A stretch of 64,000 nucleotides of DNA from contig JAFQGT010000019.1 in the NCBI GenBank assembly GCA_017415425.1, forward strand, positions 62,001 to 126,000, read 5' to 3'. The notes beneath the pieces are model-generated. The model saw only the letters and a program-made list of their open reading frames with translations, was not told the origin of the DNA and searched no databases. This stretch comes from Oscillospiraceae bacterium (lineage in GTDB: Bacteria; Bacillota; Clostridia; Oscillospirales; Oscillospiraceae). The position numbers were made by a program, and so were the translations under genes. This document shows, one piece after another, positions 1 through 64,000 of this stretch (the stretch's first letter is position 1; the number at the start of each line of letters is the position of its first letter).

Positions 1-529
1 TGCCAATGGGGCAGTGGATGATGTTGGTCTTGTCCAGACGGTACTCAACCTTACCTGCCTTGATTTCCTGAACAGCGGAACCAACGTTGGGGGTAACGGT
101 ACCGGCCTTGGGAGAGGGCATCAGACCCTTGGGACCCAGAACCTTACCCAGACGGCCAACCAGACCCATCATATCGGGGGAAGCAACGACAACGTCAAAT
201 TCAAACCAGTTCTCCTTGGTGATTTTCTCAACCAGCTCCATACCGCCAACATAGTCAGCGCCTGCAGCCTGAGCTTCTTCAACCTTTGCGTCCTTTGCGA
301 ACACCAGAACCCGACGGGTCTTACCGGTGCCGTTGGGCAGGACGACGGCGCCACGAACCTGCTGGTCTGCGTGACGGGAGTCAACACCCAACTTAATATG
401 CAGCTCGACGGTCTCGTCGAACTTTGCGGAAGCTCCCTTCACAACCAGATCCAGGGCTTCGCTGGGATCATACTGAACAGAGCGGTCAATCAGCTTGGCG
501 CTCTCCTGATACTTTTTGCCTCTAAACAC
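1..529 (-). CDS. rplA: 50S ribosomal protein L1, partial at the window edge
   Basis: L1 forms the mobile stalk at the ribosomal E site and represses its own operon by binding mRNA. The reading frame opens at a GTG at 529, preceded by AGGAGG and an 8-nt spacer, and begins [15 protein letters not shown]. About 176 residues are visible, including [20 protein letters not shown] and the segment [19 protein letters not shown] typical of L1. The family is about 230 residues, so the last quarter lies beyond base 1. It follows rplK in the usual rplK-rplA order. A GTGGGAGG/CCAC hairpin at 549-574, just upstream, resembles an L1 binding site. I am very sure of the identity. Confidence 0.97.
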
Positions 530-548
530 TTGTTATATCCTCCTTATA

Positions 549-574
549 GTGGTGATGCGGAAAAATCCTCCCAC
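549..574 (-). promoter_or_regulatory. Putative L1-binding hairpin upstream of rplA
   Basis: On the minus strand the RNA reads GUGGGAGG, then a short U-rich loop closed by GG/CC, then GCAUCACCAC. GUGG pairs with CCAC around an asymmetric GA/CAUCA internal loop. The GUGGGAGG and ACCAC strands are those I recall for the L1 site in helices 76-77 of 23S rRNA. It ends about 20 nt before the rplA start, where bound L1 could block translation. The element before rplK uses the same two strands. Confidence 0.55.
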
Positions 575-609
575 ATTACCGAGCCAAATATTTGCTCGGA
601 CAGTTAAAA

Positions 610-1035
610 TCAATCAACAACGGTAACGCCCATGGAGCGGCAAGTGCCGGCAACCTGGGTCTCAGCAGCCTCGAGAGAGTTGACGTTCAGATCGGGCAGC
701 TTGGTCTTGGCGATCTCAGTGATCTGAGCCTTGGTGATGGTGCCAACCTTCTGCTTGTTGGGAACGCCGGAACCCTTCTCCAAACCGATTGCCTTCATGA
801 CCAGCAGGGGAGTCGGAGGGGTCTTGGTGATAAAGGTGAAGCTGCGGTCAGCGTAAACGGTGATCACAACAGGGATCTTGTAGCCTTCCATAGCCTGGGT
901 ACGGGCGTTGAATTCCTTAATGAATGCAGCGATGTTAACGCCGTGCTGACCCAGAGCGGGACCTACAGGGGGGGATGCGGTAGCCTTAGCGGCGTTAATC
1001 TGAAGTTTGATAATGCCAGTGACTTTCTGTGCCAT
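610..1035 (-). CDS. rplK: 50S ribosomal protein L11
   Basis: L11 is part of the GTPase-associated centre with 23S rRNA and is needed for stringent-response sensing by RelA-type enzymes. The 141-residue product starts [20 protein letters not shown] and contains the proline-rich [15 protein letters not shown] linker and the C-terminal rRNA-binding domain ending [12 protein letters not shown]. The ATG at 1035 has AGGAGG 8 nt upstream. A GTG three codons earlier lies too close to that site to be used. It sits between nusG and rplA as in most bacteria, and its leader carries a second L1-like binding structure. Confidence 0.97.
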
Positions 1036-1058
1036 AATAAGCACCTCCTGAATAAAAT

Positions 1059-1110
1059 GTGGTAATGATGCGCTTTGCGCATTTTTTGCGGGGCTTTATG
1101 CCCCTCCCAC
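1059..1110 (-). promoter_or_regulatory. Putative L1 autoregulatory leader (three-way junction) before rplK
   Basis: The minus-strand RNA begins GUGGGAGG (1110-1103) and ends AUUACCAC (1066-1059), which close a GUGG/CCAC stem. Inside are two perfect hairpins, GGGGC-CAUAAAG-type (1090-1104) and AUGCGC-AAA-GCGCAU (1068-1082). A closing stem plus two hairpins mimics the helix 76/77/78 junction of 23S rRNA, the normal L1 target, where I recall the strands GGUGGGAGG and UACCACC. The element ends just before the rplK ribosome site at 1044-1050. Feedback repression of rplK-rplA by L1 is known in other bacteria. Its operation here is inferred. Confidence 0.6.
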
Positions 1111-1115
1111 GTTCC

Positions 1116-1132
1116 GACCGAAATTTTCGGTC
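1116..1132 (-). other. Hairpin between nusG and rplK
   Basis: GACCGAAA/TTTCGGTC is a perfect 8-bp inverted repeat immediately downstream of nusG. No T run follows on the minus strand, so it is not an intrinsic terminator. It may be an RNA processing or stability element separating nusG from the ribosomal protein part of the transcript. Confidence 0.4.
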
Positions 1133-1139
1133 CGATGCG

Positions 1140-1670
1140 TTATTGGGATATGACCTCCACCTGATCGAGTTCAAACTCGACGGGAGTTTCCCGGCCAAAC
1201 ATAGAAACAATCACGCTGACCGAGTTCTTTTCGACCTCCAGACTTTCCACCACACCGGTGAAGGAACTAAGAGGACCGTCAAGGATGCGGACGGTATCGC
1301 CAACGGCATAGTTGACAATGATTTCCCGCTTCTCAACGCCCATCTCATAGACCTCATCATCGGTCAGAGGGAAGGGGTCGTTTCCGGATGCACCTACGAA
1401 ACCGGCAACACCACGGACATTTCTGATAACGTGCCAGGTGTCGTCGGAGTACACCATCTTAACAAATACATAGCCGGGATACAGCTTACGGTCATAGGTC
1501 TTGCTGACACCGGAATCTGTGATCTCGGTAACGGTTTCCAAGGGGATGGAAACGGTCAGAATTTGATCTTGCAGCTGACGGCTTTGCACAGTTTTTTCGA
1601 TAGTGGCTTTTACGGTGTTTTCATAACCGGAATAGGTATGGACAACATACCATTTTGCAGCATCTGCCAT
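1140..1670 (-). CDS. nusG: Transcription termination/antitermination factor NusG
   Basis: NusG binds the RNA polymerase clamp, modulating pausing and coupling transcription to translation. The 176-residue protein has the N-terminal NGN domain (about residues 5-105, starting KWYVVHTYSGYEN with the LYPGYVFV strand). A C-terminal KOW domain follows (about 122-176, VGDTVRILDGPLSSFTG). AAGGAG lies 7 nt before the ATG. The gene is 11 bp downstream of secE, the standard arrangement. Nothing unusual is visible. Confidence 0.97.
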   Translation of the reverse strand: MADAAKWYVVHTYSGYENTVKATIEKTVQSRQLQDQILTVSIPLETVTEITDSGVSKTYDRKLYPGYVFVKMVYSDDTWHVIRNVRGVAGFVGASGNDPFPLTDDEVYEMGVEKREIIVNYAVGDTVRILDGPLSSFTGVVESLEVEKNSVSVIVSMFGRETPVEFELDQVEVISQ

Positions 1671-1681
1671 AACTCGTCTCC

Positions 1682-1912
1682 TTAATGGAAGGCCTTGATC
1701 AGATTATCAATGCCGAAACGAGCTACGAAGTCAAACAACCAGATAAAAACGCCCACGACGATTACACACGCCAGAACGATCAGGGTGTTCTTCAGTACCT
1801 GCTTGGGAGTGGACCAGACGACCTTCTTCAGTTCACTGCGAAGCTCACGGAAGTATCTGCAGATCCGGCCCCAGGTTCTTGCGAACCAGTTTTCCTTTTT
1901 AACATCTGCCAT
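1682..1912 (-). CDS. secE: Preprotein translocase subunit SecE
   Basis: SecE clamps the SecY channel in the cytoplasmic membrane. The 76-residue protein is the short, single-span form usual in Gram-positives: an amphipathic basic helix (ARTWGRICRYFRELRSELKKV), the conserved VWSTPKQVLKNT hinge, and one membrane helix at about residues 43-64. AAGGAG is 9 nt upstream of the ATG. It lies between rpmG and nusG. Confidence 0.96.
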   Translation of the reverse strand: MADVKKENWFARTWGRICRYFRELRSELKKVVWSTPKQVLKNTLIVLACVIVVGVFIWLFDFVARFGIDNLIKAFH

Positions 1913-1925
1913 TTTCGTGATCTCC

Positions 1926-2075
1926 TTACTTGGTCTCGTTGTGAGTGGTGTGCTTTCTGCAGAATCTGCAGTACTTCTTCATTTCGAGACGATCGGGGTC
2001 ATTCTTCTTGTTCTTCATTGTGTTGTAGTTTCTCTGCTTGCACTCGGAGCATCTCAAAGTGACTTTCACGCGCAT
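1926..2075 (-). CDS. rpmG: 50S ribosomal protein L33
   Basis: This 49-codon gene begins [20 protein letters not shown] and ends [10 protein letters not shown]. It is the zinc-ribbon (C+) form of L33, with cysteine pairs at 9/12 and 36/39. AGGAGG lies 8 nt upstream of the ATG. As the first gene after a strong promoter at 2208-2236 it opens the rpmG-secE-nusG-rplK-rplA transcript. The zinc-containing type of L33 is typically replaced by a cysteine-free paralogue in zinc starvation; no such paralogue is in view. Confidence 0.95.
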
Positions 2076-2207
2076 AACGGCACCTCCTTAAAATTGCCTC
2101 CCTGTATTACCCCGGCTAGAGAAAATTTAGGAAGCGGCAAACTACAAAATAGCCGCTCCGGGGCTGAAAAAGGCGCACAAAAAAAGCCCTTTTTCACAGG
2201 TAGAACC

Positions 2208-2236
2208 ATTCTAGCACAGGGGGGTGTAAAAGTCAA
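2208..2236 (-). promoter_or_regulatory. Strong SigA promoter for rpmG-secE-nusG-rplK-rplA
   Basis: On the minus strand TTGACT (2236-2231) and TAGAAT (2213-2208) are separated by exactly 17 nt, a near-consensus vegetative promoter. Transcription would start near 2201, leaving a leader of about 125 nt before rpmG. That leader can form a GAAAAAGG/CCTTTTTC-type stem at about 2165-2196. I see no gene in it. Confidence 0.8.
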
Positions 2237-2270
2237 CAAATTTTTTCTTTATTTTTTGGGAATTTTGCTG

Positions 2271-2276
2271 TATAAT
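2271..2276 (+). promoter_or_regulatory. Probable -10 element for ruvX
   Basis: A perfect TATAAT lies 36 nt before the ruvX start. The matching -35 region is T-rich and poor, so the promoter is probably modest. It is divergent from the ribosomal-cluster promoter about 40 bp away. Confidence 0.5.
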
Positions 2277-2311
2277 GGGGGCAATTACAAAACCTAAGGA
2301 GATATTACAGA

Positions 2312-2728
2312 ATGAAGCGAGTGATGGGCGTTGATTACGGTGACGCGCGGACGGGAATTGCAGTCTCCGATCTGCTATGCAGCATCGTGGGAACCACAAC
2401 AGTGATCCACAGCCGGAATATGGAAAAGACCCTGACACAGGTCTGTGGTCTGGTCAGGGACAGTGATATTGGAGAAATCGTGGTGGGTCTGCCCAAGAAT
2501 ATGGACGGGACGGAAGGTGTCCGCGCAGAACTGTGCCGAGAGTTTGCTGCAAAACTGGAGGAACGGACGGGACTCCCTGTAAAGATGTGGGATGAGCGGC
2601 GTACTACTGTAGAAGCTCACAATATTCTCTCTGCCCATAATTACCACGGCAAAAAGAGAAAAGACACGGTAGATGCGGTGGCAGCTTCCTTGATACTGGA
2701 AGGTTACTTGGCTTTTCGGGGACGGTAG
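2312..2728 (+). CDS. ruvX: RuvX/YqgF-family nuclease (16S rRNA processing, Holliday junction resolvase fold)
   Basis: YqgF proteins have an RNase H-like fold. They act in 5' maturation of 16S rRNA and are also named putative Holliday junction resolvases. The 138-residue product shows the first acidic strand MGVDYGDARTGIAVSD, the strand IVVGLPKNMDGTEG, the WDERRTTVEA motif and the last acidic motif KDTVDAVAASLIL, so the catalytic acidic residues are present. AAGGAG precedes the ATG. In many Bacillota it lies beside a DUF1292 gene; here that gene is 3 kb away on the other strand. Its 3' end overlaps the convergent exporter gene by 25 bp. Confidence 0.92.
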   Translation: MKRVMGVDYGDARTGIAVSDLLCSIVGTTTVIHSRNMEKTLTQVCGLVRDSDIGEIVVGLPKNMDGTEGVRAELCREFAAKLEERTGLPVKMWDERRTTVEAHNILSAHNYHGKKRKDTVDAVAASLILEGYLAFRGR

Positions 2729-3072
2729 AACAGTTCTCGAAAACCGGTTATGATTAAAAGAGCGCCAAAAAATTTCTTTAAGAGTTGCGTATCCAGATAT
2801 TGCCCTATAATGGAGCCGATGGCTGCAAAAATCAATCCAGCCAGGATTGGTTTTTGTAGCTTTTTTACTTGCAAAATACCTTGCGTGCGACGAAACCAAG
2901 AGGATATCAGGGCAGACGGCAGAAAAAATAGCAAATTGACAGTGCGGGCAGATTCATAGGGCATATCCACAATCAAGGTTAGCCATAACATCAGCAAGCT
3001 GCCGCCGCCAACACCCAGTCCGGCAAGAAAACCCAGAATCGTTGCAACGGGAAAAGCAAACCATTCTAACAC
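2704..3072 (-). CDS. TauE/SafE-family exporter, second half-size subunit
   Basis: TauE/SafE permeases export sulfur-containing or organic anions. This 122-residue product carries one family repeat: GFLAGLGVGGGSLLMLWLTL, then PYESARTVNLLFFLPSALIS, then a second pair of membrane helices ending GFRELFYRPRKAK, about four helices in all. I place the start at the GTG at 3072, which overlaps the stop of the preceding half-gene by 7 bp and has GGGAGG upstream. An ATG at 3093 is the alternative. With its neighbour it makes up one normal-length (about 240-residue) permease, so the two probably form a heterodimer. The substrate cannot be read from the sequence. Confidence 0.8.
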   Translation of the reverse strand: MLEWFAFPVATILGFLAGLGVGGGSLLMLWLTLIVDMPYESARTVNLLFFLPSALISSWFRRTQGILQVKKLQKPILAGLIFAAIGSIIGQYLDTQLLKKFFGALLIITGFRELFYRPRKAK

Positions 3073-3416
3073 AGGTATCGAATCCCTCCCCATAAAACAA
3101 TAATACCCAGAATCCGATGGAGCCATACTGTGGGGATATGTCGTCCCAAAATACCGGAAAGTAAACCACCAGCAATGCTACCCAGCAGATAGGGAAGAAT
3201 CTGTCCAAAGGTAAGTGTCCAATCTGCTGTGAGCAATAGAGTGATGATACAGATTGGCAGTATGATTGCAACAGATGCAGGAAACACTTCTCGCTCCTGA
3301 AGTTTGCCAGAGTAGGTCAGCAGCGGAACCAAGACCATACCGCCACCGGCTCCGAGAAGTCCGTTGACAGCGCCGGCAACAACGCCGGCAATCAGTAACA
3401 CTGTGGAGTTATCCAT
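3066..3416 (-). CDS. TauE/SafE-family exporter, first half-size subunit
   Basis: This 116-residue membrane protein starts MDNSTVLLIAGVVAGAVNGLLGAGGGMVLVPLL, with the glycine-rich repeat motif of the TauE/SafE family, and has about four membrane helices. The ATG at 3416 has GGGAGG 7 nt upstream. It is translationally coupled to the second half (7-bp overlap). A full-length family member contains two such repeats in one chain, so here the two repeats are separate genes. An extended -10 (TGGTATAAA) at about 3455-3463 on the minus strand could start the pair. Confidence 0.82.
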   Translation of the reverse strand: MDNSTVLLIAGVVAGAVNGLLGAGGGMVLVPLLTYSGKLQEREVFPASVAIILPICIITLLLTADWTLTFGQILPYLLGSIAGGLLSGILGRHIPTVWLHRILGIIVLWGGIRYLC

Positions 3417-3468
3417 ATATCCGCCTCCCGGGCATAGAATTCCCCGGAGTTGTAATTTTATACCAAAA

Positions 3469-3493
3469 AGGAGCACCGCAGTGCGGTGCTCCT
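3469..3493 (-). terminator. Intrinsic terminator after the parvulin foldase gene
   Basis: AGGAGCACC/GGTGCTCCT closes a 7-nt loop and is followed on the minus strand by TTTTTGG. It lies 14 bp past the foldase stop codon and separates that gene from the exporter pair. Confidence 0.8.
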
Positions 3494-3506
3494 AAATGTG
3501 TATAGA

Positions 3507-5171
3507 TCAATTAGAACCCAGAACCAAGCTGGTTTCGATGCGGGACAGGTCGCCTCTGGTGATGGAGGAAGCTTCCACAATACCATTGTACCAATTGTCC
3601 ATAGCTTCGTTAATAAGATCCTGCTTGATCAGATAGTCACGGTAGGTCATCTCATCATCGCCCACATAGAACATAATGTGGTAACCGTAGGGACTTTCAA
3701 CCACACCGGTATCGCCTTCCTTACGGGTATCATCGATGGCCCAGTTCCGGAAGTTCTCTACATAGTTGGAAGCCTTGTGGATATCCTCGTACAGACCGCC
3801 ATTCTTTGCAGAGCCTTCATCGTCGGAGTGCTCCTTCACCAGTGCGATGAAAGAATCCACATTTGCGTCGCCATCCTTCCAGGTTTGCAACAGTTTTTCG
3901 GCTTCTTCCTTAGCCTTAGCCTTCTCTTCGTCGGAGTAGACGGTATTGCCATCCTCGTCCTTAGTGCCGCCTTCGAAGGCAACCAGTAGGTGACGGACAT
4001 CGGCCAGGTGACGCATACTGTCATCGCGGCCCAGGTATACCAGAACATAATAGCCGTTGATGGTCTCAATCTTGTTGTTATTGGCATCGGTGTTGGTGGT
4101 CTTGTGCTCAACAACAGTGATGTCGTTTTCCTTGCGGTCTTCGTCAGCCAGCCAATCGCGGTAGACTTCAGAAATCTTGGTGTACTGGGTATCCAGCATC
4201 TGGTTGCTGGCGGCGTCTTCCTTCTCGGCGTTGATTTCCAGCGCCTTGATAGCCTTATCCAACTCTACCAAATTTTCGCTCTTGCCCAGCTCCTCAGCGA
4301 TTTCCTTTGCCTTTACGATACTTGCAGCAATTTCGGCATCGGTGTAGGTGGTGTTGCCGTCTTCACCCTTGGTGCCACCCTCGCGGTAGGAGACAGCGTT
4401 CACATAGTATACAGCAAAGTCAAAGAAACTATAGTTCAGTTCCTTACCTTCTTCGTACTCGCGAATGTCTGTATCGGTAAATTCCAGATTTGCTTCGTGC
4501 TGGTTATAGTAGGCGCTGGCGATGGTAGCGATTCTGGTGTACTCCTGATAGGATTCCAGATCGCAGCCGTAGCCGTACATAGCCTTCAGATAATCGTTAA
4601 CAGAGGTATAGCCGTAGAGCTGTGCATACAGGGTCATCATCTGTTTGTTGTAGTCCAGCTCAGACTGCTGTTCCTCAGAGAGCTCAAAGTTATCTGCCAT
4701 AGCCAGATCATAGAACGCGTAGTCTACCTTAGCCTTTTCCAGGGCACTGTCCAGGAAATAATCAGCCCAGGTTTTATTGTTTTCGGAATCGTAGGTCTGC
4801 TCATCCAGAGGCTTGGTAACATCCAGACCCATTAACTGTGTGTACAAACTAAAACTGTCACCATAAGAAGATTTCCAATTGCTTACAGTGTTGTTGACCA
4901 CATCTTTATAATAGTAGTTCATTTGGACACTGTTGATCTTGTGCTCGCCTGTGGTGGCAGCAATGGTGCTTTTATCAATAATACCGGTGTTGTTCACAAT
5001 ATTGATGCTCATAACAACCGCGGCAACCAAAACCATAACAGCAAGGATCGCAACAAATACGATGGTAGTGATCTTCAGTTTCTTGGCTTCAGTTTTTTCT
5101 TTCAGCTGCTTCTCAGTCATTGCAGCTAATTTCTCCGCCTTGCGGAGTTTTTTCTTGTCGGATGCGCTCAT
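3507..5171 (-). CDS. Membrane-anchored parvulin-type (PpiC) peptidyl-prolyl isomerase, PrsA/SurA-like
   Basis: Probable extracytoplasmic foldase that isomerises Xaa-Pro bonds in secreted proteins. The 554-residue protein has a charged cytoplasmic N terminus, one membrane helix at about residues 33-56 and a SurA-N-like helical region. A PpiC domain follows near residues 385-510, with LADVRHLLVAFEGG, AKNGGLYEDI and ESPYGYHIMFYVG. There is no lipobox, unlike PrsA. A second GGTK-EDGNT-Y-D segment near residues 265-285 repeats the sequence inside the PpiC domain, suggesting an additional degenerate parvulin module. The ATG at 5171 has GAGAGGAA upstream. In-frame starts further up coincide with or precede the predicted transcription start near 5231, so they are unlikely. 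Confidence 0.85.
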   Translation of the reverse strand: MSASDKKKLRKAEKLAAMTEKQLKEKTEAKKLKITTIVFVAILAVMVLVAAVVMSINIVNNTGIIDKSTIAATTGEHKINSVQMNYYYKDVVNNTVSNWKSSYGDSFSLYTQLMGLDVTKPLDEQTYDSENNKTWADYFLDSALEKAKVDYAFYDLAMADNFELSEEQQSELDYNKQMMTLYAQLYGYTSVNDYLKAMYGYGCDLESYQEYTRIATIASAYYNQHEANLEFTDTDIREYEEGKELNYSFFDFAVYYVNAVSYREGGTKGEDGNTTYTDAEIAASIVKAKEIAEELGKSENLVELDKAIKALEINAEKEDAASNQMLDTQYTKISEVYRDWLADEDRKENDITVVEHKTTNTDANNNKIETINGYYVLVYLGRDDSMRHLADVRHLLVAFEGGTKDEDGNTVYSDEEKAKAKEEAEKLLQTWKDGDANVDSFIALVKEHSDDEGSAKNGGLYEDIHKASNYVENFRNWAIDDTRKEGDTGVVESPYGYHIMFYVGDDEMTYRDYLIKQDLINEAMDNWYNGIVEASSITRGDLSRIETSLVLGSN

Positions 5172-5237
5172 ATAATCAATTCCTCTCATTGTCCGATTGG
5201 TATACTTATTCGCCATCTTCGGCGCATAGTCCACAGT

Positions 5238-5266
5238 ATTATAACGCATATTTTCTCCAGTTGCAA
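5238..5266 (-). promoter_or_regulatory. SigA promoter for the parvulin foldase gene
   Basis: On the minus strand TTGCAA (5266-5261) and TATAAT (5243-5238) are 17 nt apart, giving a start near 5231 and a 60-nt leader. This supports choosing the ATG at 5171 over the upstream in-frame codon at 5249. Confidence 0.75.
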
Positions 5267-5344
5267 GGAAATTCTTTCATTTTAGGCAAGAAAAAGAAAA
5301 AAGCATAAAAAACTTTTTGTAAATTGTGGTTGAAATGGCTCAAA

Positions 5345-5530
5345 ATAATGAAAATGGGCATAGGGATTTGACTCCCTATGCCCGCACCCGCTTTGGCCGT
5401 ATGCATCCGATTATGACCTGCACCAATCGGCAGGTGGGTTGCCGCTCCCGACTTTAGCTGCTCCCAACGTCCGCCTGATGTCGAAGCATAGGCGGGAGGT
5501 CTGCAATCCAGCCGGGAAATCTAACATCCC
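5345..5530 (-). ncRNA. Candidate structured non-coding RNA with a pseudoknot, class not identified
   Basis: This 300-bp gap holds a compact RNA unit on the minus strand. Promoter-like TTGTGT and TATATT (5533-5561) precede it, and a strong hairpin, GGGCATAGGGA/TCCCTATGCCC (5356-5383), followed by ATTTTCATTATTTT ends it. Between them are a long imperfect hairpin (CCCG-GCUG-CUCC-CGCCU paired with AGGCG-GGAG-CAGC-CGGG, loop CUUCGA) and an H-type pseudoknot. In the pseudoknot ACCUGC pairs with GCAGGU while CCGAUU in the loop pairs with AAUCGG downstream. No open frame fits. The T-rich tail exists only on the minus strand. It could be a raiA-type or 6S-type RNA or something new; I cannot assign a family by eye. 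Confidence 0.6.
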
Positions 5531-5532
5531 TA

Positions 5533-5561
5533 AATATAAATGTGGGTCCAAAAGGACACAA
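5533..5561 (-). promoter_or_regulatory. Possible promoter of the non-coding RNA
   Basis: TTGTGT (5561-5556) and TATATT (5538-5533) on the minus strand with a 17-nt spacer would start RNA near 5527, at the GGGATG that begins the structured region. The -35 element is weak. Confidence 0.45.
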
Positions 5562-5585
5562 TTACGAACCAAGCAGGAATCTTTG

Positions 5586-5870
5586 TTAATTGTCTTCTTC
5601 GTCTTCTTCGTATAGCTGCTCCATAATCAATTCATATACAGTTTCCAGCTCGTTTTCATCCTCAATAGCGCACAATATGGGTTCTCCATCCTCTTCTTCG
5701 ACGGACTTAAGGATGCTTACTTCAACATCTTCATCTTCCTCTGTGCCGGCAAGGGTGACAGCTAAATATGTTGCACCGTTATGCTCCAGCGAGGTTAACA
5801 CTTCCAATTCAAATTCAGTACCGTCTTCGTCGACAATGGTAATGAAATCGGAACCGTAATGATCAGCCAT
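5586..5870 (-). CDS. DUF1292 family protein (YrzB-like)
   Basis: A 94-residue, very acidic protein starting MADHYGSDFITIVDEDGTEFELEVL and ending EQLYEEDEEDN. The family is widespread in Bacillota, often near ruvX and alaS, and has no settled function. GGAGG lies 8 nt upstream of the ATG at 5870. In-frame codons further up extend past the promoter and are unlikely. It is probably a cytosolic monocistronic gene with its own promoter at 5905-5933. Confidence 0.85.
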   Translation of the reverse strand: MADHYGSDFITIVDEDGTEFELEVLTSLEHNGATYLAVTLAGTEEDEDVEVSILKSVEEEDGEPILCAIEDENELETVYELIMEQLYEEDEEDN

Positions 5871-5904
5871 AAAAATACCTCCAATTGGATTTTCAGATAC
5901 ACTA

Positions 5905-5933
5905 ATTTTAACTGCTATTTTTATGAAAATCAA
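5905..5933 (-). promoter_or_regulatory. Promoter of the DUF1292 gene
   Basis: TTGATT (5933-5928) and TAAAAT (5910-5905) on the minus strand are 17 nt apart, about 35 nt before the start codon. Confidence 0.65.
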
Positions 5934-6172
5934 GAGGCTCGCCTTCGTCGTTTGCCACAAATCCGCAGGTGTAACTTTGGAGGATTCTCTACTTGACAAG
6001 TGTTTTCCATCTGTTAATTTCAGTATATCCGCATCCGCTCAAAATATGTATGTGCTTATATGGCTTTGGTCTTTTCTATAACGACTGGACAGAAAATAAA
6101 CGGAAAGTTTTAACCAAAACTGAAAAAAGGGCATAATAGCTGTGGTTCAAAGATAATTCACAAAAATAGTGC
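5934..6172. other. Intergenic region without recognised genes
   Basis: AT-rich divergent spacer between the DUF1292 gene and the PBP gene. A TTGACA hexamer occurs at about 5993 on the plus strand but has no convincing -10 partner. I see no small open frame with a ribosome site and no strong terminator. Confidence 0.5.
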
Positions 6173-6286
6173 TTTCGTTTTTCTGTTATTTATGTTATAA
6201 TGATAAGAACTATGGTATGCCCTCTTGGGGAATAGAGTTACGATGTGACTATTCGGGGACTTTGACCCGGCATTGGAGGTTATAAA
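6173..6286 (+). promoter_or_regulatory. Promoter and leader of the PBP gene
   Basis: TATAAT at 6196-6201 with a weak TTTCGT 17 nt upstream gives a leader of about 80 nt. The leader contains a GAATAG/CTATTC hairpin (about 6230-6255) and ends with GGAGG before the ATG at 6287. No terminator is visible, so any control would be at translation or RNA stability. Confidence 0.45.
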
Positions 6287-9127
6287 ATGGCTGAAGAAAA
6301 GAAGAAAAGAATGAAAAAGATCAAGCCGCCCAGACAGGATTGGAACCCCCATTGGGCGCTGCGAGTCTTGTATCGGCTTTGGATGATTGCGTTCTCCGCC
6401 TTTAAGGTAGCGGTGGGCGCGTTTGCCACCGTATTACTGATCGGTGTTGTGTGTGGATTTGTATTTGTGGGAATTCTGGGTGATTATCTGCAGGATGACA
6501 TCCTGCCGGATTCCGGCGGTATTGTACTGGACGCCAATGACTACGATCAAAACTCCAATATGTACTGCGTCAATGAGAACGGTCAAATACAGGTCTATCA
6601 ACAGATTTTTGCAGAAACAAGCAGCAAGTGGGCAAATCTTGAGGATATTCCTGAAGATCTGATTGCGGCGGCGGTGTCCATTGAAGACCATCGGTTTTAT
6701 GAACACCAGGGCGTTGACTGGGTAACTACCATCAAGGCTTGCGCCAGAATGTTCTTTGGCGACGACTCCGTGGGTGGTTCCAGTATCACCCAGCAGCTGA
6801 TCAAGAATATACTTTTGTTGGCAGAAGATGAAACTGCCGACGACGTGACTGTCCGTCGTAAGGTGATTGAGATATTTCGGGCGATTCAGGTAGAGAAGAA
6901 GTACGACAAAGACGAGATTATGGAGATGTATCTAAACTGCATCTACCTTGGTCAGGGCTGTCGCGGCGTGCGCAGTGCGGCTGCTGCTTACTTCGGAAAG
7001 GAAGTAGAGATGCTGACTACCGCAGAATGCGCTGCGCTGATCAGTATCACCAACTCTCCTACCTACTACGATCCTTATCAGAATTTTGAAAACAACAAGG
7101 CGCGCAAAGAGGATGTCCTTTGGGCTATGCGTGAGTATGGCTGGATCAATGAGGACACCTATCAGGAGGCACTGGCCCAGGAGCTGGTACTGAAAGCCGG
7201 TATCGACGATGAGGATAGACTGACTAGCTGTACCAATGAAATCTGCGGATATACGGATATTGCCCGTAATTTTGTAACGCAGGACAATAAGACGTACTTC
7301 TGCCCTGAGTGTAATGCCGAAGTACAAACAGAAAAGGATGCGTCGCGGGAGACCTATTCCTGGTTTGCGGACACAGTTTTGGAAGATGTGGCGCAGGCTA
7401 TGTGTGAAAAGAACGGCTTGCGGTGGAATTCTACCACCCGGGAGATGATGATCCGTCAGATCCAGAAGGGCGGATACCATATTTATACCACTGTCGATCT
7501 GAAAGTGCAGGAAGAGCTGGATGCGGTTTACACCAATGTAAAAAACATTCCCGACACCCACAGCGGTCAGCAGCTTCAATCTGCGATGGTGATTATTGAT
7601 AATACCACTGGCGATATTGTGGCTATGGTGGGCGGTGTGGGCGAGAAGGAAGGCTTTGACGATTGGAATCGTGCTACCGAGTCCAAGCTGCAGACAGGTT
7701 CTTCTATTAAGCCTCTGTCGGTATATGCCCCTGCCTTTGAATCCGGTGCGATCACTCCCGCAACTGTGATCAAGGACCTACCGCTGACTTACGACGATTC
7801 TCCTTACCCCAGAAACGATGACTATAAGTATTCTTACGCCCGTACGATTTTCCGCGGCGTTGTCCGTTCTGTCAATGCGGTGTGTGCCCGTACTCTGGAC
7901 AAATCTGGCGTAAATTATTCTTATGAGTTTGCAAAGAACAAATTTAGACTGGTCAATCTGATCGATAGCTATGAGGATTCTGATGGCTATGTCCATTCTG
8001 ATATTGGTATTGGACCTTTGGCGATCGGCGCGCAGACTTGGGGTCTGACCGTCCGTGAGATGGCAAATGCCTATAGCACATTTACGAATGATGGTATCTG
8101 GAGAGAGGCAAGAACCTTTACAAAGGTTTACGACAGTGAAGGAAATCTGATTTTGGATAACGCTCAGGAGTCCGAACAGATCCTTAGTGAAAAGACTGTC
8201 AACTATATGAATTACTGTCTGGTAAATGCCACTGCCGGCGGTACAGGCTACGAAGCGAACCTCTCCTGGACCCACGGCATTACCACAGCCGGCAAGACCG
8301 GCACCACCGGCGATTCTAAGGATCGTTGGTATTGTGGCTATACCGGCTACTATACGGCTGCTGTTTGGTGTGGTTATGATAAACCTGAGAAAATTTACAC
8401 CTACAATGTAAACAATCCTGCTGCCCACCTGTTTAAGAAGGTTATGGTACCTCTTCACGAGGATAAGGATGATATCTCCTTGTACAGCACCAAGAATTTT
8501 AGAACAGCAAAAATGTGTTTGACCTCCGGAAAACTGGCAACGGATGCCTGTAGGAATGATATTCGTCTTGATAAACCTCTTCAGCCGGATGATTTCATTT
8601 CTGTTTCCGATGCGTATGTGTACTACGAAGATTATCCAAAGGAGACCTGTGATCAGCACGTTATGGTGGATTACTGCTCCGGTGGCGGCGTTGCAACACA
8701 GTGGTGTGAAAAGTTTGCCAAAGTTGATTCCGGTGTAAAAATGAGTGAACGGGGTCTAGTAAAGCTGACACAGAAGGATATTGACGAACTGTTAAAGGCT
8801 GCACCCTATGGATTGTATAAGGATTACCTGCGAAATGACTATGTTTATTTCCTAAATTCCGATGGAACTGACGGCGTTTTCAAGGGTATTAAAAATGACC
8901 TGAAGCAATCTGTGGAAGCGCCGTATATGGTTTGCCCGAAGCATACCAAGGCTGCATGGGAGAAGTATATTGCGATTCACGGTGATCCTGATGCACCTAC
9001 GGAGTCAACGGAATCTACAGAGGCTACCGAGTCTGTAGAACCTACGGAAACTACCGAGTCTATGGAAACTACGGAACCTCCCCAGGAGGAGCAAGATCCT
9101 CCTGCAAATCCCGAAGCAGGTGCTTAA
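6287..9127 (+). CDS. Class A penicillin-binding protein (bifunctional transglycosylase/transpeptidase) with an inserted Cys cluster
   Basis: Polymerises and cross-links peptidoglycan outside the membrane. The 946-residue protein has a basic cytoplasmic tail, a membrane helix at about residues 36-64 and a GT51 transglycosylase domain with E133 in EDHRFYEH and the GGSSITQQL motif. The transpeptidase domain carries S472-S-I-K475, S528-V-N530 and K670-T-G672, so all catalytic motifs are intact. Between the two domains sits C315-x4-C320-x18-C339-x2-C342, a zinc-ribbon-like insertion that is unusual for an extracytoplasmic protein. The last 45 residues are a Glu/Thr/Pro-rich tail made of repeated TES/TET units. 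It is a PBP1A-type protein. Confidence 0.93.
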   Translation: MAEEKKKRMKKIKPPRQDWNPHWALRVLYRLWMIAFSAFKVAVGAFATVLLIGVVCGFVFVGILGDYLQDDILPDSGGIVLDANDYDQNSNMYCVNENGQIQVYQQIFAETSSKWANLEDIPEDLIAAAVSIEDHRFYEHQGVDWVTTIKACARMFFGDDSVGGSSITQQLIKNILLLAEDETADDVTVRRKVIEIFRAIQVEKKYDKDEIMEMYLNCIYLGQGCRGVRSAAAAYFGKEVEMLTTAECAALISITNSPTYYDPYQNFENNKARKEDVLWAMREYGWINEDTYQEALAQELVLKAGIDDEDRLTSCTNEICGYTDIARNFVTQDNKTYFCPECNAEVQTEKDASRETYSWFADTVLEDVAQAMCEKNGLRWNSTTREMMIRQIQKGGYHIYTTVDLKVQEELDAVYTNVKNIPDTHSGQQLQSAMVIIDNTTGDIVAMVGGVGEKEGFDDWNRATESKLQTGSSIKPLSVYAPAFESGAITPATVIKDLPLTYDDSPYPRNDDYKYSYARTIFRGVVRSVNAVCARTLDKSGVNYSYEFAKNKFRLVNLIDSYEDSDGYVHSDIGIGPLAIGAQTWGLTVREMANAYSTFTNDGIWREARTFTKVYDSEGNLILDNAQESEQILSEKTVNYMNYCLVNATAGGTGYEANLSWTHGITTAGKTGTTGDSKDRWYCGYTGYYTAAVWCGYDKPEKIYTYNVNNPAAHLFKKVMVPLHEDKDDISLYSTKNFRTAKMCLTSGKLATDACRNDIRLDKPLQPDDFISVSDAYVYYEDYPKETCDQHVMVDYCSGGGVATQWCEKFAKVDSGVKMSERGLVKLTQKDIDELLKAAPYGLYKDYLRNDYVYFLNSDGTDGVFKGIKNDLKQSVEAPYMVCPKHTKAAWEKYIAIHGDPDAPTESTESTEATESVEPTETTESMETTEPPQEEQDPPANPEAGA

Positions 9128-9157
9128 GCGTTACTGCTGAAAATAGAGGAGATACAG

Positions 9158-10024
9158 ATGATTTGGATTTCCGATGAATGGAAAGAGTATGAGGTCCTGG
9201 ATACCGCGGCAGGGGAGCGATTAGAACGCTGGGGTAAGTATATTTTGGTACGCCCTGACCCGCAGGTCATCTGGGATACGCCCCACCAGCATCCTTCCTG
9301 GAAAAAGTATGATGCCCGGTATGTCCGTTCCTCCACCGGCGGCGGTCACTGGAGTGACCACCATTTGCCGGAGCGGTGGCAGATCCACTACAAGGACTAC
9401 TTGACATTCAACGTCAAGCCTATGAATTTTAAGCATACCGGTGTGTTTCCGGAGCAGGCGGCTAACTGGGACTTTATCCGAGATAAGGTGGCCTCTGCCG
9501 GTCGTCCCGCCCGGGTGCTGAACCTGTTTGCTTATTCCGGCGGTGCCACTTTGGCGGCTGCTGCCGGAGGCGCAGAGGTGTACCACGTGGACGCATCCAA
9601 GGGAATGGTGTCTTGGGCAAAGGAAAATGCGCAGGCCTCCGGCCTTGCTGACCGACCCATTCACTGGATCGTGGATGACTGCGCCAAGTTCATTCAGCGG
9701 GAGATCCGACGCGGACGCCGCTATGACGGTATTATTATGGATCCTCCCAGCTATGGCAGAGGACCCAGCGGTGAAATATGGAAGATGGAGACCAGTTTCT
9801 ATCCGTTTTTGCTGGAAACTGCAAAACTACTCACTGATAACCCCTTGTTTGTGATCATCAATTCTTATACTACCGGACTTGCACCCTCTGCTGTTGGTTA
9901 TGCATCCGATGTGGTATTTGGTGCATCCCACGGCGGCAACACCGCTGTTGGAGAGCTGGGACTTCCGGTGCAATCCACTGGTCGTGTGCTGCCCTGCGGC
10001 GCGGCTGGACGATGGACTCCCTGA
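9158..10024 (+). CDS. Class I SAM-dependent methyltransferase, RlmI/RlmK-like
   Basis: Probable RNA methyltransferase. The 288-residue protein has the SAM-binding motif VLNLFAYSGGATLAAAAGG (about residues 120-138), the acidic ribose-binding motif VDASKGMVSWAKEN and the catalytic-loop motif MDPPSYGRG (about 190-198) of the large-subunit rRNA cytosine methyltransferase group. An N-terminal PUA domain as in RlmI is not evident. GAGGAG precedes the ATG. It lies 30 bp after the PBP gene and 15 bp before ecfA1, so it is probably co-transcribed. The exact target base cannot be read from the sequence. Confidence 0.85.
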   Translation: MIWISDEWKEYEVLDTAAGERLERWGKYILVRPDPQVIWDTPHQHPSWKKYDARYVRSSTGGGHWSDHHLPERWQIHYKDYLTFNVKPMNFKHTGVFPEQAANWDFIRDKVASAGRPARVLNLFAYSGGATLAAAAGGAEVYHVDASKGMVSWAKENAQASGLADRPIHWIVDDCAKFIQREIRRGRRYDGIIMDPPSYGRGPSGEIWKMETSFYPFLLETAKLLTDNPLFVIINSYTTGLAPSAVGYASDVVFGASHGGNTAVGELGLPVQSTGRVLPCGAAGRWTP

Positions 10025-10039
10025 TTTGGAGGAAAAACC

Positions 10040-10888
10040 TTGGAGAACGTGATCAATGTAGAACATTTGGCATATACCTATCCGGGCGTGGACGACACGC
10101 CCGGCATTGACGTATTTGAGGACCTGAATTTTACCATTGAGGAAGGTACCTTCGTGGCAATTTTGGGTAGCAACGGCTGTGGAAAATCTACACTTGCCAA
10201 GCATTTCAACAGCATCCTTCTGCCCTGTGGGGGTAAGGTTATGGTGTGGGGAATGGATACAGCACAGGAAGATAAACTCATCCCTGTGCGCCGTACGGTG
10301 GGTATGGTTTTTCAGAATCCGGATAACCAGATCGTTGCAAATGTGGTTGAAGAGGATGTGGCATTTGGACCTGAAAATCTGGGTATTGCATCCCCGGTGA
10401 TCCGGCAGCGTGTTGATGCCGCACTGAACCAGGTGGGTATGTATGAATATCGGCTTCATGCGCCCCATCTTCTGTCTGGCGGACAGAAGCAGCGGGTTGC
10501 CATTGCCGGTGTGATTGCAATGGAACCTAAGTGCATCGTATTAGATGAGCCGACGGCTATGCTGGATCCCCAGGGAAGGCGGGAGGTTATGCAGACAATC
10601 ACGCGGCTAAAAAATGATAAGAACATTACCGTGATTTTGATTACACATCATATGGATGAAGCTGCACAGGCTGATCGGGTGGTAGTACTGGATAAGGGTA
10701 TTGTTGCTCTGGACGGCTCACCGCAGATGGTATTTTCCCAGGTGGAAAAGCTTCATGAGATGGGACTTTCTGCACCGGAAACGGTAGAACTCTGCCGTAC
10801 ATTGAATGAGCAAGGCTTTTGCCTGCCATTAGATCGACTCGATGATAAAGATTGTGCGCAGGCACTGGTAGAAGCATTGAAGGCCTGA
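10040..10888 (+). CDS. ecfA1: Energy-coupling factor transporter ATPase EcfA1
   Basis: One of two ATPases of a group II ECF vitamin/micronutrient importer. The 282-residue protein shows Walker A GSNGCGKST (residues 43-51), the Q-loop in VFQNPDNQ, the signature LSGGQKQRVAIAG and Walker B CIVLDEPTAMLDP followed by the ITHHMDEA switch. Translation starts at TTG (10040), with GGAGG 8-10 nt upstream. It is followed by ecfA2 and ecfT, the usual shared energising module. No substrate-binding S component is in the window, so specificity comes from genes elsewhere. Confidence 0.94.
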   Translation: MENVINVEHLAYTYPGVDDTPGIDVFEDLNFTIEEGTFVAILGSNGCGKSTLAKHFNSILLPCGGKVMVWGMDTAQEDKLIPVRRTVGMVFQNPDNQIVANVVEEDVAFGPENLGIASPVIRQRVDAALNQVGMYEYRLHAPHLLSGGQKQRVAIAGVIAMEPKCIVLDEPTAMLDPQGRREVMQTITRLKNDKNITVILITHHMDEAAQADRVVVLDKGIVALDGSPQMVFSQVEKLHEMGLSAPETVELCRTLNEQGFCLPLDRLDDKDCAQALVEALKA

Positions 10889-10906
10889 CCCACAGGAGGA
10901 AAACAA

Positions 10907-11767
10907 GTGGAACCTATTCTGCAGGTGGAAAACCTACACCACATATATAGCGCCGGTACGCCCTTTGAGCATATTGCATTGGAGGACGTATCTTTCTGCG
11001 CCCATCGCGGTGAGTTTATCGGCATTATCGGACATACCGGCTCCGGAAAATCCACATTGGTGCAGCATCTGAACGGTCTGCTGAAACCCACGTCCGGCAG
11101 CGTCAAGCTGGATGGTGTGGATATCTGGATGGATAAAGAAACAACCAGAGCCAGCCGCTTTCGCGTAGGTTTGGTGTTCCAGTATCCGGAGTATCAGCTC
11201 TTTGAGGAGACGGTGTATAAGGATATTGCATTTGGTCCTAAGAATATGGGACTTTCCCAGGAGGAAGTGGATCGCAGAGTTCGGGAAGCGGCTGACCTTG
11301 TGGGATTGACAGAGGAACAGCTGGATGTCTCTCCTTTTGACCTGTCCGGCGGTCAGAAGCGCCGTGTAGCCATTGCCGGCGTGATCGCGATGGAACCGGA
11401 GATCCTAATCCTGGACGAGCCTACCGCCGGTCTGGATCCGGAGGGCAGGGCAGAGGTGCTGTCCAATATTGAAAACTACCGGAAAGCTAAGAATGCAACC
11501 ATTATGATGGTCAGCCATTCGATGAACGATGCGGCCCGTCTGACAGACCGGCTTCTGGTTATGAGCGACTCCCGTCTTGTGATGGATGGTACGCCTATGG
11601 AGGTGTTCTCCCGGGGACAAGAACTATTGGATATGGGCTTGGATATTCCGGATGTAACCCGGGTGTTTCTGCACCTGCAAAAGATGGGCATTCCCGTCAA
11701 GGCTGTCTATACAAGAGAGCAGGCGGTAGCAGAATTGCTGCGGATCAAGGAGGCTGCCGATGCTTAA
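10907..11767 (+). CDS. ecfA2: Energy-coupling factor transporter ATPase EcfA2
   Basis: Second ATPase of the ECF module, 286 residues, with Walker A GHTGSGKST, Q-loop VFQYPEYQ, signature LSGGQKRRVAIAG and Walker B ILILDEPTAGLDPEG. It pairs with EcfA1 and contacts the coupling helices of EcfT. Start codon is GTG at 10907 after an AGGAGG-like site. Its end overlaps the ecfT start by 8 bp, implying coupled translation. Confidence 0.94.
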   Translation: MEPILQVENLHHIYSAGTPFEHIALEDVSFCAHRGEFIGIIGHTGSGKSTLVQHLNGLLKPTSGSVKLDGVDIWMDKETTRASRFRVGLVFQYPEYQLFEETVYKDIAFGPKNMGLSQEEVDRRVREAADLVGLTEEQLDVSPFDLSGGQKRRVAIAGVIAMEPEILILDEPTAGLDPEGRAEVLSNIENYRKAKNATIMMVSHSMNDAARLTDRLLVMSDSRLVMDGTPMEVFSRGQELLDMGLDIPDVTRVFLHLQKMGIPVKAVYTREQAVAELLRIKEAADA

Positions 11768-12566
11768 AGATATCACTTTGGGACAGTATTTCCCCGGCGT
11801 TTCTGTGGCACACCGGCTGGATCCTCGCACCAAGCTGATCATTCTGATCGGTTACATTGTTGCACTTTTTTCAGCAAAGAGCTGGATTTCTTATGGTGTT
11901 TCGTTTGCTTTTTTGGCAAGCGCCATTGCCGTTTCCGGAATTCCTGTAAAGTCCATCGTCAGAGGTATGAAGCCGCTGGTGATGATTTTGGTGTTTACAG
12001 GACTTTTGAACCTGTTTTTTACCGGTGGAGAGACGGTGCTGCTGAGCTTTTGGAAAGTCACCATAACGTTGGAGGGACTTCGCCGCGCAATCTTTATGGT
12101 TCTGCGGATTCTGATGCTGATTTCCGGAACATTCCTGCTAACCTACACCACCTCGCCCATTAGTTTGACAGACGGTCTGGAATCCCTGCTGAGCCCCTTG
12201 AAAAAAATCCATCTGCCGGTTCACGAACTGTCTATGATGATGTGCATTGCTTTGCGGTTTATCCCCACGCTGATCGAGGAGACCGATAAGATTATGTCTG
12301 CACAAAAGGCAAGAGGCGCTAATTTTGAGACCGGTAAGCTGTTGGATCGGGTAAAGGCGTTGGTTCCCATTCTGGTTCCTTTGTTTATCAGCGCGTTTCG
12401 CAGGGCTGATGAACTGGCAACCGCTATGGAATGCCGCTGCTACCAGGGCGGTGATGGCCGTACAAAGATGAAGCTGCTGCGACTTTGCCGGAATGATTAT
12501 TTTGCGCTGTTGCTGACAGCGGCATTGATTGCAGTTGTGATCCTGCTGGCCGGTTTCAGTCTGTGA
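11760..12566 (+). CDS. ecfT: Energy-coupling factor transporter transmembrane protein EcfT
   Basis: Membrane scaffold that links the EcfA1/EcfA2 motor to interchangeable S components. The 268-residue protein begins MLKDITLGQYFPG, has HRLDPRTKLI in the first loop and about five membrane helices. The coupling-helix motifs AQKARGANFETG and ATAMECRCYQGG (the ARG and ECR/Y-type motifs) are near the C terminus. The gene order ecfA1-ecfA2-ecfT-truA matches that in Bacillus. Confidence 0.94.
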   Translation: MLKDITLGQYFPGVSVAHRLDPRTKLIILIGYIVALFSAKSWISYGVSFAFLASAIAVSGIPVKSIVRGMKPLVMILVFTGLLNLFFTGGETVLLSFWKVTITLEGLRRAIFMVLRILMLISGTFLLTYTTSPISLTDGLESLLSPLKKIHLPVHELSMMMCIALRFIPTLIEETDKIMSAQKARGANFETGKLLDRVKALVPILVPLFISAFRRADELATAMECRCYQGGDGRTKMKLLRLCRNDYFALLLTAALIAVVILLAGFSL

Positions 12567-12573
12567 GGTGTCT

Positions 12574-13356
12574 ATGCGAAATGTAGCTTTGGTACTTTCC
12601 TATGAGGGAACAGCTTACCACGGATGGCAGATGCAGAAGAATCTGGCAACTGTCCAGCAGACATTGGAGAAGGCAATCGCTATGGTAGTCGGCCATAATG
12701 TACACGTGACCGGCTGTGGTCGTACGGATGCCGGTGTCCACGCCAGAGTGTATGTGGCCAATTTCAGAACAGATTCCACCATTCCTGTGGATCGGCTGCC
12801 CTATGCCCTTAATACCCACCTTCCGGTGGATATTGTGGTGACAAAGGCATTTGAAGTCAATGAAAAATTTAATGCCATTGGTTCCTGCATTCGGAAAGAA
12901 TACACCTATACCATTTATAATTCCCGTGTCCGGGATCCGTTCTATGTAAATCGTGCGTGGTTTTACCCTAAGCATCTGGATGAAAAAATTATGCAGGCAG
13001 CGGCGGATCAGTTTGTAGGTACCCACGATTTTGCAGCGGTACGCAGTGTTGGTACAGATGTAAAATCTACCGTACGCACTGTATATTATTATAAGGTGGA
13101 GCGGAAAGGGAATATTATAGAGCTGAAAGTCTGCGCTAACGGATTCCTGTATAATATGGCAAGAGCTATGGTGGGAACTGTGGTGTATGCTGCAGAGGGG
13201 AAATTTCCTCCGGAGCAGATCGGAAAGATTTTGGATGAGGGGAATCGTACTGCTGCAGGACCGACGGTACCTGCAGGCGGACTTTATATGACCCATCTGT
13301 GGTATGACGACGGAGTCGATCGGTTTGAAATCCCGATTCCGACGGAAAATTCATAA
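12574..13356 (+). CDS. truA: tRNA pseudouridine(38-40) synthase TruA, first copy
   Basis: Converts U38-U40 of tRNA anticodon stems to pseudouridine. The 260-residue protein starts MRNVALVLSYEGTAYHGWQ and carries the catalytic Asp52 in GRTDAGVHARVYVANF, plus RKEYTYTIYN and FLYNMARAMVGT. The ATG at 12574 follows GAGG; a GTG two codons earlier is a less likely start. It sits 8 bp after ecfT, its usual neighbour, so I take this as the orthodox TruA. A second homologue is at 42197. Confidence 0.93.
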   Translation: MRNVALVLSYEGTAYHGWQMQKNLATVQQTLEKAIAMVVGHNVHVTGCGRTDAGVHARVYVANFRTDSTIPVDRLPYALNTHLPVDIVVTKAFEVNEKFNAIGSCIRKEYTYTIYNSRVRDPFYVNRAWFYPKHLDEKIMQAAADQFVGTHDFAAVRSVGTDVKSTVRTVYYYKVERKGNIIELKVCANGFLYNMARAMVGTVVYAAEGKFPPEQIGKILDEGNRTAAGPTVPAGGLYMTHLWYDDGVDRFEIPIPTENS

Positions 13357-13374
13357 TTTATTTTTCCTTTTCCG

Positions 13375-13408
13375 TTATGGGTATGGTATGCTGATGAAAA
13401 ACCCATAA
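13375..13408 (+). repeat. Inverted repeat upstream of clpE
   Basis: TTATGGGT and ACCCATAA form perfect 8-bp arms around an 18-nt loop, 15 bp before the clpE start. No T run follows, so it is more likely an operator or a leader hairpin than a terminator. It does not match the CtsR heptad repeat. Confidence 0.4.
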
Positions 13409-13423
13409 GGAAGAAAGGTCGTG

Positions 13424-15712
13424 ATGAGTATGCAGCCAAAATTGTGTACCAAATGTAAGAAAAATATGGCCGTTGTCTTCATTACGAAGATTGAGAACGG
13501 CGTGTCCTTGAACGAAGGTTATTGCTTAAAGTGCGCCCGTAGTCTGGGAATTCCACAGATCGATGCTGCGGTAAAGCAGATGGGCTTTTCCGATGAAGAT
13601 CTGGATACCCTGACTGATGAAATGAGCAGTATGTTTGGACAGATCGATAGCAGTGATCCCGATGAAACTGAGAGCCAGACGGCAACCTTCCCTATGCTCA
13701 ATCAGCTGTTCGGCAGTATGGGCGCAGAGAAGGGGAATCCGCCCGCAAAGCAGAAAGAACCTGAGACAGAAAAGACAGATTCCGGCAAACCGAATTCTAA
13801 AAAGCACAAGTTCCTTGACAGCTACTGTATGGATTTGACCGGCAGAGCCAGAGAAGGAAAACTGGATGCGGTGATCGGACGGGATGTGGAGACGGAGCGT
13901 GTGATCCAGATTCTTAACCGCCGCCAGAAGAATAATCCCTGTCTGATTGGTGAGCCGGGTGTGGGTAAAACTGCCATTGCTGAGGGTCTTGCTCAACGGA
14001 TCGCGGCAGGGGATGTGCCCTATAAACTTCGGGATAAGGAAGTATTCCTGCTGGATTTGACCGCCCTTGTGGCTGGTACTCAGTTCCGCGGTCAGTTTGA
14101 GAGCCGTATGAAGAGCCTGATCACGGAGATCAAGGCCTGTGGCAACATTATTCTGGTAATTGACGAGGTTCACAACCTGGTAGGTGCCGGTGATGCGGAA
14201 GGCTCGATGAATGCAGCTAATATTCTGAAACCCGCCCTGTCCCGTGGCGAGATCCAGGTGATCGGTGCCACGACTTTTAATGAATACCGCAAACATATTG
14301 AAAAGGATGCGGCTTTGGAGCGACGGTTCCAGCCGGTAAGCGTAGCGGAGCCCACCATTGAGGAAGCCTGCCAGATTATGCAGGGTATTGCCAAGAGCTA
14401 TGCGGAATTTCACGGTGTTTCCATTTCTCCGGAAATCGCTCGCCAGTGTGTGGTGCTTTCTGAGCGGTATATTACTGACCGGTTTTTACCGGATAAAGCC
14501 ATTGACTTGCTGGATGAGGCTTGTTCTGATTTGAATTTGCGCAGTAAGGAAATCTCCCTGCTGGCGGAAAAGAAAAAAGAACGGGATGATTATGAGCTGG
14601 AGCTGCGAATGCTTACCGAGGACACAGAAAATGAGCATTACGAGCGGCTGGCGGTGATTCGCAGCAAGCTGTGCCAGTTGGCTGAGGAGATCGAGGAATT
14701 GGACCGGATACCCGCTCCTGCGGTGACCATGGAAAATCTTGCGCGAATCATTGAATTGTGGACAAAGATTCCTGCCTCCAAGATTAAGGCGCAGGAGTAT
14801 CAGCAGATCAAATGTCTGGCAGATCGGTTGAAAACCCATATCGTCGGACAGGACGAGGCAGTGGAGGCAGTCGCCAAAGCTATCCGCAGAAACCGCGTGG
14901 GAATCAGCCCCAAGCGCCGTCCGGTGTCGTTCATTTTTGTTGGCCCCACTGGCGTTGGTAAAACGGAACTGGTGAAGTGTTTGGCAAATGACCTGTTTGA
15001 CTCCGTGGATTCACTCATTCGGCTGGATATGTCAGAGTTTATGGAGAAGCATACGGTTTCCAAGCTCATTGGCTCGCCTCCCGGCTATGTGGGATATGAT
15101 GAGGCTGGCCAGCTGACCGAGAAGATCCGCAGAAAGCCTTACTGTGTGGTGCTGTTCGACGAGATCGAAAAAGCCCACCCGGATGTGCTGAACGTTTTGC
15201 TGCAGGTGCTGGATGACGGACGGATCACCGACGCCCAGGGCAGAGTGGTGAATTTTGAGAATGCTATCATTGTTATGACCTCCAACGCCGGTTCGGAAGG
15301 TCGGGTCGGCGGACTTGGATTTGGCCGTTCCGAACAGGATATGGTGAAGGAAAAGACTATGAAGGCACTGAAGGAATTTCTGCGTCCGGAGTTTATCAAC
15401 CGGGTGGATGAGATTATCACCTTCAACCATCTGACGAAAGAGAATTTCTATGGCATTGCAGATATTATGCTGAAGGAACTGCAGGATAGTCTTGCCGGTC
15501 GCGGCCTGACCCTGACTTGGGAGGATGCTGTCCGCGGTTACCTTGTGGAGAAGGCATATTCGGTCACCTATGGCGCCAGAAATCTCCGCCGCGAGATCCA
15601 GAGAAGCTTGGAGGATGCTATCAGCGAGAAGATCATCGACTCTTTCGAAAACCCCATTTCTTCTATTCATATTTCTATGGAAAACGAGGAAATTCAGGTA
15701 AGTACCAAATAA
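13424..15712 (+). CDS. clpE: ClpE-type AAA+ unfoldase with N-terminal zinc finger
   Basis: ATP-dependent unfoldase that feeds ClpP. The 762-residue protein begins with a four-cysteine zinc finger ([10 protein letters not shown] and [11 protein letters not shown]) in place of the Clp-N repeat, the hallmark of ClpE. AAA1 has GEPGVGKT and the mid-region UVR/coiled-coil follows. AAA2 has [25 protein letters not shown] and the LGF tripeptide in GGLGFGRSE that docks into ClpP. GTG-ATG precedes ATG at 13424-13432; I choose the first ATG, after AAGGAAGAAAGG. ClpE is usually a stress-induced, CtsR-controlled gene, but no CtsR site is evident and clpP is not nearby. Confidence 0.87.
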
Positions 15713-15715
15713 TGG

Positions 15716-15739
15716 AACCCCCGACAAAAGTCGGGGGTT
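15716..15739 (+). terminator. Bidirectional terminator between clpE and the aldo/keto reductase gene
   Basis: AACCCCCGAC/GTCGGGGGTT with a 4-nt AAAA loop, followed by TTAATTCTTT on the plus strand. The two genes converge on it. Confidence 0.85.
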
Positions 15740-15745
15740 AATTCT

Positions 15746-16849
15746 TTATGCATACATTTTGTGAATTTCTGCAAGCTTATGATACACCGGTATTTGCTGG
15801 GGGCATTGCTCTTCGCAAAGACCGCAGGATACGCAGGCTTGGGCATTCTTTTTACCAAGCTCCTGATACTTTGCTTTTGCTGCCGAGTAATTGCCGTCCA
15901 GCTGCCGTTGGTTGTTGATCTTGAAAATGTCGGGGATAGCAATTTCGTTGGGACAAGTGCTGCAGTAATTACATCCGGTGCAGGGGACGCTCAGAACTGC
16001 TCGCATAGCGTCTCCGGCAGCCAGAATGGCTTGATTCTCGGATTCTGTCAGCATACCGGGGCGGGCATTTTCAGCATAGGACAAGTTTTGCTCCACTTGC
16101 TGCATTTCGTTCATACCGCTAAGTACCACATTAACCTCTTTCATATTCCAAAGGAAATCCAAGGCGCTTTCCACCGGATTCTTAGGCAGCATCTTGGCAA
16201 CCTGTTCCGGTACATTGGCCAGTGTGCCGCCCCGCAGAGGCTCCATAATGACCACGGCCAAACCGTTCTCGTGGGCCAGTTGTAGACCTTCCAGACCGGC
16301 TTGATAATGGGTGTCCATATAGTTTAACTGGATCTGGCAGAAATCCCACTTGTCATATCCGTTTAATATGGTTTTGAAAGCATCCAATGAATCGTGGAAG
16401 CTGAAACCTAAATACCGGATCTTGCCCTTTGCTCTGGCTTTTTCAGCGTGTGCAAGAATATTGTATTTTTTTACATACTCCTCCCAGCGGCTGAGATTCA
16501 GTGCGTGCAGCAGGTATACATCAATATGATCTGTCTGCAGACGGCGCAGCTGTTCGTCTAAAATAGTTTCAAAATCCTCTTCGCAGGTCAGCTTTACCAC
16601 GGGCAATTTTGTTGCCAGTGTTACCTTCTCCCGGTAACCGTCCTGCAGACACAGACCGGTGACCCGTTCACTGTCGGGGTAAGCATAGGCGGTATCCACA
16701 TAGCTCAAACCGTGATCGATAGCATAACGAAGGGTCTTAATTGCCCAGTTTTCGTCAATGGTACCATCTTCGTTGGTTTTTAGACGCATCATACCGAAAC
16801 CCAAAACGGATGGAGAAAGATCTGTGCGGCCAAATTTACGATAATCCAT
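15746..16849 (-). CDS. Aldo/keto reductase with C-terminal 4Fe-4S ferredoxin domain
   Basis: NAD(P)H-dependent oxidoreductase of the large AKR group fused to a bacterial ferredoxin domain. The 367-residue protein has the AKR barrel (MDYRKFGRTDLSPSVLGFGMMRL, VDTAYAYPDSE with catalytic Asp/Tyr, DVYLLHAL). The C-terminal cysteine sets CTGCNYCSTCP and CVSCGLCEEQCPQ fit two 4Fe-4S clusters. The substrate is unknown. The ATG at 16849 matches the conserved N terminus, but its AAAGGAG site is more than 20 nt away. The gap contains the palindrome TTTCCCGGGAAA, which, if folded, would shorten it. The start is therefore slightly uncertain. Confidence 0.88.
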   Translation of the reverse strand: MDYRKFGRTDLSPSVLGFGMMRLKTNEDGTIDENWAIKTLRYAIDHGLSYVDTAYAYPDSERVTGLCLQDGYREKVTLATKLPVVKLTCEEDFETILDEQLRRLQTDHIDVYLLHALNLSRWEEYVKKYNILAHAEKARAKGKIRYLGFSFHDSLDAFKTILNGYDKWDFCQIQLNYMDTHYQAGLEGLQLAHENGLAVVIMEPLRGGTLANVPEQVAKMLPKNPVESALDFLWNMKEVNVVLSGMNEMQQVEQNLSYAENARPGMLTESENQAILAAGDAMRAVLSVPCTGCNYCSTCPNEIAIPDIFKINNQRQLDGNYSAAKAKYQELGKKNAQACVSCGLCEEQCPQQIPVYHKLAEIHKMYA

Positions 16850-16854
16850 AGGTA

Positions 16855-16866
16855 TTTCCCGGGAAA
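16855..16866. repeat. 12-bp perfect palindrome in the AKR ribosome-binding region
   Basis: TTTCCCGGGAAA lies between the AAAGGAG site and the ATG of the aldo/keto reductase gene. It could be a repressor site or an RNA fold that brings the distant ribosome site closer to the start. Confidence 0.4.
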
Positions 16867-16918
16867 ACCCAGCTCCTTTCCAATGATGAATACATTGTAT
16901 CATATCATTAGGAAAAAA

Positions 16919-16943
16919 GAAACACCTGCTTTGCAGGTGTTTC
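16919..16943 (-). terminator. Terminator of the 58-codon membrane peptide gene
   Basis: GAAACACCTGC/GCAGGTGTTTC with an AAA loop, followed on the minus strand by TTTTTT. It separates the small gene from the aldo/keto reductase gene, which has an extended -10 (TGATACAAT) just downstream. Confidence 0.85.
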
Positions 16944-16949
16944 ATTAGT

Positions 16950-17126
16950 TTACATTTCAAATTCATCGGCCAGTTTGCTGGTTACCCGCCAAGCAGCATC
17001 CTCTACCTTGTTTGCTGCTTTCGCGGCCAGTTTACGGGTGGGGTTGTTGCGGGGCATAGCCAAAATGGCTACCGCGCCGGCAGCCGCACCCAGACCCACA
17101 GCCAGAGCCAATCCTTTCATTTGCAT
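16950..17126 (-). CDS. Small membrane-associated protein of 58 residues, unknown function
   Basis: The product begins MQMKGLALAVGLGAAAGAVA, continues ILAMPRNNPTRKLAAKAANK and ends with an amphipathic helix, SKLADEFEM. One Gly/Ala-rich membrane segment (about residues 4-24) is followed by a basic helix. AGGAGG lies 7 nt before the ATG and a strong terminator follows the stop, so it is a real, monocistronic gene. I do not recognise a family; short proteins of this build occur next to unrelated genes in Clostridia. Confidence 0.75.
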   Translation of the reverse strand: MQMKGLALAVGLGAAAGAVAILAMPRNNPTRKLAAKAANKVEDAAWRVTSKLADEFEM

Positions 17127-17138
17127 ATTATCGCCTCC

Positions 17139-17168
17139 TTTCGTTGATAGCTTTCCCTTTCAACGAAA
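17139..17168 (-). repeat. Inverted repeat overlapping the ribosome site of the 58-codon gene
   Basis: TTTCGTTG (17139-17146) and CAACGAAA (17161-17168) form 8-bp arms around a 14-nt loop. On the minus-strand RNA the second arm runs directly into AAAGGAGG, so folding could limit translation. It might also be a protein-binding operator. Confidence 0.45.
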
Positions 17169-17195
17169 ATTTACAAGTGGAAAGGTTTCTCACCG

Positions 17196-17223
17196 TTGCA
17201 CATAGCGAAATTTATGATATAAT
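17196..17223 (+). promoter_or_regulatory. Promoter of the PyrF-like gene
   Basis: TTGCAC and TATAAT with a 16-nt spacer, start near 17230, then GGAGGG and the ATG at 17253. Confidence 0.7.
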
Positions 17224-17252
17224 ACAAAAAAAGACGAAAATGGAGGGTTTGT

Positions 17253-18131
17253 ATGTCTATAGATCAGCTTCAGAAACAGATTCGGAAACTGAAAAATCCG
17301 ATGTGCGTATTGTTCTGTGCAGAAGAGAGTCAAATACCTGTGCATATTCGTGAAAACGCAGGCAGTCTGTGTGATGCCTATGATGTCTATGCCCGGTCGC
17401 TGCTGACAGGTCTGAAAGAAACAGTGCCGGCTGTGCGTTTTGATTTTACTACTTTTGCTGTGTTGGGCGCAGAAGGTCTGAGTTTGCTCCAGGGACTGCT
17501 TTCCTTTGCGTCAGAACAGGGGTACTATGTGATATTGGATGCACCGGAGGCGAACTCTGCTAGGTCTGCACAGACTGCCGCACAGCAGCTGATGAATACG
17601 GATTCAATATGGAAGTTCGATGCGCTGGTATTATCCTGCTATATCGGCAGTGATGGCGTAAAGCCTTATATACAATACATAAAGGAGCGTAACAAGGCGC
17701 TGTTCTTTACACTTCGTACCGCCAATAAATCTGCTTTGGAGCTGCAGGATCTGATGACAGGCTCCCGATTGGTGCATCTGGCAGCTGCGGATATGGCAAA
17801 ACGTTTTGGAGAACCCTACCTTGGCCGTAGCGGTTACAGTCTGATCGGTGGTGTTGGGGCAGCAACTTCAGCTGATGGCCTGAAAACTCTGCGGGGAAAG
17901 TATCCTGCTATGTTTCTGCTGATCGATGGCGCGGATTATTCCGGTGCCAATGCCAAAAACTGCAGTGTAGCCTTTGATAAATTGGGACACGGTGCCGTTG
18001 CCTGCGTTGGCGCATCCATTCTGGAGGCCTGGCATCTGGAGGAGTCAGACGGTCTTGATTATGTGGAACAAGCTGTACAGGCAGCGGAGCGGATAAAGAA
18101 GAATTTGCTGCGGTACATCACTGTTTTATAA
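17253..18131 (+). CDS. PyrF (OMP decarboxylase type 2) homologue lacking catalytic residues
   Basis: The 292-residue protein aligns by eye with type 2 orotidine-5'-phosphate decarboxylases along its length: ETVPAVRFDFTTFA, FDALVLSCYIGSDGVKPYI, LFFTLRTANKSALELQDL, GRSGYSLIGGVGAAT. The catalytic D-x-K-x-x-D loop, normally DAKRGDI or DGKRNDI, reads D96-A-P-E-A-N101, so the proton-donating Lys and the second Asp are gone. The first Lys strand reads AVRFD, and the phosphate-binding Arg near the C terminus (SSRG in typical enzymes) reads VGAS. It is unlikely to decarboxylate OMP. The gene is monocistronic with its own promoter and terminator and no pyrimidine genes nearby. A binding or regulatory role is possible but unknown. 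Confidence 0.8.
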   Translation: MSIDQLQKQIRKLKNPMCVLFCAEESQIPVHIRENAGSLCDAYDVYARSLLTGLKETVPAVRFDFTTFAVLGAEGLSLLQGLLSFASEQGYYVILDAPEANSARSAQTAAQQLMNTDSIWKFDALVLSCYIGSDGVKPYIQYIKERNKALFFTLRTANKSALELQDLMTGSRLVHLAAADMAKRFGEPYLGRSGYSLIGGVGAATSADGLKTLRGKYPAMFLLIDGADYSGANAKNCSVAFDKLGHGAVACVGASILEAWHLEESDGLDYVEQAVQAAERIKKNLLRYITVL

Positions 18132-18150
18132 GACATACCGATAGAATGTA

Positions 18151-18179
18151 AAAGATCCCGCAATTTTTGCGGGATCTTT
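18151..18179 (+). terminator. Bidirectional terminator after the PyrF-like gene
   Basis: AAAGATCCCGCAA/TTGCGGGATCTTT with a TTT loop. The convergent lipoprotein gene ends at 18186. Confidence 0.85.
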
Positions 18180-18185
18180 TATACT

Positions 18186-18509
18186 TTAGTGGATGCGTGC
18201 TCTGCCACGATTCCGGCTGGCAGCACCGTTGGGGGCGGTGGTAGTGTCGGTAGAATCAGTAAAATCGGTGGCATCGGTAACATCGGTAGTGGCATTTTCA
18301 CCGGGCTGGCTGGGGTATACGCTGCTATCCGGGATATTCGTTTCCGGAACGGGGATGGTCATTGTCTCTGTGGGCATAACAGTTGGTTCAGTGGTCACCA
18401 CGGTTGGATTGGTAGTGGGTGTAGTGGCAGGCTCAGTATTGCTGCAACCGCAAGCACACAGAGAAAGAGCCAATACGGCACTGAGAATAAAAACGCTGAT
18501 CTGTTTCAT
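18186..18509 (-). CDS. Small Thr/Pro-rich lipoprotein, unknown function
   Basis: The 107-residue product starts MKQISVFILSAVLALSLCAC, a signal peptide with a lipobox-like LSLC at about residue 18. It continues as low-complexity Thr/Pro/Asp sequence (TTPTTNPTVVTTEPT, DVTDATDFTDSTDTT) ending in a basic SRNRGRARIH tail. AGGAGG is 6 nt before the ATG at 18509. There is no folded domain; it may be a cell-wall spacer or a rapidly evolving surface peptide. Its low-complexity style resembles the tail of the PBP and the linker of the lipoprotein at 46005. Confidence 0.7.
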   Translation of the reverse strand: MKQISVFILSAVLALSLCACGCSNTEPATTPTTNPTVVTTEPTVMPTETMTIPVPETNIPDSSVYPSQPGENATTDVTDATDFTDSTDTTTAPNGAASRNRGRARIH

Positions 18510-18636
18510 ATGAATCCTCCTTTGTTTGATTCCACATCTAGTTTTTCCGGTATTGAGGTACTTAGTCCGGGAAAATAACGCCATTTGTGTGAAAAAACGC
18601 GTTTTTATTTTGTTTCGATAATTTTCATTTAAACCA

Positions 18637-18665
18637 TTGCTATTTTGAAAGGATTCCTGTATAAT
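18637..18665 (+). promoter_or_regulatory. Promoter of the four-cluster ferredoxin gene
   Basis: TTGCTA and TATAAT with a 17-nt spacer, 36 nt before the start codon. A palindromic AAAAACGCGTTTTT lies 30 bp upstream (about 18592-18606). Confidence 0.7.
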
Positions 18666-18700
18666 AGTGTGGAAATATATGAAAAGGAGAGTTCTTTACT

Positions 18701-19087
18701 ATGAAGAAGCTCACTGTTAAAAAGGGCGCAGAGTGTATGGCATGTCTGGAGTGTGTGAATGCTTGCTCCACAGCTTTCTATAAGCAATTCCATCAGGATC
18801 TGTCCTGCATTCAGATCGTTGAGAAGAATGGCGCTGCCAAGCCTATGGTGTGTATCCAGTGCGGTAAGTGCGCTAAGGTTTGTGAAGCTGGTGCAATCAC
18901 TCAGAATCCCAAGACCGGTGTTTATATGATCAACAAGAAGCTGTGTACCTCCTGTGGCAAGTGCGTGGAAGTCTGCCCAATGAAGGTTATGGTCGCGCCT
19001 GCGGAAGGCCCCACCTCCAAATGTATAGCCTGCGGTATCTGCGTGAAGGTCTGTCCTATGGAAATTTTGGAAATCGTGGAAAAGTAA
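18701..19087 (+). CDS. Polyferredoxin with four 4Fe-4S cluster motifs
   Basis: A 128-residue electron-transfer protein of the HycB/CooF/DmsB-like group. Four cysteine sets are visible: CMACLECVNAC, CIQCGKCAKVC, CTSCGKCVEVCP and CIACGICVKVCP. With shared cysteines they could hold up to four clusters. There is no signal peptide, so it is cytosolic. Such proteins usually wire a hydrogenase, dehydrogenase or reductase, but here it has its own promoter and terminator and no partner enzyme beside it. Confidence 0.87.
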   Translation: MKKLTVKKGAECMACLECVNACSTAFYKQFHQDLSCIQIVEKNGAAKPMVCIQCGKCAKVCEAGAITQNPKTGVYMINKKLCTSCGKCVEVCPMKVMVAPAEGPTSKCIACGICVKVCPMEILEIVEK

Positions 19088-19100
19088 ATTTCTACATATT

Positions 19101-19124
19101 AGCAGCCGGGTTTTCCCGGCTGCT
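19101..19124 (+). terminator. Terminator of the polyferredoxin gene
   Basis: AGCAGCCGGG/CCCGGCTGCT with a TTTT loop and a run of six T residues. Confidence 0.9.
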
Positions 19125-19162
19125 TTTTTGTTGCAAATTTGCGAAAAAAAGTGGGGGAATAA

Positions 19163-19196
19163 TTGCATAACGGTTACAAATATGTTATACTGTAAC
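19163..19196 (+). promoter_or_regulatory. Promoter of murB-whiA-dnaE with an overlapping inverted repeat
   Basis: TTGCAT (19163-19168) and TATACT (19186-19191) are 17 nt apart. GTTACA (19173-19178) and TGTAAC (19191-19196) form an inverted repeat that spans the -10 element, a plausible operator for an unknown repressor. Confidence 0.6.
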
Positions 19197-19219
19197 AAAG
19201 TATACGCCCGGAGGAGTTT

Positions 19220-20131
19220 ATGACAAAAATGACTGATTTTCAGCAGAAAATTTCTGTTTTTACAACCCAGTGTCAGCTTCGCTTTGATGAACCTATGTCT
19301 AAGCATACATCTTTTCGCATCGGCGGTCCTGCCGAGGTGATGGCCTTTCCCCGGAATAAAGAAGAATTGTCTGAGATTTTGAAAACAGCCGTTTTTTTGG
19401 ACCAAAAACCAATTATTATGGGTGCAGGCACCAATATTTTGGCGCCGGATGCAGGGGTTAGCGGCTTGGTGATTTGCCTGAAAGACTGTTTAGACGGTAT
19501 GGAGCAGCTGGATGATACACACATTCGTGTTGCTGCCGGAGTGACGATGACCAGAGCAGCATTGTTTGCCATGAATCTGGGACTTTCGGGTTTGGAATTT
19601 GCCCACGGAATCCCTGGTACAGTTGGCGGCGGTGTATATATGAATGCCGGCGCTTACGGTGGAGAGATCTGTCAGGTGTGTGCCCGGGTGGAGGTAATGG
19701 ATCTGACGGGCAATGTATGTGTGTTGTCGGGAAGTGAAATGGATTTCTCTTATCGCCACAGCCGTCTGGAGGATGAGGGCGGTATTGTGATCAGCGCTGA
19801 CTTTGAACTGATCCCCGAGCCTATCGAAGAGATCCGAAATAAAATACAAGATTTTCTGGGCAGACGTAAAAGTTCCCAACCCCTGGATCTGCCTTCTGCC
19901 GGCTCGGCTTTCAAGCGCCCGGTAGGCGGATATGCGGCAGCGCTGATCGAGCAGTCTGGATTAAAGGGGTATCAAGTGGGCGGCGCAGCGGTATCCACCA
20001 AGCACGCGGGCTTTGTGGTGAACATGGGCGGCGCAACTGCATCGGATGTGCGGCGATTGCTGCAGGAAGTATCCGACATTGTTTATAACAAAACCGGCAT
20101 CCATCTGGAGCCGGAGATCCGAATTTGGTAA
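19220..20131 (+). CDS. murB: UDP-N-acetylenolpyruvoylglucosamine reductase MurB
   Basis: Reduces UDP-GlcNAc-enolpyruvate to UDP-MurNAc with FAD and NADPH, the second committed step of peptidoglycan precursor synthesis. The 303-residue protein has the FAD-binding HTSFRIGGPAEVMAFP and GAGTNILAPDAGVSG, the core GIPGTVGGGVYMNAGAYGGE, the catalytic SYRHSRL serine region and the C-terminal Glu in LEPEIRIW. GGAGG precedes the ATG. It is followed 17 bp later by whiA. Confidence 0.95.
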   Translation: MTKMTDFQQKISVFTTQCQLRFDEPMSKHTSFRIGGPAEVMAFPRNKEELSEILKTAVFLDQKPIIMGAGTNILAPDAGVSGLVICLKDCLDGMEQLDDTHIRVAAGVTMTRAALFAMNLGLSGLEFAHGIPGTVGGGVYMNAGAYGGEICQVCARVEVMDLTGNVCVLSGSEMDFSYRHSRLEDEGGIVISADFELIPEPIEEIRNKIQDFLGRRKSSQPLDLPSAGSAFKRPVGGYAAALIEQSGLKGYQVGGAAVSTKHAGFVVNMGGATASDVRRLLQEVSDIVYNKTGIHLEPEIRIW

Positions 20132-20148
20132 CAGAAAGGAGAAACGCT

Positions 20149-21063
20149 ATGGCGGTTTCGTTTTCCGGCAATACGAAGGCAGAGATCTGCCGAAATATTC
20201 CCGTAAAAAACTGTTGCGCCATAGCGCAATCCTTTGGTATTTTACTTTTCTGCAACAGCTTTCACGCAGACGGCATCCGGATTATCACAGAGAGTAGGGA
20301 ATTTGCGCAAATTCTCCCCAAACTGTTCAAAAAAGCACTTGCAGTGGATTTTGATGTGTTACCGGAGGACACAACGCCCGGAAAGTTGGTGTTTCAAATC
20401 ACGGACAGAGATAAAATTGCGAGAGTTATGGATGCTTACGGATTTAATCCCAGAGATACTCTGTCGCTACACATCAATATGCCTGTGCTGGAAGAGGATT
20501 GCTGCAAGGCGGCCTTTCTCAGAGGTGCCTTTCTTGCTGGCGGTTCGGTAACAGACCCTGCCAAGGGATATCATTTGGAGCTTACCACTACCCATAGCAG
20601 TGTTGCCAGAGAGTGCAAGAGCCTGATGCACGAGGTACTGCCATTTCCGCTGAAGACAGCGTCCCGCGCCGGTGGTCACGTGCTTTACATCAAACAGAGC
20701 GATATGATCTGCGATATGCTGACCTATTTGAACGCACCCATATCTGCAATGGGAATCATTGAAGCCAAGCTGGAGAAAGAACTGAATAACAAGGTGAACC
20801 GACGCTGCAACTGCGATGATGCCAATACATCCAAAGTGGTAGAGGCTGCCCAGGAGCAGTTGCTCGCCATCCGTGCGTTGAGAACCGGTGGCTTGTTTGA
20901 GCAGCTACCCAAAAAACTGCAGCAGGCCGCAAAAGCAAGAGAAGATCATCCGGAAGCCTCTTTGACCGAACTGGCGGCTATGATGGAGCCGCCGATCACC
21001 AAACCGGCTATGAATCACCGGCTCAAGAAGCTGGTGCAAATGGCACAGGAGGGGATACAATGA
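20149..21063 (+). CDS. whiA: DNA-binding protein WhiA
   Basis: WhiA has an N-terminal LAGLIDADG-like fold and a C-terminal helix-turn-helix. It regulates sporulation genes in Streptomyces and affects cell division and chromosome segregation in Bacillus. The 304-residue protein shows AFLRGAFLAGGSVTDPAKGYHLE, NRRCNCDDANTSKVVEAAQEQ and the terminal HTH with SLTELAAMM and NHRLKKL. AAAGGAG is 8 nt before the ATG at 20149; an upstream TTG is unlikely. It overlaps dnaE by 4 bp (ATGA). RapZ and YvcK genes, which commonly sit between murB and whiA, are missing here. Confidence 0.93.
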   Translation: MAVSFSGNTKAEICRNIPVKNCCAIAQSFGILLFCNSFHADGIRIITESREFAQILPKLFKKALAVDFDVLPEDTTPGKLVFQITDRDKIARVMDAYGFNPRDTLSLHINMPVLEEDCCKAAFLRGAFLAGGSVTDPAKGYHLELTTTHSSVARECKSLMHEVLPFPLKTASRAGGHVLYIKQSDMICDMLTYLNAPISAMGIIEAKLEKELNNKVNRRCNCDDANTSKVVEAAQEQLLAIRALRTGGLFEQLPKKLQQAAKAREDHPEASLTELAAMMEPPITKPAMNHRLKKLVQMAQEGIQ

Positions 21064-24000
21064 GTTTTGTACATCTTCACGTTCATACAGAGTACAGTTT
21101 GCTGGACGGCGCTTGCCGCATTGCCGGTATGATGGACCGGGTCAAGGAACTGGGTCAAAACGCGGTGGCAATTACTGACCACGGCGTGATGTATGGCTGT
21201 ATTGATTTTTACAAGGCTGCCAAAGCAGCCGGTGTGAAGCCAATTATTGGTTGCGAGGTATATGTTGCACCCAGAACCATTGCTGACCGTGTCCACGGCA
21301 TTGATAACGACCCCTATCATCTGGTGCTGCTTTGCAAGAATCGGCAGGGTTATGAGAATCTTTGTATGCTGGTTTCGGAGGCTTTTACCCACGGCTTCTA
21401 CGGAAAACCAAGAGTAGATATTGACCTGCTGCGGCAATACCACGAGGGTTTGATTGCCACATCTGCCTGCCTTGCCGGAGGAATTCAGCAGCGGCTGTTA
21501 CAGGAGGACTATGAGGCAGCGAAGGCGTATGCGCTGCAGATGGCGGACATTTTCGGTGATGAGCATTTTTATCTGGAGCTGCAGGATCACGGAATCCCTG
21601 AACAGCTGACCGTAAACCAAGGGATTTTGCGGATCGCAAGGGAAACAGGATTGCCTCTGATCGTCTCCAACGACGCCCACTATCTGCGGAAAGAGGATGC
21701 CACGATGCAGGATGTGCTGCTGTGCGTCCAGACCGGTAAGACTGTGGATGACCCAAACCGAATGAAATTCCAGACCGAGGAGTTTTATTTGAAGAGTGAG
21801 GACGAGCTGCGCAGCTTGTTCCCCAACTGCGATGAAGCCTTTGAGAACACAGCTAGAATCGCAGAGCGCTGCAATCTGGAGTTTACTTTTAATGAGTATC
21901 ACCTGCCGTCTTTCCCGGTTCCGGAGGGATTTACAAACGAGGAATATTTCCGCAAACTTTGTAAAGACGGCTTTGCGGAGCGCTACCCGGATGCTCCCGA
22001 GAGTTACCGGCAGCGTCTGGAATACGAAATCGGCGTAATCAGCAGAATGGGGTATGTCAATTACTACCTGATCGTTTGGGACTTTATCCGCTATGCCAAG
22101 GAATCCGGAATTCCCGTGGGTCCCGGCCGTGGTTCCGGTGCAGCATCTATTGTTGCCTATTGCTTACACATTACAGAAGTAGACCCGATGAAGTACGCAC
22201 TGATCTTCGAGCGGTTTTTGAATCCGGAGCGGGTCAGTATGCCGGACTTCGATACGGATTTCTGCCAGGAACGCAGAGGTGAGGTCATTGACTATGTGAT
22301 GGACAAGTACGGAAAAGACCACGTGGCGCAGATCGCAACATTTGGCACGATGGCTGCCAGGGGTGCGATCCGGGATGTGGGCCGTGCGCTGAACTTGACC
22401 TATGCGGAAACAGATGTGGTGGCTAAGCTTGTACCTACAACACCTCTGCACATCACATTGAAAGAGGCGCTGAATATTTCGCCGAAACTTAAGGAGATGT
22501 ATGACGGGGATGAGCGGGTCAAGCTGCTGATTGATACGGCAATGAGCCTGGAGGGTATGCCGCGGAATACATCCACTCACGCTGCCGGTGTTGTGATCAC
22601 TGCGGAACCGGTGTGCGCCTATGTGCCATTGTCCCGAAATGATGATACCATTGTTACCCAGTATACAATGACCACCATTGAGGAGCTGGGTCTTCTCAAA
22701 ATGGACTTTCTGGGTCTGCGGAATTTAACAGTGATCGAAGACGCGCAACGGCAGATCCGACTGATTGAAACGGGTTTTGACATCAATCAGGTGTCCGATG
22801 ACGATCCCGAGACCTTCCGGATGCTGTCAGAAGGTAAGACGCAGGGCGTATTCCAGCTGGAATCTGCCGGCATCACCGGCGTTTGCGTCAATATGAAGCC
22901 CACTTCCATCGAGGACATGACGGCAATCGTGGCTCTTTATCGACCCGGTCCGATGGATTCGATCCCGATGTTTATAGCCAACAAGCTGGATCACCGTAAG
23001 ATCACCTATAAGACACCGCTTCTGGAACCTATTTTGAAGGTTACATACGGCTGTATTGTTTATCAGGAGCAGGTGATCGAGATATTCCGCTCTCTTGGCG
23101 GCTATACGATGGGACAGGCGGATAATATCCGCCGGGCGATCTCCAAAAAGAAAATGAAGATCATCGATGAAGAACGGAATGTCTTTGTTTATGGCAACAA
23201 GGAGCAGGGGATTCCTGGCGCAATCGCCAATGGTGTTTCCGAACAGGCGGCACAGTCGATCTATGATGAGATCGTTGATTTTGCTAACTATGCGTTTAAC
23301 AAGGCACATGCGGTCTGCTATGCGGTAGTTTCCTACCAGACAGCATATCTGAAGTGCCACTATCCCCGGCAGTATATGGCGGCATTGATGACCTCAGTGC
23401 TGGACTCTGCGGTTAAGATCTCTGGATATATTGCCGAGTGTAAGGATATGGGCATCGCGGTTTTGCCTCCGGATGTGAATCATTCCGACGATAAATTCAC
23501 TGTGGAGGGGGATAACATCCGGTTCGGCCTTGGCGCAGTGAAAAACGTTGGTCGTGGCCTGATCCGTACAATGGTGCATAAGCGCAACGAGGGCGGCCCA
23601 TTCAAGTCTCTGGAGGACTTTATCCAGAGAATGGGAGAAGGAGAGCTGAATAAGCGGGCAGTTGAAAACTTTATCAAGTGCGGCGCTATGGATTGTTTCG
23701 GCTATCACCGTAGTGAGCTGCTGGCAGTGTATGACAGCATGATGGATTCCATTGCATCCTCCCTGAAGAAGAATCTGGATGGGCAGATGGGTCTGTTCTC
23801 TATGCTGCAGGATGAAGATACCGCCGTGGCGATTCCGATTCCGAAACTGAAGGAAATGAATAAGGCCGATCTGATGTTGCTGGAAAAAGAGACAACGGGC
23901 ATCTACCTGTCCGGTCATCCTATGGATGATTACCGTCACCTGCTGAAAGGTACACGGGTTGTGCCAATCGGTACTTTGATGGATGAAGAGTCGGTATATC

Positions 24001-24530
24001 AGGATGATCAGATTGTCAGTGTAGCGGGCGTGGTTCAGGCCATTAAGACAAAGACCACCCGTAACAACTCGATGATGGCTTACGTAACACTGGAGGATGA
24101 TACGGCATCTGTGGAAATGTTGGCATTTTCCAATGTGTTGAATCAGTACGGCGGCTATCTGAAGGAAAATCAACCGGTGGTGATCGTGGGAAGACTGTCC
24201 CTTCGGGATGATAAGGAACCCCAGATCGTAATTAACCGGGCGCGGCCGATGTCAGATTTTGCCAATCAAGTCGATTTGTCCGAATCTGAAATTGCAGAGC
24301 CTGCAAAGCCGCAACCGCTGCAGGGTACGCTATATCTGCGTCTGCCCACCGAAGAGGGCGCTTTATTCAAAAAAGTAAAGGCAATTATCAATATGTTCCC
24401 CGGAAACAGCCAAGCGGTGGTGTATTTTGCGGATACAAAATTGCGCCGGGGCGCATCCTGCAGCCTAGATAAGCGGATGTTGGATGAATTAAACAGCATT
24501 TTGGGCGAGGGGAATGTTGTGGTAAAATAA
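21060..24530 (+). CDS. dnaE: DNA polymerase III subunit alpha, DnaE type
   Basis: C-family replicative polymerase. The 1156-residue protein begins with the PHP domain (FVHLHVHTEYSLLDGA). It then has the palm motifs GPGRGSGAASIVAY and PDFDTDF with catalytic D398 and D400, the fingers, a helix-hairpin-helix region (EGELNKRAVENFIKCGAMD) and a C-terminal OB fold (VSVAGVVQAIKTKTTRNNSMMAYVTLED). It is the DnaE1/DnaE3-like form without a proofreading insertion. Bacillota usually also have PolC, not seen here. Translation is coupled to whiA. Confidence 0.96.
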   Translation: MSFVHLHVHTEYSLLDGACRIAGMMDRVKELGQNAVAITDHGVMYGCIDFYKAAKAAGVKPIIGCEVYVAPRTIADRVHGIDNDPYHLVLLCKNRQGYENLCMLVSEAFTHGFYGKPRVDIDLLRQYHEGLIATSACLAGGIQQRLLQEDYEAAKAYALQMADIFGDEHFYLELQDHGIPEQLTVNQGILRIARETGLPLIVSNDAHYLRKEDATMQDVLLCVQTGKTVDDPNRMKFQTEEFYLKSEDELRSLFPNCDEAFENTARIAERCNLEFTFNEYHLPSFPVPEGFTNEEYFRKLCKDGFAERYPDAPESYRQRLEYEIGVISRMGYVNYYLIVWDFIRYAKESGIPVGPGRGSGAASIVAYCLHITEVDPMKYALIFERFLNPERVSMPDFDTDFCQERRGEVIDYVMDKYGKDHVAQIATFGTMAARGAIRDVGRALNLTYAETDVVAKLVPTTPLHITLKEALNISPKLKEMYDGDERVKLLIDTAMSLEGMPRNTSTHAAGVVITAEPVCAYVPLSRNDDTIVTQYTMTTIEELGLLKMDFLGLRNLTVIEDAQRQIRLIETGFDINQVSDDDPETFRMLSEGKTQGVFQLESAGITGVCVNMKPTSIEDMTAIVALYRPGPMDSIPMFIANKLDHRKITYKTPLLEPILKVTYGCIVYQEQVIEIFRSLGGYTMGQADNIRRAISKKKMKIIDEERNVFVYGNKEQGIPGAIANGVSEQAAQSIYDEIVDFANYAFNKAHAVCYAVVSYQTAYLKCHYPRQYMAALMTSVLDSAVKISGYIAECKDMGIAVLPPDVNHSDDKFTVEGDNIRFGLGAVKNVGRGLIRTMVHKRNEGGPFKSLEDFIQRMGEGELNKRAVENFIKCGAMDCFGYHRSELLAVYDSMMDSIASSLKKNLDGQMGLFSMLQDEDTAVAIPIPKLKEMNKADLMLLEKETTGIYLSGHPMDDYRHLLKGTRVVPIGTLMDEESVYQDDQIVSVAGVVQAIKTKTTRNNSMMAYVTLEDDTASVEMLAFSNVLNQYGGYLKENQPVVIVGRLSLRDDKEPQIVINRARPMSDFANQVDLSESEIAEPAKPQPLQGTLYLRLPTEEGALFKKVKAIINMFPGNSQAVVYFADTKLRRGASCSLDKRMLDELNSILGEGNVVVK

Positions 24531-24580
24531 CTTTCCCTTTTCGACCAAATATGTTATACTATTCGGAAGAGGTGTTGCTG

Positions 24581-25894
24581 ATGAAGCGGTATAATCGAAT
24601 ATGGTTTCTGCTTGCTGCAGTACTGTTACTGACTGGCTGCAGTATGCGCACTGTGGAACAAATGTACCGTTTGCCAAAGCGTTCGGAGGATTTCAGTGAC
24701 CTGCAAATTGTGATCGATCAGGCTATGGCCGGACTGGAATATTGTGCTCCCTTGTCCGGAGAAAATCAACAGACTGTACAGATGGCGGATTTGAACGGTG
24801 ATGGCGATCAGGAGTATCTGGTGTTTGCCAAAGGCGGATCCGAACTGCCGTTGAAGATTCTGATTTTTGACAGAGTCGACGGTGAGTTTTGCCATATTGA
24901 TTCTATCAGCAGTAACGGTTTTGCATTTGACCAGGTGGAATATATCCAGATGGACAAGCGTCTGGGTGTGGAGTTGGTGGTAGGCTGCCAGCTGAATGAT
25001 CAAGTCCTGCGCTCTATGTCGGTTTACAGCTTTGCCAGCGGGATAACAGAACAGATAATGTCTTCCGGTTACACAAAATTTCTGACAGTGGATATGGAAC
25101 AGGATGGCGTGACAGAACTGTTTGTGCTTCATCCAGGTCAGTCGGAAACTGATAAAGGTGTAGTGGTATTATACTCTATGGTCACCGGTGTAATGGAACG
25201 CTCCAATGAGGTGCAAATGTCTGAGCCGGCGGATCAATTGAAGCGCATTCTGGTAGGGAGACTTTACGATGGAGAAACAGCTGTATTTGTGGGTTCTACC
25301 GTGGATGATACGGCGTTGATCACAGACATCTACACAAATGTAAATGGAAAGCTTACCAATGTCAGTGTTTCTAATGAGTCCGGTACCAGCATCAAAACTA
25401 TGCGCAACCATTATGTCTATTCTGAGGACATTGATGGCGACTATATTATTGAGTTGCCTCAGCTGATTTCTATGGCCTCTGCAGGAAGTGAAGCTGAAGC
25501 GGAACAGCAGGGTTTGATCCGTTGGTATTCTATGAAAATTGATGGTACGGAAATTAATAAAATGTATACCTATCATAACTTTGTAAGCGGTTGGTATTTG
25601 GAATTGGAAGAGCAACTGTCCTCTAGCATTGTGGTGGAGGCGACTAGCAATGTGTATACATTTTTCCTGTCAGATGCTGATGGGATCAAACAAGATAAAT
25701 TATTTACTATCTATGCTTTGTCTGGCCAAAACAGGGATGCATCCTTAGATGAAAAAATTGTATTGCTTCAGACGGACACTGTGACCTATGCAGCAACGCT
25801 GGAGGAGAACGCGGCAAATTATCAAATCACACAGCAAAGTTTAATAAAGGATTTTCACCTGATTCGTCAGAACTGGAAGACAGGCGAAACATAA
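24581..25894 (+). CDS. Lipoprotein of unknown function with an acidic DxNxDG motif
   Basis: The 437-residue product has a signal peptide with lipobox LLLTGC and is probably anchored outside the membrane. Near residue 75 it has DLNGDGDQEYLVF, a calcium-binding/FG-GAP-style motif, and further beta-strand patterns consistent with a propeller-like repeat (DMEQDGVTELFVL, DIDGDYIIELPQL). The ATG at 24581 follows GAGG. It stands just upstream of a two-component system (13 bp), so it may be an accessory sensor for that pair. I do not recognise a named family. Confidence 0.75.
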   Translation: MKRYNRIWFLLAAVLLLTGCSMRTVEQMYRLPKRSEDFSDLQIVIDQAMAGLEYCAPLSGENQQTVQMADLNGDGDQEYLVFAKGGSELPLKILIFDRVDGEFCHIDSISSNGFAFDQVEYIQMDKRLGVELVVGCQLNDQVLRSMSVYSFASGITEQIMSSGYTKFLTVDMEQDGVTELFVLHPGQSETDKGVVVLYSMVTGVMERSNEVQMSEPADQLKRILVGRLYDGETAVFVGSTVDDTALITDIYTNVNGKLTNVSVSNESGTSIKTMRNHYVYSEDIDGDYIIELPQLISMASAGSEAEAEQQGLIRWYSMKIDGTEINKMYTYHNFVSGWYLELEEQLSSSIVVEATSNVYTFFLSDADGIKQDKLFTIYALSGQNRDASLDEKIVLLQTDTVTYAATLEENAANYQITQQSLIKDFHLIRQNWKTGET

Positions 25895-25907
25895 AGAGGG
25901 GTTAGCG

Positions 25908-26594
25908 ATGAAGAAAGTATTGATTCTCGAGGACGAAGTAAATATTCGTAGTTTTGTAGTGATCAATCTAAAGCGAGCAGGCTACGATGCGATCGAAGCG
26001 GGCAGCGGTATGGAAGCGCTGGAGATGCTGCGCCGCTATCCGGATATTGGTGTAGCGATTTTGGATGTTATGCTGCCTGACATTGACGGCTTTGAGGTCT
26101 GCCGTCGGATTCGTGCCACCAGCAAGCAGATCGGAATTATTATGCTTACTGCAAGAACACAGGAGATGGACAAGGTAACGGGTCTGATGACCGGTGCGGA
26201 TGACTATGTGACCAAACCCTTTTCTCCTGCAGAACTGACAGCTCGAATTGATGCTCTTTACCGTAGAATCGGTGGAGATAGAGGCAGCGAGACGGAATTG
26301 TTGACACAAGGTCCTTTTGTGATGAACACCCGCAATCACACCTTGGAAAAATCCGGAAATCGGATTCGCTTAACACAGGTCGAGCACGCAATTCTGAAGC
26401 TGTTTATGCAGAACCCCGGCAGAGCGTTGTCCCGTGAAGACATTATGGCTGCTGTTTGGGGACGTGACTACGAAGGTGAACTGAAGATAGTGGATGTAAA
26501 TATCCGCCGTTTGCGCATTAAAATTGAGGACGATACAGCCAATCCTACATACATTACCACCGTATGGGGATATGGCTATAAGTGGGGCGTATGA
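25908..26594 (+). CDS. OmpR/PhoB-family response regulator
   Basis: Two-domain transcription factor. The 228-residue protein has a receiver domain with the acidic pair in ILEDEVN, the phospho-acceptor D53 in ILDVMLPDIDG, the switch Thr in MLTARTQ and Lys in VTKPF. A winged helix follows (VEHAILKLFMQNPGRALSREDI, VDVNIRRLRIKIEDD, TVWGYGYKW). It overlaps the histidine kinase by 4 bp. The target genes are unknown. Confidence 0.93.
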   Translation: MKKVLILEDEVNIRSFVVINLKRAGYDAIEAGSGMEALEMLRRYPDIGVAILDVMLPDIDGFEVCRRIRATSKQIGIIMLTARTQEMDKVTGLMTGADDYVTKPFSPAELTARIDALYRRIGGDRGSETELLTQGPFVMNTRNHTLEKSGNRIRLTQVEHAILKLFMQNPGRALSREDIMAAVWGRDYEGELKIVDVNIRRLRIKIEDDTANPTYITTVWGYGYKWGV

Positions 26595-28027
26595 GAAAGA
26601 ACAAAAGTAAGTGGCCCCGCCTGAAAATGAAGGGATTGCGTAGGCGCTGGCTGACAAACAGTATGGTGCTGATTTGCTCCCTCGGTCTGGTGTGCGTGCT
26701 GATTGTTACCACGGTTTTTGCGGCCTATTATTACTCCACAATGGAGTCTAATATGCGCTACCGGGCAAAAACAACCACAGAATTCTTTGCTGACTATCTG
26801 AATCAGGATTATAAGGGGTTTTATCAATCCTGTATTACCTATGCAAAAACTTTTGAAGATAAGAATAAAATCGAACTGCAGTTCATCAATGTACAGGGTC
26901 GTATGGTGGCCTCTTCCTATGGTAGTTGGGCAGGCAGTGCGCCCGGCACACCGGAAATTGCCAAAGCAGTGGAAACCCGGGAGGCACAGCCTTTTATTGG
27001 AAAAAATCCCCAGACCGGAGAGCGAATTATGGCAGTGTCAAGTCCTATGATCTACCGAAATGGTGAGGTAATTGGCGTACTGCGGTATGTGACCTCCACC
27101 AGAATGATGGATATGCAGATCTTAATGATCGGATTGACCAGCCTTTGCGCATTGGGTTTTATCGTTCTTGTGGTGCTTTTAAGCAGTAACTATTACATTC
27201 GTTCTATACTCTTGCCTTTAGGTGAAATTATCGACAAGGCACAGAGAATTGCCAACGGAAGCTATGGCATCCAAATTCAAACCAAGTACGATGATGAGAT
27301 CGGTGATCTGGCTGAGATGATCAATGAGATGTCACTGAAGATCGGTGAAAACGAAAAACTTCAGCACGACTTCATTTCTTCTCTGTCCCACGAGCTGCGG
27401 ACACCGCTGACGGCGATTACCGGTTGGAGTGAAACACTGCTTAGTTCCGACAAACTGGATCAGGACACTCGTCGTGGCGTCAGAATCATCCACAGAGAAG
27501 CAGATCGGTTAACGGGTATGGTGGTGGACCTTTTGGACTTCACCCGGATCCAGGATGGCCGGATGACGCTGAATATGGAAACCGTTGATATTCGCAGCGA
27601 ATTTGAGGATACGGTGTTTATGTATGGCAGTCGGCTTGCCCAGGAGGGTATCAGCTTGAAGTATGAGGAGAACGATCAAGATATCCCGGAGATTTCCTGC
27701 GATCCTCAGCGCATGCGCCAGGTGTTCCTGAACATTCTCAATAACGCAGTTAAACACGGCGGTGAAGGAAAATTGATTGATGCCAGCATTGTTTTCAAGG
27801 ACGATTATGTAACGGTTTACATCCGCGATTACGGCCCGGGCATCCCAGAAGATGAACTGGCACTTGTGAAAAAGAAATTCTATAAGGGTAGTTCCAAGGC
27901 AAGAGGCTCCGGTATCGGTCTGGCTGTTAGTGATGAAATTGTGCAAATGCACGGTGGTGAGCTGATACTGGAAAACGCCCTCAGCGGTGGAACGCTGGTG
28001 ACGGTCCGGATTCCGGCCTCCCAGTAA
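26591..28027 (+). CDS. Membrane sensor histidine kinase
   Basis: Partner of the preceding regulator. The 478-residue protein starts MRKNKSKWPRLK and has a membrane helix at about residues 22-46. A PAS/Cache-like extracytoplasmic sensor of about 130 residues, a second helix near 180-200 and a HAMP domain follow. HisKA has the phosphorylated H267 in SSLSHELRTPLTAITG. The HATPase domain has N-box NILNNAVKHG, G1 DYGPGIPEDE and G2 GSGIGLAVSDEI. It is a WalK/PhoR-like orthodox kinase. The signal is unknown; the lipoprotein upstream is a candidate partner. Confidence 0.92.
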   Translation: MRKNKSKWPRLKMKGLRRRWLTNSMVLICSLGLVCVLIVTTVFAAYYYSTMESNMRYRAKTTTEFFADYLNQDYKGFYQSCITYAKTFEDKNKIELQFINVQGRMVASSYGSWAGSAPGTPEIAKAVETREAQPFIGKNPQTGERIMAVSSPMIYRNGEVIGVLRYVTSTRMMDMQILMIGLTSLCALGFIVLVVLLSSNYYIRSILLPLGEIIDKAQRIANGSYGIQIQTKYDDEIGDLAEMINEMSLKIGENEKLQHDFISSLSHELRTPLTAITGWSETLLSSDKLDQDTRRGVRIIHREADRLTGMVVDLLDFTRIQDGRMTLNMETVDIRSEFEDTVFMYGSRLAQEGISLKYEENDQDIPEISCDPQRMRQVFLNILNNAVKHGGEGKLIDASIVFKDDYVTVYIRDYGPGIPEDELALVKKKFYKGSSKARGSGIGLAVSDEIVQMHGGELILENALSGGTLVTVRIPASQ

Positions 28028-28039
28028 GAAAGGAATGCT

Positions 28040-29023
28040 ATGACAAATCAAGAACAATTCAAAACTTCAATCGGCGGACAAGCGTTGATCGAGGGTATTT
28101 TGATGCGTGGCCCTGAAAAGGACGCGATCGTGATTCGCGGCAAAGAGGGATTGATCACCGAACTGACAGACCGAAAAATACGCCCAAAGAATTCCATCTT
28201 GAGTTGGCCCTTGATCCGCGGAGCTGTAAACTTTTTTGATGCACAGGTCTGTGGTGTAAAAGCGTTGATGCGGTCTGCGAATTTGATTCCGGAAGAACTG
28301 CAAGAAGAACCCTCCAAATTGGATCTTTGGCTTGAAAAAAAGCTGGGTGATAAGAAATTCCAGGAATTAATTGTAAGTTTTGCGGTTTTTATGGGTCTTG
28401 CACTTTCGGTGTTGCTGTTCTTTCTGTTACCTATGGTGATTGGCAGTTTCTTTGATCGTTGGATCAATAATATGCTCCTTTTGAATCTGATTGAGGGTAT
28501 GATCCGGATTGTGATTTTTGGCGCATATATGCTTTTGGTGTCTCGGATGCCGGATATGAAGCGGGTTTTTGCCTATCACGGTGCAGAACACAAAACTATT
28601 CGTTGCTATGAAGCGGGCCTACCGTTGACAGTAGAAAATGTTCGTAAACAAACTCGGTTACATCCTCGCTGCGGAACCAGTTTTTTACTGGTGGTGATGG
28701 TGATCTCCATTTTGCTGTTCTCGGTGGCATCTACCATTCTGGTGTCCTTTATTCCTGCCTTGGGCGAAATGCACGGAAGCTTTCTATATCGACTGACTAT
28801 GATTGTATTTAAGCTTCTGTTGTTGCCAATTGTGGTGGCTATCAGCTATGAGATCAACCGTTTTGCGGGCCGACATAATAACCGATTCTGCCGGATTCTC
28901 ACCGGGCCGGGAATGTGGCTGCAGAAGCTGACTACCAATGAGCCGGACGACGATATGCTGGAAGTTGGCATAGCCGCTTTGGAAGCAGCGCTGCCTACAC
29001 AGGAGGGTACTGACCGTTGGTAA
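28040..29023 (+). CDS. DUF1385 family membrane protein (YqhQ-like)
   Basis: The 327-residue integral membrane protein starts MTNQEQFKTSIGGQALIEGILMRGP, the signature of DUF1385, and contains FAYHGAEHKTIRCYEAG and LHPRCGTSFLLVV, a His/Cys-rich conserved core. About four or five membrane helices are visible. The function of the family is not established. In many Clostridia it lies upstream of prmC as here; the two genes overlap by 7 bp. Confidence 0.88.
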   Translation: MTNQEQFKTSIGGQALIEGILMRGPEKDAIVIRGKEGLITELTDRKIRPKNSILSWPLIRGAVNFFDAQVCGVKALMRSANLIPEELQEEPSKLDLWLEKKLGDKKFQELIVSFAVFMGLALSVLLFFLLPMVIGSFFDRWINNMLLLNLIEGMIRIVIFGAYMLLVSRMPDMKRVFAYHGAEHKTIRCYEAGLPLTVENVRKQTRLHPRCGTSFLLVVMVISILLFSVASTILVSFIPALGEMHGSFLYRLTMIVFKLLLLPIVVAISYEINRFAGRHNNRFCRILTGPGMWLQKLTTNEPDDDMLEVGIAALEAALPTQEGTDRW

Positions 29024-29892
29024 AGACGATTGGCCAGCTGTATCTGGAAACAAGACGGGCGTTAATGACCCAGGAGGATTCACAAGATGCCGGCTTGATT
29101 GCCAGATATCTGCTGTGTAGTGTATTAGACAAAACCCAGGAGCAGGTGATTGCAGAAAGTGACCGGTATGTGCAGGAAGATACCTGTATGAAGGTCAGTC
29201 AGTTGGTAACCCGGATCTTATCCGGAGAGCCTTTGGCCTACGTGCTGGGTCAGTGGGAGTTTTACGGTATGAATCTCATTGTAAGTCCACACGTGCTGAT
29301 TCCTCGGGATGATACCTGCGCAGTAACGGATTTGGCGATCCGGCAATCCCTGTTTCTGGACACGAATCCAAGAATACTGGATCTGTGTACAGGATCCGGC
29401 TGCATCGGTCTTGCCATTGCCAGCCGCGTGAAGGATGCAAAAGTAACTTTGGCAGATATTTCAAGAGAGGCAATGCAGGTAGCAAAGAAGAACATTGCCC
29501 TGCAAAAGCTGTCAGGAAGAGTGTCTTGCATCCAGGCGGATGCGCTAAAACCGCCGGCACTGTTTTTGGGAAAATTTGACTTGATCGTCTCCAATCCACC
29601 TTATATTACTACCCGTGAGATGCAGGAACTGCCTAAGAGTGTGGGTGAATACGAACCCTGTTTGGCTCTCCACGGGGGAGACGATGGATTGATGTTCTAT
29701 CGTGCGATTGCGGATTATTATAGAGCAGCTCTGAAACCTGGCGGATTCCTTTGCTTTGAATTCGGTATGGGGCAAGGGGACGATGTGTGCAATATTTTGG
29801 AAGAAAACGGATTTACTGTGCTGGAACGCACAAGAGATTATAATGACAGAGAACGGGCGGTATTAGCCCGGTATAACAGGAAGGATGCGTAA
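29017..29892 (+). CDS. prmC: Peptide chain release factor N5-glutamine methyltransferase PrmC
   Basis: Methylates the Gln of the GGQ motif of release factors RF1/RF2. The 291-residue protein has the N-terminal helical domain with [14 protein letters not shown] motif [16 protein letters not shown] and the catalytic N193-P-P-Y196. The start is a TTG at 29017, placed 10 nt after AGGAGGG and inside the end of the upstream gene. No prfA is adjacent, although prfA-prmC pairing is common elsewhere. Confidence 0.92.
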
Positions 29893-29894
29893 TT

Positions 29895-30995
29895 ATGGCT
29901 ACAAAAAAGATGGTATATGAGACACCGACTCCCGCAACCGATAAGAAAAAGGCTTTGCAGACCGCAATTTCCCAAATCGAAAAGAACTTTGGTAAGGGTA
30001 CTGTTATGCGTCTGGGTGATCGCCCGGATATGAATATTGACGCGATCCCTACCGGTTCTCTGGCACTGGATGCGGCGTTGGGTATCGGTGGTGTTCCCAA
30101 GGGACGCATTATTGAGATATACGGCCCGGAATCCTCCGGTAAGACTACATTGGCGCTGCATATCCTGGCAGAGGCACAGAAGATGGGTGGTGAAGTGGCA
30201 TTCGTTGATGCAGAGCACGCACTGGATCCTGTTTATGCGGCTGCGCTGGGCGTGGATACTGATAATATGCTTGTGTCTCAGCCGGATACCGGTGAGCAAG
30301 CCTTGGAAATCACCGACGCATTGGTCCGCAGCGGTGCCGTGGATGCTGTGGTTGTGGACTCCGTTGCTGCTTTGGTTCCCAAGCAGGAGATCGAGGGTGA
30401 AATGGGCGATACCTTTGTGGGACTACAGGCTCGTCTGATGAGCCAGGCTCTGCGGAAACTGGCAGGTACCATCGCCAAGACCAACTGTGTGGTTATCTTT
30501 ATCAATCAGCTGCGTATGAAGATCGGTGTGATGTACGGAAATCCGGAAACCACCACCGGTGGTAACGCGCTGAAGTTCTACTCCTCCGTTCGCTTGGATG
30601 TGCGCCGTGTAGAGTCATTGAAGGACGGCGGCAATGTGATCGGTAACAAGACCCGCGTCAAGGTCGTGAAGAATAAGGTTGCGCCTCCTTTCCGGGAAGC
30701 CTATTTCGACATTATGTATGGCGAAGGCATCAGCAAGTGGGGCGAACTGGTGGATATGGCTGTGCAGATGGACATCGTTCAGAAGAGCGGCAGCTGGTTC
30801 TCTATGGGTGAGGAAAGAATTGGCCAGGGTAAGGACAGTGTCAAGACATTCCTGCAGGCCAATCCCGATATTGCTCAGCAGGTGGAAGAACAGGTGCGGG
30901 AGCGCTTGATGGCTGGTGCTGCTGCAAGAACACCTGCAAAGCCAGCGGAGCGTCCCATTGTTGTCAGCGCTGACGACTTCGATGATGAGGATTGA
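29895..30995 (+). CDS. recA: Recombinase RecA
   Basis: Forms filaments on single-stranded DNA for homologous recombination and SOS induction. The 366-residue protein has Walker [10 protein letters not shown] (residues 77-85), Walker B VVVDSV, loop L1 EGEMGD, loop L2 around [22 protein letters not shown], and an acidic C terminus SADDFDDED. Neither a LexA box nor a strong separate promoter is obvious just upstream (2-bp gap from prmC), so it may be read from the upstream operon. Confidence 0.98.
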
Positions 30996-31614
30996 GTCTC
31001 TGGCAGCTCAGCCGGACAGAGCCGGTCGCTATAAGGTTTGTCTGGATGATGGCAGCGTTCTGCGTCTTTACCGTCAAACGGTGGAGGACTTTGGCCTATA
31101 TGCCGGCAAAGAGCTGGAGGAGGAGAAATTGAAGCAGCTGCGTGTTGCGGCAGGCCAGATGTCTGCTAAAATGCGGGCGGTTCGAATCGTATCTGCCAGC
31201 AGCGTCTCAAAGGCAGATCTGGAGCGCCGTCTTGTGCAAAAAGGGGAAACTGCCGCCGATGCAAAGCAAGCTGTATCCTGGATGGAAGAGCTTGATCTGC
31301 TGGATGACAGAAAAACCGCCCAACAGGTGGTAGATCGGTGTATCGGCATAGGTTACGGTCTTGCCCGGGCAAAGCAGGCGCTTTATGAAAAAAAGATCCC
31401 AAAAGTATATTGGGATGAGGTTTTGGCCGAATATCCCGACCAAACTGAGAAAATTTTAGAATTTCTGCGCTCCCGATTGGGCGAGCGTTGGGAGGAAAGA
31501 GATCTGCGCCGGGTCAGCGATGCTCTGCTGCGCCGCGGTCATAGCTATGGCCAGATTCGGAAAGCTCTGCAGATATATACAGATCTTCAGGAGGAAGATG
31601 AATGGCAAATATAG
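30985..31614 (+). CDS. recX: Regulatory protein RecX
   Basis: RecX caps RecA filaments and inhibits RecA. The 209-residue protein has the three-helix repeats of the family ([62 protein letters not shown]). The likely ATG at 30985 overlaps the last codons of recA by 11 bp in another frame. There is no good ribosome site, so translation probably depends on ribosomes finishing recA, which would keep RecX low. It overlaps rimO by 13 bp. Confidence 0.88.
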
Positions 31615-32930
31615 GATTTATCTCTCTGGGCTGCGCCAAGAACCAGGTGGATTGTGAGCGTATGATGTACCGGGTTCAGGAGGCGGGTTTTCAAGTGCAG
31701 GCGGATGTGATTGGTGCTGACGTGGTGGTGATCAACACCTGCGGCTTCATCGACTCCGCAAAGAGTGAAGCAATTGACTTCATTCTGCAAATGGCGCAAC
31801 TGAAAGAGCAGGGTATGATCGGTAAGATTTTGGTGACAGGCTGCCTGTCCCAACGTTACCAGCAGGAGATCCTCAATGAGATGCCGGAGGTAGACGGCGT
31901 TCTGGGAACGGGTAGCTATACAGAAGTGGTACCCGCCATTGAAAAACTGCTGGAGGGTCAGCAGGTAGTGGACTTCGGCAGTATTGATGCGCCGGAGCAG
32001 GAGACTGGAAGGATCCTAACCACACCGCAGCATTATGCGTTTATCAAGATCGCTGAGGGTTGCGATAATCGCTGCAGCTACTGTATCATACCTTACCTGA
32101 GAGGAAAATTCCGCAGCCGCCAGATGGACGATGTGCTGTATGAAGCACGGCTGTTGGCCTCAAGCGGTGTGAAAGAGCTGATCGTGGTGGCACAGGACAC
32201 AAGCCGTTACGGTACTGATCTGCCGGGCAACCAACGACGGCTGCCGGAATTGCTGCGTCAATTGTGCCAGATCGAGGGATTTCATTGGATTCGGGTGCAT
32301 TATGTGTATCCGGACGAAATTGACGACGAATTGATCGATGTAATAGCGCAGGAGGAGAAGATCGTTAAATACCTGGATATTCCTATTCAACACTGCAACA
32401 GCAAGATTTTGAAATTGATGAACCGCCGTGGTGACGGAGAGTTTCTGCGCGATCTATTTATTAAGTTACGTGAGCGAATCCCCGGTATTGTGCTGCGTAC
32501 CAGCGTGATCACCGGACTTCCCGGAGAGGGTGAAGAAGAATTTCTGGAACTGTGTCAATTCCTGAAAGAGCAGTGCTTGGAGCGGGTGGGTGCATTCCCG
32601 TTCTCTCCCGAGGAGGGTACACCTGCTGCACAGATGGAATACCCCGACAGTGAAGTTGCCCAGGAGCGGGCCCAGATGGTGGAGACCATCCAATCCCGGA
32701 TCATGGATGATTACAATGCGTCTATGATTGGTAAAACGCTGGAAGTCCTTGTGGACGGTTATGACGAGGAGTTTGAACAGTTCTATGGCCGTACATTTGC
32801 GGACTCTCCCGATATTGACGGGCGCGTCTGGATCGCCACGGAAGAGTCCCTTATCGAGGGCGCATTTGTAAATGTATGTATTGACGGTGTGACGGATGGG
32901 GATCTGTCCGGCTATTTGGTGGAGGAATGA
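31602..32930 (+). CDS. rimO: Ribosomal protein S12 methylthiotransferase RimO
   Basis: Radical SAM enzyme that methylthiolates a conserved Asp of ribosomal protein S12. The 442-residue protein starts with the UPF0004 domain in its RimO version (FISLGCAKNQVDCERMM). It has the radical SAM cluster C154-x3-C158-x2-C161 in CDNRCSYCIIPYLRGKFRSR and ends with a TRAM domain. The SLGCAKNQVD motif distinguishes it from MiaB. Confidence 0.95.
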   Translation: MANIGFISLGCAKNQVDCERMMYRVQEAGFQVQADVIGADVVVINTCGFIDSAKSEAIDFILQMAQLKEQGMIGKILVTGCLSQRYQQEILNEMPEVDGVLGTGSYTEVVPAIEKLLEGQQVVDFGSIDAPEQETGRILTTPQHYAFIKIAEGCDNRCSYCIIPYLRGKFRSRQMDDVLYEARLLASSGVKELIVVAQDTSRYGTDLPGNQRRLPELLRQLCQIEGFHWIRVHYVYPDEIDDELIDVIAQEEKIVKYLDIPIQHCNSKILKLMNRRGDGEFLRDLFIKLRERIPGIVLRTSVITGLPGEGEEEFLELCQFLKEQCLERVGAFPFSPEEGTPAAQMEYPDSEVAQERAQMVETIQSRIMDDYNASMIGKTLEVLVDGYDEEFEQFYGRTFADSPDIDGRVWIATEESLIEGAFVNVCIDGVTDGDLSGYLVEE

Positions 32931-32932
32931 TT

Positions 32933-33466
32933 ATGACACTGGCAAGTAAAATTACCCTGCTGCGGGTCGCCTTTATCCCGCTCTATATGCTGTTTATGTA
33001 TTTAAGCGGCGGGGAAGCAGGGCTGTGGATGTGGCTGAGTCTGGCTGTGTTTATCATTGCCAGCCTGACCGATTATGTGGACGGACAGATCGCCCGCCGC
33101 TGTAACCAGGTTAGTGATTTTGGAAAATTCCTGGATCCCCTTGCGGACAAACTGCTGACCATTGCGGCAATGACTATTTTCTGCCAGTGGGGTATGATGT
33201 CAGCTTGGGCACTGATGCTGGTGCTGACTCGTGAATTTGCTGTGACCGGTCTACGGTTGGTTGCTGTTGGTAAGGGCAAAGTGATTGCAGCTGGCTGGAG
33301 TGGTAAAGTAAAAACAGCCAGCACAATGATTGGTCTGTGCGTGCTGATGGCCTTTCCGGCTGTAGGCTGGATTGCCCCGGTTGTCAACGGGGTGATCATT
33401 GTTACCACCGTTTATTCCGGTATTGAATACTTTGCTCAGAACTGGAATTGTCTTTGGGAGAAATGA
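32933..33466 (+). CDS. pgsA: CDP-diacylglycerol-glycerol-3-phosphate 3-phosphatidyltransferase PgsA
   Basis: Makes phosphatidylglycerol phosphate, the precursor of phosphatidylglycerol. The 177-residue membrane enzyme begins MTLASKITLLRVAFIPLYM. It carries the CDP-alcohol phosphotransferase motif D-G-x2-A-R-x8-G-x3-D-x3-D within DYVDGQIARRCNQVSDFGKFLDPLADK. GGAGG lies 9 nt before the ATG at 32933; an ATG at 32927 overlapping the rimO stop is too close to it. The order recA-recX-rimO-pgsA is a recurrent clostridial arrangement, to my knowledge. Confidence 0.93.
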   Translation: MTLASKITLLRVAFIPLYMLFMYLSGGEAGLWMWLSLAVFIIASLTDYVDGQIARRCNQVSDFGKFLDPLADKLLTIAAMTIFCQWGMMSAWALMLVLTREFAVTGLRLVAVGKGKVIAAGWSGKVKTASTMIGLCVLMAFPAVGWIAPVVNGVIIVTTVYSGIEYFAQNWNCLWEK

Positions 33467-33470
33467 TTAT

Positions 33471-33495
33471 TATGCCGGTGCGCAGCACCGGCATA
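33471..33495 (+). terminator. Terminator of the recA-pgsA transcript
   Basis: TATGCCGGTG/CACCGGCATA with a CGCAG loop, then AATTTTTCC. Five bases past the pgsA stop. Confidence 0.88.
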
Positions 33496-33547
33496 AATTT
33501 TTCCATATTTTCAGCTGTAAGGACCGAAGTTTGTTGCGTTTGATGTG

Positions 33548-34417
33548 TTATGCAAAATATGCTTCCATTTTTTTGCGGCTTTCCGGGGTTAGATCAGTTA
33601 GTGGCAGCCTGCACCCGCCGCAGTCATAGCCGATACATCCCATTGCGGTCTTAACAGGAATGGGATTGACCTCGCAGAACAGCAGGTCGATTAAAGGAAG
33701 ATACCGCCGCTGCAACGCAGCAGCTGTTTGAAAATCCTCTTCAAGAGCCGCCCGGCACATTGCTGCAGTCTCGCTGGGAAGTACGTTGGACAGCACGGAG
33801 ATTGCGCCATTTGCACCGGATGCGATGGCGGGTACGATTTGATCATCATTTCCCGACCATATTCCAAAATTCGGGCCGCAGGCCATACGGATCCGAGAGA
33901 TTTTTGTAATGTCTGTGCTTGCCTCTTTTATACCGACAACGTTGGGAATAACGCTGAGCCGCTTATATACAGATACAGGAATATCCACACCGGTTCTGGT
34001 TGGAACATTGTACAGGATGACCGGTATGGATACTGCGTGGGCAATGGTCATATAGTGAGCAATAAGTCCTTCGGGAGTTGACTTGTTATAATAGGGTGAA
34101 ACCAACAACAATGCATCAGCGCCTGCCTGCTCGGCCTCGATACTTAATTGCACAGCGCGTGCGGTGTTGTTGGAACCGGTTCCGGCTATGATTTTACAGC
34201 TGTTTCCTGCGTACTGCTTGCCCCGCCGGAACAATTCCAGCTTCTCATCATCTGTTAATGTGGCAGATTCGCCCGTGGTTCCGGCTAAAACCACAGCTTC
34301 AATACCAGCTTCGATCTGCCGTCGCAGAAGAAGCTCTGCCATTGGGTAATTGAGCTTTCCGTCAAGAAACGGGGTTACCAGTGCGGTACAGGCCCCGGTA
34401 AACAATGGTTTGCCCAT
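33548..34417 (-). CDS. dapA: 4-hydroxy-tetrahydrodipicolinate synthase DapA
   Basis: Condenses pyruvate and aspartate semialdehyde, the first step of the lysine/diaminopimelate branch. The 289-residue barrel has TALVTPF, GTTGESATL, the tyrosine of YYNKSTPEGL, the YNVPTRTG loop and the Schiff-base Lys in GIKEAS. GGAGG is 9 nt before the ATG at 34417. It stands alone, divergent from queA, with no other dap or lys gene in the window. Confidence 0.94.
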   Translation of the reverse strand: MGKPLFTGACTALVTPFLDGKLNYPMAELLLRRQIEAGIEAVVLAGTTGESATLTDDEKLELFRRGKQYAGNSCKIIAGTGSNNTARAVQLSIEAEQAGADALLLVSPYYNKSTPEGLIAHYMTIAHAVSIPVILYNVPTRTGVDIPVSVYKRLSVIPNVVGIKEASTDITKISRIRMACGPNFGIWSGNDDQIVPAIASGANGAISVLSNVLPSETAAMCRAALEEDFQTAAALQRRYLPLIDLLFCEVNPIPVKTAMGCIGYDCGGCRLPLTDLTPESRKKMEAYFA

Positions 34418-34442
34418 AGATTGACACCTCCATCTCAATCTA

Positions 34443-34495
34443 TGCAACGCATTTCGTATTTGCGTGTTGCAAAAGACAGAAAGATAGACTATAAT
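34443..34495 (+). promoter_or_regulatory. queA promoter and overlapping inverted repeat
   Basis: TTGCAA (34467-34472) and TATAAT (34490-34495) are exactly 17 nt apart. TGCAACGCA (34443-34451) and TGCGTGTTGCA (34461-34471) form an imperfect inverted repeat with a 2-nt bulge that covers the -35 element. It lies in the shared upstream region of dapA, so it could regulate either gene. Confidence 0.65.
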
Positions 34496-34539
34496 TTATG
34501 AATGAAAGATAGAAAACTGAAAATTTGGAGAGTGTTTAT

Positions 34540-35562
34540 TTGAAAACCCGTGACTTTTGGTATGATCTTCCGGAGGAACTGATCGCCCAGACACCACTGG
34601 AACAGCGGGATACGTCCCGGCTGCTGGTGCTGGACAGAAAAACCGGCAAGGTCACGCATCAGCATTTTTATAAAATCATAGAGTACCTGCAGCCCGGAGA
34701 TTGTCTGGTTATGAATGACTCCCGGGTACTTCCTGCAAGATTGCTGGGTCACCGGCCTACAGGGGGCGCTGTGGAGCTGCTTTTGCTGCGTGATATGGGC
34801 AATAAGCACTGGGAATGTCTGGCAAAGCCTGGCAGAAAGCTTCAGGAGGGTCAGGAGGTAATCTTCGGAGACGGAGAACTGACGGCAACGGTCCGCCAGG
34901 TCCGGGAGGACGGTAATCGTGTTGTAGAGTTCCACTATGAAGGTATTTTTCTGGAGGTGCTGGAACGTCTGGGTAAGATGCCGCTGCCGCCTTATATTAA
35001 GACAGAACTGCAGGATCAGGAGCGGTATCAAACTGTCTATTCCAAGGCAACCGGTTCTGCTGCTGCGCCAACCGCTGGCCTTCATTTTACCAATGATCTG
35101 CTGAATGCGATTCGCTGCAAGGGTGTGAAAACTGCTTTTGTAACGCTGCACGTGGGTCTTGGTACGTTCCGGCCTGTAAAGGCTGAGGAAATTTCTGATC
35201 ATCATATGCACAGTGAGCTGTGTATGATCAATGAAGAGACCGCGGCAATCCTCAATGAAACGAAGGCCAGCGGAGGCCGGGTGATCTGTGTGGGTACCAC
35301 ATCCTGCAGAACATTGGAATCTTTGGTGGAGGATGACGGTACATTTACAGCAAAAAGCAAATGGACGGATATATTCATTTACCCCGGGTATACCTTCAAG
35401 GCGATGGACGGCTTGATTACCAATTTCCATCTGCCGGAGAGTACATTGGTGATGCTGGTCTCAGCTTTTGCCGGCAGGGAAAATGTATTGGCTGCCTATG
35501 AAGAAGCTGTCCGTGAGCGGTACCGCTTCTTTTCTTTTGGCGATGCGATGACTATCCTATGA
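34540..35562 (+). CDS. queA: S-adenosylmethionine:tRNA ribosyltransferase-isomerase QueA
   Basis: Transfers the ribosyl group of SAM to preQ1-tRNA to give epoxyqueuosine. The 340-residue protein starts at a TTG ([19 protein letters not shown]) 8 nt after GGAGAG and shows [35 protein letters not shown] and the C-terminal [16 protein letters not shown]. It is followed 13 bp later by tgt, the classical pair. The preQ1 biosynthesis genes (queC, D, E, F) are absent from the window, so the base may be made elsewhere or salvaged. Confidence 0.94.
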
Positions 35563-35575
35563 ATTGGAGAAATGT

Positions 35576-36706
35576 ATGTTTGAATTGAAGAAAACGGAAG
35601 GGAAGGCCCGTCGCGGTGAATTTACCTGCGCCCACGGAACTGTCCAGACTCCGGTATTTATGAATGTAGGCACGCAGGGTGCCATCAAGGGCGCTCTCAG
35701 CGCCAAGGATCTTAAGGATATTGGTTGTCAGGTGGAACTTAGCAATACCTATCATCTGCATCTGCGACCCGGTGATCATCTGGTGAAGGAATGCGGTGGT
35801 TTGCACAAGTTTATGACCTGGGACGGCCCGATCCTGACCGATTCCGGTGGATTTCAGGTGTTCAGCCTGGCATCCCTTCGGAAAATTAAAGAAGAGGGTG
35901 TTACATTTTCCTCGCACATCGACGGCCATAAAATTTTTATGGGTCCGGAGGAAAGTATGCAGATCCAATCCAATCTTGGATCGGACATCTGTATGGCCTT
36001 CGACGAGTGTGTTGAAAATCCTGCGCCCAGACAATATGTGAAAGAAAGTGCGGATCGTACATTTCGTTGGCTGGAACGCTGTAAGGCAGAAAATGCCCGG
36101 TTAAATGCTTTGCCGGATACTGTCAATCCGAAGCAAATGCTCTGGGGTATCAATCAGGGCGGCACTTATGCGGATATTCGTGTAGATCATATGAAACGGA
36201 TTGCGGAGCTGGAGCTGCCGGGATATGCTATCGGCGGACTGGCAGTAGGAGAGACCGCTGAGCAGATGTATGACATCATTGAGGCTGTAGAACCTCATAT
36301 GCCTGCGGACAAGACCCGGTATCTGATGGGCGTTGGTACGCCTACCAATATCATTGAGGGTGTTGCTCGCGGTGTGGATTTCTTTGACTGTGTAATGCCT
36401 GCCCGGAACGCCAGACACGCCAGACTGTTCACCTGGGAGGGTGCAATTAATCTGAAAAATGCCAAATACGCCAAAGATTTGAATCCCATTGACCCCCAAT
36501 GCGATTGTCCTGTGTGCCGCCGGTATTCCAGAGCCTATATCCGGCATCTGTTTGTAGCGGAGGAGATGCTGGCTATGCGGCTGTGCGTAATGCATAACCT
36601 GTATTTTTACAACAAATTGATGGAACGCATCCGGGATGCGTTGGATATGGGGACGTTTGCCCAGTTCAGAAATGAATACTCGGAGAAATTAAACCGCAGA
36701 ATCTAA
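35576..36706 (+). CDS. tgt: tRNA-guanine transglycosylase Tgt
   Basis: Exchanges G34 of GUN-anticodon tRNAs for preQ1. The 376-residue protein begins MFELKKTEGKARRGEFTC and has the nucleophile region TDSGGFQVFSL, GGLAVGE, the MPARNARHARLFT loop and the zinc site CDCPVCRRYSRAYIRHLF. GGAGAA precedes the ATG at 35576 by about 6 nt; an upstream in-frame TTG is less likely. Confidence 0.95.
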   Translation: MFELKKTEGKARRGEFTCAHGTVQTPVFMNVGTQGAIKGALSAKDLKDIGCQVELSNTYHLHLRPGDHLVKECGGLHKFMTWDGPILTDSGGFQVFSLASLRKIKEEGVTFSSHIDGHKIFMGPEESMQIQSNLGSDICMAFDECVENPAPRQYVKESADRTFRWLERCKAENARLNALPDTVNPKQMLWGINQGGTYADIRVDHMKRIAELELPGYAIGGLAVGETAEQMYDIIEAVEPHMPADKTRYLMGVGTPTNIIEGVARGVDFFDCVMPARNARHARLFTWEGAINLKNAKYAKDLNPIDPQCDCPVCRRYSRAYIRHLFVAEEMLAMRLCVMHNLYFYNKLMERIRDALDMGTFAQFRNEYSEKLNRRI

Positions 36707-36713
36707 AATTATC

Positions 36714-36741
36714 TTGCTTTTTGATCAAATAATGCTATAAT
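36714..36741 (+). promoter_or_regulatory. Possible promoter of yajC
   Basis: TTGCTT and TATAAT with a 16-nt spacer, 35 nt before the yajC start and immediately after the tgt stop. Confidence 0.55.
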
Positions 36742-36775
36742 AAATTGCGATATTATACAAGAAGGAGTAATTTCT

Positions 36776-37162
36776 ATGTTACATTTTTTAACTGAAACAG
36801 CGCAGGGTGGCGGCATGATGACTACCTTGATTATGCTGGGCGGTATGCTGGTTGTTTTCTATTTTATGCTGATTCGGCCTGAGAACAAGCGGAAGAAGGA
36901 AGCAGAACAGATGCGTTCCTCCGTGAAGAACGGAGATCTGGTTACCACCATTGGCGGTATTGTTGGTACTGTTGTAGATGTGAAGAGCGATAAGTTTGTC
37001 ATTGAGACCGGTGCCGATCAGGTGCGTATTGAGTTTGCTAAGTGGGCTCTGTCTACCAACGAAACTGCTGCTGAAGCGGCCAAGGAAGCAACTAAGAAAA
37101 AGCAGGAGCAAAAGGCTAAGGAAAAGGCTGTTAAGGCTGCTGCCAAGAAGAAAGAAGACTAA
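36776..37162 (+). CDS. yajC: Preprotein translocase accessory subunit YajC
   Basis: The 128-residue protein has one membrane helix (about residues 15-36, TTLIMLGGMLVVFYFMLIRP), then the conserved KNGDLVTTIGGIVGTVVDVKSDKFVIETG domain, and a long Lys/Ala/Glu-rich tail (KKKQEQKAKEKAVKAAAKKK). YajC associates with SecDF-YidC. The tgt-yajC order is widespread. secD/secF do not follow; the strand switches after a terminator. Confidence 0.92.
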   Translation: MLHFLTETAQGGGMMTTLIMLGGMLVVFYFMLIRPENKRKKEAEQMRSSVKNGDLVTTIGGIVGTVVDVKSDKFVIETGADQVRIEFAKWALSTNETAAEAAKEATKKKQEQKAKEKAVKAAAKKKED

Positions 37163-37166
37163 ATGA

Positions 37167-37196
37167 AAAGCGCTTCGGCTTGAACCGAAGCGCTTT
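37167..37196 (+). terminator. Terminator after yajC
   Basis: AAAGCGCTTCGG/CCGAAGCGCTTT with a CTTGAA loop and a T tail. It also serves the converging exporter gene that ends at 37198. Confidence 0.88.
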
Positions 37197-37197
37197 T

Positions 37198-38424
37198 TTA
37201 GTTTGTTTGTTGCTTATGAACGTTCCATAGACGAACCAGTGTGGAGATCATTAAAATGCCAACAGCAATTACGCCTGCGATGGCAATGGTATGGGTGCAT
37301 CGGGATGCAAACAACGCCATATCTCCGCTGACAACGTGGTTGGTGGTGTAATAAATACCAGCGCCGGGGATCAGTGGGAAGATGGAAACACAAAGGTAAG
37401 AAATGGCGGGATATTTGCGTATTCTAGCCATTACTTCAGAGTATGCCGATGCCACCAGGGCTGAAAGGAAATAACAAAGGATGTCTCCGCCGCCAAGAAA
37501 ATCTACCAGACAGTATGCGGCCCAAGTGACCGCGCCACCCAATGCACACAGCAGGATGCCGGGGCCGTGGATATTAAACAAAATGGCAAAACCGATACAG
37601 CCAACAAAGCAGGCAAGACATTGTACAGGATAACTGTGGGAAATTGCTGCAGGGGGCACGGGTATTCCCCAAAGGGTATTTACTAAATTCCAGGCCACGC
37701 CTGTTCCCAGCGCGATTGCTGCTGCAATCAGTAGTACCTGAACAATGCGGTTTATGCCGGAATTGGTATCACCGAAGATAATGTCCCGCATAGCATTTGT
37801 AAAAATAAGACCGGGAACAAGGATCATCAATGTGCCGATGACTACCATATCTGTATTATTGGCTATGCCAAATACGCCGGTGATATAGGCAACAGCCGCC
37901 ATAAAAAATGACGCGGCAATGGTCTTGAAGAATGAATTGACCTTGGAGTGATCCATAAACTTATTAAACAGTCCCAACAGCATACCGCAAAAACCTGCGC
38001 AGAGGGAGTCAATCAGCGTTCCGCCAAAGAAGACGGCATAACCTGCAGCACCCAATATGCTGCCCAGCATAACAAATGGCAGGGTATAGCGAACGCGGGA
38101 TGCAGTGGTTTCTTTCAGCCATTTTACAGCAGTTTCAATTTCCGGGACTTCGTTGCAGATTCTGCGACAAAGATTGCTGTAGCGCTCCACAGAATCCAGG
38201 TCATTCCCGTGAAACCCGATTCTCCGCATCCGGGTAATGGAGCTGCCGTCATCGGTTTGAATGGAGACGATGGTACAATTCGGGATGGAAAAAACTTCAG
38301 AGGAAACACCGTATGCGCTTAAGATCCGATTGATGCTCTCTTCCACACGGAAGGTTTCCGCGCCGGACATTGCAAGACGATATCCCAAGTCGGAGACCAT
38401 ATCCAACAGCATATGATAATCCAT
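37198..38424 (-). CDS. ThrE-family threonine/serine exporter, fused two-domain form
   Basis: The 408-residue membrane protein combines the DUF1212 (ThrE N-terminal) domain and the smaller DUF3815 domain in one chain; many Clostridia encode them as two adjacent genes. Visible are a cytosolic start MDYHMLLDMVSDLGYRLAMSGAET, the long helical bundle with ITGVFGIANNTDMVVIGTLMILVPGL, and the second domain with IFPLIPGAGIYYT. About ten membrane helices are predicted. Export of Thr/Ser is inferred from family members. Confidence 0.86.
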   Translation of the reverse strand: MDYHMLLDMVSDLGYRLAMSGAETFRVEESINRILSAYGVSSEVFSIPNCTIVSIQTDDGSSITRMRRIGFHGNDLDSVERYSNLCRRICNEVPEIETAVKWLKETTASRVRYTLPFVMLGSILGAAGYAVFFGGTLIDSLCAGFCGMLLGLFNKFMDHSKVNSFFKTIAASFFMAAVAYITGVFGIANNTDMVVIGTLMILVPGLIFTNAMRDIIFGDTNSGINRIVQVLLIAAAIALGTGVAWNLVNTLWGIPVPPAAISHSYPVQCLACFVGCIGFAILFNIHGPGILLCALGGAVTWAAYCLVDFLGGGDILCYFLSALVASAYSEVMARIRKYPAISYLCVSIFPLIPGAGIYYTTNHVVSGDMALFASRCTHTIAIAGVIAVGILMISTLVRLWNVHKQQTN

Positions 38425-38460
38425 AGCAGAAATCCTTTCTGTATTGATGTAACGTGTATC

Positions 38461-38488
38461 AGTATATCACAATATGGCAAAATTACAA
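38461..38488 (-). promoter_or_regulatory. Promoter of the ThrE-type exporter gene
   Basis: TTGTAA (38488-38483) and TATACT (38466-38461) on the minus strand with a 16-nt spacer. Confidence 0.55.
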
Positions 38489-38490
38489 GT

Positions 38491-38517
38491 AAAAGCCACC
38501 GAATTTCGGTGGCTTTT
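38491..38517 (-). terminator. Terminator after the DegV gene
   Basis: AAAAGCCACC/GGTGGCTTTT with a 7-nt loop, 4 bp past the DegV stop codon on the minus strand. Confidence 0.8.
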
Positions 38518-38520
38518 TGC

Positions 38521-39363
38521 TTATTTTCTTACAAACAGAACGCCTAATGTGCCGGGTCCACAATGGCAGGAAACGGTGCAGCCGGCATTTGTCCAGTAAA
38601 CATTTTTGAAATCACCGTACTGATTTACAGCGGTCTTTACCGCATCCAGGCATTCATCAGTAACCGGTGTCCGGGTTACGAACAAAGCATCCCGTTCAAG
38701 ATCATCCCGATCTGCTAGACGGTCTTTCACGTAACTTGCCAGACACTTGGAATAGCTACCGCGGTACTTCTTAACAACTGACATTTTGCCGTCTTTTACT
38801 TCAATACAGGGTTTTAAGTTTAGCAGATTTGCACCGAGCGCAACCACTGCAGAGCAACGGCCACCCTTTACCATATACTGTAGCTGATCCAATAGGAAGC
38901 TTGCCTCTACTTTGGTTACAAAACTTTGTAAAAACTCACAGATTTCCTCCATAGAGGAGCCGTTAATGGCTAATTCACAAGCCTTTAACACCACAAGACC
39001 CTGGCCAGTGGATAAATTGCGGGAATCAATGACCAGAACATTATCGAATTCTTCAGCTGCAAGACAGGCGTTTTGGTAGCTGGAGGAAAATTCAGAGCTG
39101 ATATTGATGTGAACAATTCCATCATACGCATCTGCGTATTTAGCGAAAAATTCCTGATATTCACCAACACTACCGGCAGTGGTGGAGCACAGGCTGCCAC
39201 CTGCAGCCACGTGAGCAAAGATTTCATCAGGTGTGATGGAAATTCCGTCGGCGTACGGTTGGTTATCCTTAACAACCGTAAGAGGAAAGATCGCAATATT
39301 ATGCTGTTCCAAAAGCTCTTTGGATAGGTCGCAGGTACTATCGGAAGTGATTTTAATATTCAT
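38521..39363 (-). CDS. DegV family fatty-acid-binding protein
   Basis: The 280-residue protein starts MNIKITSDSTCDLSKELLEQHNI, the hallmark of DegV, and has TTAGSVGEYQEFF, the IDSRNLSTGQG loop, YMVKGGRCS and the C-terminal CHCGPGTLGVLFVRK. Members act as FakB-type fatty acid carriers for FakA kinase in exogenous fatty acid use. No fakA is nearby. Monocistronic, between two strand switches. Confidence 0.9.
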   Translation of the reverse strand: MNIKITSDSTCDLSKELLEQHNIAIFPLTVVKDNQPYADGISITPDEIFAHVAAGGSLCSTTAGSVGEYQEFFAKYADAYDGIVHINISSEFSSSYQNACLAAEEFDNVLVIDSRNLSTGQGLVVLKACELAINGSSMEEICEFLQSFVTKVEASFLLDQLQYMVKGGRCSAVVALGANLLNLKPCIEVKDGKMSVVKKYRGSYSKCLASYVKDRLADRDDLERDALFVTRTPVTDECLDAVKTAVNQYGDFKNVYWTNAGCTVSCHCGPGTLGVLFVRK

Positions 39364-39436
39364 TATAATTTCTCTCCTTAAACCTTACAAAAGTTTTTAC
39401 AATACGTCTTCAAAGACGGCAGTATCAAAAAAGGCA

Positions 39437-39487
39437 GTACATTACGAAAATGTACATACTTGCAATATATGCAATGTATGATAAAAT
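39437..39487 (+). promoter_or_regulatory. copA promoter with two inverted repeats (probable metal-responsive operator)
   Basis: TTGCAA (39460-39465) and TAAAAT (39482-39487) have a 16-nt spacer. GTACAT (39437-39442) and ATGTAC (39450-39455) form one inverted repeat. CATACTTGCA and TGCAATGTATG (39455-39480) form a second, nearly perfect one covering the -35 element and the spacer. I do not see the canonical CopY box (TACAnnTGTA) or a clear CsoR site, so the regulator is unassigned. Confidence 0.55.
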
Positions 39488-39550
39488 AGTACCATAAAAC
39501 TCTTTATGTGTCAATTCGTCAAAAACAGTGCGAAAAGAGGAGGCGGATCA

Positions 39551-42022
39551 ATGCAACTGAAATTCAATGTTACCGGAATGACCTGTGCAGCCTGTTCTGC
39601 AAGGGTCGAAAAAGTAGCTACACAGATCCCCGGTGTTGAGAAAGCAGAAGTGAATCTTTTGGCAGGAACAATGTCTGTAAATGCAAATGAGCGGACGGTG
39701 ATACCTCAAATTCTGGCAGCGATTGAAAAAGCCGGATACGGAGCAACCGTTATGGGTGATACGCCGGTAAACAGAGCGCCTGCAGACAATAGCCTGCCGG
39801 AAATGAAAAGGCGAATCATTTACTCAGCCATCTTCTTGGTGGTGCTGATGTATTTTACAATGGGTCATATGATTCATCTGCCTATGCCAGGCTGGTATCA
39901 CGGGGATGAAAATGCCCTTGTTGCAGTGCTGGTGCAACTTTTTTTGACACTACCGGTTTTATATTGGAACCGTGCCTACTACCGTAAGGGTATTCGTTCC
40001 TTACTTCACCGGTCACCCAATATGGATTCTTTGATCGCAGTTGGATCGGGAGCAGCCTTTGTGTATGGTGTGGTGGCTCTGTTTCGTATGGCATATGCAA
40101 TGGGTAACAACCAAATGGATGTGGTTGTATACTATAGTCAAAACCTATATTTTGAATCTGCGGCGATGATCCTGACGTTGGTGACGCTGGGTAAATACCT
40201 TGAAACCAGAGCGAAAAAGAAGACAGGCGATGCAATTTCCCGTCTTATGGACTTGAATCCCAAAACCGCAACGGTTCGCAGAAACGATATCAATATAGAA
40301 CTTCCCATTGAACAGGTTGTTGTGGGGGATACTGTGATCATCCGTGCCGGTGGAAGGATCCCGGTGGATGGAACGATCCTGTCCGGTCGGGCTACTGTAG
40401 ACCAAAGCGCCTTGACCGGGGAAAGCATTCCTGTAGAGAAATCGGTAGGAGATAGTATAGCTGCCGGAACAACCAATCTGGAAGGGTATCTGGAAATGTG
40501 TGCCGACCGGGTGGGTGAGGACACGACCCTTTTTCAGATCATCCGAATGGTTGAGGAGGCAGGCGGCTCTAAGGCGCCGATTGCACGGCTTGCAGATAAG
40601 ATTGCCGGTATTTTTGTACCTGTTGTTATGACGATTGCGGCAATCACTTTTTTTGTTTGGCTATTCTCTGAACAATCTTTGGAATTTGCGCTAAATATGG
40701 CCATATCGGTGTTGGTGATTTCCTGTCCCTGTGCATTGGGACTTGCTACGCCGGTTGCTATTATGGTGGGTACCGGTCGGGCAGCCGGAATGGGTGTTTT
40801 GTTCCGGAATGCTGAGGCGCTGGAAAATCTCCACAAGATCGATACAGTGGTGCTGGATAAGACAGGTACACTGACTAAGGGACAGCCTGAGGTAACAGAT
40901 GTGATCCCGGCAGCCGTGACGGAGACAGAACTTCTGATGATTGCTGCGTCCCTGGAGGAGAAATCGGAGCATCCTTTTGCAACTGCTATTATAAATAAGG
41001 CAATTTCTCTGCCGAAAAAGAAAGTATCTGATTTTCAAGTATTGCCGGGACGGGGCGTCCGCGGCATCATTGACGGAACGGAATACTTAGGCGGCAACAG
41101 ACGACTGATGGAGGAAATCGGAATCTCCGTCCCGGATTTTCACCAGCTGACAGAAAAAGGGAAGACACCCCTATATTTTGCCTCCAGGCAGGCATATTTG
41201 GGCGCTATTGCAGCGGCGGATGTGTTAAAAACGGATTCGGTATCCGCAGTGCAGGCAATGCACAGGTTGAACCTGGATGTGATTATGCTGACAGGTGATA
41301 ATGCCGCAACAGGGGGCGCTATTGGTGATATAGCTGGAATCAGTAACATTATCTCCGATGTGCTTCCCGGGGACAAGGCGGGTGTGATCTCCGATCTGCA
41401 AAAGCTAGGACACAGAGTATTGATGGTTGGAGACGGCATCAATGACGCACCTGCACTGGCAACTGCAGATGTGAGTATGGCCATTGGAAACGGTACGGAC
41501 ATTGCTGTTGAATCTGCCGATGTCGTCCTGATGAATAACTCCCTATGCGGTGTAGCGCAGGCGGTGGAATTAAGCAAGGCAACAATTCGCAATATTAAAC
41601 AGAATCTGTTTTGGGCTTTCTTTTACAATTCTTTGGGCATTCCTATCGCTGCCGGAATTTTGTACCCTGGATTGGGAATTGCTCTGAGTCCGATGATCGG
41701 GGCGGCAGCTATGAGTATGAGTTCCGTATTTGTGGTGACGAATGCGCTGCGTCTGCGGTGGTTTCGTACGAAAACAAGATTGAAAGCCTCTCAGAAAGCT
41801 GAAATTATTAAGGAGAAGAGAACTATGACAACTGTGATCAATGTTGAAGGAATGATGTGTCCCCACTGTAAAGCAAGAGTGGAATCTGTCTGCAAGGAAG
41901 TTCCCGGCGCTACTGATGCGGTGGTGAATTTGCAGGCAAAAACCGTTACGGTAACCGGAGATGTCGATTTGAACACGGTGAAGAAAGCTATTTTGGATGC
42001 AGGTTATGAAATAGTTGAATAA
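39551..42022 (+). CDS. copA: Copper-exporting P1B-type ATPase CopA with C-terminal CopZ-like domain
   Basis: Exports Cu(I). The 823-residue protein has an N-terminal HMA domain (GMTCAAC, Cys12/Cys15), eight membrane helices with the metal-binding C392-P-C394, the phosphorylated D436 in DKTGT, the SEHPF motif and GDGINDAPAL. A second HMA domain (GMMCPHC, Cys770/Cys773) follows as the last 66 residues, which is rare; HMA domains normally precede the membrane part. The C-terminal module looks like a CopZ chaperone gene fused in frame. AAGGAG and ATG (41810-41827) remain at its junction, so free CopZ may also be made. AGGAGG precedes the ATG at 39551. Confidence 0.93.
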   Translation: MQLKFNVTGMTCAACSARVEKVATQIPGVEKAEVNLLAGTMSVNANERTVIPQILAAIEKAGYGATVMGDTPVNRAPADNSLPEMKRRIIYSAIFLVVLMYFTMGHMIHLPMPGWYHGDENALVAVLVQLFLTLPVLYWNRAYYRKGIRSLLHRSPNMDSLIAVGSGAAFVYGVVALFRMAYAMGNNQMDVVVYYSQNLYFESAAMILTLVTLGKYLETRAKKKTGDAISRLMDLNPKTATVRRNDINIELPIEQVVVGDTVIIRAGGRIPVDGTILSGRATVDQSALTGESIPVEKSVGDSIAAGTTNLEGYLEMCADRVGEDTTLFQIIRMVEEAGGSKAPIARLADKIAGIFVPVVMTIAAITFFVWLFSEQSLEFALNMAISVLVISCPCALGLATPVAIMVGTGRAAGMGVLFRNAEALENLHKIDTVVLDKTGTLTKGQPEVTDVIPAAVTETELLMIAASLEEKSEHPFATAIINKAISLPKKKVSDFQVLPGRGVRGIIDGTEYLGGNRRLMEEIGISVPDFHQLTEKGKTPLYFASRQAYLGAIAAADVLKTDSVSAVQAMHRLNLDVIMLTGDNAATGGAIGDIAGISNIISDVLPGDKAGVISDLQKLGHRVLMVGDGINDAPALATADVSMAIGNGTDIAVESADVVLMNNSLCGVAQAVELSKATIRNIKQNLFWAFFYNSLGIPIAAGILYPGLGIALSPMIGAAAMSMSSVFVVTNALRLRWFRTKTRLKASQKAEIIKEKRTMTTVINVEGMMCPHCKARVESVCKEVPGATDAVVNLQAKTVTVTGDVDLNTVKKAILDAGYEIVE
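41810..42022 (+). other. Possible internal translation start for a free CopZ-like chaperone
   Basis: Inside copA, AAGGAG (41810-41815) sits 9 nt before an in-frame ATG at 41825. From there 65 residues would be read: a complete HMA domain starting MTTVINVEGMMCPHCKARVE and ending ILDAGYEIVE. Size and sequence match stand-alone CopZ. The spacing is as good as for genuine starts in this window. Confidence 0.55.
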
Positions 42023-42087
42023 GTCCGGTTTAATGGACTGAAATGGATCTATACTGAAGCCAGAAATTCTTAAGGAGAGTATGGCAT

Positions 42088-42216
42088 ATGTATAGCATTC
42101 GTTATGTTTACGGTCACATTCAGGTCTATGATCATCAGGGTAAATTCCTGTTCTCGGCGGATACGGAGCGGGAAGTAAGAGAGGAATTGATGCAATATGC
42201 GGAATCTGCGGCTTAA
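42088..42216 (+). CDS. 42-residue protein, unknown function
   Basis: The product begins MYSIRYVYGHIQVYDHQGKF and continues LFSADTEREVREELMQYAES. AAGGAG lies 10 nt before the ATG. The stop overlaps the start region of the second truA by 20 bp in another frame, so translation may be coupled. The sequence looks like a small beta-hairpin plus helix with good coding character (balanced composition, acidic helix). Not a family I can name. Confidence 0.65.
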   Translation: MYSIRYVYGHIQVYDHQGKFLFSADTEREVREELMQYAESAA

Positions 42217-42931
42217 TATTTGCTACGAAGGTACTCGCTATCGGGGATGGCAGCGCCTGACCGGTACAGATAATACCATTCAAGCAAAGATTGAAACAGC
42301 GCTCAGCAGAATTCTTGGGGAAACCATCGAAATATCGGCTAGCGGAAGAACAGACGCGGGTACCCACGCCATAGGACAGGTTGCCAATTTCCACTGTGTA
42401 AGTGATATGCCCTGTGAAGAAATTCTTTCTCAACTGCGTTGTTATTTACCGGAGGACATCGGCGTATATTCCTGTAAGAATGTTTCTCCACGCTTCCACG
42501 CGCGGCTTAACGCCAAAACAAAGACCTATCACTATCGGGTGTGGAACAGCAATCAACCCTGCGTATTTCAGAGGAAATTTGTCTATAAGGACCCCAGAAC
42601 GCTGGACCTGGAGCGGATGCAGCAGGCAGCAAAGCTATTTGAAGGTCAACACGATTTTTCGGCATTCTGCGCCAACAAAAATATGAAGAAATCCACTCAG
42701 CGGTATATACAGCGGTTTGATGTATACCGCGATGGGGAAGAGGTTATCTTTTCTGTGACCGGTAACGGATTTTTGCACCATATGGTTCGTATTATGGTTG
42801 GCACGTTGCTGGAGATCGGCAGAGGAGAACGACAGCCGGAAACCATTGATTTGCTTTTTGGAGCTAAGCGCGCAGATGCAGGGGAATTGATTCCTGCTTG
42901 CGGTCTGTGCCTAATGGAGGTAACCTATTGA
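42197..42931 (+). CDS. tRNA pseudouridine synthase TruA family, second copy
   Basis: The 244-residue protein begins MRNLRLNICYEGTRYRGWQ and keeps the catalytic Asp53 in GRTDAGTHAIGQVANF, the KTKTYHYRVWN strand and FLHHMVRIMVGTLLEIG. It is clearly TruA-like, but the gene neighbourhood differs from the orthodox truA at 12574. Paralogues in some Clostridia may modify a different tRNA position or subset; the sequence does not say which. Its end overlaps the next gene by 4 bp. Confidence 0.87.
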   Translation: MRNLRLNICYEGTRYRGWQRLTGTDNTIQAKIETALSRILGETIEISASGRTDAGTHAIGQVANFHCVSDMPCEEILSQLRCYLPEDIGVYSCKNVSPRFHARLNAKTKTYHYRVWNSNQPCVFQRKFVYKDPRTLDLERMQQAAKLFEGQHDFSAFCANKNMKKSTQRYIQRFDVYRDGEEVIFSVTGNGFLHHMVRIMVGTLLEIGRGERQPETIDLLFGAKRADAGELIPACGLCLMEVTY

Positions 42932-43269
42932 ACATTCAGATTTTTGGAAAGAGCAAGTGTTTTGATACGAAGAAGACAGAACGTTATTTTAAAGAACGGC
43001 GTATTAAGTACCAGATGGTGGACTTGCTTCGGTTTGGTTTGTCGGGAAAAGAGTTTGACGCAGTCATACGGGGGATCGGCGGTATAGAAAACTTGATCGA
43101 CTGGGACGGAAAACATCCGGATATCACACTTATGAAATATATGGATGATACCGTTGCGAAAGAAGACAAGGTGTTTGACAATCCCCAGCTGATGCGGACA
43201 CCGATCGTGCGAAATGGAAAACAGGTTACTGTTGGATACTGTCCGGAAATCTGGCAGACCTGGGAATAA
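42928..43269 (+). CDS. ArsC/Spx-family thioredoxin-fold protein
   Basis: The 113-residue protein starts at TTG (MNIQIFGKSKCFDTKKTERYF), 7 nt after GGAGG and overlapping the truA stop (TTGA). It has the single Cys11 followed by x4-K as in the ArsC family and the cis-proline loop RTPIVRNGK. The family includes glutaredoxin-type arsenate reductases, Spx and YffB-like proteins. With no CxxC and no ars genes nearby, arsenate reduction is not certain. Confidence 0.82.
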   Translation: MNIQIFGKSKCFDTKKTERYFKERRIKYQMVDLLRFGLSGKEFDAVIRGIGGIENLIDWDGKHPDITLMKYMDDTVAKEDKVFDNPQLMRTPIVRNGKQVTVGYCPEIWQTWE

Positions 43270-43280
43270 TACAGTACACA

Positions 43281-43313
43281 AAAGCAGTTTCTCAAATTGA
43301 GAAACTGCTTTTT
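43281..43313 (+). terminator. Terminator after the ArsC-family gene
   Basis: AAAGCAGTTTCTC/GAGAAACTGCTTT with a 5-nt AAATT loop and a short T run. Confidence 0.85.
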
Positions 43314-43373
43314 GCATTTATATGGATTTTATCTTGCAAATTAAAGGAATTGGTGGTATTCTAGGAGGGTGTA

Positions 43374-44834
43374 ATGACCAGAGTTATTGACACGATCAAT
43401 CAAATCGTTTGGGGGATTCCTGCACTGGTGCTGATTATTGGTGTGGGACTGTATCTGTCGGTAGGTACCGGGTGGGTGCAGTTTCGTCTATTTCCTCAGG
43501 CGCTGAAGCAGCTGCTGGGGCAGTTTAGGCGAAAGGATGATGTATCATCCAGAAGCGGTTATCGTGCCCTATGTACCGCGCTGGCTGCTACAGTGGGAAC
43601 GGGGAACCTGGCCGGCGTTGCTGGCGCAATTGCCATCGGCGGACCTGGATCGATCTTTTGGATGTGGATTTGTGGAATTTTAGGAATGACCACAAAATTT
43701 GCTGAGGCCACTTTAGCAATTCAATACCGGTGCACAGATGCAGGTGGCTCGCCAATTGGCGGACCAATGTATATGATCAGTCGGGGAATGGGTGCAAAAT
43801 GGAAACCCCTGGCTGTGATATACTGCATCTTTGGTTTAACGGCCGCCTTCGGTGTTGGCTCTGCTACACAGATCAATGCGGTAATTGGCGGGATCAATAG
43901 TGCGCTGCAGGAGCTTGGTGTACAGCATTCCCGGAAACTAGATCTGATGATGGGTGCCGTTTTCGCTGTGCTTGCGCTGTTGGTGCTTTTTGGCGGTGCT
44001 GATCGGATCGGAGGCTTTGCCGAGCGGCTGATACCGTTTGCATCTATGGGATATTTGATTTTGTGCGTAGGTGTGCTCCTGATCCGGTTCAATGCTGTGC
44101 CCAGTGCGTTTTTGGCTATTGTGAAGGGGGCCTGGAATCCCAAGGCGGTCACAGGTGGTATTCTGGGTTCGTTTTTTTCGGCACTGCGGGTAGGTGCCTC
44201 CCGGGGTGTGTTTACCAATGAGGCAGGAATGGGTACGGCTGCCATAGCCCACGCGGGCGCGCAGGTGGATCATCCGGTGCAGCAGGGTATGATGGGCATT
44301 TTAGAAGTTTTTTTGGATACCATCGTAATCTGTACGCTGACCGCACTTGTGATTTTATGCAGTGGTGCGCCGATTCCATACGGACAAGATCTGGGGATCG
44401 TGATTACAGCGGATTCTTTTTCTGTGGTATACGGCCCTTGGGTTAAAATAGTCATTGCGTTGTTTTTGTGCTTATTTGCGTTTGCCACCATCATCGGATG
44501 GGGAATGTACGGCGGCAGGTGTGCTCAGTTTCTATTTGGATTGGGAGCGTGGCGCTGGTTTGCCGTGCTGTTGACCCTTTCAATCTTTATGGGTGCGGTG
44601 GTACAGACCGGAACGGTCTGGATAATTTCCGAAACAGTTAATGGACTGATGTCCATTCCCAATCTGATTATGCTGTTATACCTTAGTCCGGAATTATTCC
44701 GGCTGACACATACATACCGAAGTGATCGTGGCAGTGAAACTGCCTTTGGAGGTACTTATGAAGATTTCAATCAATGCAAACCGTTGCGAACCGTCTCCTA
44801 TGCGAAAATTCCACCCTCTGGCGGAGAAGGCTAA
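43374..44834 (+). CDS. Sodium:alanine/glycine symporter (AGCS family)
   Basis: Imports small neutral amino acids with Na+. The 486-residue protein has the family signatures GNLAGVAGAIAIGGPGSIFWMW, GGPMYMISRGMG and GVFTNEAGMGTAAIAHA, and about eleven membrane helices. AGGAGGG lies just before the ATG at 43374. The last about 25 residues (after GSETAFGGTYED) overlap the start of the next gene by 77 bp in another frame and look non-conserved. The original stop may have been lost. Coupling to an aminotransferase suggests amino acid catabolism. Confidence 0.9.
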   Translation: MTRVIDTINQIVWGIPALVLIIGVGLYLSVGTGWVQFRLFPQALKQLLGQFRRKDDVSSRSGYRALCTALAATVGTGNLAGVAGAIAIGGPGSIFWMWICGILGMTTKFAEATLAIQYRCTDAGGSPIGGPMYMISRGMGAKWKPLAVIYCIFGLTAAFGVGSATQINAVIGGINSALQELGVQHSRKLDLMMGAVFAVLALLVLFGGADRIGGFAERLIPFASMGYLILCVGVLLIRFNAVPSAFLAIVKGAWNPKAVTGGILGSFFSALRVGASRGVFTNEAGMGTAAIAHAGAQVDHPVQQGMMGILEVFLDTIVICTLTALVILCSGAPIPYGQDLGIVITADSFSVVYGPWVKIVIALFLCLFAFATIIGWGMYGGRCAQFLFGLGAWRWFAVLLTLSIFMGAVVQTGTVWIISETVNGLMSIPNLIMLLYLSPELFRLTHTYRSDRGSETAFGGTYEDFNQCKPLRTVSYAKIPPSGGEG

Positions 44835-45966
44835 GAGTCAGGGCAAAAAGATCCACCATCTGAATATCGGTCAGCCGGATCTCCCCACTCCAGAGACGTT
44901 CTATGATGCGGTGAAGGCGTTTAATGAGAGTACACTGGCGTATGCTGCATCTCCCGGTATGCCTGTACTGCTGGATGCGATTCAAAGTTATTATGCCAAG
45001 TTGGGCGTTACACTGGACACAAACGATATTCTTGTAACAACAGGCGGCAGCGAGGCACTGCTCTTTACCTGCCTGAGTATTCTGGATCCCTACACGGAAG
45101 TGATCATTCCGGAGCCCTATTATCCCAACTACACGACTTTTGTTCACGCAGCAGGCGGTGTTATCCGTGCACTGCACACTTCTCCAGAAGAGGGCTATCA
45201 CTACGCAGACAGAAAGCGGATCGAAAAACTGATTACCAAGAACACCCGCGCCATTATGATCACCAATCCCGGAAACCCCACCGGTGTCGTACTGTCCAAA
45301 GATGAAATGCGGATGATCGCGGACATAGCAAAAGAGAATGACCTGTTCCTGATTTGCGATGAGGTGTACAGAGAGTACTGCTACGACGATCAGTACGGCA
45401 TTCCCTGCATGGGCAAATTCGACGATATTGACGACAACCTGGTCATCATCGACTCGGTATCCAAACGATTCTCCTCCTGCGGCGCCAGAGTTGGTTGCAT
45501 CATTACAAAGAACAAGGAACTGCAGCAGGCGCTTCTGAAGTTCTGTCAGTCCAGACTTTCTGTGGCAACCCTGGATCAGATCGGTGCGGCGGCTCTTTAT
45601 ACTGTGGATGAATCTTATTATGCGGCCTCCAAGGCTGAATATCGTTTGCGGCGCGATACTGTGGTGGAGGGCCTGCGTAAAATTCCCGGCGTGCTAGTAG
45701 AAAAGCCTATGGGCGCGTTCTATGTAATGGCGCGTCTGCCGGTGGATAATACTGATACATTCCAGAAATGGCTTCTGGAGGAATTTGACGACAATGGCGA
45801 GACCGTAATGTTTGCTCCCGGTGCTCCGTTCTACGAGACCCCCGGCAGCGGAAAAAACGAAGTCCGTATTGCATATGTTCGTCAACAGGATGAATTGGTG
45901 CGCGCCATAGAACTGTTGGGTAAGGGTATTGCCCGCTACCGCACAGAAAAGATGGGTGAAGAATAA
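44758..45966 (+). CDS. Class I/II pyridoxal-phosphate aminotransferase (aspartate aminotransferase-like)
   Basis: The 402-residue protein starts MKISINANRCEPSPMRKFHP. It has the fold-type I landmarks LNIGQPDLPTP, VTTGGSEALLFT, PEPYYPNY, ITNPGNPTGVVLS, ICDEVYREY and the PLP Lys236 in SVSKRFSSCGARVG, followed by the C-terminal Arg in NEVRIAYV. GGAGG is 5-6 nt before the ATG. Substrate is probably aspartate or another 2-oxoglutarate-coupled amino acid. It overlaps the symporter gene, so the two are expressed together. Confidence 0.9.
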   Translation: MKISINANRCEPSPMRKFHPLAEKAKSQGKKIHHLNIGQPDLPTPETFYDAVKAFNESTLAYAASPGMPVLLDAIQSYYAKLGVTLDTNDILVTTGGSEALLFTCLSILDPYTEVIIPEPYYPNYTTFVHAAGGVIRALHTSPEEGYHYADRKRIEKLITKNTRAIMITNPGNPTGVVLSKDEMRMIADIAKENDLFLICDEVYREYCYDDQYGIPCMGKFDDIDDNLVIIDSVSKRFSSCGARVGCIITKNKELQQALLKFCQSRLSVATLDQIGAAALYTVDESYYAASKAEYRLRRDTVVEGLRKIPGVLVEKPMGAFYVMARLPVDNTDTFQKWLLEEFDDNGETVMFAPGAPFYETPGSGKNEVRIAYVRQQDELVRAIELLGKGIARYRTEKMGEE

Positions 45967-45970
45967 AACA

Positions 45971-45998
45971 ACCGGGTACAACAGCTGTTGTACCCGGT
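45971..45998. terminator. Bidirectional terminator
   Basis: ACCGGGTACAACAG/CTGTTGTACCCGGT, a perfect 28-bp palindrome; T-rich on both sides. It separates the aminotransferase gene from the converging lipoprotein gene. Confidence 0.85.
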
Positions 45999-46004
45999 GC
46001 TTTG

Positions 46005-47165
46005 TTATTCGCTGATCAATGTCTGCGTGTGTGTTTCACCGTTGGACTCATAACTGATTTTCATAGTTTTCAGCACATCTTCATCAGCCTGTACCATAAC
46101 TGCGTCTCCCGGAGTCAACGCGTAGGCTGCAAAGATGGTATAGGTGTCTACCGCGTCGGAAACCCGGATTCGCACATTCTGCACAGCGTTCTCACTGTAA
46201 ATTAGATGCATAACACCTTCGTTATCTTGAATTACCTCTGAAATCTGGCTGAATTGGGATAATTCCGCAGATTCAAAAGGGGCAATGGTAATCGTGCCGT
46301 TGGTGATGTCCCGATCTTCAGGAAGATAACTTTCGTAAAGCAGATCTTTCAGCTTTTCGTAGGGAATTTCAACTGTGATTACGCCAGAGGTGTAGGGGGC
46401 AATCTCGTAGGGCTCAAAGTAGAAGCACAGGCCGTTCTGTGAGAAATACCACTTCTGATCCAGGTTTTCATCTTCCTGGAATCTCTGTCGGACGGAGTCT
46501 TCATAGCCGTCGTATAGATAGTCTTTTTGCTGAATTTCTGTAAGCCCTTCCAACACCAAACGACAGAAATCAGAAGTCGTGGCTTTGGCATTCATAATAC
46601 TTCCCAGAGTCAGCACGTCTCCGGTCAAAAGGTCATAACTGGTGGACAAGCAGCTGCGATCCGGATGGTTAGCGCCGCTGTATGAGGCGTGATTACCAAA
46701 CAAGCTGAGAACTTTCGGGTCTATTCGCATAGGGTTGTAGGTGATGTGGTAGAGATAGGGAATCCAGTTGCTTTGATTGTTGTAATCATTTTGCGCCAAC
46801 TGAGCCACCGACTCAGCGTCAGACCGCGTTCCGTCAATGCGATTCAAAAAATCGATGATCACTTTATTTGCCACCTCTGGATTGGGAAGAACCAGAGAAA
46901 TGGTCTGGTAGGTGTACTGAAACAGAACAGTTCCATCATCGGTAGTTTGGCTTTCCGTAACCGCGGGAACTGAGACAGAGATCATAGGGAGTTGATGAAC
47001 ATCCGGCGTTGCTTGCTCCTCAGTGGATGTTGTGGGAGTGTCTAAATCAATTGAAGGGATATTCTTGGTTTCAGATGGGTCGGTAGGCTCCGTGTTTGCA
47101 GGTGCACACGCCACTGCCGAGAATATCAAACAAGCAGTCAGGATTGCGATGATTATTTTTTTCAT
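46005..47165 (-). CDS. Lipoprotein with DUF3298/RsiV-like domain
   Basis: The 386-residue product has a signal peptide and lipobox AVAC (about residue 20), then a Thr/Pro/Glu linker. A domain follows that matches the DUF4163/DUF3298 pattern of the RsiV/PdaC extracytoplasmic proteins, with YDLLTGDVLTLGSIM, FSQNGLCFYFEPYEIAPYTSG and VEIPYEKLKDLL. RsiV binds lysozyme as an anti-sigma factor, but this protein lacks the cytoplasmic anti-sigma part and has no sigma factor gene beside it. A role as a cell-surface ligand-binding protein is possible. Confidence 0.78.
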   Translation of the reverse strand: MKKIIIAILTACLIFSAVACAPANTEPTDPSETKNIPSIDLDTPTTSTEEQATPDVHQLPMISVSVPAVTESQTTDDGTVLFQYTYQTISLVLPNPEVANKVIIDFLNRIDGTRSDAESVAQLAQNDYNNQSNWIPYLYHITYNPMRIDPKVLSLFGNHASYSGANHPDRSCLSTSYDLLTGDVLTLGSIMNAKATTSDFCRLVLEGLTEIQQKDYLYDGYEDSVRQRFQEDENLDQKWYFSQNGLCFYFEPYEIAPYTSGVITVEIPYEKLKDLLYESYLPEDRDITNGTITIAPFESAELSQFSQISEVIQDNEGVMHLIYSENAVQNVRIRVSDAVDTYTIFAAYALTPGDAVMVQADEDVLKTMKISYESNGETHTQTLISE

Positions 47166-47258
47166 ATAGTTCTCCTCCGAATCTGTTCGGTTACATATAC
47201 TATATCATAATTCCCGGTTTTGGCAATAATATTCTTCCTTTTTCGACACAGGCTGTTC

Positions 47259-47288
47259 TTGACAAAAAGGTGTGGTAAATGCTAAAAT
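47259..47288 (+). promoter_or_regulatory. Promoter of the T-box-cysS transcript
   Basis: TTGACA and TAAAAT with an 18-nt spacer; transcription would begin near 47295, at the base of T-box stem I. Confidence 0.75.
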
Positions 47289-47297
47289 ATTAAAAAG

Positions 47298-47495
47298 TAA
47301 ATATCGCTGTGAACGGAAATAGTAACTACGCCAATCCTTCAGAGAGTCCGGGTCGTCGGCTGGAAGCCCGGATGGTGTCGGCAGAGTGAATGTGCGTCCG
47401 GGAGCGAATTTCTGTTTGAGTGAAAAATGAGAGTGGAACCGCGAGTTTATATGACCCGCCTCTTGTGCTGATGCATAAGAGGCGATTTTTGTTTA
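47298..47495 (+). promoter_or_regulatory. T-box riboswitch (tRNA-Cys sensing)
   Basis: Leader of cysS that binds uncharged tRNA and prevents termination. Stem I runs from about 47305 to 47405. The specifier appears to be TGC (47393-47395), the cysteine codon. The T-box core GAGTGGAACCGCG is at 47431-47443. The terminator GCCTCTT/AAGAGGC followed by GATTTTTG lies at 47458-47491. All parts are in the normal order. Confidence 0.93.
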
Positions 47496-47518
47496 AAATA
47501 AAATATGGAGGAACCTGT

Positions 47519-48934
47519 ATGTATTTATATAATTCCCTTACTCACAAGAAGGAACTGTTTCAGCCGAATTCTCCCGATGTTGTGAAGATGTATACCTGCG
47601 GTCCGACGGTGTACCATTTTGCGCATATCGGCAATCTGAGAACCTATATTATGGAAGACGTGCTGGAGAAAGCTCTGCGGTATTTTGGATACAACGTGAA
47701 GCGCGTGATGAACATTACCGATGTGGGACATCTGGCTTCTGATGCAGATACCGGTGAAGATAAGATGCTCAAAGGTGCAAAGCGGGAAAATAAGTCTGTC
47801 CTTGAGATTGCACAGTATTATACCGATGCCTTTTTTGCGGATTGCGAGAAGCTGAACATCAAAAAGCCGGACATTATTCAGCCTGCAACTGGTTGCATAG
47901 ATGAGTATATTCAGATCGTTTCTGGACTGGTTGATAAGGGCTTTGCCTACGTGGCTGGGGGAAATGTCTATTTTGACACTGCAAAGTTGGATAAGTATTA
48001 TGTGTTTAATGACCACGATGAAGAGGATTTGGCCATCGGCGTCCGGGAGGGCGTTGAGGAGGATACCAACAAGCGTAATAAAAACGATTTTGTGCTTTGG
48101 TTCACAAAGAGTAAATTTGAGGATCAGGCGCTGAAGTGGGATTCCCCCTGGGGCGTTGGATATCCCGGTTGGCACATTGAATGCTCCGGTATCTCAATGA
48201 AATATCTGGGTGAGGATTTGGATATTCACGCCGGCGGTATTGATAATGCGTTCCCGCACCATACCAATGAGATTGCTCAGTCGGAAAGTTATCTGGGTCA
48301 TAAGTGGTGCAATTACTGGTTCCACGTGCATCACCTTAATACCAATGACGGCAAGATGAGCAAGTCCAAAGGTGAGTTCTTAACAGTAAGTTTGCTGGAA
48401 CAGAAGGGGTACGATCCTATGGCGTACCGCCTGTTCTGCCTGCAGAGCCATTATCGCAGAAATTTGGTATTTTCTTGGGAGAATCTGGATAATGCTGTAG
48501 CGGCCTACGATAAGCTGGTAGCGAAGATCGCAACGCTACAGGGCAAGGACGAGGTGGATGCAGATGCCCTTTGTGCGTTGCAGGAGCGCTTTGTAAGCGC
48601 ACTTAACGGCGATTTAAATACCTCTCTGGCAATAACTGCCCTGTATGATGTACTGAAGGCAAAGACGAACGATGCGACGAAGTTGGCGGCTATTGCTGAT
48701 TTTGACCAGGTGCTGTCGTTGAATTTACTGCAGGCAGCGCAAGCCCTCCGTGCAAAAGAAGCCGCAGAGGCGGAGGCTACCGCTGACCCTGAGATAGATG
48801 CATTGGTAGCTGCCCGCACGCAGGCAAAGAAGGAAAAGAACTTTGTAGAAGCAGACCGGATTCGTGATGAACTGAAAGCAAGAGGAATTGAAATCATTGA
48901 CACGCCCCAGGGCGCGAAATGGAGAAAAGTATGA
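47519..48934 (+). CDS. cysS: Cysteinyl-tRNA synthetase
   Basis: Charges tRNA-Cys. The 471-residue protein has the first zinc Cys and HIGH-type motif in [19 protein letters not shown], further zinc ligands in WHIECSGI and [10 protein letters not shown], and the KMSKSKG loop. The C terminus has the DALR-like helical domain and ends in the anticodon-binding [18 protein letters not shown] segment. GGAGG is 7 nt before the ATG at 47519. It is controlled by the T-box and overlaps polA by 4 bp. Confidence 0.96.
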
Positions 48935-51456
48935 AACTACTGATCCTTGACGGAAACAGTGTAATCAACCGAGCATTTTTTGGTGTAAAGCCCCTGACAA
49001 ATCGTGAGGGGCTTTACACCCACGCCATTTTTGGCTTTCTGAATATTCTGGAACGAATGGAACGGGAGGAACAGCCGGACGCGGTTTGTGTTGCCTTTGA
49101 CTTGCACGGACCTACCTTCCGACACAAGCAGTATGATGGCTATAAGGCTACCCGGCACCCGATGCCGGAGGAGCTTGCTCAGCAGATGCCGGTAATGAAG
49201 CAGGTATTGACAGCAATGAACATTCCTATTTATGAGTGTCAGGGCTGGGAAGCTGACGATGTGATCGGCACTGTGGGCAAGATCTGCAGTAATAATCAAT
49301 GGGAATGTGTGATCGTCACAGGCGACCGGGACAGCTTGCAACTGATTGATGAGAATGTCTATGTAAAGCTTGTAATCTCCAAACCGGGCCAAACCACTGC
49401 GACCTTATATGACCGGAAGAAATTCCTGCAGGAATACGGTTTTGAACCGAAGAAACTGATCGATCTGAAAGCACTGATGGGTGATTCTTCTGATAATATT
49501 CCCGGCGTTGCCGGCGTAGGTTCCAAAACAGCTACTGACCTTTTGTTGAAGTTTGGTTCTTTGGATGGCGTTTACGCAAATCTCCAAGACGATTCTATTC
49601 GCCCCAAGTTGCGGGAAAAGTTAACCCAAGACAAGGATAATGCATATCTATCCTATGATCTGGCGACCATTCGTCCAGATGCTCCCATCGACTTTGCACC
49701 GGAGGATGCGGTGATTCGCCCGTATAACCGTCAGGCGCTGTATGAGTTGTTTGTGAAACTGGAGTTTGTGCGGCTGATCGACAAATACGGTCTACGGGAT
49801 GCCGGTATGATGACCCGGCAGACTGTTGTGGAAGTTTCCGAATTGCCGGCAATTGACGCACTTCCTTGTGGAGAGGTTCCTTGTGCTGTATATCTGGCTC
49901 CGGACGGGACGTTGGCAATTGCTTGTAAAGAGGGCGTCTGCACAATGACACCTATGGAAGTGCAAATGGGGTTTCAGCTTCCCAATGTGCCCCATATCTT
50001 CCACGACAGCAAAAGTGTTATGCATTCATTGGAGGAAATGGGTGTTGCTCCACAGCAAGTGGCGTTTGATACGGCGCTTGCTGCCTATGATCTGAATCCT
50101 TCCTCTTCTGATTATTCTGTTTCCAAACTGGCAACCAACTATTTGGGAAGAAATGTTGATGATGCAGATGCAGCGTCCTGTGCCCAGGCCCTTTGGCATC
50201 TGCGGCCGATCCTGGAGGAGGAACTGAATAAGCAGGGAATGCGCAAGCTGTATTTTGACGTGGAATTGCCTCTGTGCAGTGTGCTTTACCGTATGGAGCG
50301 GGAGGGCGTCGCAATTGATAAGGCGCAGCTGGAACAGTTTGGCGTGATGCTGGCACAGCGGATTGCAGACTGTGAAACACTGATTTTTGCATATTCTGAT
50401 GGCCCGTTTAATATCAATTCCACCAAGCAACTGGGAGAATTGCTCTTTGACACACTTGGATTGCCTCCAGTGAAGAAAACCAAAACCGGTTACTCCACCA
50501 ATGCGGATGTGTTAGAGAAACTGAAAGACAAGCATCCCATTATCCCTGCTATTATGGATTACCGGATGCTGACGAAACTGAAATCCACTTATGCGGACGG
50601 ATTGATGAAAGCAATTGATTCCGATGGTCGGATCCGTACGACCTTCCAGAATCTGGTGACCGCAACCGGACGTCTGTCTTCCACAGAACCCAATTTGCAG
50701 AACATTCCCGTGCGTACTGATTTGGGTGCTGAAATTCGGAAGATGTTCATTCCGAAGGACGGATATGTTTTGGTAGATGCGGACTATAGTCAGATTGAGC
50801 TGCGGGTGCTGGCCCACATTGCAAAGGATGAGGAAATGCTTCGTGCTTTCCGTACCGGAATGGATATTCACACCTCAACAGCGTCTCAGGTATTTGATGT
50901 ACCCGCTGATCTGGTGACACCGTTACAAAGACGTCACGCTAAGGCTGTCAATTTTGGCATTGTTTATGGCATTTCGGAATTTTCATTGGCAGAAGATATC
51001 GGTGTCAGCCGATACGAAGCAAAGGCATATATTGACAGCTACCTTGCCAATTATCGTGGAGTCAAGGCCTATATGCACCAGATAGTGGAGGATGCTCGCT
51101 CTTGTGGCTATACCCAAACTCTGTATGGCAGACGCCGCTGGATTCCGGAACTGAAAAGCAGTAATTTTAATATCCGACAAGGCGCAGAGCGGATCGCACT
51201 GAACACTCCCATACAGGGTACAGCTGCAGATCTGATTAAGTTGGCTATGATCCACGTGGATAAGGCTCTATCTGAAAATTATCCTGAGGCAAAACTTATT
51301 TTACAGGTACACGACGAACTGATCGTTGAATGTCCGGAAACGATTGCGTCCCAGGTGGCAGAACTGATCGGTTCTCAAATGGAAAAGGTTGCCCAGCTGG
51401 AGGTTCCACTGCTGGCGGAAGCAAAGTGGGGCAAAAGTTGGTATGAGGCAAAATGA
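48931..51456 (+). CDS. polA: DNA polymerase I
   Basis: Repair and Okazaki-fragment polymerase. The 841-residue protein has the N-terminal 5'-3' exonuclease/FEN domain ([45 protein letters not shown]) and a middle domain shaped like a 3'-5' exonuclease but without the DxE pair. The polymerase has motif A VLVDADYSQIELRVLA, motif B RRHAKAVNFGIVYG and motif C VHDELIVE. Loss of proofreading is usual in Bacillota PolA. Start chosen at 48931 (ATGA overlap with cysS, GGAG upstream). Confidence 0.96.
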   Translation: MKLLILDGNSVINRAFFGVKPLTNREGLYTHAIFGFLNILERMEREEQPDAVCVAFDLHGPTFRHKQYDGYKATRHPMPEELAQQMPVMKQVLTAMNIPIYECQGWEADDVIGTVGKICSNNQWECVIVTGDRDSLQLIDENVYVKLVISKPGQTTATLYDRKKFLQEYGFEPKKLIDLKALMGDSSDNIPGVAGVGSKTATDLLLKFGSLDGVYANLQDDSIRPKLREKLTQDKDNAYLSYDLATIRPDAPIDFAPEDAVIRPYNRQALYELFVKLEFVRLIDKYGLRDAGMMTRQTVVEVSELPAIDALPCGEVPCAVYLAPDGTLAIACKEGVCTMTPMEVQMGFQLPNVPHIFHDSKSVMHSLEEMGVAPQQVAFDTALAAYDLNPSSSDYSVSKLATNYLGRNVDDADAASCAQALWHLRPILEEELNKQGMRKLYFDVELPLCSVLYRMEREGVAIDKAQLEQFGVMLAQRIADCETLIFAYSDGPFNINSTKQLGELLFDTLGLPPVKKTKTGYSTNADVLEKLKDKHPIIPAIMDYRMLTKLKSTYADGLMKAIDSDGRIRTTFQNLVTATGRLSSTEPNLQNIPVRTDLGAEIRKMFIPKDGYVLVDADYSQIELRVLAHIAKDEEMLRAFRTGMDIHTSTASQVFDVPADLVTPLQRRHAKAVNFGIVYGISEFSLAEDIGVSRYEAKAYIDSYLANYRGVKAYMHQIVEDARSCGYTQTLYGRRRWIPELKSSNFNIRQGAERIALNTPIQGTAADLIKLAMIHVDKALSENYPEAKLILQVHDELIVECPETIASQVAELIGSQMEKVAQLEVPLLAEAKWGKSWYEAK

Positions 51457-51893
51457 TGATCATACGAGAAATGACGGCAGGGGATGTGCCTGCTATTGCG
51501 GAACTGGAGCGGATCTGCTTTGGTGACCCGTGGAGCGAGAACAGCATCGCTAAGGAACTAAATAACCGCCTTTCCTACTGGCTGGTTGCGGAGATAGACA
51601 GCCGTATCGCAGGCTATGTGGGAACGCAATCTGTACTGGATATGACAGATATGATGAACATTGCGGTGTCACCGGATTTTCGCAGACAGGGTGTCGCGGA
51701 GGCGCTGATGACGTCCCTTATCAATGAACTGTCCTGTAGAGGTATGATTGGTCTTATGCTGGAGGTGCGGGTCAGCAATACTCCGGCCATCGGATTATAT
51801 GAAAAACTTGGATTTACCGTAGCTGGTAGAAGACCGAACTATTATCGCAATCCCCGGGAAGATGCGTTGATTATGAGAAAGGAGTTGACCTGA
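51453..51893 (+). CDS. rimI: Ribosomal protein S18-alanine N-acetyltransferase RimI
   Basis: GNAT acetyltransferase. The 146-residue protein has the acetyl-CoA motif NIAVSPDFRRQGVAEALM, the VRVSNTPAIGLYEKLGF helix and the RRPNYYRNPREDALIMRKEL end typical of RimI. It overlaps polA by 4 bp and tsaD by 1 bp. In most Bacillota rimI lies in a tsaE-tsaB-rimI-tsaD set. Here tsaE and tsaB are not adjacent, and polA precedes instead. Confidence 0.9.
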   Translation: MMIIREMTAGDVPAIAELERICFGDPWSENSIAKELNNRLSYWLVAEIDSRIAGYVGTQSVLDMTDMMNIAVSPDFRRQGVAEALMTSLINELSCRGMIGLMLEVRVSNTPAIGLYEKLGFTVAGRRPNYYRNPREDALIMRKELT

Positions 51894-52909
51894 TGAATAT
51901 ATTGGCAGTGGAATCCTCCTGCGATGAAACAGCGGTTGCGATCGTGAAGGATGGCAGGGAAGTGCTTACTGATTGTATTGCATCTCAGGTCGACCTGCAC
52001 CGCATATACGGCGGTGTGGTTCCGGAGATCGCCTCCCGGATGCACATTGAAGCGATCTACGGACTTGCTGATCAAGCATTGGAAAAAACGGGATTATCCC
52101 GGGAGGATATTGATGCTGTGGCGGTGACCTATGCGCCGGGACTGATCGGCGCGGTATTGGTAGGTGTGAATTTTGCCAAGTCTGTGGCACTGGCGCTGGA
52201 CAAACCGTTGATTCCTGTGCATCATATTCGTGGGCATATCGCAGCCAATTATATAGCATATCCGGACTTGAAGCCTCCTTTCCTGTGCCTGGTTGTATCC
52301 GGCGGTCATACAGTGATCGTAGATGTGCAGGACTACACCAAAATGGAAATTCTGGGCACAACCCTTGATGACGCAGCAGGTGAGTGCTTCGATAAGGTTG
52401 GTCGCGTATTGGGTATGCCGTATCCCGGGGGTGCAGCTCTGGACAAGGCTGCATCGCAGGGCGATGATACTAAATATCAACTGCCCCGTTCAAAGCCCGG
52501 TCAGAACCCATATGATATGAGCTTTTCGGGTTTGAAAACCGCTGCCATCAATTTGATTCACCACGCCCAGCAGGTGGGTGAGGAATTGGATATTAATAGT
52601 CTTTGCGCGTCATTCTGTGGCGCGGTATCTGATACATTGGTACCCCGCGTGGTAATGGCTATGGAACAGACCGGATACAGAAAGTTGGCTGTGGCCGGCG
52701 GCGTTGCTGCTAACTCGCGCATTCGCAGAGATATTCAGGCGGCAGCGGCAAGATTGGGCGCTGAGGTCTATTTGCCACCCTTATCTTTATGCGGTGATAA
52801 TGCAGCAATGATAGGTTCGCAGGGATACTTTGAACTTCTGGCAGGAAATACTTCAGATATGACCCTGAATGCCTACGCAACAAAATCAATATTAGGTGAA
52901 ACTTTGTGA
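51893..52909 (+). CDS. tsaD: tRNA N6-adenosine threonylcarbamoyltransferase TsaD
   Basis: Transfers threonylcarbamoyl to A37 of ANN-decoding tRNAs, working with TsaB and TsaE. The 338-residue ASKHA-fold protein has NILAVESSCDETAVAIV, the metal-binding HHIRGHIAAN and LVVSGGHT, the GEC-FDKVGR loop, and VAGGVAANSRIRR. Last gene of the cysS-polA-rimI-tsaD transcript, followed by a terminator. Confidence 0.96.
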   Translation: MNILAVESSCDETAVAIVKDGREVLTDCIASQVDLHRIYGGVVPEIASRMHIEAIYGLADQALEKTGLSREDIDAVAVTYAPGLIGAVLVGVNFAKSVALALDKPLIPVHHIRGHIAANYIAYPDLKPPFLCLVVSGGHTVIVDVQDYTKMEILGTTLDDAAGECFDKVGRVLGMPYPGGAALDKAASQGDDTKYQLPRSKPGQNPYDMSFSGLKTAAINLIHHAQQVGEELDINSLCASFCGAVSDTLVPRVVMAMEQTGYRKLAVAGGVAANSRIRRDIQAAAARLGAEVYLPPLSLCGDNAAMIGSQGYFELLAGNTSDMTLNAYATKSILGETL

Positions 52910-52912
52910 TTT

Positions 52913-52940
52913 ATGCAGGGAGCGATACCGCTCCCTGCAT
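52913..52940 (+). terminator. Terminator after tsaD
   Basis: ATGCAGGGAGCG/CGCTCCCTGCAT with a 4-nt loop, then CTTTATATAT. Confidence 0.85.
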
Positions 52941-53317
52941 CTTTATATATAGGGTTTACACTGTATAATATTCGTGTGATATTCTTTGGCTCGGTAAAAT
53001 ATTTTACCATTGGTTATAAAAAGTTTGTTTTTTGACAAAAAATTATAAAAAACACCATTATATTAAGGTGAAAATGAGGTTATCCTGTGGAAAAACCTGT
53101 GGATTATGTGTATAAGTTATGTATAATTATGAATACAACAGATGTTTAACATAAATCTATTTGGAAAATTTGCGATAATTTTAAGTTATTTGAGAAAATA
53201 TATGAAAAATAAGCAAGAAATCCTTCGCAAATTTGATAGCATACCTGTATCGATTAACAATGTCATAAATATTATGAAATTATATTCAATATCATAATGC
53301 CCCTATGATAACGGAAA
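52941..53317. other. AT-rich intergenic region with a DnaA-box-like cluster
   Basis: No coding frame or RNA gene is evident. At 53080-53115, TTATCC is followed by TGTGGAAAA (53086-53094), TGTGGATTA (53098-53106) and TGTGTATAA (53107-53115), three close relatives of the DnaA box TGTGGATAA in the same orientation. A very AT-rich stretch follows. The flanking genes converge on this gap, unlike at a normal chromosomal origin, so I call it only a possible DnaA-binding cluster. Confidence 0.5.
53166..53234. repeat. 10-bp perfect inverted repeat
   Basis: AAATTTGCGA (53166-53175) and TCGCAAATTT (53225-53234) flank 49 nt of AT-rich DNA, next to the DnaA-box-like cluster. It could be a long-looped hairpin or a pair of protein-binding half-sites. 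Confidence 0.45.
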
Positions 53318-53345
53318 AAATCGCACTGCAACAGCAGTGCGATTT
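53318..53345 (-). terminator. Terminator of the aromatic amino acid operon
   Basis: AAATCGCACTGC/GCAGTGCGATTT with a 4-nt loop, then TTTTTTCCG on the minus strand, 3 bp past the aroQ stop. Confidence 0.9.
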
Positions 53346-53347
53346 GC

Positions 53348-53782
53348 TTATTTTCCGTATTTCTCGTTCAAATATTCCATTGCCTGCCGATAGCCGTCAA
53401 TGCCTTGTCCCTTGATGCAGTGTTCGCAATACATTCCCACATAGGAGATCTGGCGAAAAGACTCCCGTGCGTCTACATCCGAGATGTGAACCTCCACTGC
53501 CGGGATACATACTGCCTTCAAGGCATCTAAAATTGCAACAGAGGTATGGGTATAAGCGGCAGGATTGATGACAATTCCGTCAATCTTTCCGTAAGCGGCC
53601 TGGATTTGATCTACAATGTCGCCTTCGTGATTGGATTGATAATGCTCGGCCTTTACACCAAGGGTATCAGCAGTTTGGGCGATAAGATCAAGCAGATTCT
53701 GAAATGTCTGATTGCCGTATATTTCCGGCTCTCTTAAGCCAAGCATATTGATGTTGGGGCCGTTGAGGATGAGAATTTTCAT
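53348..53782 (-). CDS. aroQ: Type II 3-dehydroquinate dehydratase
   Basis: Third step of the shikimate pathway. The 144-residue protein shows LILNGPNINMLGLREPEIYG with the catalytic Tyr, YQSNHEGDIVDQIQ, INPAAYTHTSVAILDAL and VEVHISDVDARESFR. Last gene of the operon, overlapping the aroE/aroK fusion by 4 bp. Confidence 0.96.
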   Translation of the reverse strand: MKILILNGPNINMLGLREPEIYGNQTFQNLLDLIAQTADTLGVKAEHYQSNHEGDIVDQIQAAYGKIDGIVINPAAYTHTSVAILDALKAVCIPAVEVHISDVDARESFRQISYVGMYCEHCIKGQGIDGYRQAMEYLNEKYGK

Positions 53783-55002
53783 AGAAGCTCCTCCAGATTA
53801 AAGATTGCAGACAGAGTTCTGGCCAGGGTGTTATCGTTATTTACAATGAAATCTGCAAATCTTTTGTAGTATGGTTTGCGCTGTGCATACATTAAGGCCA
53901 AATCCTGGGACTGTGACAGAGGTCGTCCCTCTGTGGGCAGCTGTTCCAGGCTGCGTTGAATCCAGATGATCCTGCCGTTCTGGTGGAGGATTGGATAGTT
54001 TTCCTCCCGTGTTACACAACCGCCTCCGGTTGCGATCACAAGGCCGGATTGGATACCTAGTTGTGAAAGGACCTCAGTCTCTCTTTTCCGAAATCCCGCT
54101 TCGCCTTCTGCGGCAAAGATTTCGGGAATTTCCATTCCTGCCATTATTTTAATTTCCTCATCTGCATCCCGGAATGTTCTTCCGGTAGCGTCCGCAAGCA
54201 TCCTGCCGATGGTGGATTTGCCGCAGCCTGGCATACCAATCAAAATCAGATTTTCCATCTGACAGAGAAGGTTATTGTAGATTTGGCCGATTACATTATC
54301 GGAAATGATATTGCCTGTAAACCATTCTGCACTTTCTTTTGCCTGGGCTATCAACATCCAAAGACCGTTTATAGCAACAAGGCCACGGCGCTCTGCATCC
54401 ATAAGCAGTTGCGTTCTTGCAGGGTTGTAAACCACGTCCAGCACGCCCTTCAGTTGGGGAAACAGTGACAGATCTACGGGGGAGACGCCGGTATTCGGGT
54501 ACATACCAACCGGGGTCGTATTGACAATAATGGAGGTATCCGGATGTAGATGCAGCGTTCCGTAGTGATTTTCTCCAGCGCGGGAGATAACGATCACATT
54601 CGCGCCCAGTTCTTTCAGAACAACCGCGGCCGTTGCAGAGGCTCCGCCGCTGCCAAGCACCAAAACCTTCTTTCCGTCCACCTGTAGTCCGGATCGGGTG
54701 ACCATAGACAGAAAACCGAAATAATCGGTATTGTGTCCAATCAGACGGCCGTCTTGCCGGCGCACAATCGTATTAACTGCTCCGATCTTTTTTGCCCGAT
54801 CGGTCAGGTCATCCAGATAGGGGATAACTGCTTTTTTATATGGGATTGTCACATTTATGCCGGTAAAATCATCTGCACACAGAAAGTCTGACAATTGGTC
54901 TGGTTCTTTCTCAAACAGGTGATATTCGTACTCTCCCAGTTGACTATGGATCTGGGGCGAGTAGCTGTGAGCGAGTTTCCGGCCGAGTAAGCCGCAAATC
55001 AT
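53779..55002 (-). CDS. Shikimate dehydrogenase-shikimate kinase fusion (AroE-AroK)
   Basis: Bifunctional enzyme for steps four and five of the shikimate pathway. Residues 1 to about 245 are AroE: GRKLAHSYSPQIHSQLG, GINVTIPYK, GAVNTIV, NTDYFGF, NADP loop VLGSGGASATA, NTTPVGMYPN. Residues about 252-407 are AroK: Walker A LIGMPGCGKSTIGRML, shikimate-binding DADEEI and FRKRETEV, then VIATGGGCV and the lid EGRPLS. A methionine at the junction (CQMENLILIG) marks the former aroK start. The fusion ensures equal amounts and possibly channelling. It is joined to pheA by a 1-bp overlap. Confidence 0.95.
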   Translation of the reverse strand: MICGLLGRKLAHSYSPQIHSQLGEYEYHLFEKEPDQLSDFLCADDFTGINVTIPYKKAVIPYLDDLTDRAKKIGAVNTIVRRQDGRLIGHNTDYFGFLSMVTRSGLQVDGKKVLVLGSGGASATAAVVLKELGANVIVISRAGENHYGTLHLHPDTSIIVNTTPVGMYPNTGVSPVDLSLFPQLKGVLDVVYNPARTQLLMDAERRGLVAINGLWMLIAQAKESAEWFTGNIISDNVIGQIYNNLLCQMENLILIGMPGCGKSTIGRMLADATGRTFRDADEEIKIMAGMEIPEIFAAEGEAGFRKRETEVLSQLGIQSGLVIATGGGCVTREENYPILHQNGRIIWIQRSLEQLPTEGRPLSQSQDLALMYAQRKPYYKRFADFIVNNDNTLARTLSAIFNLEELL

Positions 55003-56144
55003 TAGACCACCTCAGTATAGCTTCCCAAGTATTTAAAATCGTCACACAGATCGTCCAGCTCACACATTAACTGGACAAACTCGTCGGAGTATATGGAGGT
55101 TTCCAGATCAAAGTAGAACATAAATTCAAAGTCCCGATCGGGAATGGGTCTGGACTCCAATTTAATCACATTGATGCCCAGTACATACAGTCGGGCAAGG
55201 ACTTTATAAAGCGCGCCAGGCTTATGAGAGAGCACCATCATAATGCTGGTCTTGTCCGAACCGGGATAAATCTCAAGATTTTTACTAATGCAGATAAACC
55301 GCGTGCGGTTGTTACCCTTGTCTTGAATGGAATCGCTGAGACTTTTCAGACCATATAATTCCTCGCAGGTATGACTGGAAATGGCTGCAATATCCAATCG
55401 TCCGGATTTTGCTACCATACTGGCAGCAACTGCGGTGTTTTCTACAGGAATAACTTTAATACCGGGTAGTGTCTTCAAAAATTCACTGCACTGATTGATT
55501 GCTTGCTCGTGGGAATAAATCTCGGTGATCTGAGAGAGCTTTGCGCCGGGATTTGCAATCAAATTGTGATCGATCTTCATACGGAAGGACCGGACGATGG
55601 AGAAGTTATGGTGGATCATCAAATCATAGACTTTCTTCACCGAGCCGGCAGTTGAATTTTCAATCGGCAAGATTCCATACTGGCAAAGACCTTGCTCAAT
55701 GGCATTGAATACCCCGTCGAAATTCTTGAAATACATAATAAAAGGATTTCGAATCATCCGCTCACAAGCGATTTGAGAATAAGCACCCTCCACACCCTGG
55801 CAAGCAACCATAGGCGCCTGAGGAAAAAGATTATCGGTACTCTCAATAGATTTAGTAATATCCTTATACAACTGAGTTACCGCGCTGTTGCGCTTGCTTT
55901 GATAGCTGCGGCTCAATTCAAATAGCATCGAATACAAAACCCGTGTATAATTTGCCATATCTGGTCCAGCCTTTTTTGCCACTTCTTGTAGGATCTCCCG
56001 TTCCCGGGCAGGAACGTGAATGGGCATATTATGCGCTTTCTTGTAATCGGCAATTTGTGCCGATGCTTCCATTCGCTTTATAAACAACTTAACCAAAGCA
56101 TTATCGATATCATCAATTTGGTTTCGCAGATCCTTGAGTTCCAT
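55002..56144 (-). CDS. pheA: Bifunctional chorismate mutase/prephenate dehydratase (P-protein)
   Basis: Makes phenylpyruvate from chorismate. The 380-residue protein has the AroQ-class chorismate mutase helices at the N terminus (MELKDLRNQIDDIDNALVKLFIKRM), then prephenate dehydratase (GVEGAYSQIA, LPIENSTAGSV, NRTRFICI). The C-terminal ACT domain has GALYKVL and ESRPIPDRDFEFMFYFD, the ESRP site for phenylalanine feedback. AGGAGG is 6 nt before the ATG at 56144. It lies 10 bp after aroC. Confidence 0.95.
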   Translation of the reverse strand: MELKDLRNQIDDIDNALVKLFIKRMEASAQIADYKKAHNMPIHVPAREREILQEVAKKAGPDMANYTRVLYSMLFELSRSYQSKRNSAVTQLYKDITKSIESTDNLFPQAPMVACQGVEGAYSQIACERMIRNPFIMYFKNFDGVFNAIEQGLCQYGILPIENSTAGSVKKVYDLMIHHNFSIVRSFRMKIDHNLIANPGAKLSQITEIYSHEQAINQCSEFLKTLPGIKVIPVENTAVAASMVAKSGRLDIAAISSHTCEELYGLKSLSDSIQDKGNNRTRFICISKNLEIYPGSDKTSIMMVLSHKPGALYKVLARLYVLGINVIKLESRPIPDRDFEFMFYFDLETSIYSDEFVQLMCELDDLCDDFKYLGSYTEVV

Positions 56145-56154
56145 TATAAACCTC

Positions 56155-57237
56155 CTAGAAAATTCCGGCAGACAAACAAGCATCCATCACGGCAATTGCT
56201 GCGGCTGCTTCCACAACGGGAACCGCCCGGGGAACGATACACGGATCGTGACGACCTTGCACGGTAAGAATTGTATTTTCTTTTTCGTCAAGATTTATCG
56301 TGTTTTGTTCCATTGCGATTGAGGCAGTGGGTTTGATCGCAGTTTGGAACACAAGCGGCATACCTGTGGTGATTCCACCGAGAATACCACCTGCATTGTT
56401 GCTAAGTGTCTGAACCTTCCCATCTGTGATTGTATACGGATCATTGTTCTGGCTTCCACGAAGATAGCTTCCACTGAATCCGGAACCGAAGTCCAGACCT
56501 TTTACAGCCGGAATCCCATATACGATCTGCGCGATCCGGCTTTCCATACCGCCAAACATAGGATCACCGATTCCGGCAGGCAGACCAGTGATGATACACT
56601 CAATAATACCGCCAACACTGTCGCCGGCAGCTTTTGCTTTGGCGATTTCCTCCTGCATTCTCTGACCGGCGGCAGGATTGGTAACCGGGAAATCTGTACC
56701 GATGGAACAAAAGTCCGGATTGACCCAATCCAGATAGATGGGGTCATCTGCAACGCCTGCAATTACGCTGATATGGGCGCAGATCAGAATTCCCTTTTGC
56801 TCCAGCCATTGCTTGCAAAGACCGCCGGCAATGCACAAAGGAGCGGTGAGACGCCCGGAGAAATGTCCGCCGCCTGCTACATCCTGATAACCACCGTATT
56901 TGACCTGGGCAGGATAATCTGCGTGTCCCGGGCGGGGGCAAACCTTCAAATTGTCGTAATCGATGGAACGGGTATTGTTGTTATGGATCACTGCGGCAAT
57001 GGGAGCGCCGCAAGTGAAATCGTTAAGTATACCGGCAAGAAATTCGGGACGATCTTCTTCTTTACGTGTGGTGGAGTATGCATTTTGACCCGGAGCACGA
57101 CGGTTCAAAAACTGCTGTAGCTTTTCGGTATCCACCGATAATCCGGCTGGTATACCGTCCAGAGTCATACCGATAGCCGGCCCGTGAGATTGGCCAAAAA
57201 TAGAAAGTTTTAAGTTTTCACCGTATGTACTGCTCAT
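56155..57237 (-). CDS. aroC: Chorismate synthase
   Basis: Seventh shikimate step, EPSP to chorismate with reduced FMN. The 360-residue protein starts MSSTYGENLKLSIFGQSHGPAIG and contains RRAPGQNAYSTTRKEEDRPEFLAG, RPGHADYPA, GGGHFSGRLTAPLC and GGILGGITTGMPLVF, with the catalytic His residues in SHG and GRHDPC. GGGAGG is 5 nt before the ATG. Its start region overlaps aroA by 20 bp. Confidence 0.96.
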   Translation of the reverse strand: MSSTYGENLKLSIFGQSHGPAIGMTLDGIPAGLSVDTEKLQQFLNRRAPGQNAYSTTRKEEDRPEFLAGILNDFTCGAPIAAVIHNNNTRSIDYDNLKVCPRPGHADYPAQVKYGGYQDVAGGGHFSGRLTAPLCIAGGLCKQWLEQKGILICAHISVIAGVADDPIYLDWVNPDFCSIGTDFPVTNPAAGQRMQEEIAKAKAAGDSVGGIIECIITGLPAGIGDPMFGGMESRIAQIVYGIPAVKGLDFGSGFSGSYLRGSQNNDPYTITDGKVQTLSNNAGGILGGITTGMPLVFQTAIKPTASIAMEQNTINLDEKENTILTVQGRHDPCIVPRAVPVVEAAAAIAVMDACLSAGIF

Positions 57238-58414
57238 AATTACCTCCCAATTGTTTGTAGTCCTGCCAGAATTTAGGGTAGGATTTTGCTACACATTCTG
57301 CGCCCAGGATGGTTACCGGTCCATCTGCGATTGTAGCGCCGATTGCGGCAGCCATAGCAATGCGGTGATCGCCGGCGGCATCGATGGTGCAGCTGCGGAA
57401 CTTGCCGGGCGACATCTGTAGTGTGTTTTCTGTGGCTTCAATTTGAATTCCGAAAGCTTCCATCATACGGCTGACAGAATCCACCCGGTCCGATTCCTTC
57501 AGCCGCAAGCGGGAAATGTCCGTAATCAATGCGCCGCTCGTTGCACCGAAAAAAATAGCCAAAATCGGCACAAGGTCCGGAATGTCTCCTGCAGAGACTG
57601 TTTGAAATTCTTCAGATTGCTCAAGCATTGAAACAATTGCACGATCTCCCTGTACGGAGTCAGGATTCAGGTGTGTCACATTCACGCAGCTACCCAGTTT
57701 ATGAGCAACCAGAAAAAACGCTGCGTTGCTCCAGTCGCCCTCTACCCATACCAGACCGGGCGTGTGAAAGGGGCGGCATCCTGTGATGATATTATCATCA
57801 TTGTGGATGCCGAAGACAGACATAACCTGTTTCGTAATGTCGACGTATGGTTTGGATTGTAGCTTTCCTGTAATCGTAATATGGCTTTGTCCCGGAATCA
57901 GAGCGGTAGCCAGCAGCAGGCCGGTGATAAACTGACTGGATACAGAGCCGCTGACGGTATAATCGCCGGGCAGAAGCTGACCGTTGATACAAATGGTTGC
58001 TTCTGTGGGTCTTGAAAGCTTAGCGCCCATTCGCTCCAACTCTTCCCAAAGGGGAGACAGTGGGCGATAGGGAAGTCGGCCGGACATATATATGGTTGCG
58101 TTAACACCCAATGCACATACAACCGGAAGCAGAAAACGCAATGTGGATCCGCTTTCTCTGCAGTCAAGTACCGCCTGTTCCGGTAGATTTGTTACGGGAA
58201 TTATCCGATAACCGCTGTCAGTGCGGACAATCTCTGCGCCCAGAGCTTGCAGACATCCAACAGTTGCCTCAATGTCCTGGTTGGTGTCTGTACATTCCAG
58301 TTCAGTGGGACCATCGGAGAACGCAGCACAGATCAACATCCTATGAGCCACGGATTTTGATGAGACCGCACGGACTGTACCGCTTAGTTTTTTGGGATAT
58401 ATGGTAATATCCAT
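57218..58414 (-). CDS. aroA: 3-phosphoshikimate 1-carboxyvinyltransferase (EPSP synthase)
   Basis: Sixth shikimate step. The 398-residue protein has SSKSVAHRMLICAAF (phosphate-binding SKS-R), the DCRESGSTLRFLLPV motif, SSQFITGLLLA, GDWSNAAFF, DIPDLVPILA, RLKESDR and DHRIAMAAA. The ESGSTLRF form differs from the NAGTAMRP of enterobacterial AroA, which is common in Bacillota. I prefer the ATG at 58414; an ATG four codons upstream overlaps the aroB stop and is possible. Confidence 0.95.
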   Translation of the reverse strand: MDITIYPKKLSGTVRAVSSKSVAHRMLICAAFSDGPTELECTDTNQDIEATVGCLQALGAEIVRTDSGYRIIPVTNLPEQAVLDCRESGSTLRFLLPVVCALGVNATIYMSGRLPYRPLSPLWEELERMGAKLSRPTEATICINGQLLPGDYTVSGSVSSQFITGLLLATALIPGQSHITITGKLQSKPYVDITKQVMSVFGIHNDDNIITGCRPFHTPGLVWVEGDWSNAAFFLVAHKLGSCVNVTHLNPDSVQGDRAIVSMLEQSEEFQTVSAGDIPDLVPILAIFFGATSGALITDISRLRLKESDRVDSVSRMMEAFGIQIEATENTLQMSPGKFRSCTIDAAGDHRIAMAAAIGATIADGPVTILGAECVAKSYPKFWQDYKQLGGNYEQYIR

Positions 58415-58415
58415 A

Positions 58416-59471
58416 TCAAAGACCATCCTGAATGAAAGATTTCAGCATATCCACCGGTGTGGGAATAATTTCACAGTATCCGATTGCCCGGGGGACGATC
58501 AAATTCAAGCTGCTGCCTGCGCGTTTTTTGTCAGACAGCGCGCAGGTAAATAGTTGCTGGTCAGAATATTCCGTTACAGTGGGCAGCTTAAATTTATCCA
58601 ATACGGTCAACAGGTCAGAAAGGACAGCTCGTTCGCACAAATTTCTTGCGGCAGCCGCTTTTGTGACGATAGCCATACCTGTGGATACCGCCTGACCGTG
58701 AGAGATCATATAATTACTCAGTGTTTCGATGCTGTGACCAATGGTATGACCCAGATTTAATTTTTGACGCAAGCCGGTATCAAACTCGTCTGCACATACT
58801 GTGTCCCGTTTCAACTCAATGCATCTTATAATTACTTTTTCGCGATCAAAAGCAGAACCATTGTTCATCAGATGGTCAAATAATGCTGCATCATACAGCA
58901 TACCGTATTTGATCACCTCTGCACATCCGTCGGTAAAGATGTCGTGGGGAAGCGTTGTCAAAACCTCCGGGTCGCAGAGAACCAAATCGGGCTGGTAAAA
59001 AGCACCCACAAGGTTTTTTCCAACAGGCAGATCAATGGCGGTTTTTCCGCCAATAGAAGAATCCACCATTGCCAAAAGGGTGGTAGGGATTTGAACATAG
59101 GCAATTCCGCGAAGATAAGTTGCTGCGGAAAAACCGGCAATATCTCCAACCACACCGCCACCGAGAGCAACGATTGCATCCGAGCGTGTAATTTGGTTCT
59201 GGGCGAGAAAGTTCAGAATCTCCAAATAGTTTGTTGCGTTCTTACTGGTTTCTCCCGCCGGAAATACATAGTTTACTACTTGAAATCCTGTCAATTCCAA
59301 ACTATTTTGTACCTTGTCACCATAAAGAGGCCAGACGTGACTGTCGCTGATAATGGCGATCTTACAGGACGGTGTAAGTACTTGTTGCAGGTGGAGTCCG
59401 GCATCATTAAGGACGTTATTGCATACAATCACATAATATTGCTTGGATGCGGGGACGTTGATACGTGTCAT
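58416..59471 (-). CDS. aroB: 3-dehydroquinate synthase
   Basis: Second shikimate step, NAD- and metal-dependent. The 351-residue protein has the NAD motif ALGGGVVGDIAGFSAATYLRGI, the PTTLLAMVDSSIGGKTAIDLP loop, the metal-binding DGCAEVIKYG and NLGHTIGHSIE, and GHGQ-like SHGQAVSTGM. AGGAGG precedes the ATG by 10 nt. Its start overlaps the tyrA stop by 4 bp. Confidence 0.96.
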   Translation of the reverse strand: MTRINVPASKQYYVIVCNNVLNDAGLHLQQVLTPSCKIAIISDSHVWPLYGDKVQNSLELTGFQVVNYVFPAGETSKNATNYLEILNFLAQNQITRSDAIVALGGGVVGDIAGFSAATYLRGIAYVQIPTTLLAMVDSSIGGKTAIDLPVGKNLVGAFYQPDLVLCDPEVLTTLPHDIFTDGCAEVIKYGMLYDAALFDHLMNNGSAFDREKVIIRCIELKRDTVCADEFDTGLRQKLNLGHTIGHSIETLSNYMISHGQAVSTGMAIVTKAAAARNLCERAVLSDLLTVLDKFKLPTVTEYSDQQLFTCALSDKKRAGSSLNLIVPRAIGYCEIIPTPVDMLKSFIQDGL

Positions 59472-60298
59472 CCGTCTACTTCCTCCTTACAGCGCTTGCC
59501 TTCATCCAAAAGGGCAATCAGCGCATCGGTATCATTTGCCTGCAGGGCGTCCTGGTATGCTTCGAGACTTTTCATATATGTTTCCAGTTCGAAAAGTACA
59601 TTTTCTTTATTTGAAAGCATCAGTTCCGTCCACATAATTGGGTTTAGCCAGGCAACACGGGTGAGATCTTTGTAACTGCCTGCGGAAAAACCTTTGTGCT
59701 TCCGGGCAGTTGGGGATTTGATGAATGCATTGCTGAGCAAATGAGGCATTTGTGATGTAAATGCGATCATAGCATCGTGTTCGCCTGCGGTAGTAACAGA
59801 GAAGGAACCAAATTTACAGGGCGAAAGTGCATCCACAGTACGCTGTAGCAACTGCGGATCGTCAAATCTTGGTGGTACTAGCACCATTGGTGCACCCTGG
59901 AAAAGATTGGATCGGCTGTACTTAAATCCGGAGTGATGAGAACCTGCCATAGGGTGACCGCCGACGAAGGTGAAACCAAACTTCTCCGCAAGAGGGAAAC
60001 AGTGGCTGCAGATCTGTTCCTTGACACCGCAGCAATCGATAACCAGGGTGTTAGGAGCAATCTGCTCAGCGTGGTCTTCTAACCACGAAATGCAACCGCT
60101 TGCGTGAACGGATAAAAGAATACAATCACAGTTACCTACCGTTTCATCATTTAAGACGCCGTGGACTGCACCGGCAAGATGTGCAAACTCCAGAATATTC
60201 TGGTCCAGATCATAGGCAAGAACAGTATGTCCAGCTTTGGAATATGCCCGAGCCATAGATCCGCCGATCAAGCCAAGGCCCAGAATTCCCACATTCAT
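59468..60298 (-). CDS. tyrA: Prephenate dehydrogenase
   Basis: Oxidises prephenate to 4-hydroxyphenylpyruvate for tyrosine. The 276-residue protein has the N-terminal NAD fold NVGILGLGLIGGSMARAY, the catalytic His in GGHPMAGSHHSGF and the helical C-terminal dimer domain with FTSQMPHLLSNA. It is the short form without an ACT domain, so feedback may be weak or rely on the attenuator. GGGAGG is 7 nt before the ATG at 60298. It overlaps aroF by 4 bp. Confidence 0.93.
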   Translation of the reverse strand: MNVGILGLGLIGGSMARAYSKAGHTVLAYDLDQNILEFAHLAGAVHGVLNDETVGNCDCILLSVHASGCISWLEDHAEQIAPNTLVIDCCGVKEQICSHCFPLAEKFGFTFVGGHPMAGSHHSGFKYSRSNLFQGAPMVLVPPRFDDPQLLQRTVDALSPCKFGSFSVTTAGEHDAMIAFTSQMPHLLSNAFIKSPTARKHKGFSAGSYKDLTRVAWLNPIMWTELMLSNKENVLFELETYMKSLEAYQDALQANDTDALIALLDEGKRCKEEVDG

Positions 60299-61296
60299 CT
60301 GATCACCTCCCGGACTTGCTGCACTTGCTTGCACAGGGAATCGAATTGAACCGGTGTCAGAGACTGACCTCCGTCACACAGGGCGCAGGCGGGATTGTTG
60401 TGTACTTCCACCATAATTCCGTCTGCCCCGGCCGCAGTAGCAGCCAGAGCCATAGAAGGCACTAAGGATGCTCGGCCGGTAGCGTGACTGGGATCGATCA
60501 CCACGGGTAGGTGAGATAGTTCGTGCAGAACGGGAATCGCAGAAAGATCCAGTGTGTTCCTGGTGTAGGTCTCGTAGGTGCGAATGCCACGTTCGCAGAG
60601 AATAATATGTTCGTTGCCCTCGCTCATAATATATTCGGCGCTCATCAGCAGTTCTTGCAGTGTGTTGGCAAGACCCCGTTTCAAGAGAATGGGTTTATTG
60701 GTTTTACCCAGCTCCTGTAGCAGATCAAAATTCTGCATATTTCGGGCTCCGACTTGAATAACATCCACCTCTTGAAACAGATCCAGAGAACGAACATTCA
60801 TTATCTCCGTAATGATCGGCATACCAGTGACTTTTTTAGCCTCCAGCAGAAGTCGAATGCCTTCGTCCTTTAGACCTTGAAACGCGTAAGGGGATGTACG
60901 GGGTTTGAATGCGCCACCCCGAAGGATCTGCGCGCCTGAGGCTTTTACTGCAGTGGCCACTTCAATGATTTGCTCTTCGCTTTCAACGGAGCAAGGACCT
61001 GCAATCATAGCAAAATGACCGCCACCGATCTTTGTGTTTCCGCAGGAAATGATGCTGTCGGTGGGATGGAATTTCCGATTGGCCTGCTTAAAAGGTTCCG
61101 ATACACGGCGTACGCTTTCTACGATCTCAAGACTACTTAAGAGTTCTATATCCACTCTGCTGGTATCACCGATCAGTCCCAAAATTGTAAATTCTTTGCC
61201 TTCGGATACGTGGACATCCAGATTCATATGTTTCAACCAGGTTAACAGATGCGCGGTCTGCTGAGCGGTTGTACCGGGTTTCAAAATAGCAATCAT
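60295..61296 (-). CDS. aroF: 3-deoxy-7-phosphoheptulonate (DAHP) synthase, type I-beta with N-terminal regulatory domain
   Basis: Entry enzyme of the shikimate pathway. The 333-residue protein has an N-terminal ferredoxin-like/ACT-like domain of about 70 residues (MIAILKPGTTAQQTAHLLTW), which in Thermotoga-type enzymes mediates Tyr/Phe inhibition. The barrel follows with MIAGPCSVESEEQI, LRGGAFKPRTSPYAFQG, LKRGLANTLQE, ERGIRTYE and DPSHATG. AGGAG is 10 nt before the ATG. It is the first structural gene of the operon, after the attenuator. Confidence 0.96.
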   Translation of the reverse strand: MIAILKPGTTAQQTAHLLTWLKHMNLDVHVSEGKEFTILGLIGDTSRVDIELLSSLEIVESVRRVSEPFKQANRKFHPTDSIISCGNTKIGGGHFAMIAGPCSVESEEQIIEVATAVKASGAQILRGGAFKPRTSPYAFQGLKDEGIRLLLEAKKVTGMPIITEIMNVRSLDLFQEVDVIQVGARNMQNFDLLQELGKTNKPILLKRGLANTLQELLMSAEYIMSEGNEHIILCERGIRTYETYTRNTLDLSAIPVLHELSHLPVVIDPSHATGRASLVPSMALAATAAGADGIMVEVHNNPACALCDGGQSLTPVQFDSLCKQVQQVREVIR

Positions 61297-61311
61297 TTTC
61301 AGTCATCTCCT

Positions 61312-61348
61312 AAAGAATAAACACCGCACAGTTACGATCCTGTGCGGC
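61312..61348 (-). terminator. Attenuator terminator of the aromatic operon
   Basis: CCGCACAG/CTGTGCGG (arms 61340-61347 and 61324-61331) with an 8-nt loop, followed on the minus strand by TGTTTATTCTTT and lying just before the aroF ribosome site. Its first arm, read GCCGCACAG, is 8/9 complementary to UUGUGCUGC upstream (61387-61379), so an antiterminator can replace it. Confidence 0.75.
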
Positions 61349-61370
61349 GTCTGTAAATACAAGAACACGA

Positions 61371-61447
61371 TTGCAAATGCAGCACAAATCGCTATTACTT
61401 TTTACTGAAGAAAAAGTAATAGTAGGTAAAGTATGCAGCGTTTGCAA
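61371..61447 (-). promoter_or_regulatory. Alternative-pairing region of the aromatic attenuator
   Basis: Perfect 12-bp arms at 61411-61422 and 61392-61403 form a hairpin with a 7-nt loop; the first arm is the Tyr13-Phe16 codons, the second the last two Lys codons and the stop. Around it, UUGCAAACGCUGC (61447-61435) can pair 11/13 with GCUGCAUUUGCAA (61383-61371). That second segment overlaps the UUGUGCUGC antiterminator strand, so the two states are mutually exclusive. A local CGAUU/AAUCG stem (61368-61391) is a further competitor. Confidence 0.65.
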
Positions 61448-61457
61448 ATACGACCAT
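61395..61457 (-). CDS. Phe/Tyr-rich leader peptide of the aromatic amino acid operon
   Basis: A 20-codon frame reads MVVFANAAYFTYYYFFFSKK and stops at TAA. Nine of twenty residues are aromatic, with the run Tyr-Tyr-Tyr-Phe-Phe-Phe; there is no Trp. AGGAGG lies 5 nt before the ATG at 61457. Transcription from the promoter at 61488-61516 would begin about 24 nt upstream. It is followed by mutually exclusive hairpins and a terminator before aroF, the organisation of a ribosome-stalling attenuator responding to charged tRNA-Tyr and tRNA-Phe. This is far too biased to be chance. The peptide itself probably has no function beyond translation. Confidence 0.88.
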   Translation of the reverse strand: MVVFANAAYFTYYYFFFSKK

Positions 61458-61487
61458 AGCGGCCTCCTAAAACTAAAATCTAAGATA

Positions 61488-61516
61488 ACTATAGCACGGC
61501 AGAATTGGTTTTGCAA
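61488..61516 (-). promoter_or_regulatory. Promoter of the aromatic amino acid operon
   Basis: TTGCAA (61516-61511) and TATAGT (61493-61488) on the minus strand with a 17-nt spacer. The RNA would start near 61481. Confidence 0.75.
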
Positions 61517-61530
61517 GTATTATTTGATAA

Positions 61531-61559
61531 AAAAAGACAACCCGGAGGGCTGTCTTTTT
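61531..61559 (-). terminator. Terminator after the protein kinase gene
   Basis: AAAAAGACAGCCC/GGGTTGTCTTTTT on the minus strand (one G-U pair), with a TCC loop and a long T run. The G-U pair is an A-C mismatch on the plus strand, so it acts for the minus strand. It separates the kinase gene from the aromatic operon promoter. Confidence 0.88.
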
Positions 61560-61560
61560 C

Positions 61561-64000
61561 TTATGAAATTACAGAGAATGTCTGGGTTGCAGCCAATGCA
61601 CCGTTAAAGTAAATGTGCATTGTGTATTCACCCGGTTCTGCAGGCATCGTAGGAACGTCCAGCTCGCAGTAATTCCGATACCACATAGATGTCCAGGTGT
61701 CTGTGCAGTGGCTGTAGTTTATTAACTTTCCGGAGTCATCAGTAATGACAAACAAGGTAGTAATTTTCTCATCAGAAGTGCCGTAAGCTCTGTTAAGATA
61801 TACAAGGAAGGATGCCTTTTCTCCCACCTGGAAGCTGGTTGTGTAGTCGCTGCTGCTCAGATTAAAGCGATCCCAGTTGCTCACATCAGGTGTTTTACAC
61901 ATATAAAAAGCCAGATTGTTTGAGGTAACGATGTAGTTTTGATAATTACAGGAGAAAGGCAGCGCGTCAGGTACAGAAAAGGTACCGGCAGAACCCAGCA
62001 ATTCTCTTCCCTCAGCATCTTCCAAAAGGTAATGATAGGTAGCGCCGGGGATAACAGGGGAAAGCCTGACTTCGTTTTCATAGCACAGCTCGGTCAGGGT
62101 ATTATCATCTCCGTCCAGCCAATAGCGGAATACCCAACCGGTATCGGGAACTGCGTAGCTGGCTTCCCACGACAGGAAAACCTCTGCAGAAGAAGGGGTA
62201 TACGCTGTAATATTATATGCGTTCACCGTATCCTTTTCAACGCTGGTATGTTGTCCGATGCTCATTCCCTGCGCAATAACTTCAATCAGATAAGTCTGAC
62301 TGTGATCGATGCCTTCGAAAATTGCCTCAGTATTGGGTGTAATGACGGTTTCGCTATAGCTGTCATTGTAGCAACGCACTGTCCACATTTCAACTTCAGC
62401 GTCGTCCTTTGCTGCCCAACTGACGGAAAGTTTTTCATCCATAAAACTGACAACTGCCAGATTCTGTGCAGTAATGACCTTACTGGCGGTGAAGTTAAGG
62501 GTATCCGTACCACTGATATACAGGGATTCTTTGGGCTCAATACGGAATGTATACTCCTTACCAATTGTTAAACCGGTAAGGGTTACGGTATGGGCGGGGA
62601 AGGTTACGGTTTGCTCTGCTTCGCCTTCGGCAGAATAGTGAACCATCCACTCATCGCAGCTCGGGCCGTCTATGGTAAAACTCAGAATAACACTGCCGTC
62701 GGTACTGCCAGTTGCAGCATTATATTGAACAATGCTGGTTTGAACCGGGGTGGAGTACGCGGTGGAGGTTTTACCGATCAGACGATGGAATCCGTTCGTT
62801 ACAACCTGAATGTTGTAGGCGGTATCCGGGATAAGACCGGTAAAGGAGGCCTGTCCATTGACCACAGGGGCGGGTATCTGGTTGCCGTAAGTATCGGAGC
62901 AGATCACAAGCAATGTAGATTCGTCAATATTCGTGTCAACCAGAACAGTGAGGGAATCCTCGTTGCCGTCCAGCACAATGGAATTAATCGGAATCAGGTA
63001 GTAGTGTTGGTAGTAGTAGATGCCGCAGGAAATGAGTGCCAACAGAATCAAAATCAGAATGCTGTTACGCACCCAGTTGGATTTCTTTTTCGTAGTGTGC
63101 CTGGTGGTAGACCGTCTTCTGGGAGGGGCGGATTCGACGATATCCTCAACTTCCTGGGGACTCTGCTCGGAATCCGCTGGAATCACCTCTGCTGCAGCTT
63201 CCTCTTGAAGAATATCCATCATCTCCGGAATGGAGATTTCTACATAATCTGGCACGACGACCGGCTCGGGTATCTCCATTGCAACCAATTCATCAGCCTG
63301 GGTCAACATTTCTGAAACTTCGTCAGAAATTTCAGCATAATCGATCAGAGCGGAATGGTATTCCGGATCTGTTTCATCGATAGAAGGATTTTCCAGGAAG
63401 AAAAAGTTACCGAGGCTGTCTTCTGCGTAAACAGGTTCTTCAGTGTCATCGGCAGAAACGTCATCCGAGTCCTCTACAACCGGGGAATTTTCAACGGTTT
63501 CGGCAACGGATTCGTCCCGTGAGGAAACATCCTCTTCGGAACTGACAATTGCTGCTTCTTCCTGGGAGGATTCGGTATCTGTGGTCTCGTCAGAATCGTC
63601 TTCCACAGGAACCGGTCCGATGGGCAAATCGCTGGCACCGTTGCGTTGCATATAGCTGATAATAGCCTGTCCCATTTGCATAGGATCCTGCCAGCGGTCT
63701 TCTGGGTTGGGGGCGCAGGCCTTGAGAATGATCTCACTCATCTCATAATCAGCGTACATAGGTGCGGAAAACGGTTCGTTCTCACCGGAATTCTGCTTAG
63801 GCAGTTCTCCGTTGTTATAGGCCTGATAAAGAACTAAGCCTGCGGCATAAATATCAATGGTAGTATTCAGCGTCGAAAAAGCGTCTGTTACCTCGGGGGC
63901 GGTATATGCACTCAGATACCGATCTGGCAACGAAGAATACTTTAAGGAGTTAAGACGTACAAAACCTAAATCACCGATTCGATATGTGTGGTCACCGGTT
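61561..64000 (-). CDS. Membrane Ser/Thr protein kinase-like protein with large beta-rich ectodomain, partial
   Basis: Only the last 812 residues are in the window; the frame is open to base 64000. The visible part starts in the kinase C-lobe: YRIGDLGFVR has DLG where DFG is usual, then YTAPEV (the APE motif), DIYAAGLVLYQAYNNGELP and NPEDRWQDPMQMGQAI. A 200-residue acidic Glu/Asp/Ser linker, a basic stretch RRRSTTRHTTKKK and one membrane helix (NSILILILLALISCGIYYY) follow. About 500 extracytoplasmic residues then form several fibronectin-III-like or Ig-like repeats (for example TVTLTGLTIGKEYTFRIEP and AIFEGIDHSQTYLIEVIA). The layout is that of PknB/PrkC kinases, but with unusual ectodomains instead of PASTA. 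HRD and the N-lobe are outside the window, so activity cannot be judged. Confidence 0.8.
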   Translation of the reverse strand, partial: TGDHTYRIGDLGFVRLNSLKYSSLPDRYLSAYTAPEVTDAFSTLNTTIDIYAAGLVLYQAYNNGELPKQNSGENEPFSAPMYADYEMSEIILKACAPNPEDRWQDPMQMGQAIISYMQRNGASDLPIGPVPVEDDSDETTDTESSQEEAAIVSSEEDVSSRDESVAETVENSPVVEDSDDVSADDTEEPVYAEDSLGNFFFLENPSIDETDPEYHSALIDYAEISDEVSEMLTQADELVAMEIPEPVVVPDYVEISIPEMMDILQEEAAAEVIPADSEQSPQEVEDIVESAPPRRRSTTRHTTKKKSNWVRNSILILILLALISCGIYYYQHYYLIPINSIVLDGNEDSLTVLVDTNIDESTLLVICSDTYGNQIPAPVVNGQASFTGLIPDTAYNIQVVTNGFHRLIGKTSTAYSTPVQTSIVQYNAATGSTDGSVILSFTIDGPSCDEWMVHYSAEGEAEQTVTFPAHTVTLTGLTIGKEYTFRIEPKESLYISGTDTLNFTASKVITAQNLAVVSFMDEKLSVSWAAKDDAEVEMWTVRCYNDSYSETVITPNTEAIFEGIDHSQTYLIEVIAQGMSIGQHTSVEKDTVNAYNITAYTPSSAEVFLSWEASYAVPDTGWVFRYWLDGDDNTLTELCYENEVRLSPVIPGATYHYLLEDAEGRELLGSAGTFSVPDALPFSCNYQNYIVTSNNLAFYMCKTPDVSNWDRFNLSSSDYTTSFQVGEKASFLVYLNRAYGTSDEKITTLFVITDDSGKLINYSHCTDTWTSMWYRNYCELDVPTMPAEPGEYTMHIYFNGALAATQTFSVIS

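Follow-up and report, generated by a model that had tools for sequence, protein, structure and literature searches.

A probable leader-peptide attenuator reading Phe and Tyr codons upstream of the aromatic operon of an Oscillospiraceae bacterium, and its distribution in Clostridia

Leader-peptide attenuation is best known from Proteobacteria and Actinobacteria, and T-boxes are the usual device in Bacillota. In classical attenuators, the decision between termination and read-through is held to be kinetic. The enterobacterial pheA leader (pheL) encodes a Phe-rich peptide, can form alternative hairpins and ends in a terminator placed before the structural gene; this attenuator responds to Phe only and controls one branch enzyme. 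Predicted attenuators have been published for Actinobacteria (PMC1262725). In Bacillota, the ilv-leu leader peptide of Staphylococcus aureus is described as a multi-amino-acid attenuator for branched-chain amino acids, whose predicted antiterminator pairs with the U tract and leaves the terminator stem intact (PMC5794164), and the bacilli genes hisZ and hisS* carry His leader peptides, a regular leader standing in place of a T-box (PMC2965389). Among the elements described in these sources, the nearest to the one presented here is uORFC-13-1, found upstream of Acholeplasma aroF, in which a short ORF with at least one Phe codon precedes an intrinsic terminator; its 24 sequences come only from Acholeplasma and from environmental samples, and the authors propose that it is a uORF control element (PMC8632094).

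Here we describe a Phe/Tyr-rich leader and a terminator located upstream of aroF in a window of 64,000 nucleotides, that is, the whole stretch of DNA that was analyzed from an Oscillospiraceae bacterium. Both had been noticed earlier by inspection of the letters alone (hereafter the original prediction), and that observation is confirmed. As in uORFC-13-1, a short ORF with Phe codons and an intrinsic terminator lie directly upstream of aroF; in contrast, the description of that element, in the part of the article that deals with it, gives no role for Tyr and no antiterminator, whereas here Phe and Tyr codons occur together, an antiterminator is identified, and the system is present in many families of another class, on a whole-pathway operon. 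In comparison with pheL, the trunk and both branches of the pathway would here respond to Phe and Tyr. The antiterminator pairs with the 5' arm of the terminator, unlike that described for S. aureus ilv-leu, and the leaders reported for hisZ and hisS*, which also belong to Bacillota, concern a single amino acid and hisS-related genes. The mechanism itself is known, being classical leader-peptide attenuation; its clade, its operon and the pairing of Phe with Tyr seem to be unreported in the literature searched, which was short of subscription journals and supplements and in which we found no account of Phe/Tyr leader peptides for Clostridia aro operons. The elements of the leader and the genes that follow it, all on the minus strand, are these:

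61488..61516, minus strand: promoter-like TTGCAA-N17-TATAGT, a consensus match only; the RNA start would be at about 61481
61463..61468, minus strand: Shine-Dalgarno sequence AGGAGG of the leader peptide
61395..61457, minus strand: leader peptide ORF MVVFANAAYFTYYYFFFSKK, 20 codons, TAA followed directly by TAG; its Phe/Tyr-richness is kept in relatives
61434..61448, minus strand: segment 1 (protector), leader codons 4-8, able to pair with segment 2
61411..61422, minus strand: 5' arm of the 12-bp hairpin, CTATTACTTTTT, made of Tyr/Phe codons
61392..61403, minus strand: 3' arm of the 12-bp hairpin, AAAAAGTAATAG, which includes the stop codon
61371..61387, minus strand: segment 2, the antiterminator strand, with its core TTGTGCTGC at 61387-61379
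61319..61352, minus strand: intrinsic terminator hairpin of 13 pairs, whose 5' arm includes GCCGCACAG (segment 3); the tail ATTCTTT comes next
60295..61296, minus strand: aroF, DAHP synthase with an N-terminal ferredoxin-like domain (Pfam)
59468..60334, minus strand: tyrA, prephenate dehydrogenase (Pfam; start codon as given by the ORF finder)
58416..59471, minus strand: aroB, 3-dehydroquinate synthase (Pfam)
57218..58426, minus strand: aroA, EPSP synthase (Pfam)
56155..57237, minus strand: aroC, chorismate synthase (Pfam)
55002..56183, minus strand: pheA, chorismate mutase and prephenate dehydratase (Pfam)
53779..55002, minus strand: fused aroE-aroK, shikimate dehydrogenase and shikimate kinase (Pfam)
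53348..53782, minus strand: aroQ, type II dehydroquinase, the last gene of the operon (Pfam)
53318..53345, minus strand: terminator-like hairpin of 12 pairs at the end of the operon

The 20-codon Phe/Tyr frame proposed in the original prediction is present on the minus strand (61457-61395), where AGGAGG and an ATG make it a translatable leader ORF of the kind expected in a classical attenuator, its translation being putative. A perfect 12-bp hairpin, 61422-61411 pairing with 61403-61392, has Tyr/Phe codons 12 to 16 as one of its arms, so the claim that the codon run pairs with the arm holding the stop codon stands. The core of segment 2 starts 7 nt past the leader TAA. Segment 2 has two mutually exclusive partners, each of which had been foreseen: leader codons 4-8 with the start of codon 9 (13 Watson-Crick pairs and 1 G-U in 16 positions, in the best ungapped register), and the terminator 5' arm, with which the core pairs at 8 of 9 positions. 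The terminator, said to lie right before aroF, was found there as a 13-pair stem (61352-61319) whose tail reaches into the aroF ribosome site; an intrinsic terminator is thus located between the leader and the first gene, as in classical attenuators. The leader of 194 nt folds with -60.7 kcal/mol (z = -4.7), a value equaled by 0 of 200 shuffles. The promoter-like match is weak evidence, because such matches are no more frequent across the region than in shuffles (15 found, 14.8 expected, not above chance); terminator-like sites numbered 13, with 9.5 expected. A large ORF with a fibronectin type III domain and, by eye, a kinase-like N-terminal sequence (61561-63930, minus strand) ends just upstream of the attenuator, and elsewhere in the window a 6S RNA (RF00013, 51.4 bits) was found at 5381-5582 on the minus strand.

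The operon consists of eight overlapping genes, aroF-tyrA-aroB-aroA-aroC-pheA-aroEK-aroQ, and it is as complete as had been claimed, given that Pfam names all seven shikimate steps together with prephenate dehydrogenase and chorismate mutase/prephenate dehydratase. The DAHP synthase search of the genome matched aroF alone, and among the 80 best-listed related loci described below, tyrA is the first recognized aromatic gene after aroF in 71. In this genome (97.4% complete) no match was obtained to PF00425 (the TrpE/PabB/MenF family) or to PF00218 (IGPS), both of which matched in 14 of 14 control genomes; therefore, chorismate seems to feed Phe and Tyr alone, and this apparent restriction agrees with the leader codons, which here correspond to the end products of the pathway as in a classical attenuator. 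As a separate observation, the genome keeps a complete Phe/Tyr pathway, yet shows no match to TrpE/PabB, IGPS, HisG or acetolactate synthase; KARI gave two weak matches only, and since hisG was unmatched, there was no hisG upstream region to compare.

Upstream regions of related DAHP synthases were compared in two samples. The first includes 80 named loci, which with the window make 81 regions; these loci are skewed to close relatives because they are the best of those listed, and the related class was taken as Clostridia from the locus titles. An ORF caller blind to Phe/Tyr content returned a short ORF in 64 of these 81 best-listed regions; the ORFs contain 31.7% Phe/Tyr, and 50 of them have runs of three or more, compared with 14 calls and no runs in the reverse complements of the same 81 regions, and 563 calls with 5 runs in 1620 trials on shuffles. 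At a looser threshold, a caller of Phe/Tyr-dense frames accepted 68 of the 81 listed regions, in comparison with 28 of 810 shuffles and 8 of 81 reverse complements; the leader of L012 was picked up by the blind caller only. Phe and Tyr are both present in 66 of 67 dense leader calls from the listed loci, a total that, like the 68, includes one false positive (L058, apparently the 3' end of a pheA lying upstream). The proposal that the leader would sense Phe and Tyr but not Trp is in agreement with this count and with the missing TrpE/PabB and IGPS matches.

The second sample was drawn evenly across the class and includes 147 genomes, 110 of which have a DAHP synthase match; 108 upstream regions were examined, corresponding to matches with a readable start (L120, whose match begins at residue 27, was dropped). 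A score of at least 10 was reached by 44 of the 108 regions, as against 2 of 540 shuffles and 2 of 108 reverse complements, and a score of at least 7 by 53 of 108, as against 19 of 540 and 10 of 108, respectively; the other 55 of the 108 class-sampled regions scored below 7 and have no clear leader. By hand count, the 44 high-scoring regions span 26 family labels, one of which depends on a doubtful ORF (L188). In such genomes, none of 20 regions upstream of trpE-type genes and none of 20 upstream of ilvB scored at least 10; only these two counts serve as a control, because the 20 aroF regions compared with them were chosen largely for their leaders. Judged from these comparisons, the support for Phe/Tyr leaders before aroF is far beyond chance, and predicted leaders rich in Phe/Tyr are widespread in the class upstream of DAHP synthase.

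Nine regions of this sample (L134, L141, L150, L153, L154, L163, L168, L169 and L172) show a second leader type with a recurring end, for example GYFYFSTGYFFCKK or SFYFSFGYF, in some cases with a Trp codon. The idea that Trp codons in leaders track the presence of trpC was not sustained, since 7 of 10 versus 13 of 34 is a trend only (Fisher p = 0.15, not significant). Among the listed loci, Phe/Tyr-rich ORFs also precede aroF on contigs labelled as other phyla (L032 and L057, Lentisphaerae; L039, Thermoguttaceae; L077, Kiritimatiellae), either by transfer or by wrong binning; among the 60 antiterminator duplexes computed for listed loci, that of L077 is the strongest (-27.4 kcal/mol).

A recurring ORF with a strong Shine-Dalgarno sequence could also be expected if it encoded a working small protein, followed by a plain terminator and with no coupling between the two; nonetheless, the peptide sequence is widely divergent except for its aromatic richness, and a complement of the terminator arm is retained near the leader end, which makes this explanation very improbable. 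Another explanation would be that a conserved U-rich hairpin, needed for a different RNA function, produces the aromatic codons as a mere side effect, given that the codon run of close relatives doubles as one of the hairpin arms. However, Phe or Tyr is encoded in 41 of 60 cases at the four positions that immediately precede the conserved hairpin in 15 close listed relatives, compared with 9.9% in background frames, and distant leaders with different sequences retain Phe/Tyr. The pre-hairpin counts argue that the aromatic codons are not a by-product of the hairpin, and we regard the side-effect explanation as scarcely credible; the comparison indicates that the codons are selected as codons. 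Relatives that kept the hairpins without the aromatic codons would have spoken against the proposed attenuator; the opposite was observed, since peptide and hairpin sequences drift and Phe/Tyr richness stays.

The pairings are conserved to different degrees. All 12 pairs of the 12-bp hairpin are intact in 15 of 15 aligned leaders from the listed loci, and it is the most conserved part of the leader. Terminator-like hairpins were called in 70 of the 81 regions (the window and the best 80 listed), some of them more than 100 nt from the gene, and hairpins scoring at least 38 in 45 of the 81, compared with none in one shuffle per region. In the 15-row alignment (A1), L015 is misaligned over its terminator; without this row, the antiterminator loses a single cell (L011) over eight of its nine positions, and the ninth is mismatched in all 14 rows (T-C in 13, T-T in L002). 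Covariation upstream of aroF had been suggested as a check, and some compensatory change was found in the pairing of segment 2 with the terminator, both sides being altered in L002 and L066. Segment 2 starts some 4-8 nt past the stop codon in the window and in most short listed leaders, and inside the ORF in many of the longer ones.

When the segment 2/terminator duplex was compared with shuffled segment-2 regions, the mean z was -1.1 for 60 listed leaders, with 21 below -1.5. In a swap test with 57 listed leaders, a leader's own segment 2 paired better with its terminator 5' arm (11 of 20000 permutations were as low), although on average 42% of swaps paired as well as the own segment; this test is uncontrolled for base composition, for which the duplex and fold tests with shuffled segment-2 regions do control. 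In 27 listed leaders with a common terminator sequence, the own segment 2 was no better than one another's, and the swap signal is carried by the divergent leaders. L044, L047, L054, L063, L076, L077 and L080 have divergent terminators with a matching segment 2, and 0 to 3 of 56 swaps were as good; a matching segment 2 in leaders whose terminators differ so much is the plainest sign of coevolution.

Sequence and computation show the leader ORF and the terminator, the two exclusive pairings with their conservation, and the operon. The reading that we favor, and hold to be very probably correct, is that the aroF leader is a transcription attenuator mediated by the ribosome, which senses charged tRNA-Phe and charged tRNA-Tyr jointly. 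If either of these tRNAs is scarce, the ribosome would stall on the aromatic codons (codons 9-17) and prevent segment 1 and the 12-bp hairpin from folding, leaving segment 2 free; segment 2 would then pair with the terminator 5' arm, and RNA polymerase would continue into aroF-aroQ. When both tRNAs are plentiful, the ribosome would reach the stop codon, its footprint would cover segment 2 and the terminator would form. We infer the dependence of stalling on tRNA charging, the choice during transcription and the size of the effect.

The 57 leaders from the listed loci were each folded as far as the loop of the terminator, with chosen codons covered by a ribosome footprint; eleven of the 68 Phe/Tyr-dense calls were left out, for having no terminator called, a terminator overlapping the leader or too distant, or, in L016, a wrong ORF chosen by the caller. 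In these masked folds, antiterminator pairing averaged 0.64 when the ribosome was on Phe/Tyr codons, 0.17 when it was at the stop codon and 0.35 without a ribosome, in line with the proposals that stalling at Tyr/Phe codons frees the middle segment to break the terminator and that finishing the peptide lets the terminator form. The difference between stall and stop exceeded 0.2 in the expected direction in 49 of the 57 listed leaders and in the reverse direction in 2; it was above that of the leader's own shuffles in 52, and it fell from 0.50 to 0.10 when the segment-2 region (from the aromatic run to the terminator) was shuffled. In 7 of the 57 (L005, L006, L015, L026, L030, L041 and L065), mid-stall antiterminator pairing was no better than in shuffles. 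Thus, apart from these 7 weak and 2 reversed cases, the computed antiterminator is exclusive with the terminator, exposed by the stall and masked at the stop, as in classical attenuators.

For the window, a wider count gave antiterminator values of 0.83 stalled, 0.40 at the stop and 0.81 without a ribosome. In a growing RNA, counting segment 2 alone, the antiterminator reached about 0.6 when codons 10-18 were in the A site and at most 0.05 with the ribosome at the stop; when the ribosome is at codons 15-18, this model permits segment 1 to pair across it, and the antiterminator is delayed at those positions. Since the completed 3' arm of the terminator wins in every state, antitermination must be kinetic. 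On these grounds the attenuation model of the original prediction is supported by the computation, except for the claim that an untranslated leader terminates: in the untranslated window RNA, segment 1 does hold segment 2 first, and fully, while the RNA is short, but the antiterminator later reaches 0.45-0.49 as the terminator 3' arm begins emerging, and termination is not clear.

The behavior of the untranslated RNA bears on a variant of the same attenuator, in which the 12-bp hairpin would serve mainly as a pause signal awaiting the ribosome, and the outcome would depend solely on where the ribosome stands with respect to segment 2; the protector pairing of segments 1 and 2 would be weak, and an untranslated leader would consequently read through in part. 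The values of 0.45-0.49 are consistent with this variant, as are the conservation of the hairpin, with all its pairs in every aligned row from the listed loci, and the ribosome-free antiterminator values, which range from 0.00 to 1.00 among the 57 listed leaders around their mean of 0.35. Against it, the protector pairing of the window comes first and is complete while the RNA is short. We give this variant serious consideration, at slightly under an even chance.

A T-box or another known riboswitch class could be thought to govern the operon, given that the genome has 13 T-box matches, 7 of them over the Rfam cut-off, including those before pheST and tyrS. However, the Rfam search of the window leader gave no family at gathering score and, at E up to 5, far sub-threshold matches only, with no T-box among them (the trpB motif RF04312 scored 18.4 bits, the cut-off being 59); no Rfam family was found on the leader of 15 further loci at gathering thresholds, and no sense-strand T-box at aroF upstream loci, either in 20 leader-bearing (E up to 0.1) or in 20 leaderless ones (E up to 0.001). 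Membership of the aroF leader in the T-box family (RF00230) was accordingly rejected for the window and for the related loci searched, and control of the operon by a known riboswitch is extremely unlikely.

The T-boxes of the genome precede pheST and tyrS (identified by Pfam) and six other synthetase genes (read from translations); a simple specifier rule gives UUC at the pheST T-box and UAC at that of tyrS, and the right codon is among the candidates at 8 of 8 synthetase T-boxes, with two candidates at tyrS and cysS. The cysS T-box lies in the window (47300-47466, plus strand, 63.2 bits, under the Rfam gathering score), and UGC (Cys) is one of its two specifier candidates. Five of the 13 matches (L090, L093, L095, L100/L101) are placed before AMP-ligase (acyl-CoA ligase) genes, two of them being near-identical copies; their specifiers suggest Ile and Val, Leu or Arg for L093, and Phe (UUC) in the case accompanied by an IorA-like ferredoxin oxidoreductase. 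The genome has no acetolactate synthase match, and these may be routes by which amino acids are made from branched and aromatic acids.

Of 20 genomes sampled for the trpE-type gene, 19 have a strong aroF leader and one (G118) has a leader score of 7; a sense-strand T-box precedes the trpE-type gene in 16 of the 20, with 10 of these matches equaling or exceeding the gathering score, and UGG is at the specifier position in 16 of 16; the four trpE-type genes without a T-box match all carry the genus label g20. No Trp-run leader was found before trpE in the 20 loci; ORFs with two Trp codons, none adjacent, occur in 6 of 20, a count with no shuffle control. In G021, a single divergent intergenic region contains both the aroF leader and the trpE T-box. 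The idea that operons with several products generally use leader peptides was not supported by 20 ilvB upstream regions, in which a T-box was found in 1 (ilvB is perhaps not the first gene there) and an Ile/Leu/Val-rich GTG ORF scoring 10 in 1, versus 2 of 400 shuffles.

Taken with the favored reading of the aroF leader as a two-tRNA attenuator, these observations suggest, tentatively and with slightly less than even confidence, that in much of the class aromatic control is divided by the number of signals: a two-amino-acid leader on the trunk operon and T-boxes on single-product genes, which possibly, at the same tentative level, would be trpE (UGG), pheST (UUC) and tyrS (UAC), with one tRNA each. 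If this is true, the leader would act as an OR gate, in which a stall on either codon means go, something beyond the reach of a T-box, and its codon content would track the end products that the organism still makes. Within a major class, many families have the predicted attenuator on a whole shikimate-Phe-Tyr operon, and the same genomes use T-boxes for synthetases and trpE, so that two RNA mechanisms would share one tRNA signal; together, these leaders make up a large natural set in which the evolution of a two-amino-acid attenuator may be studied.
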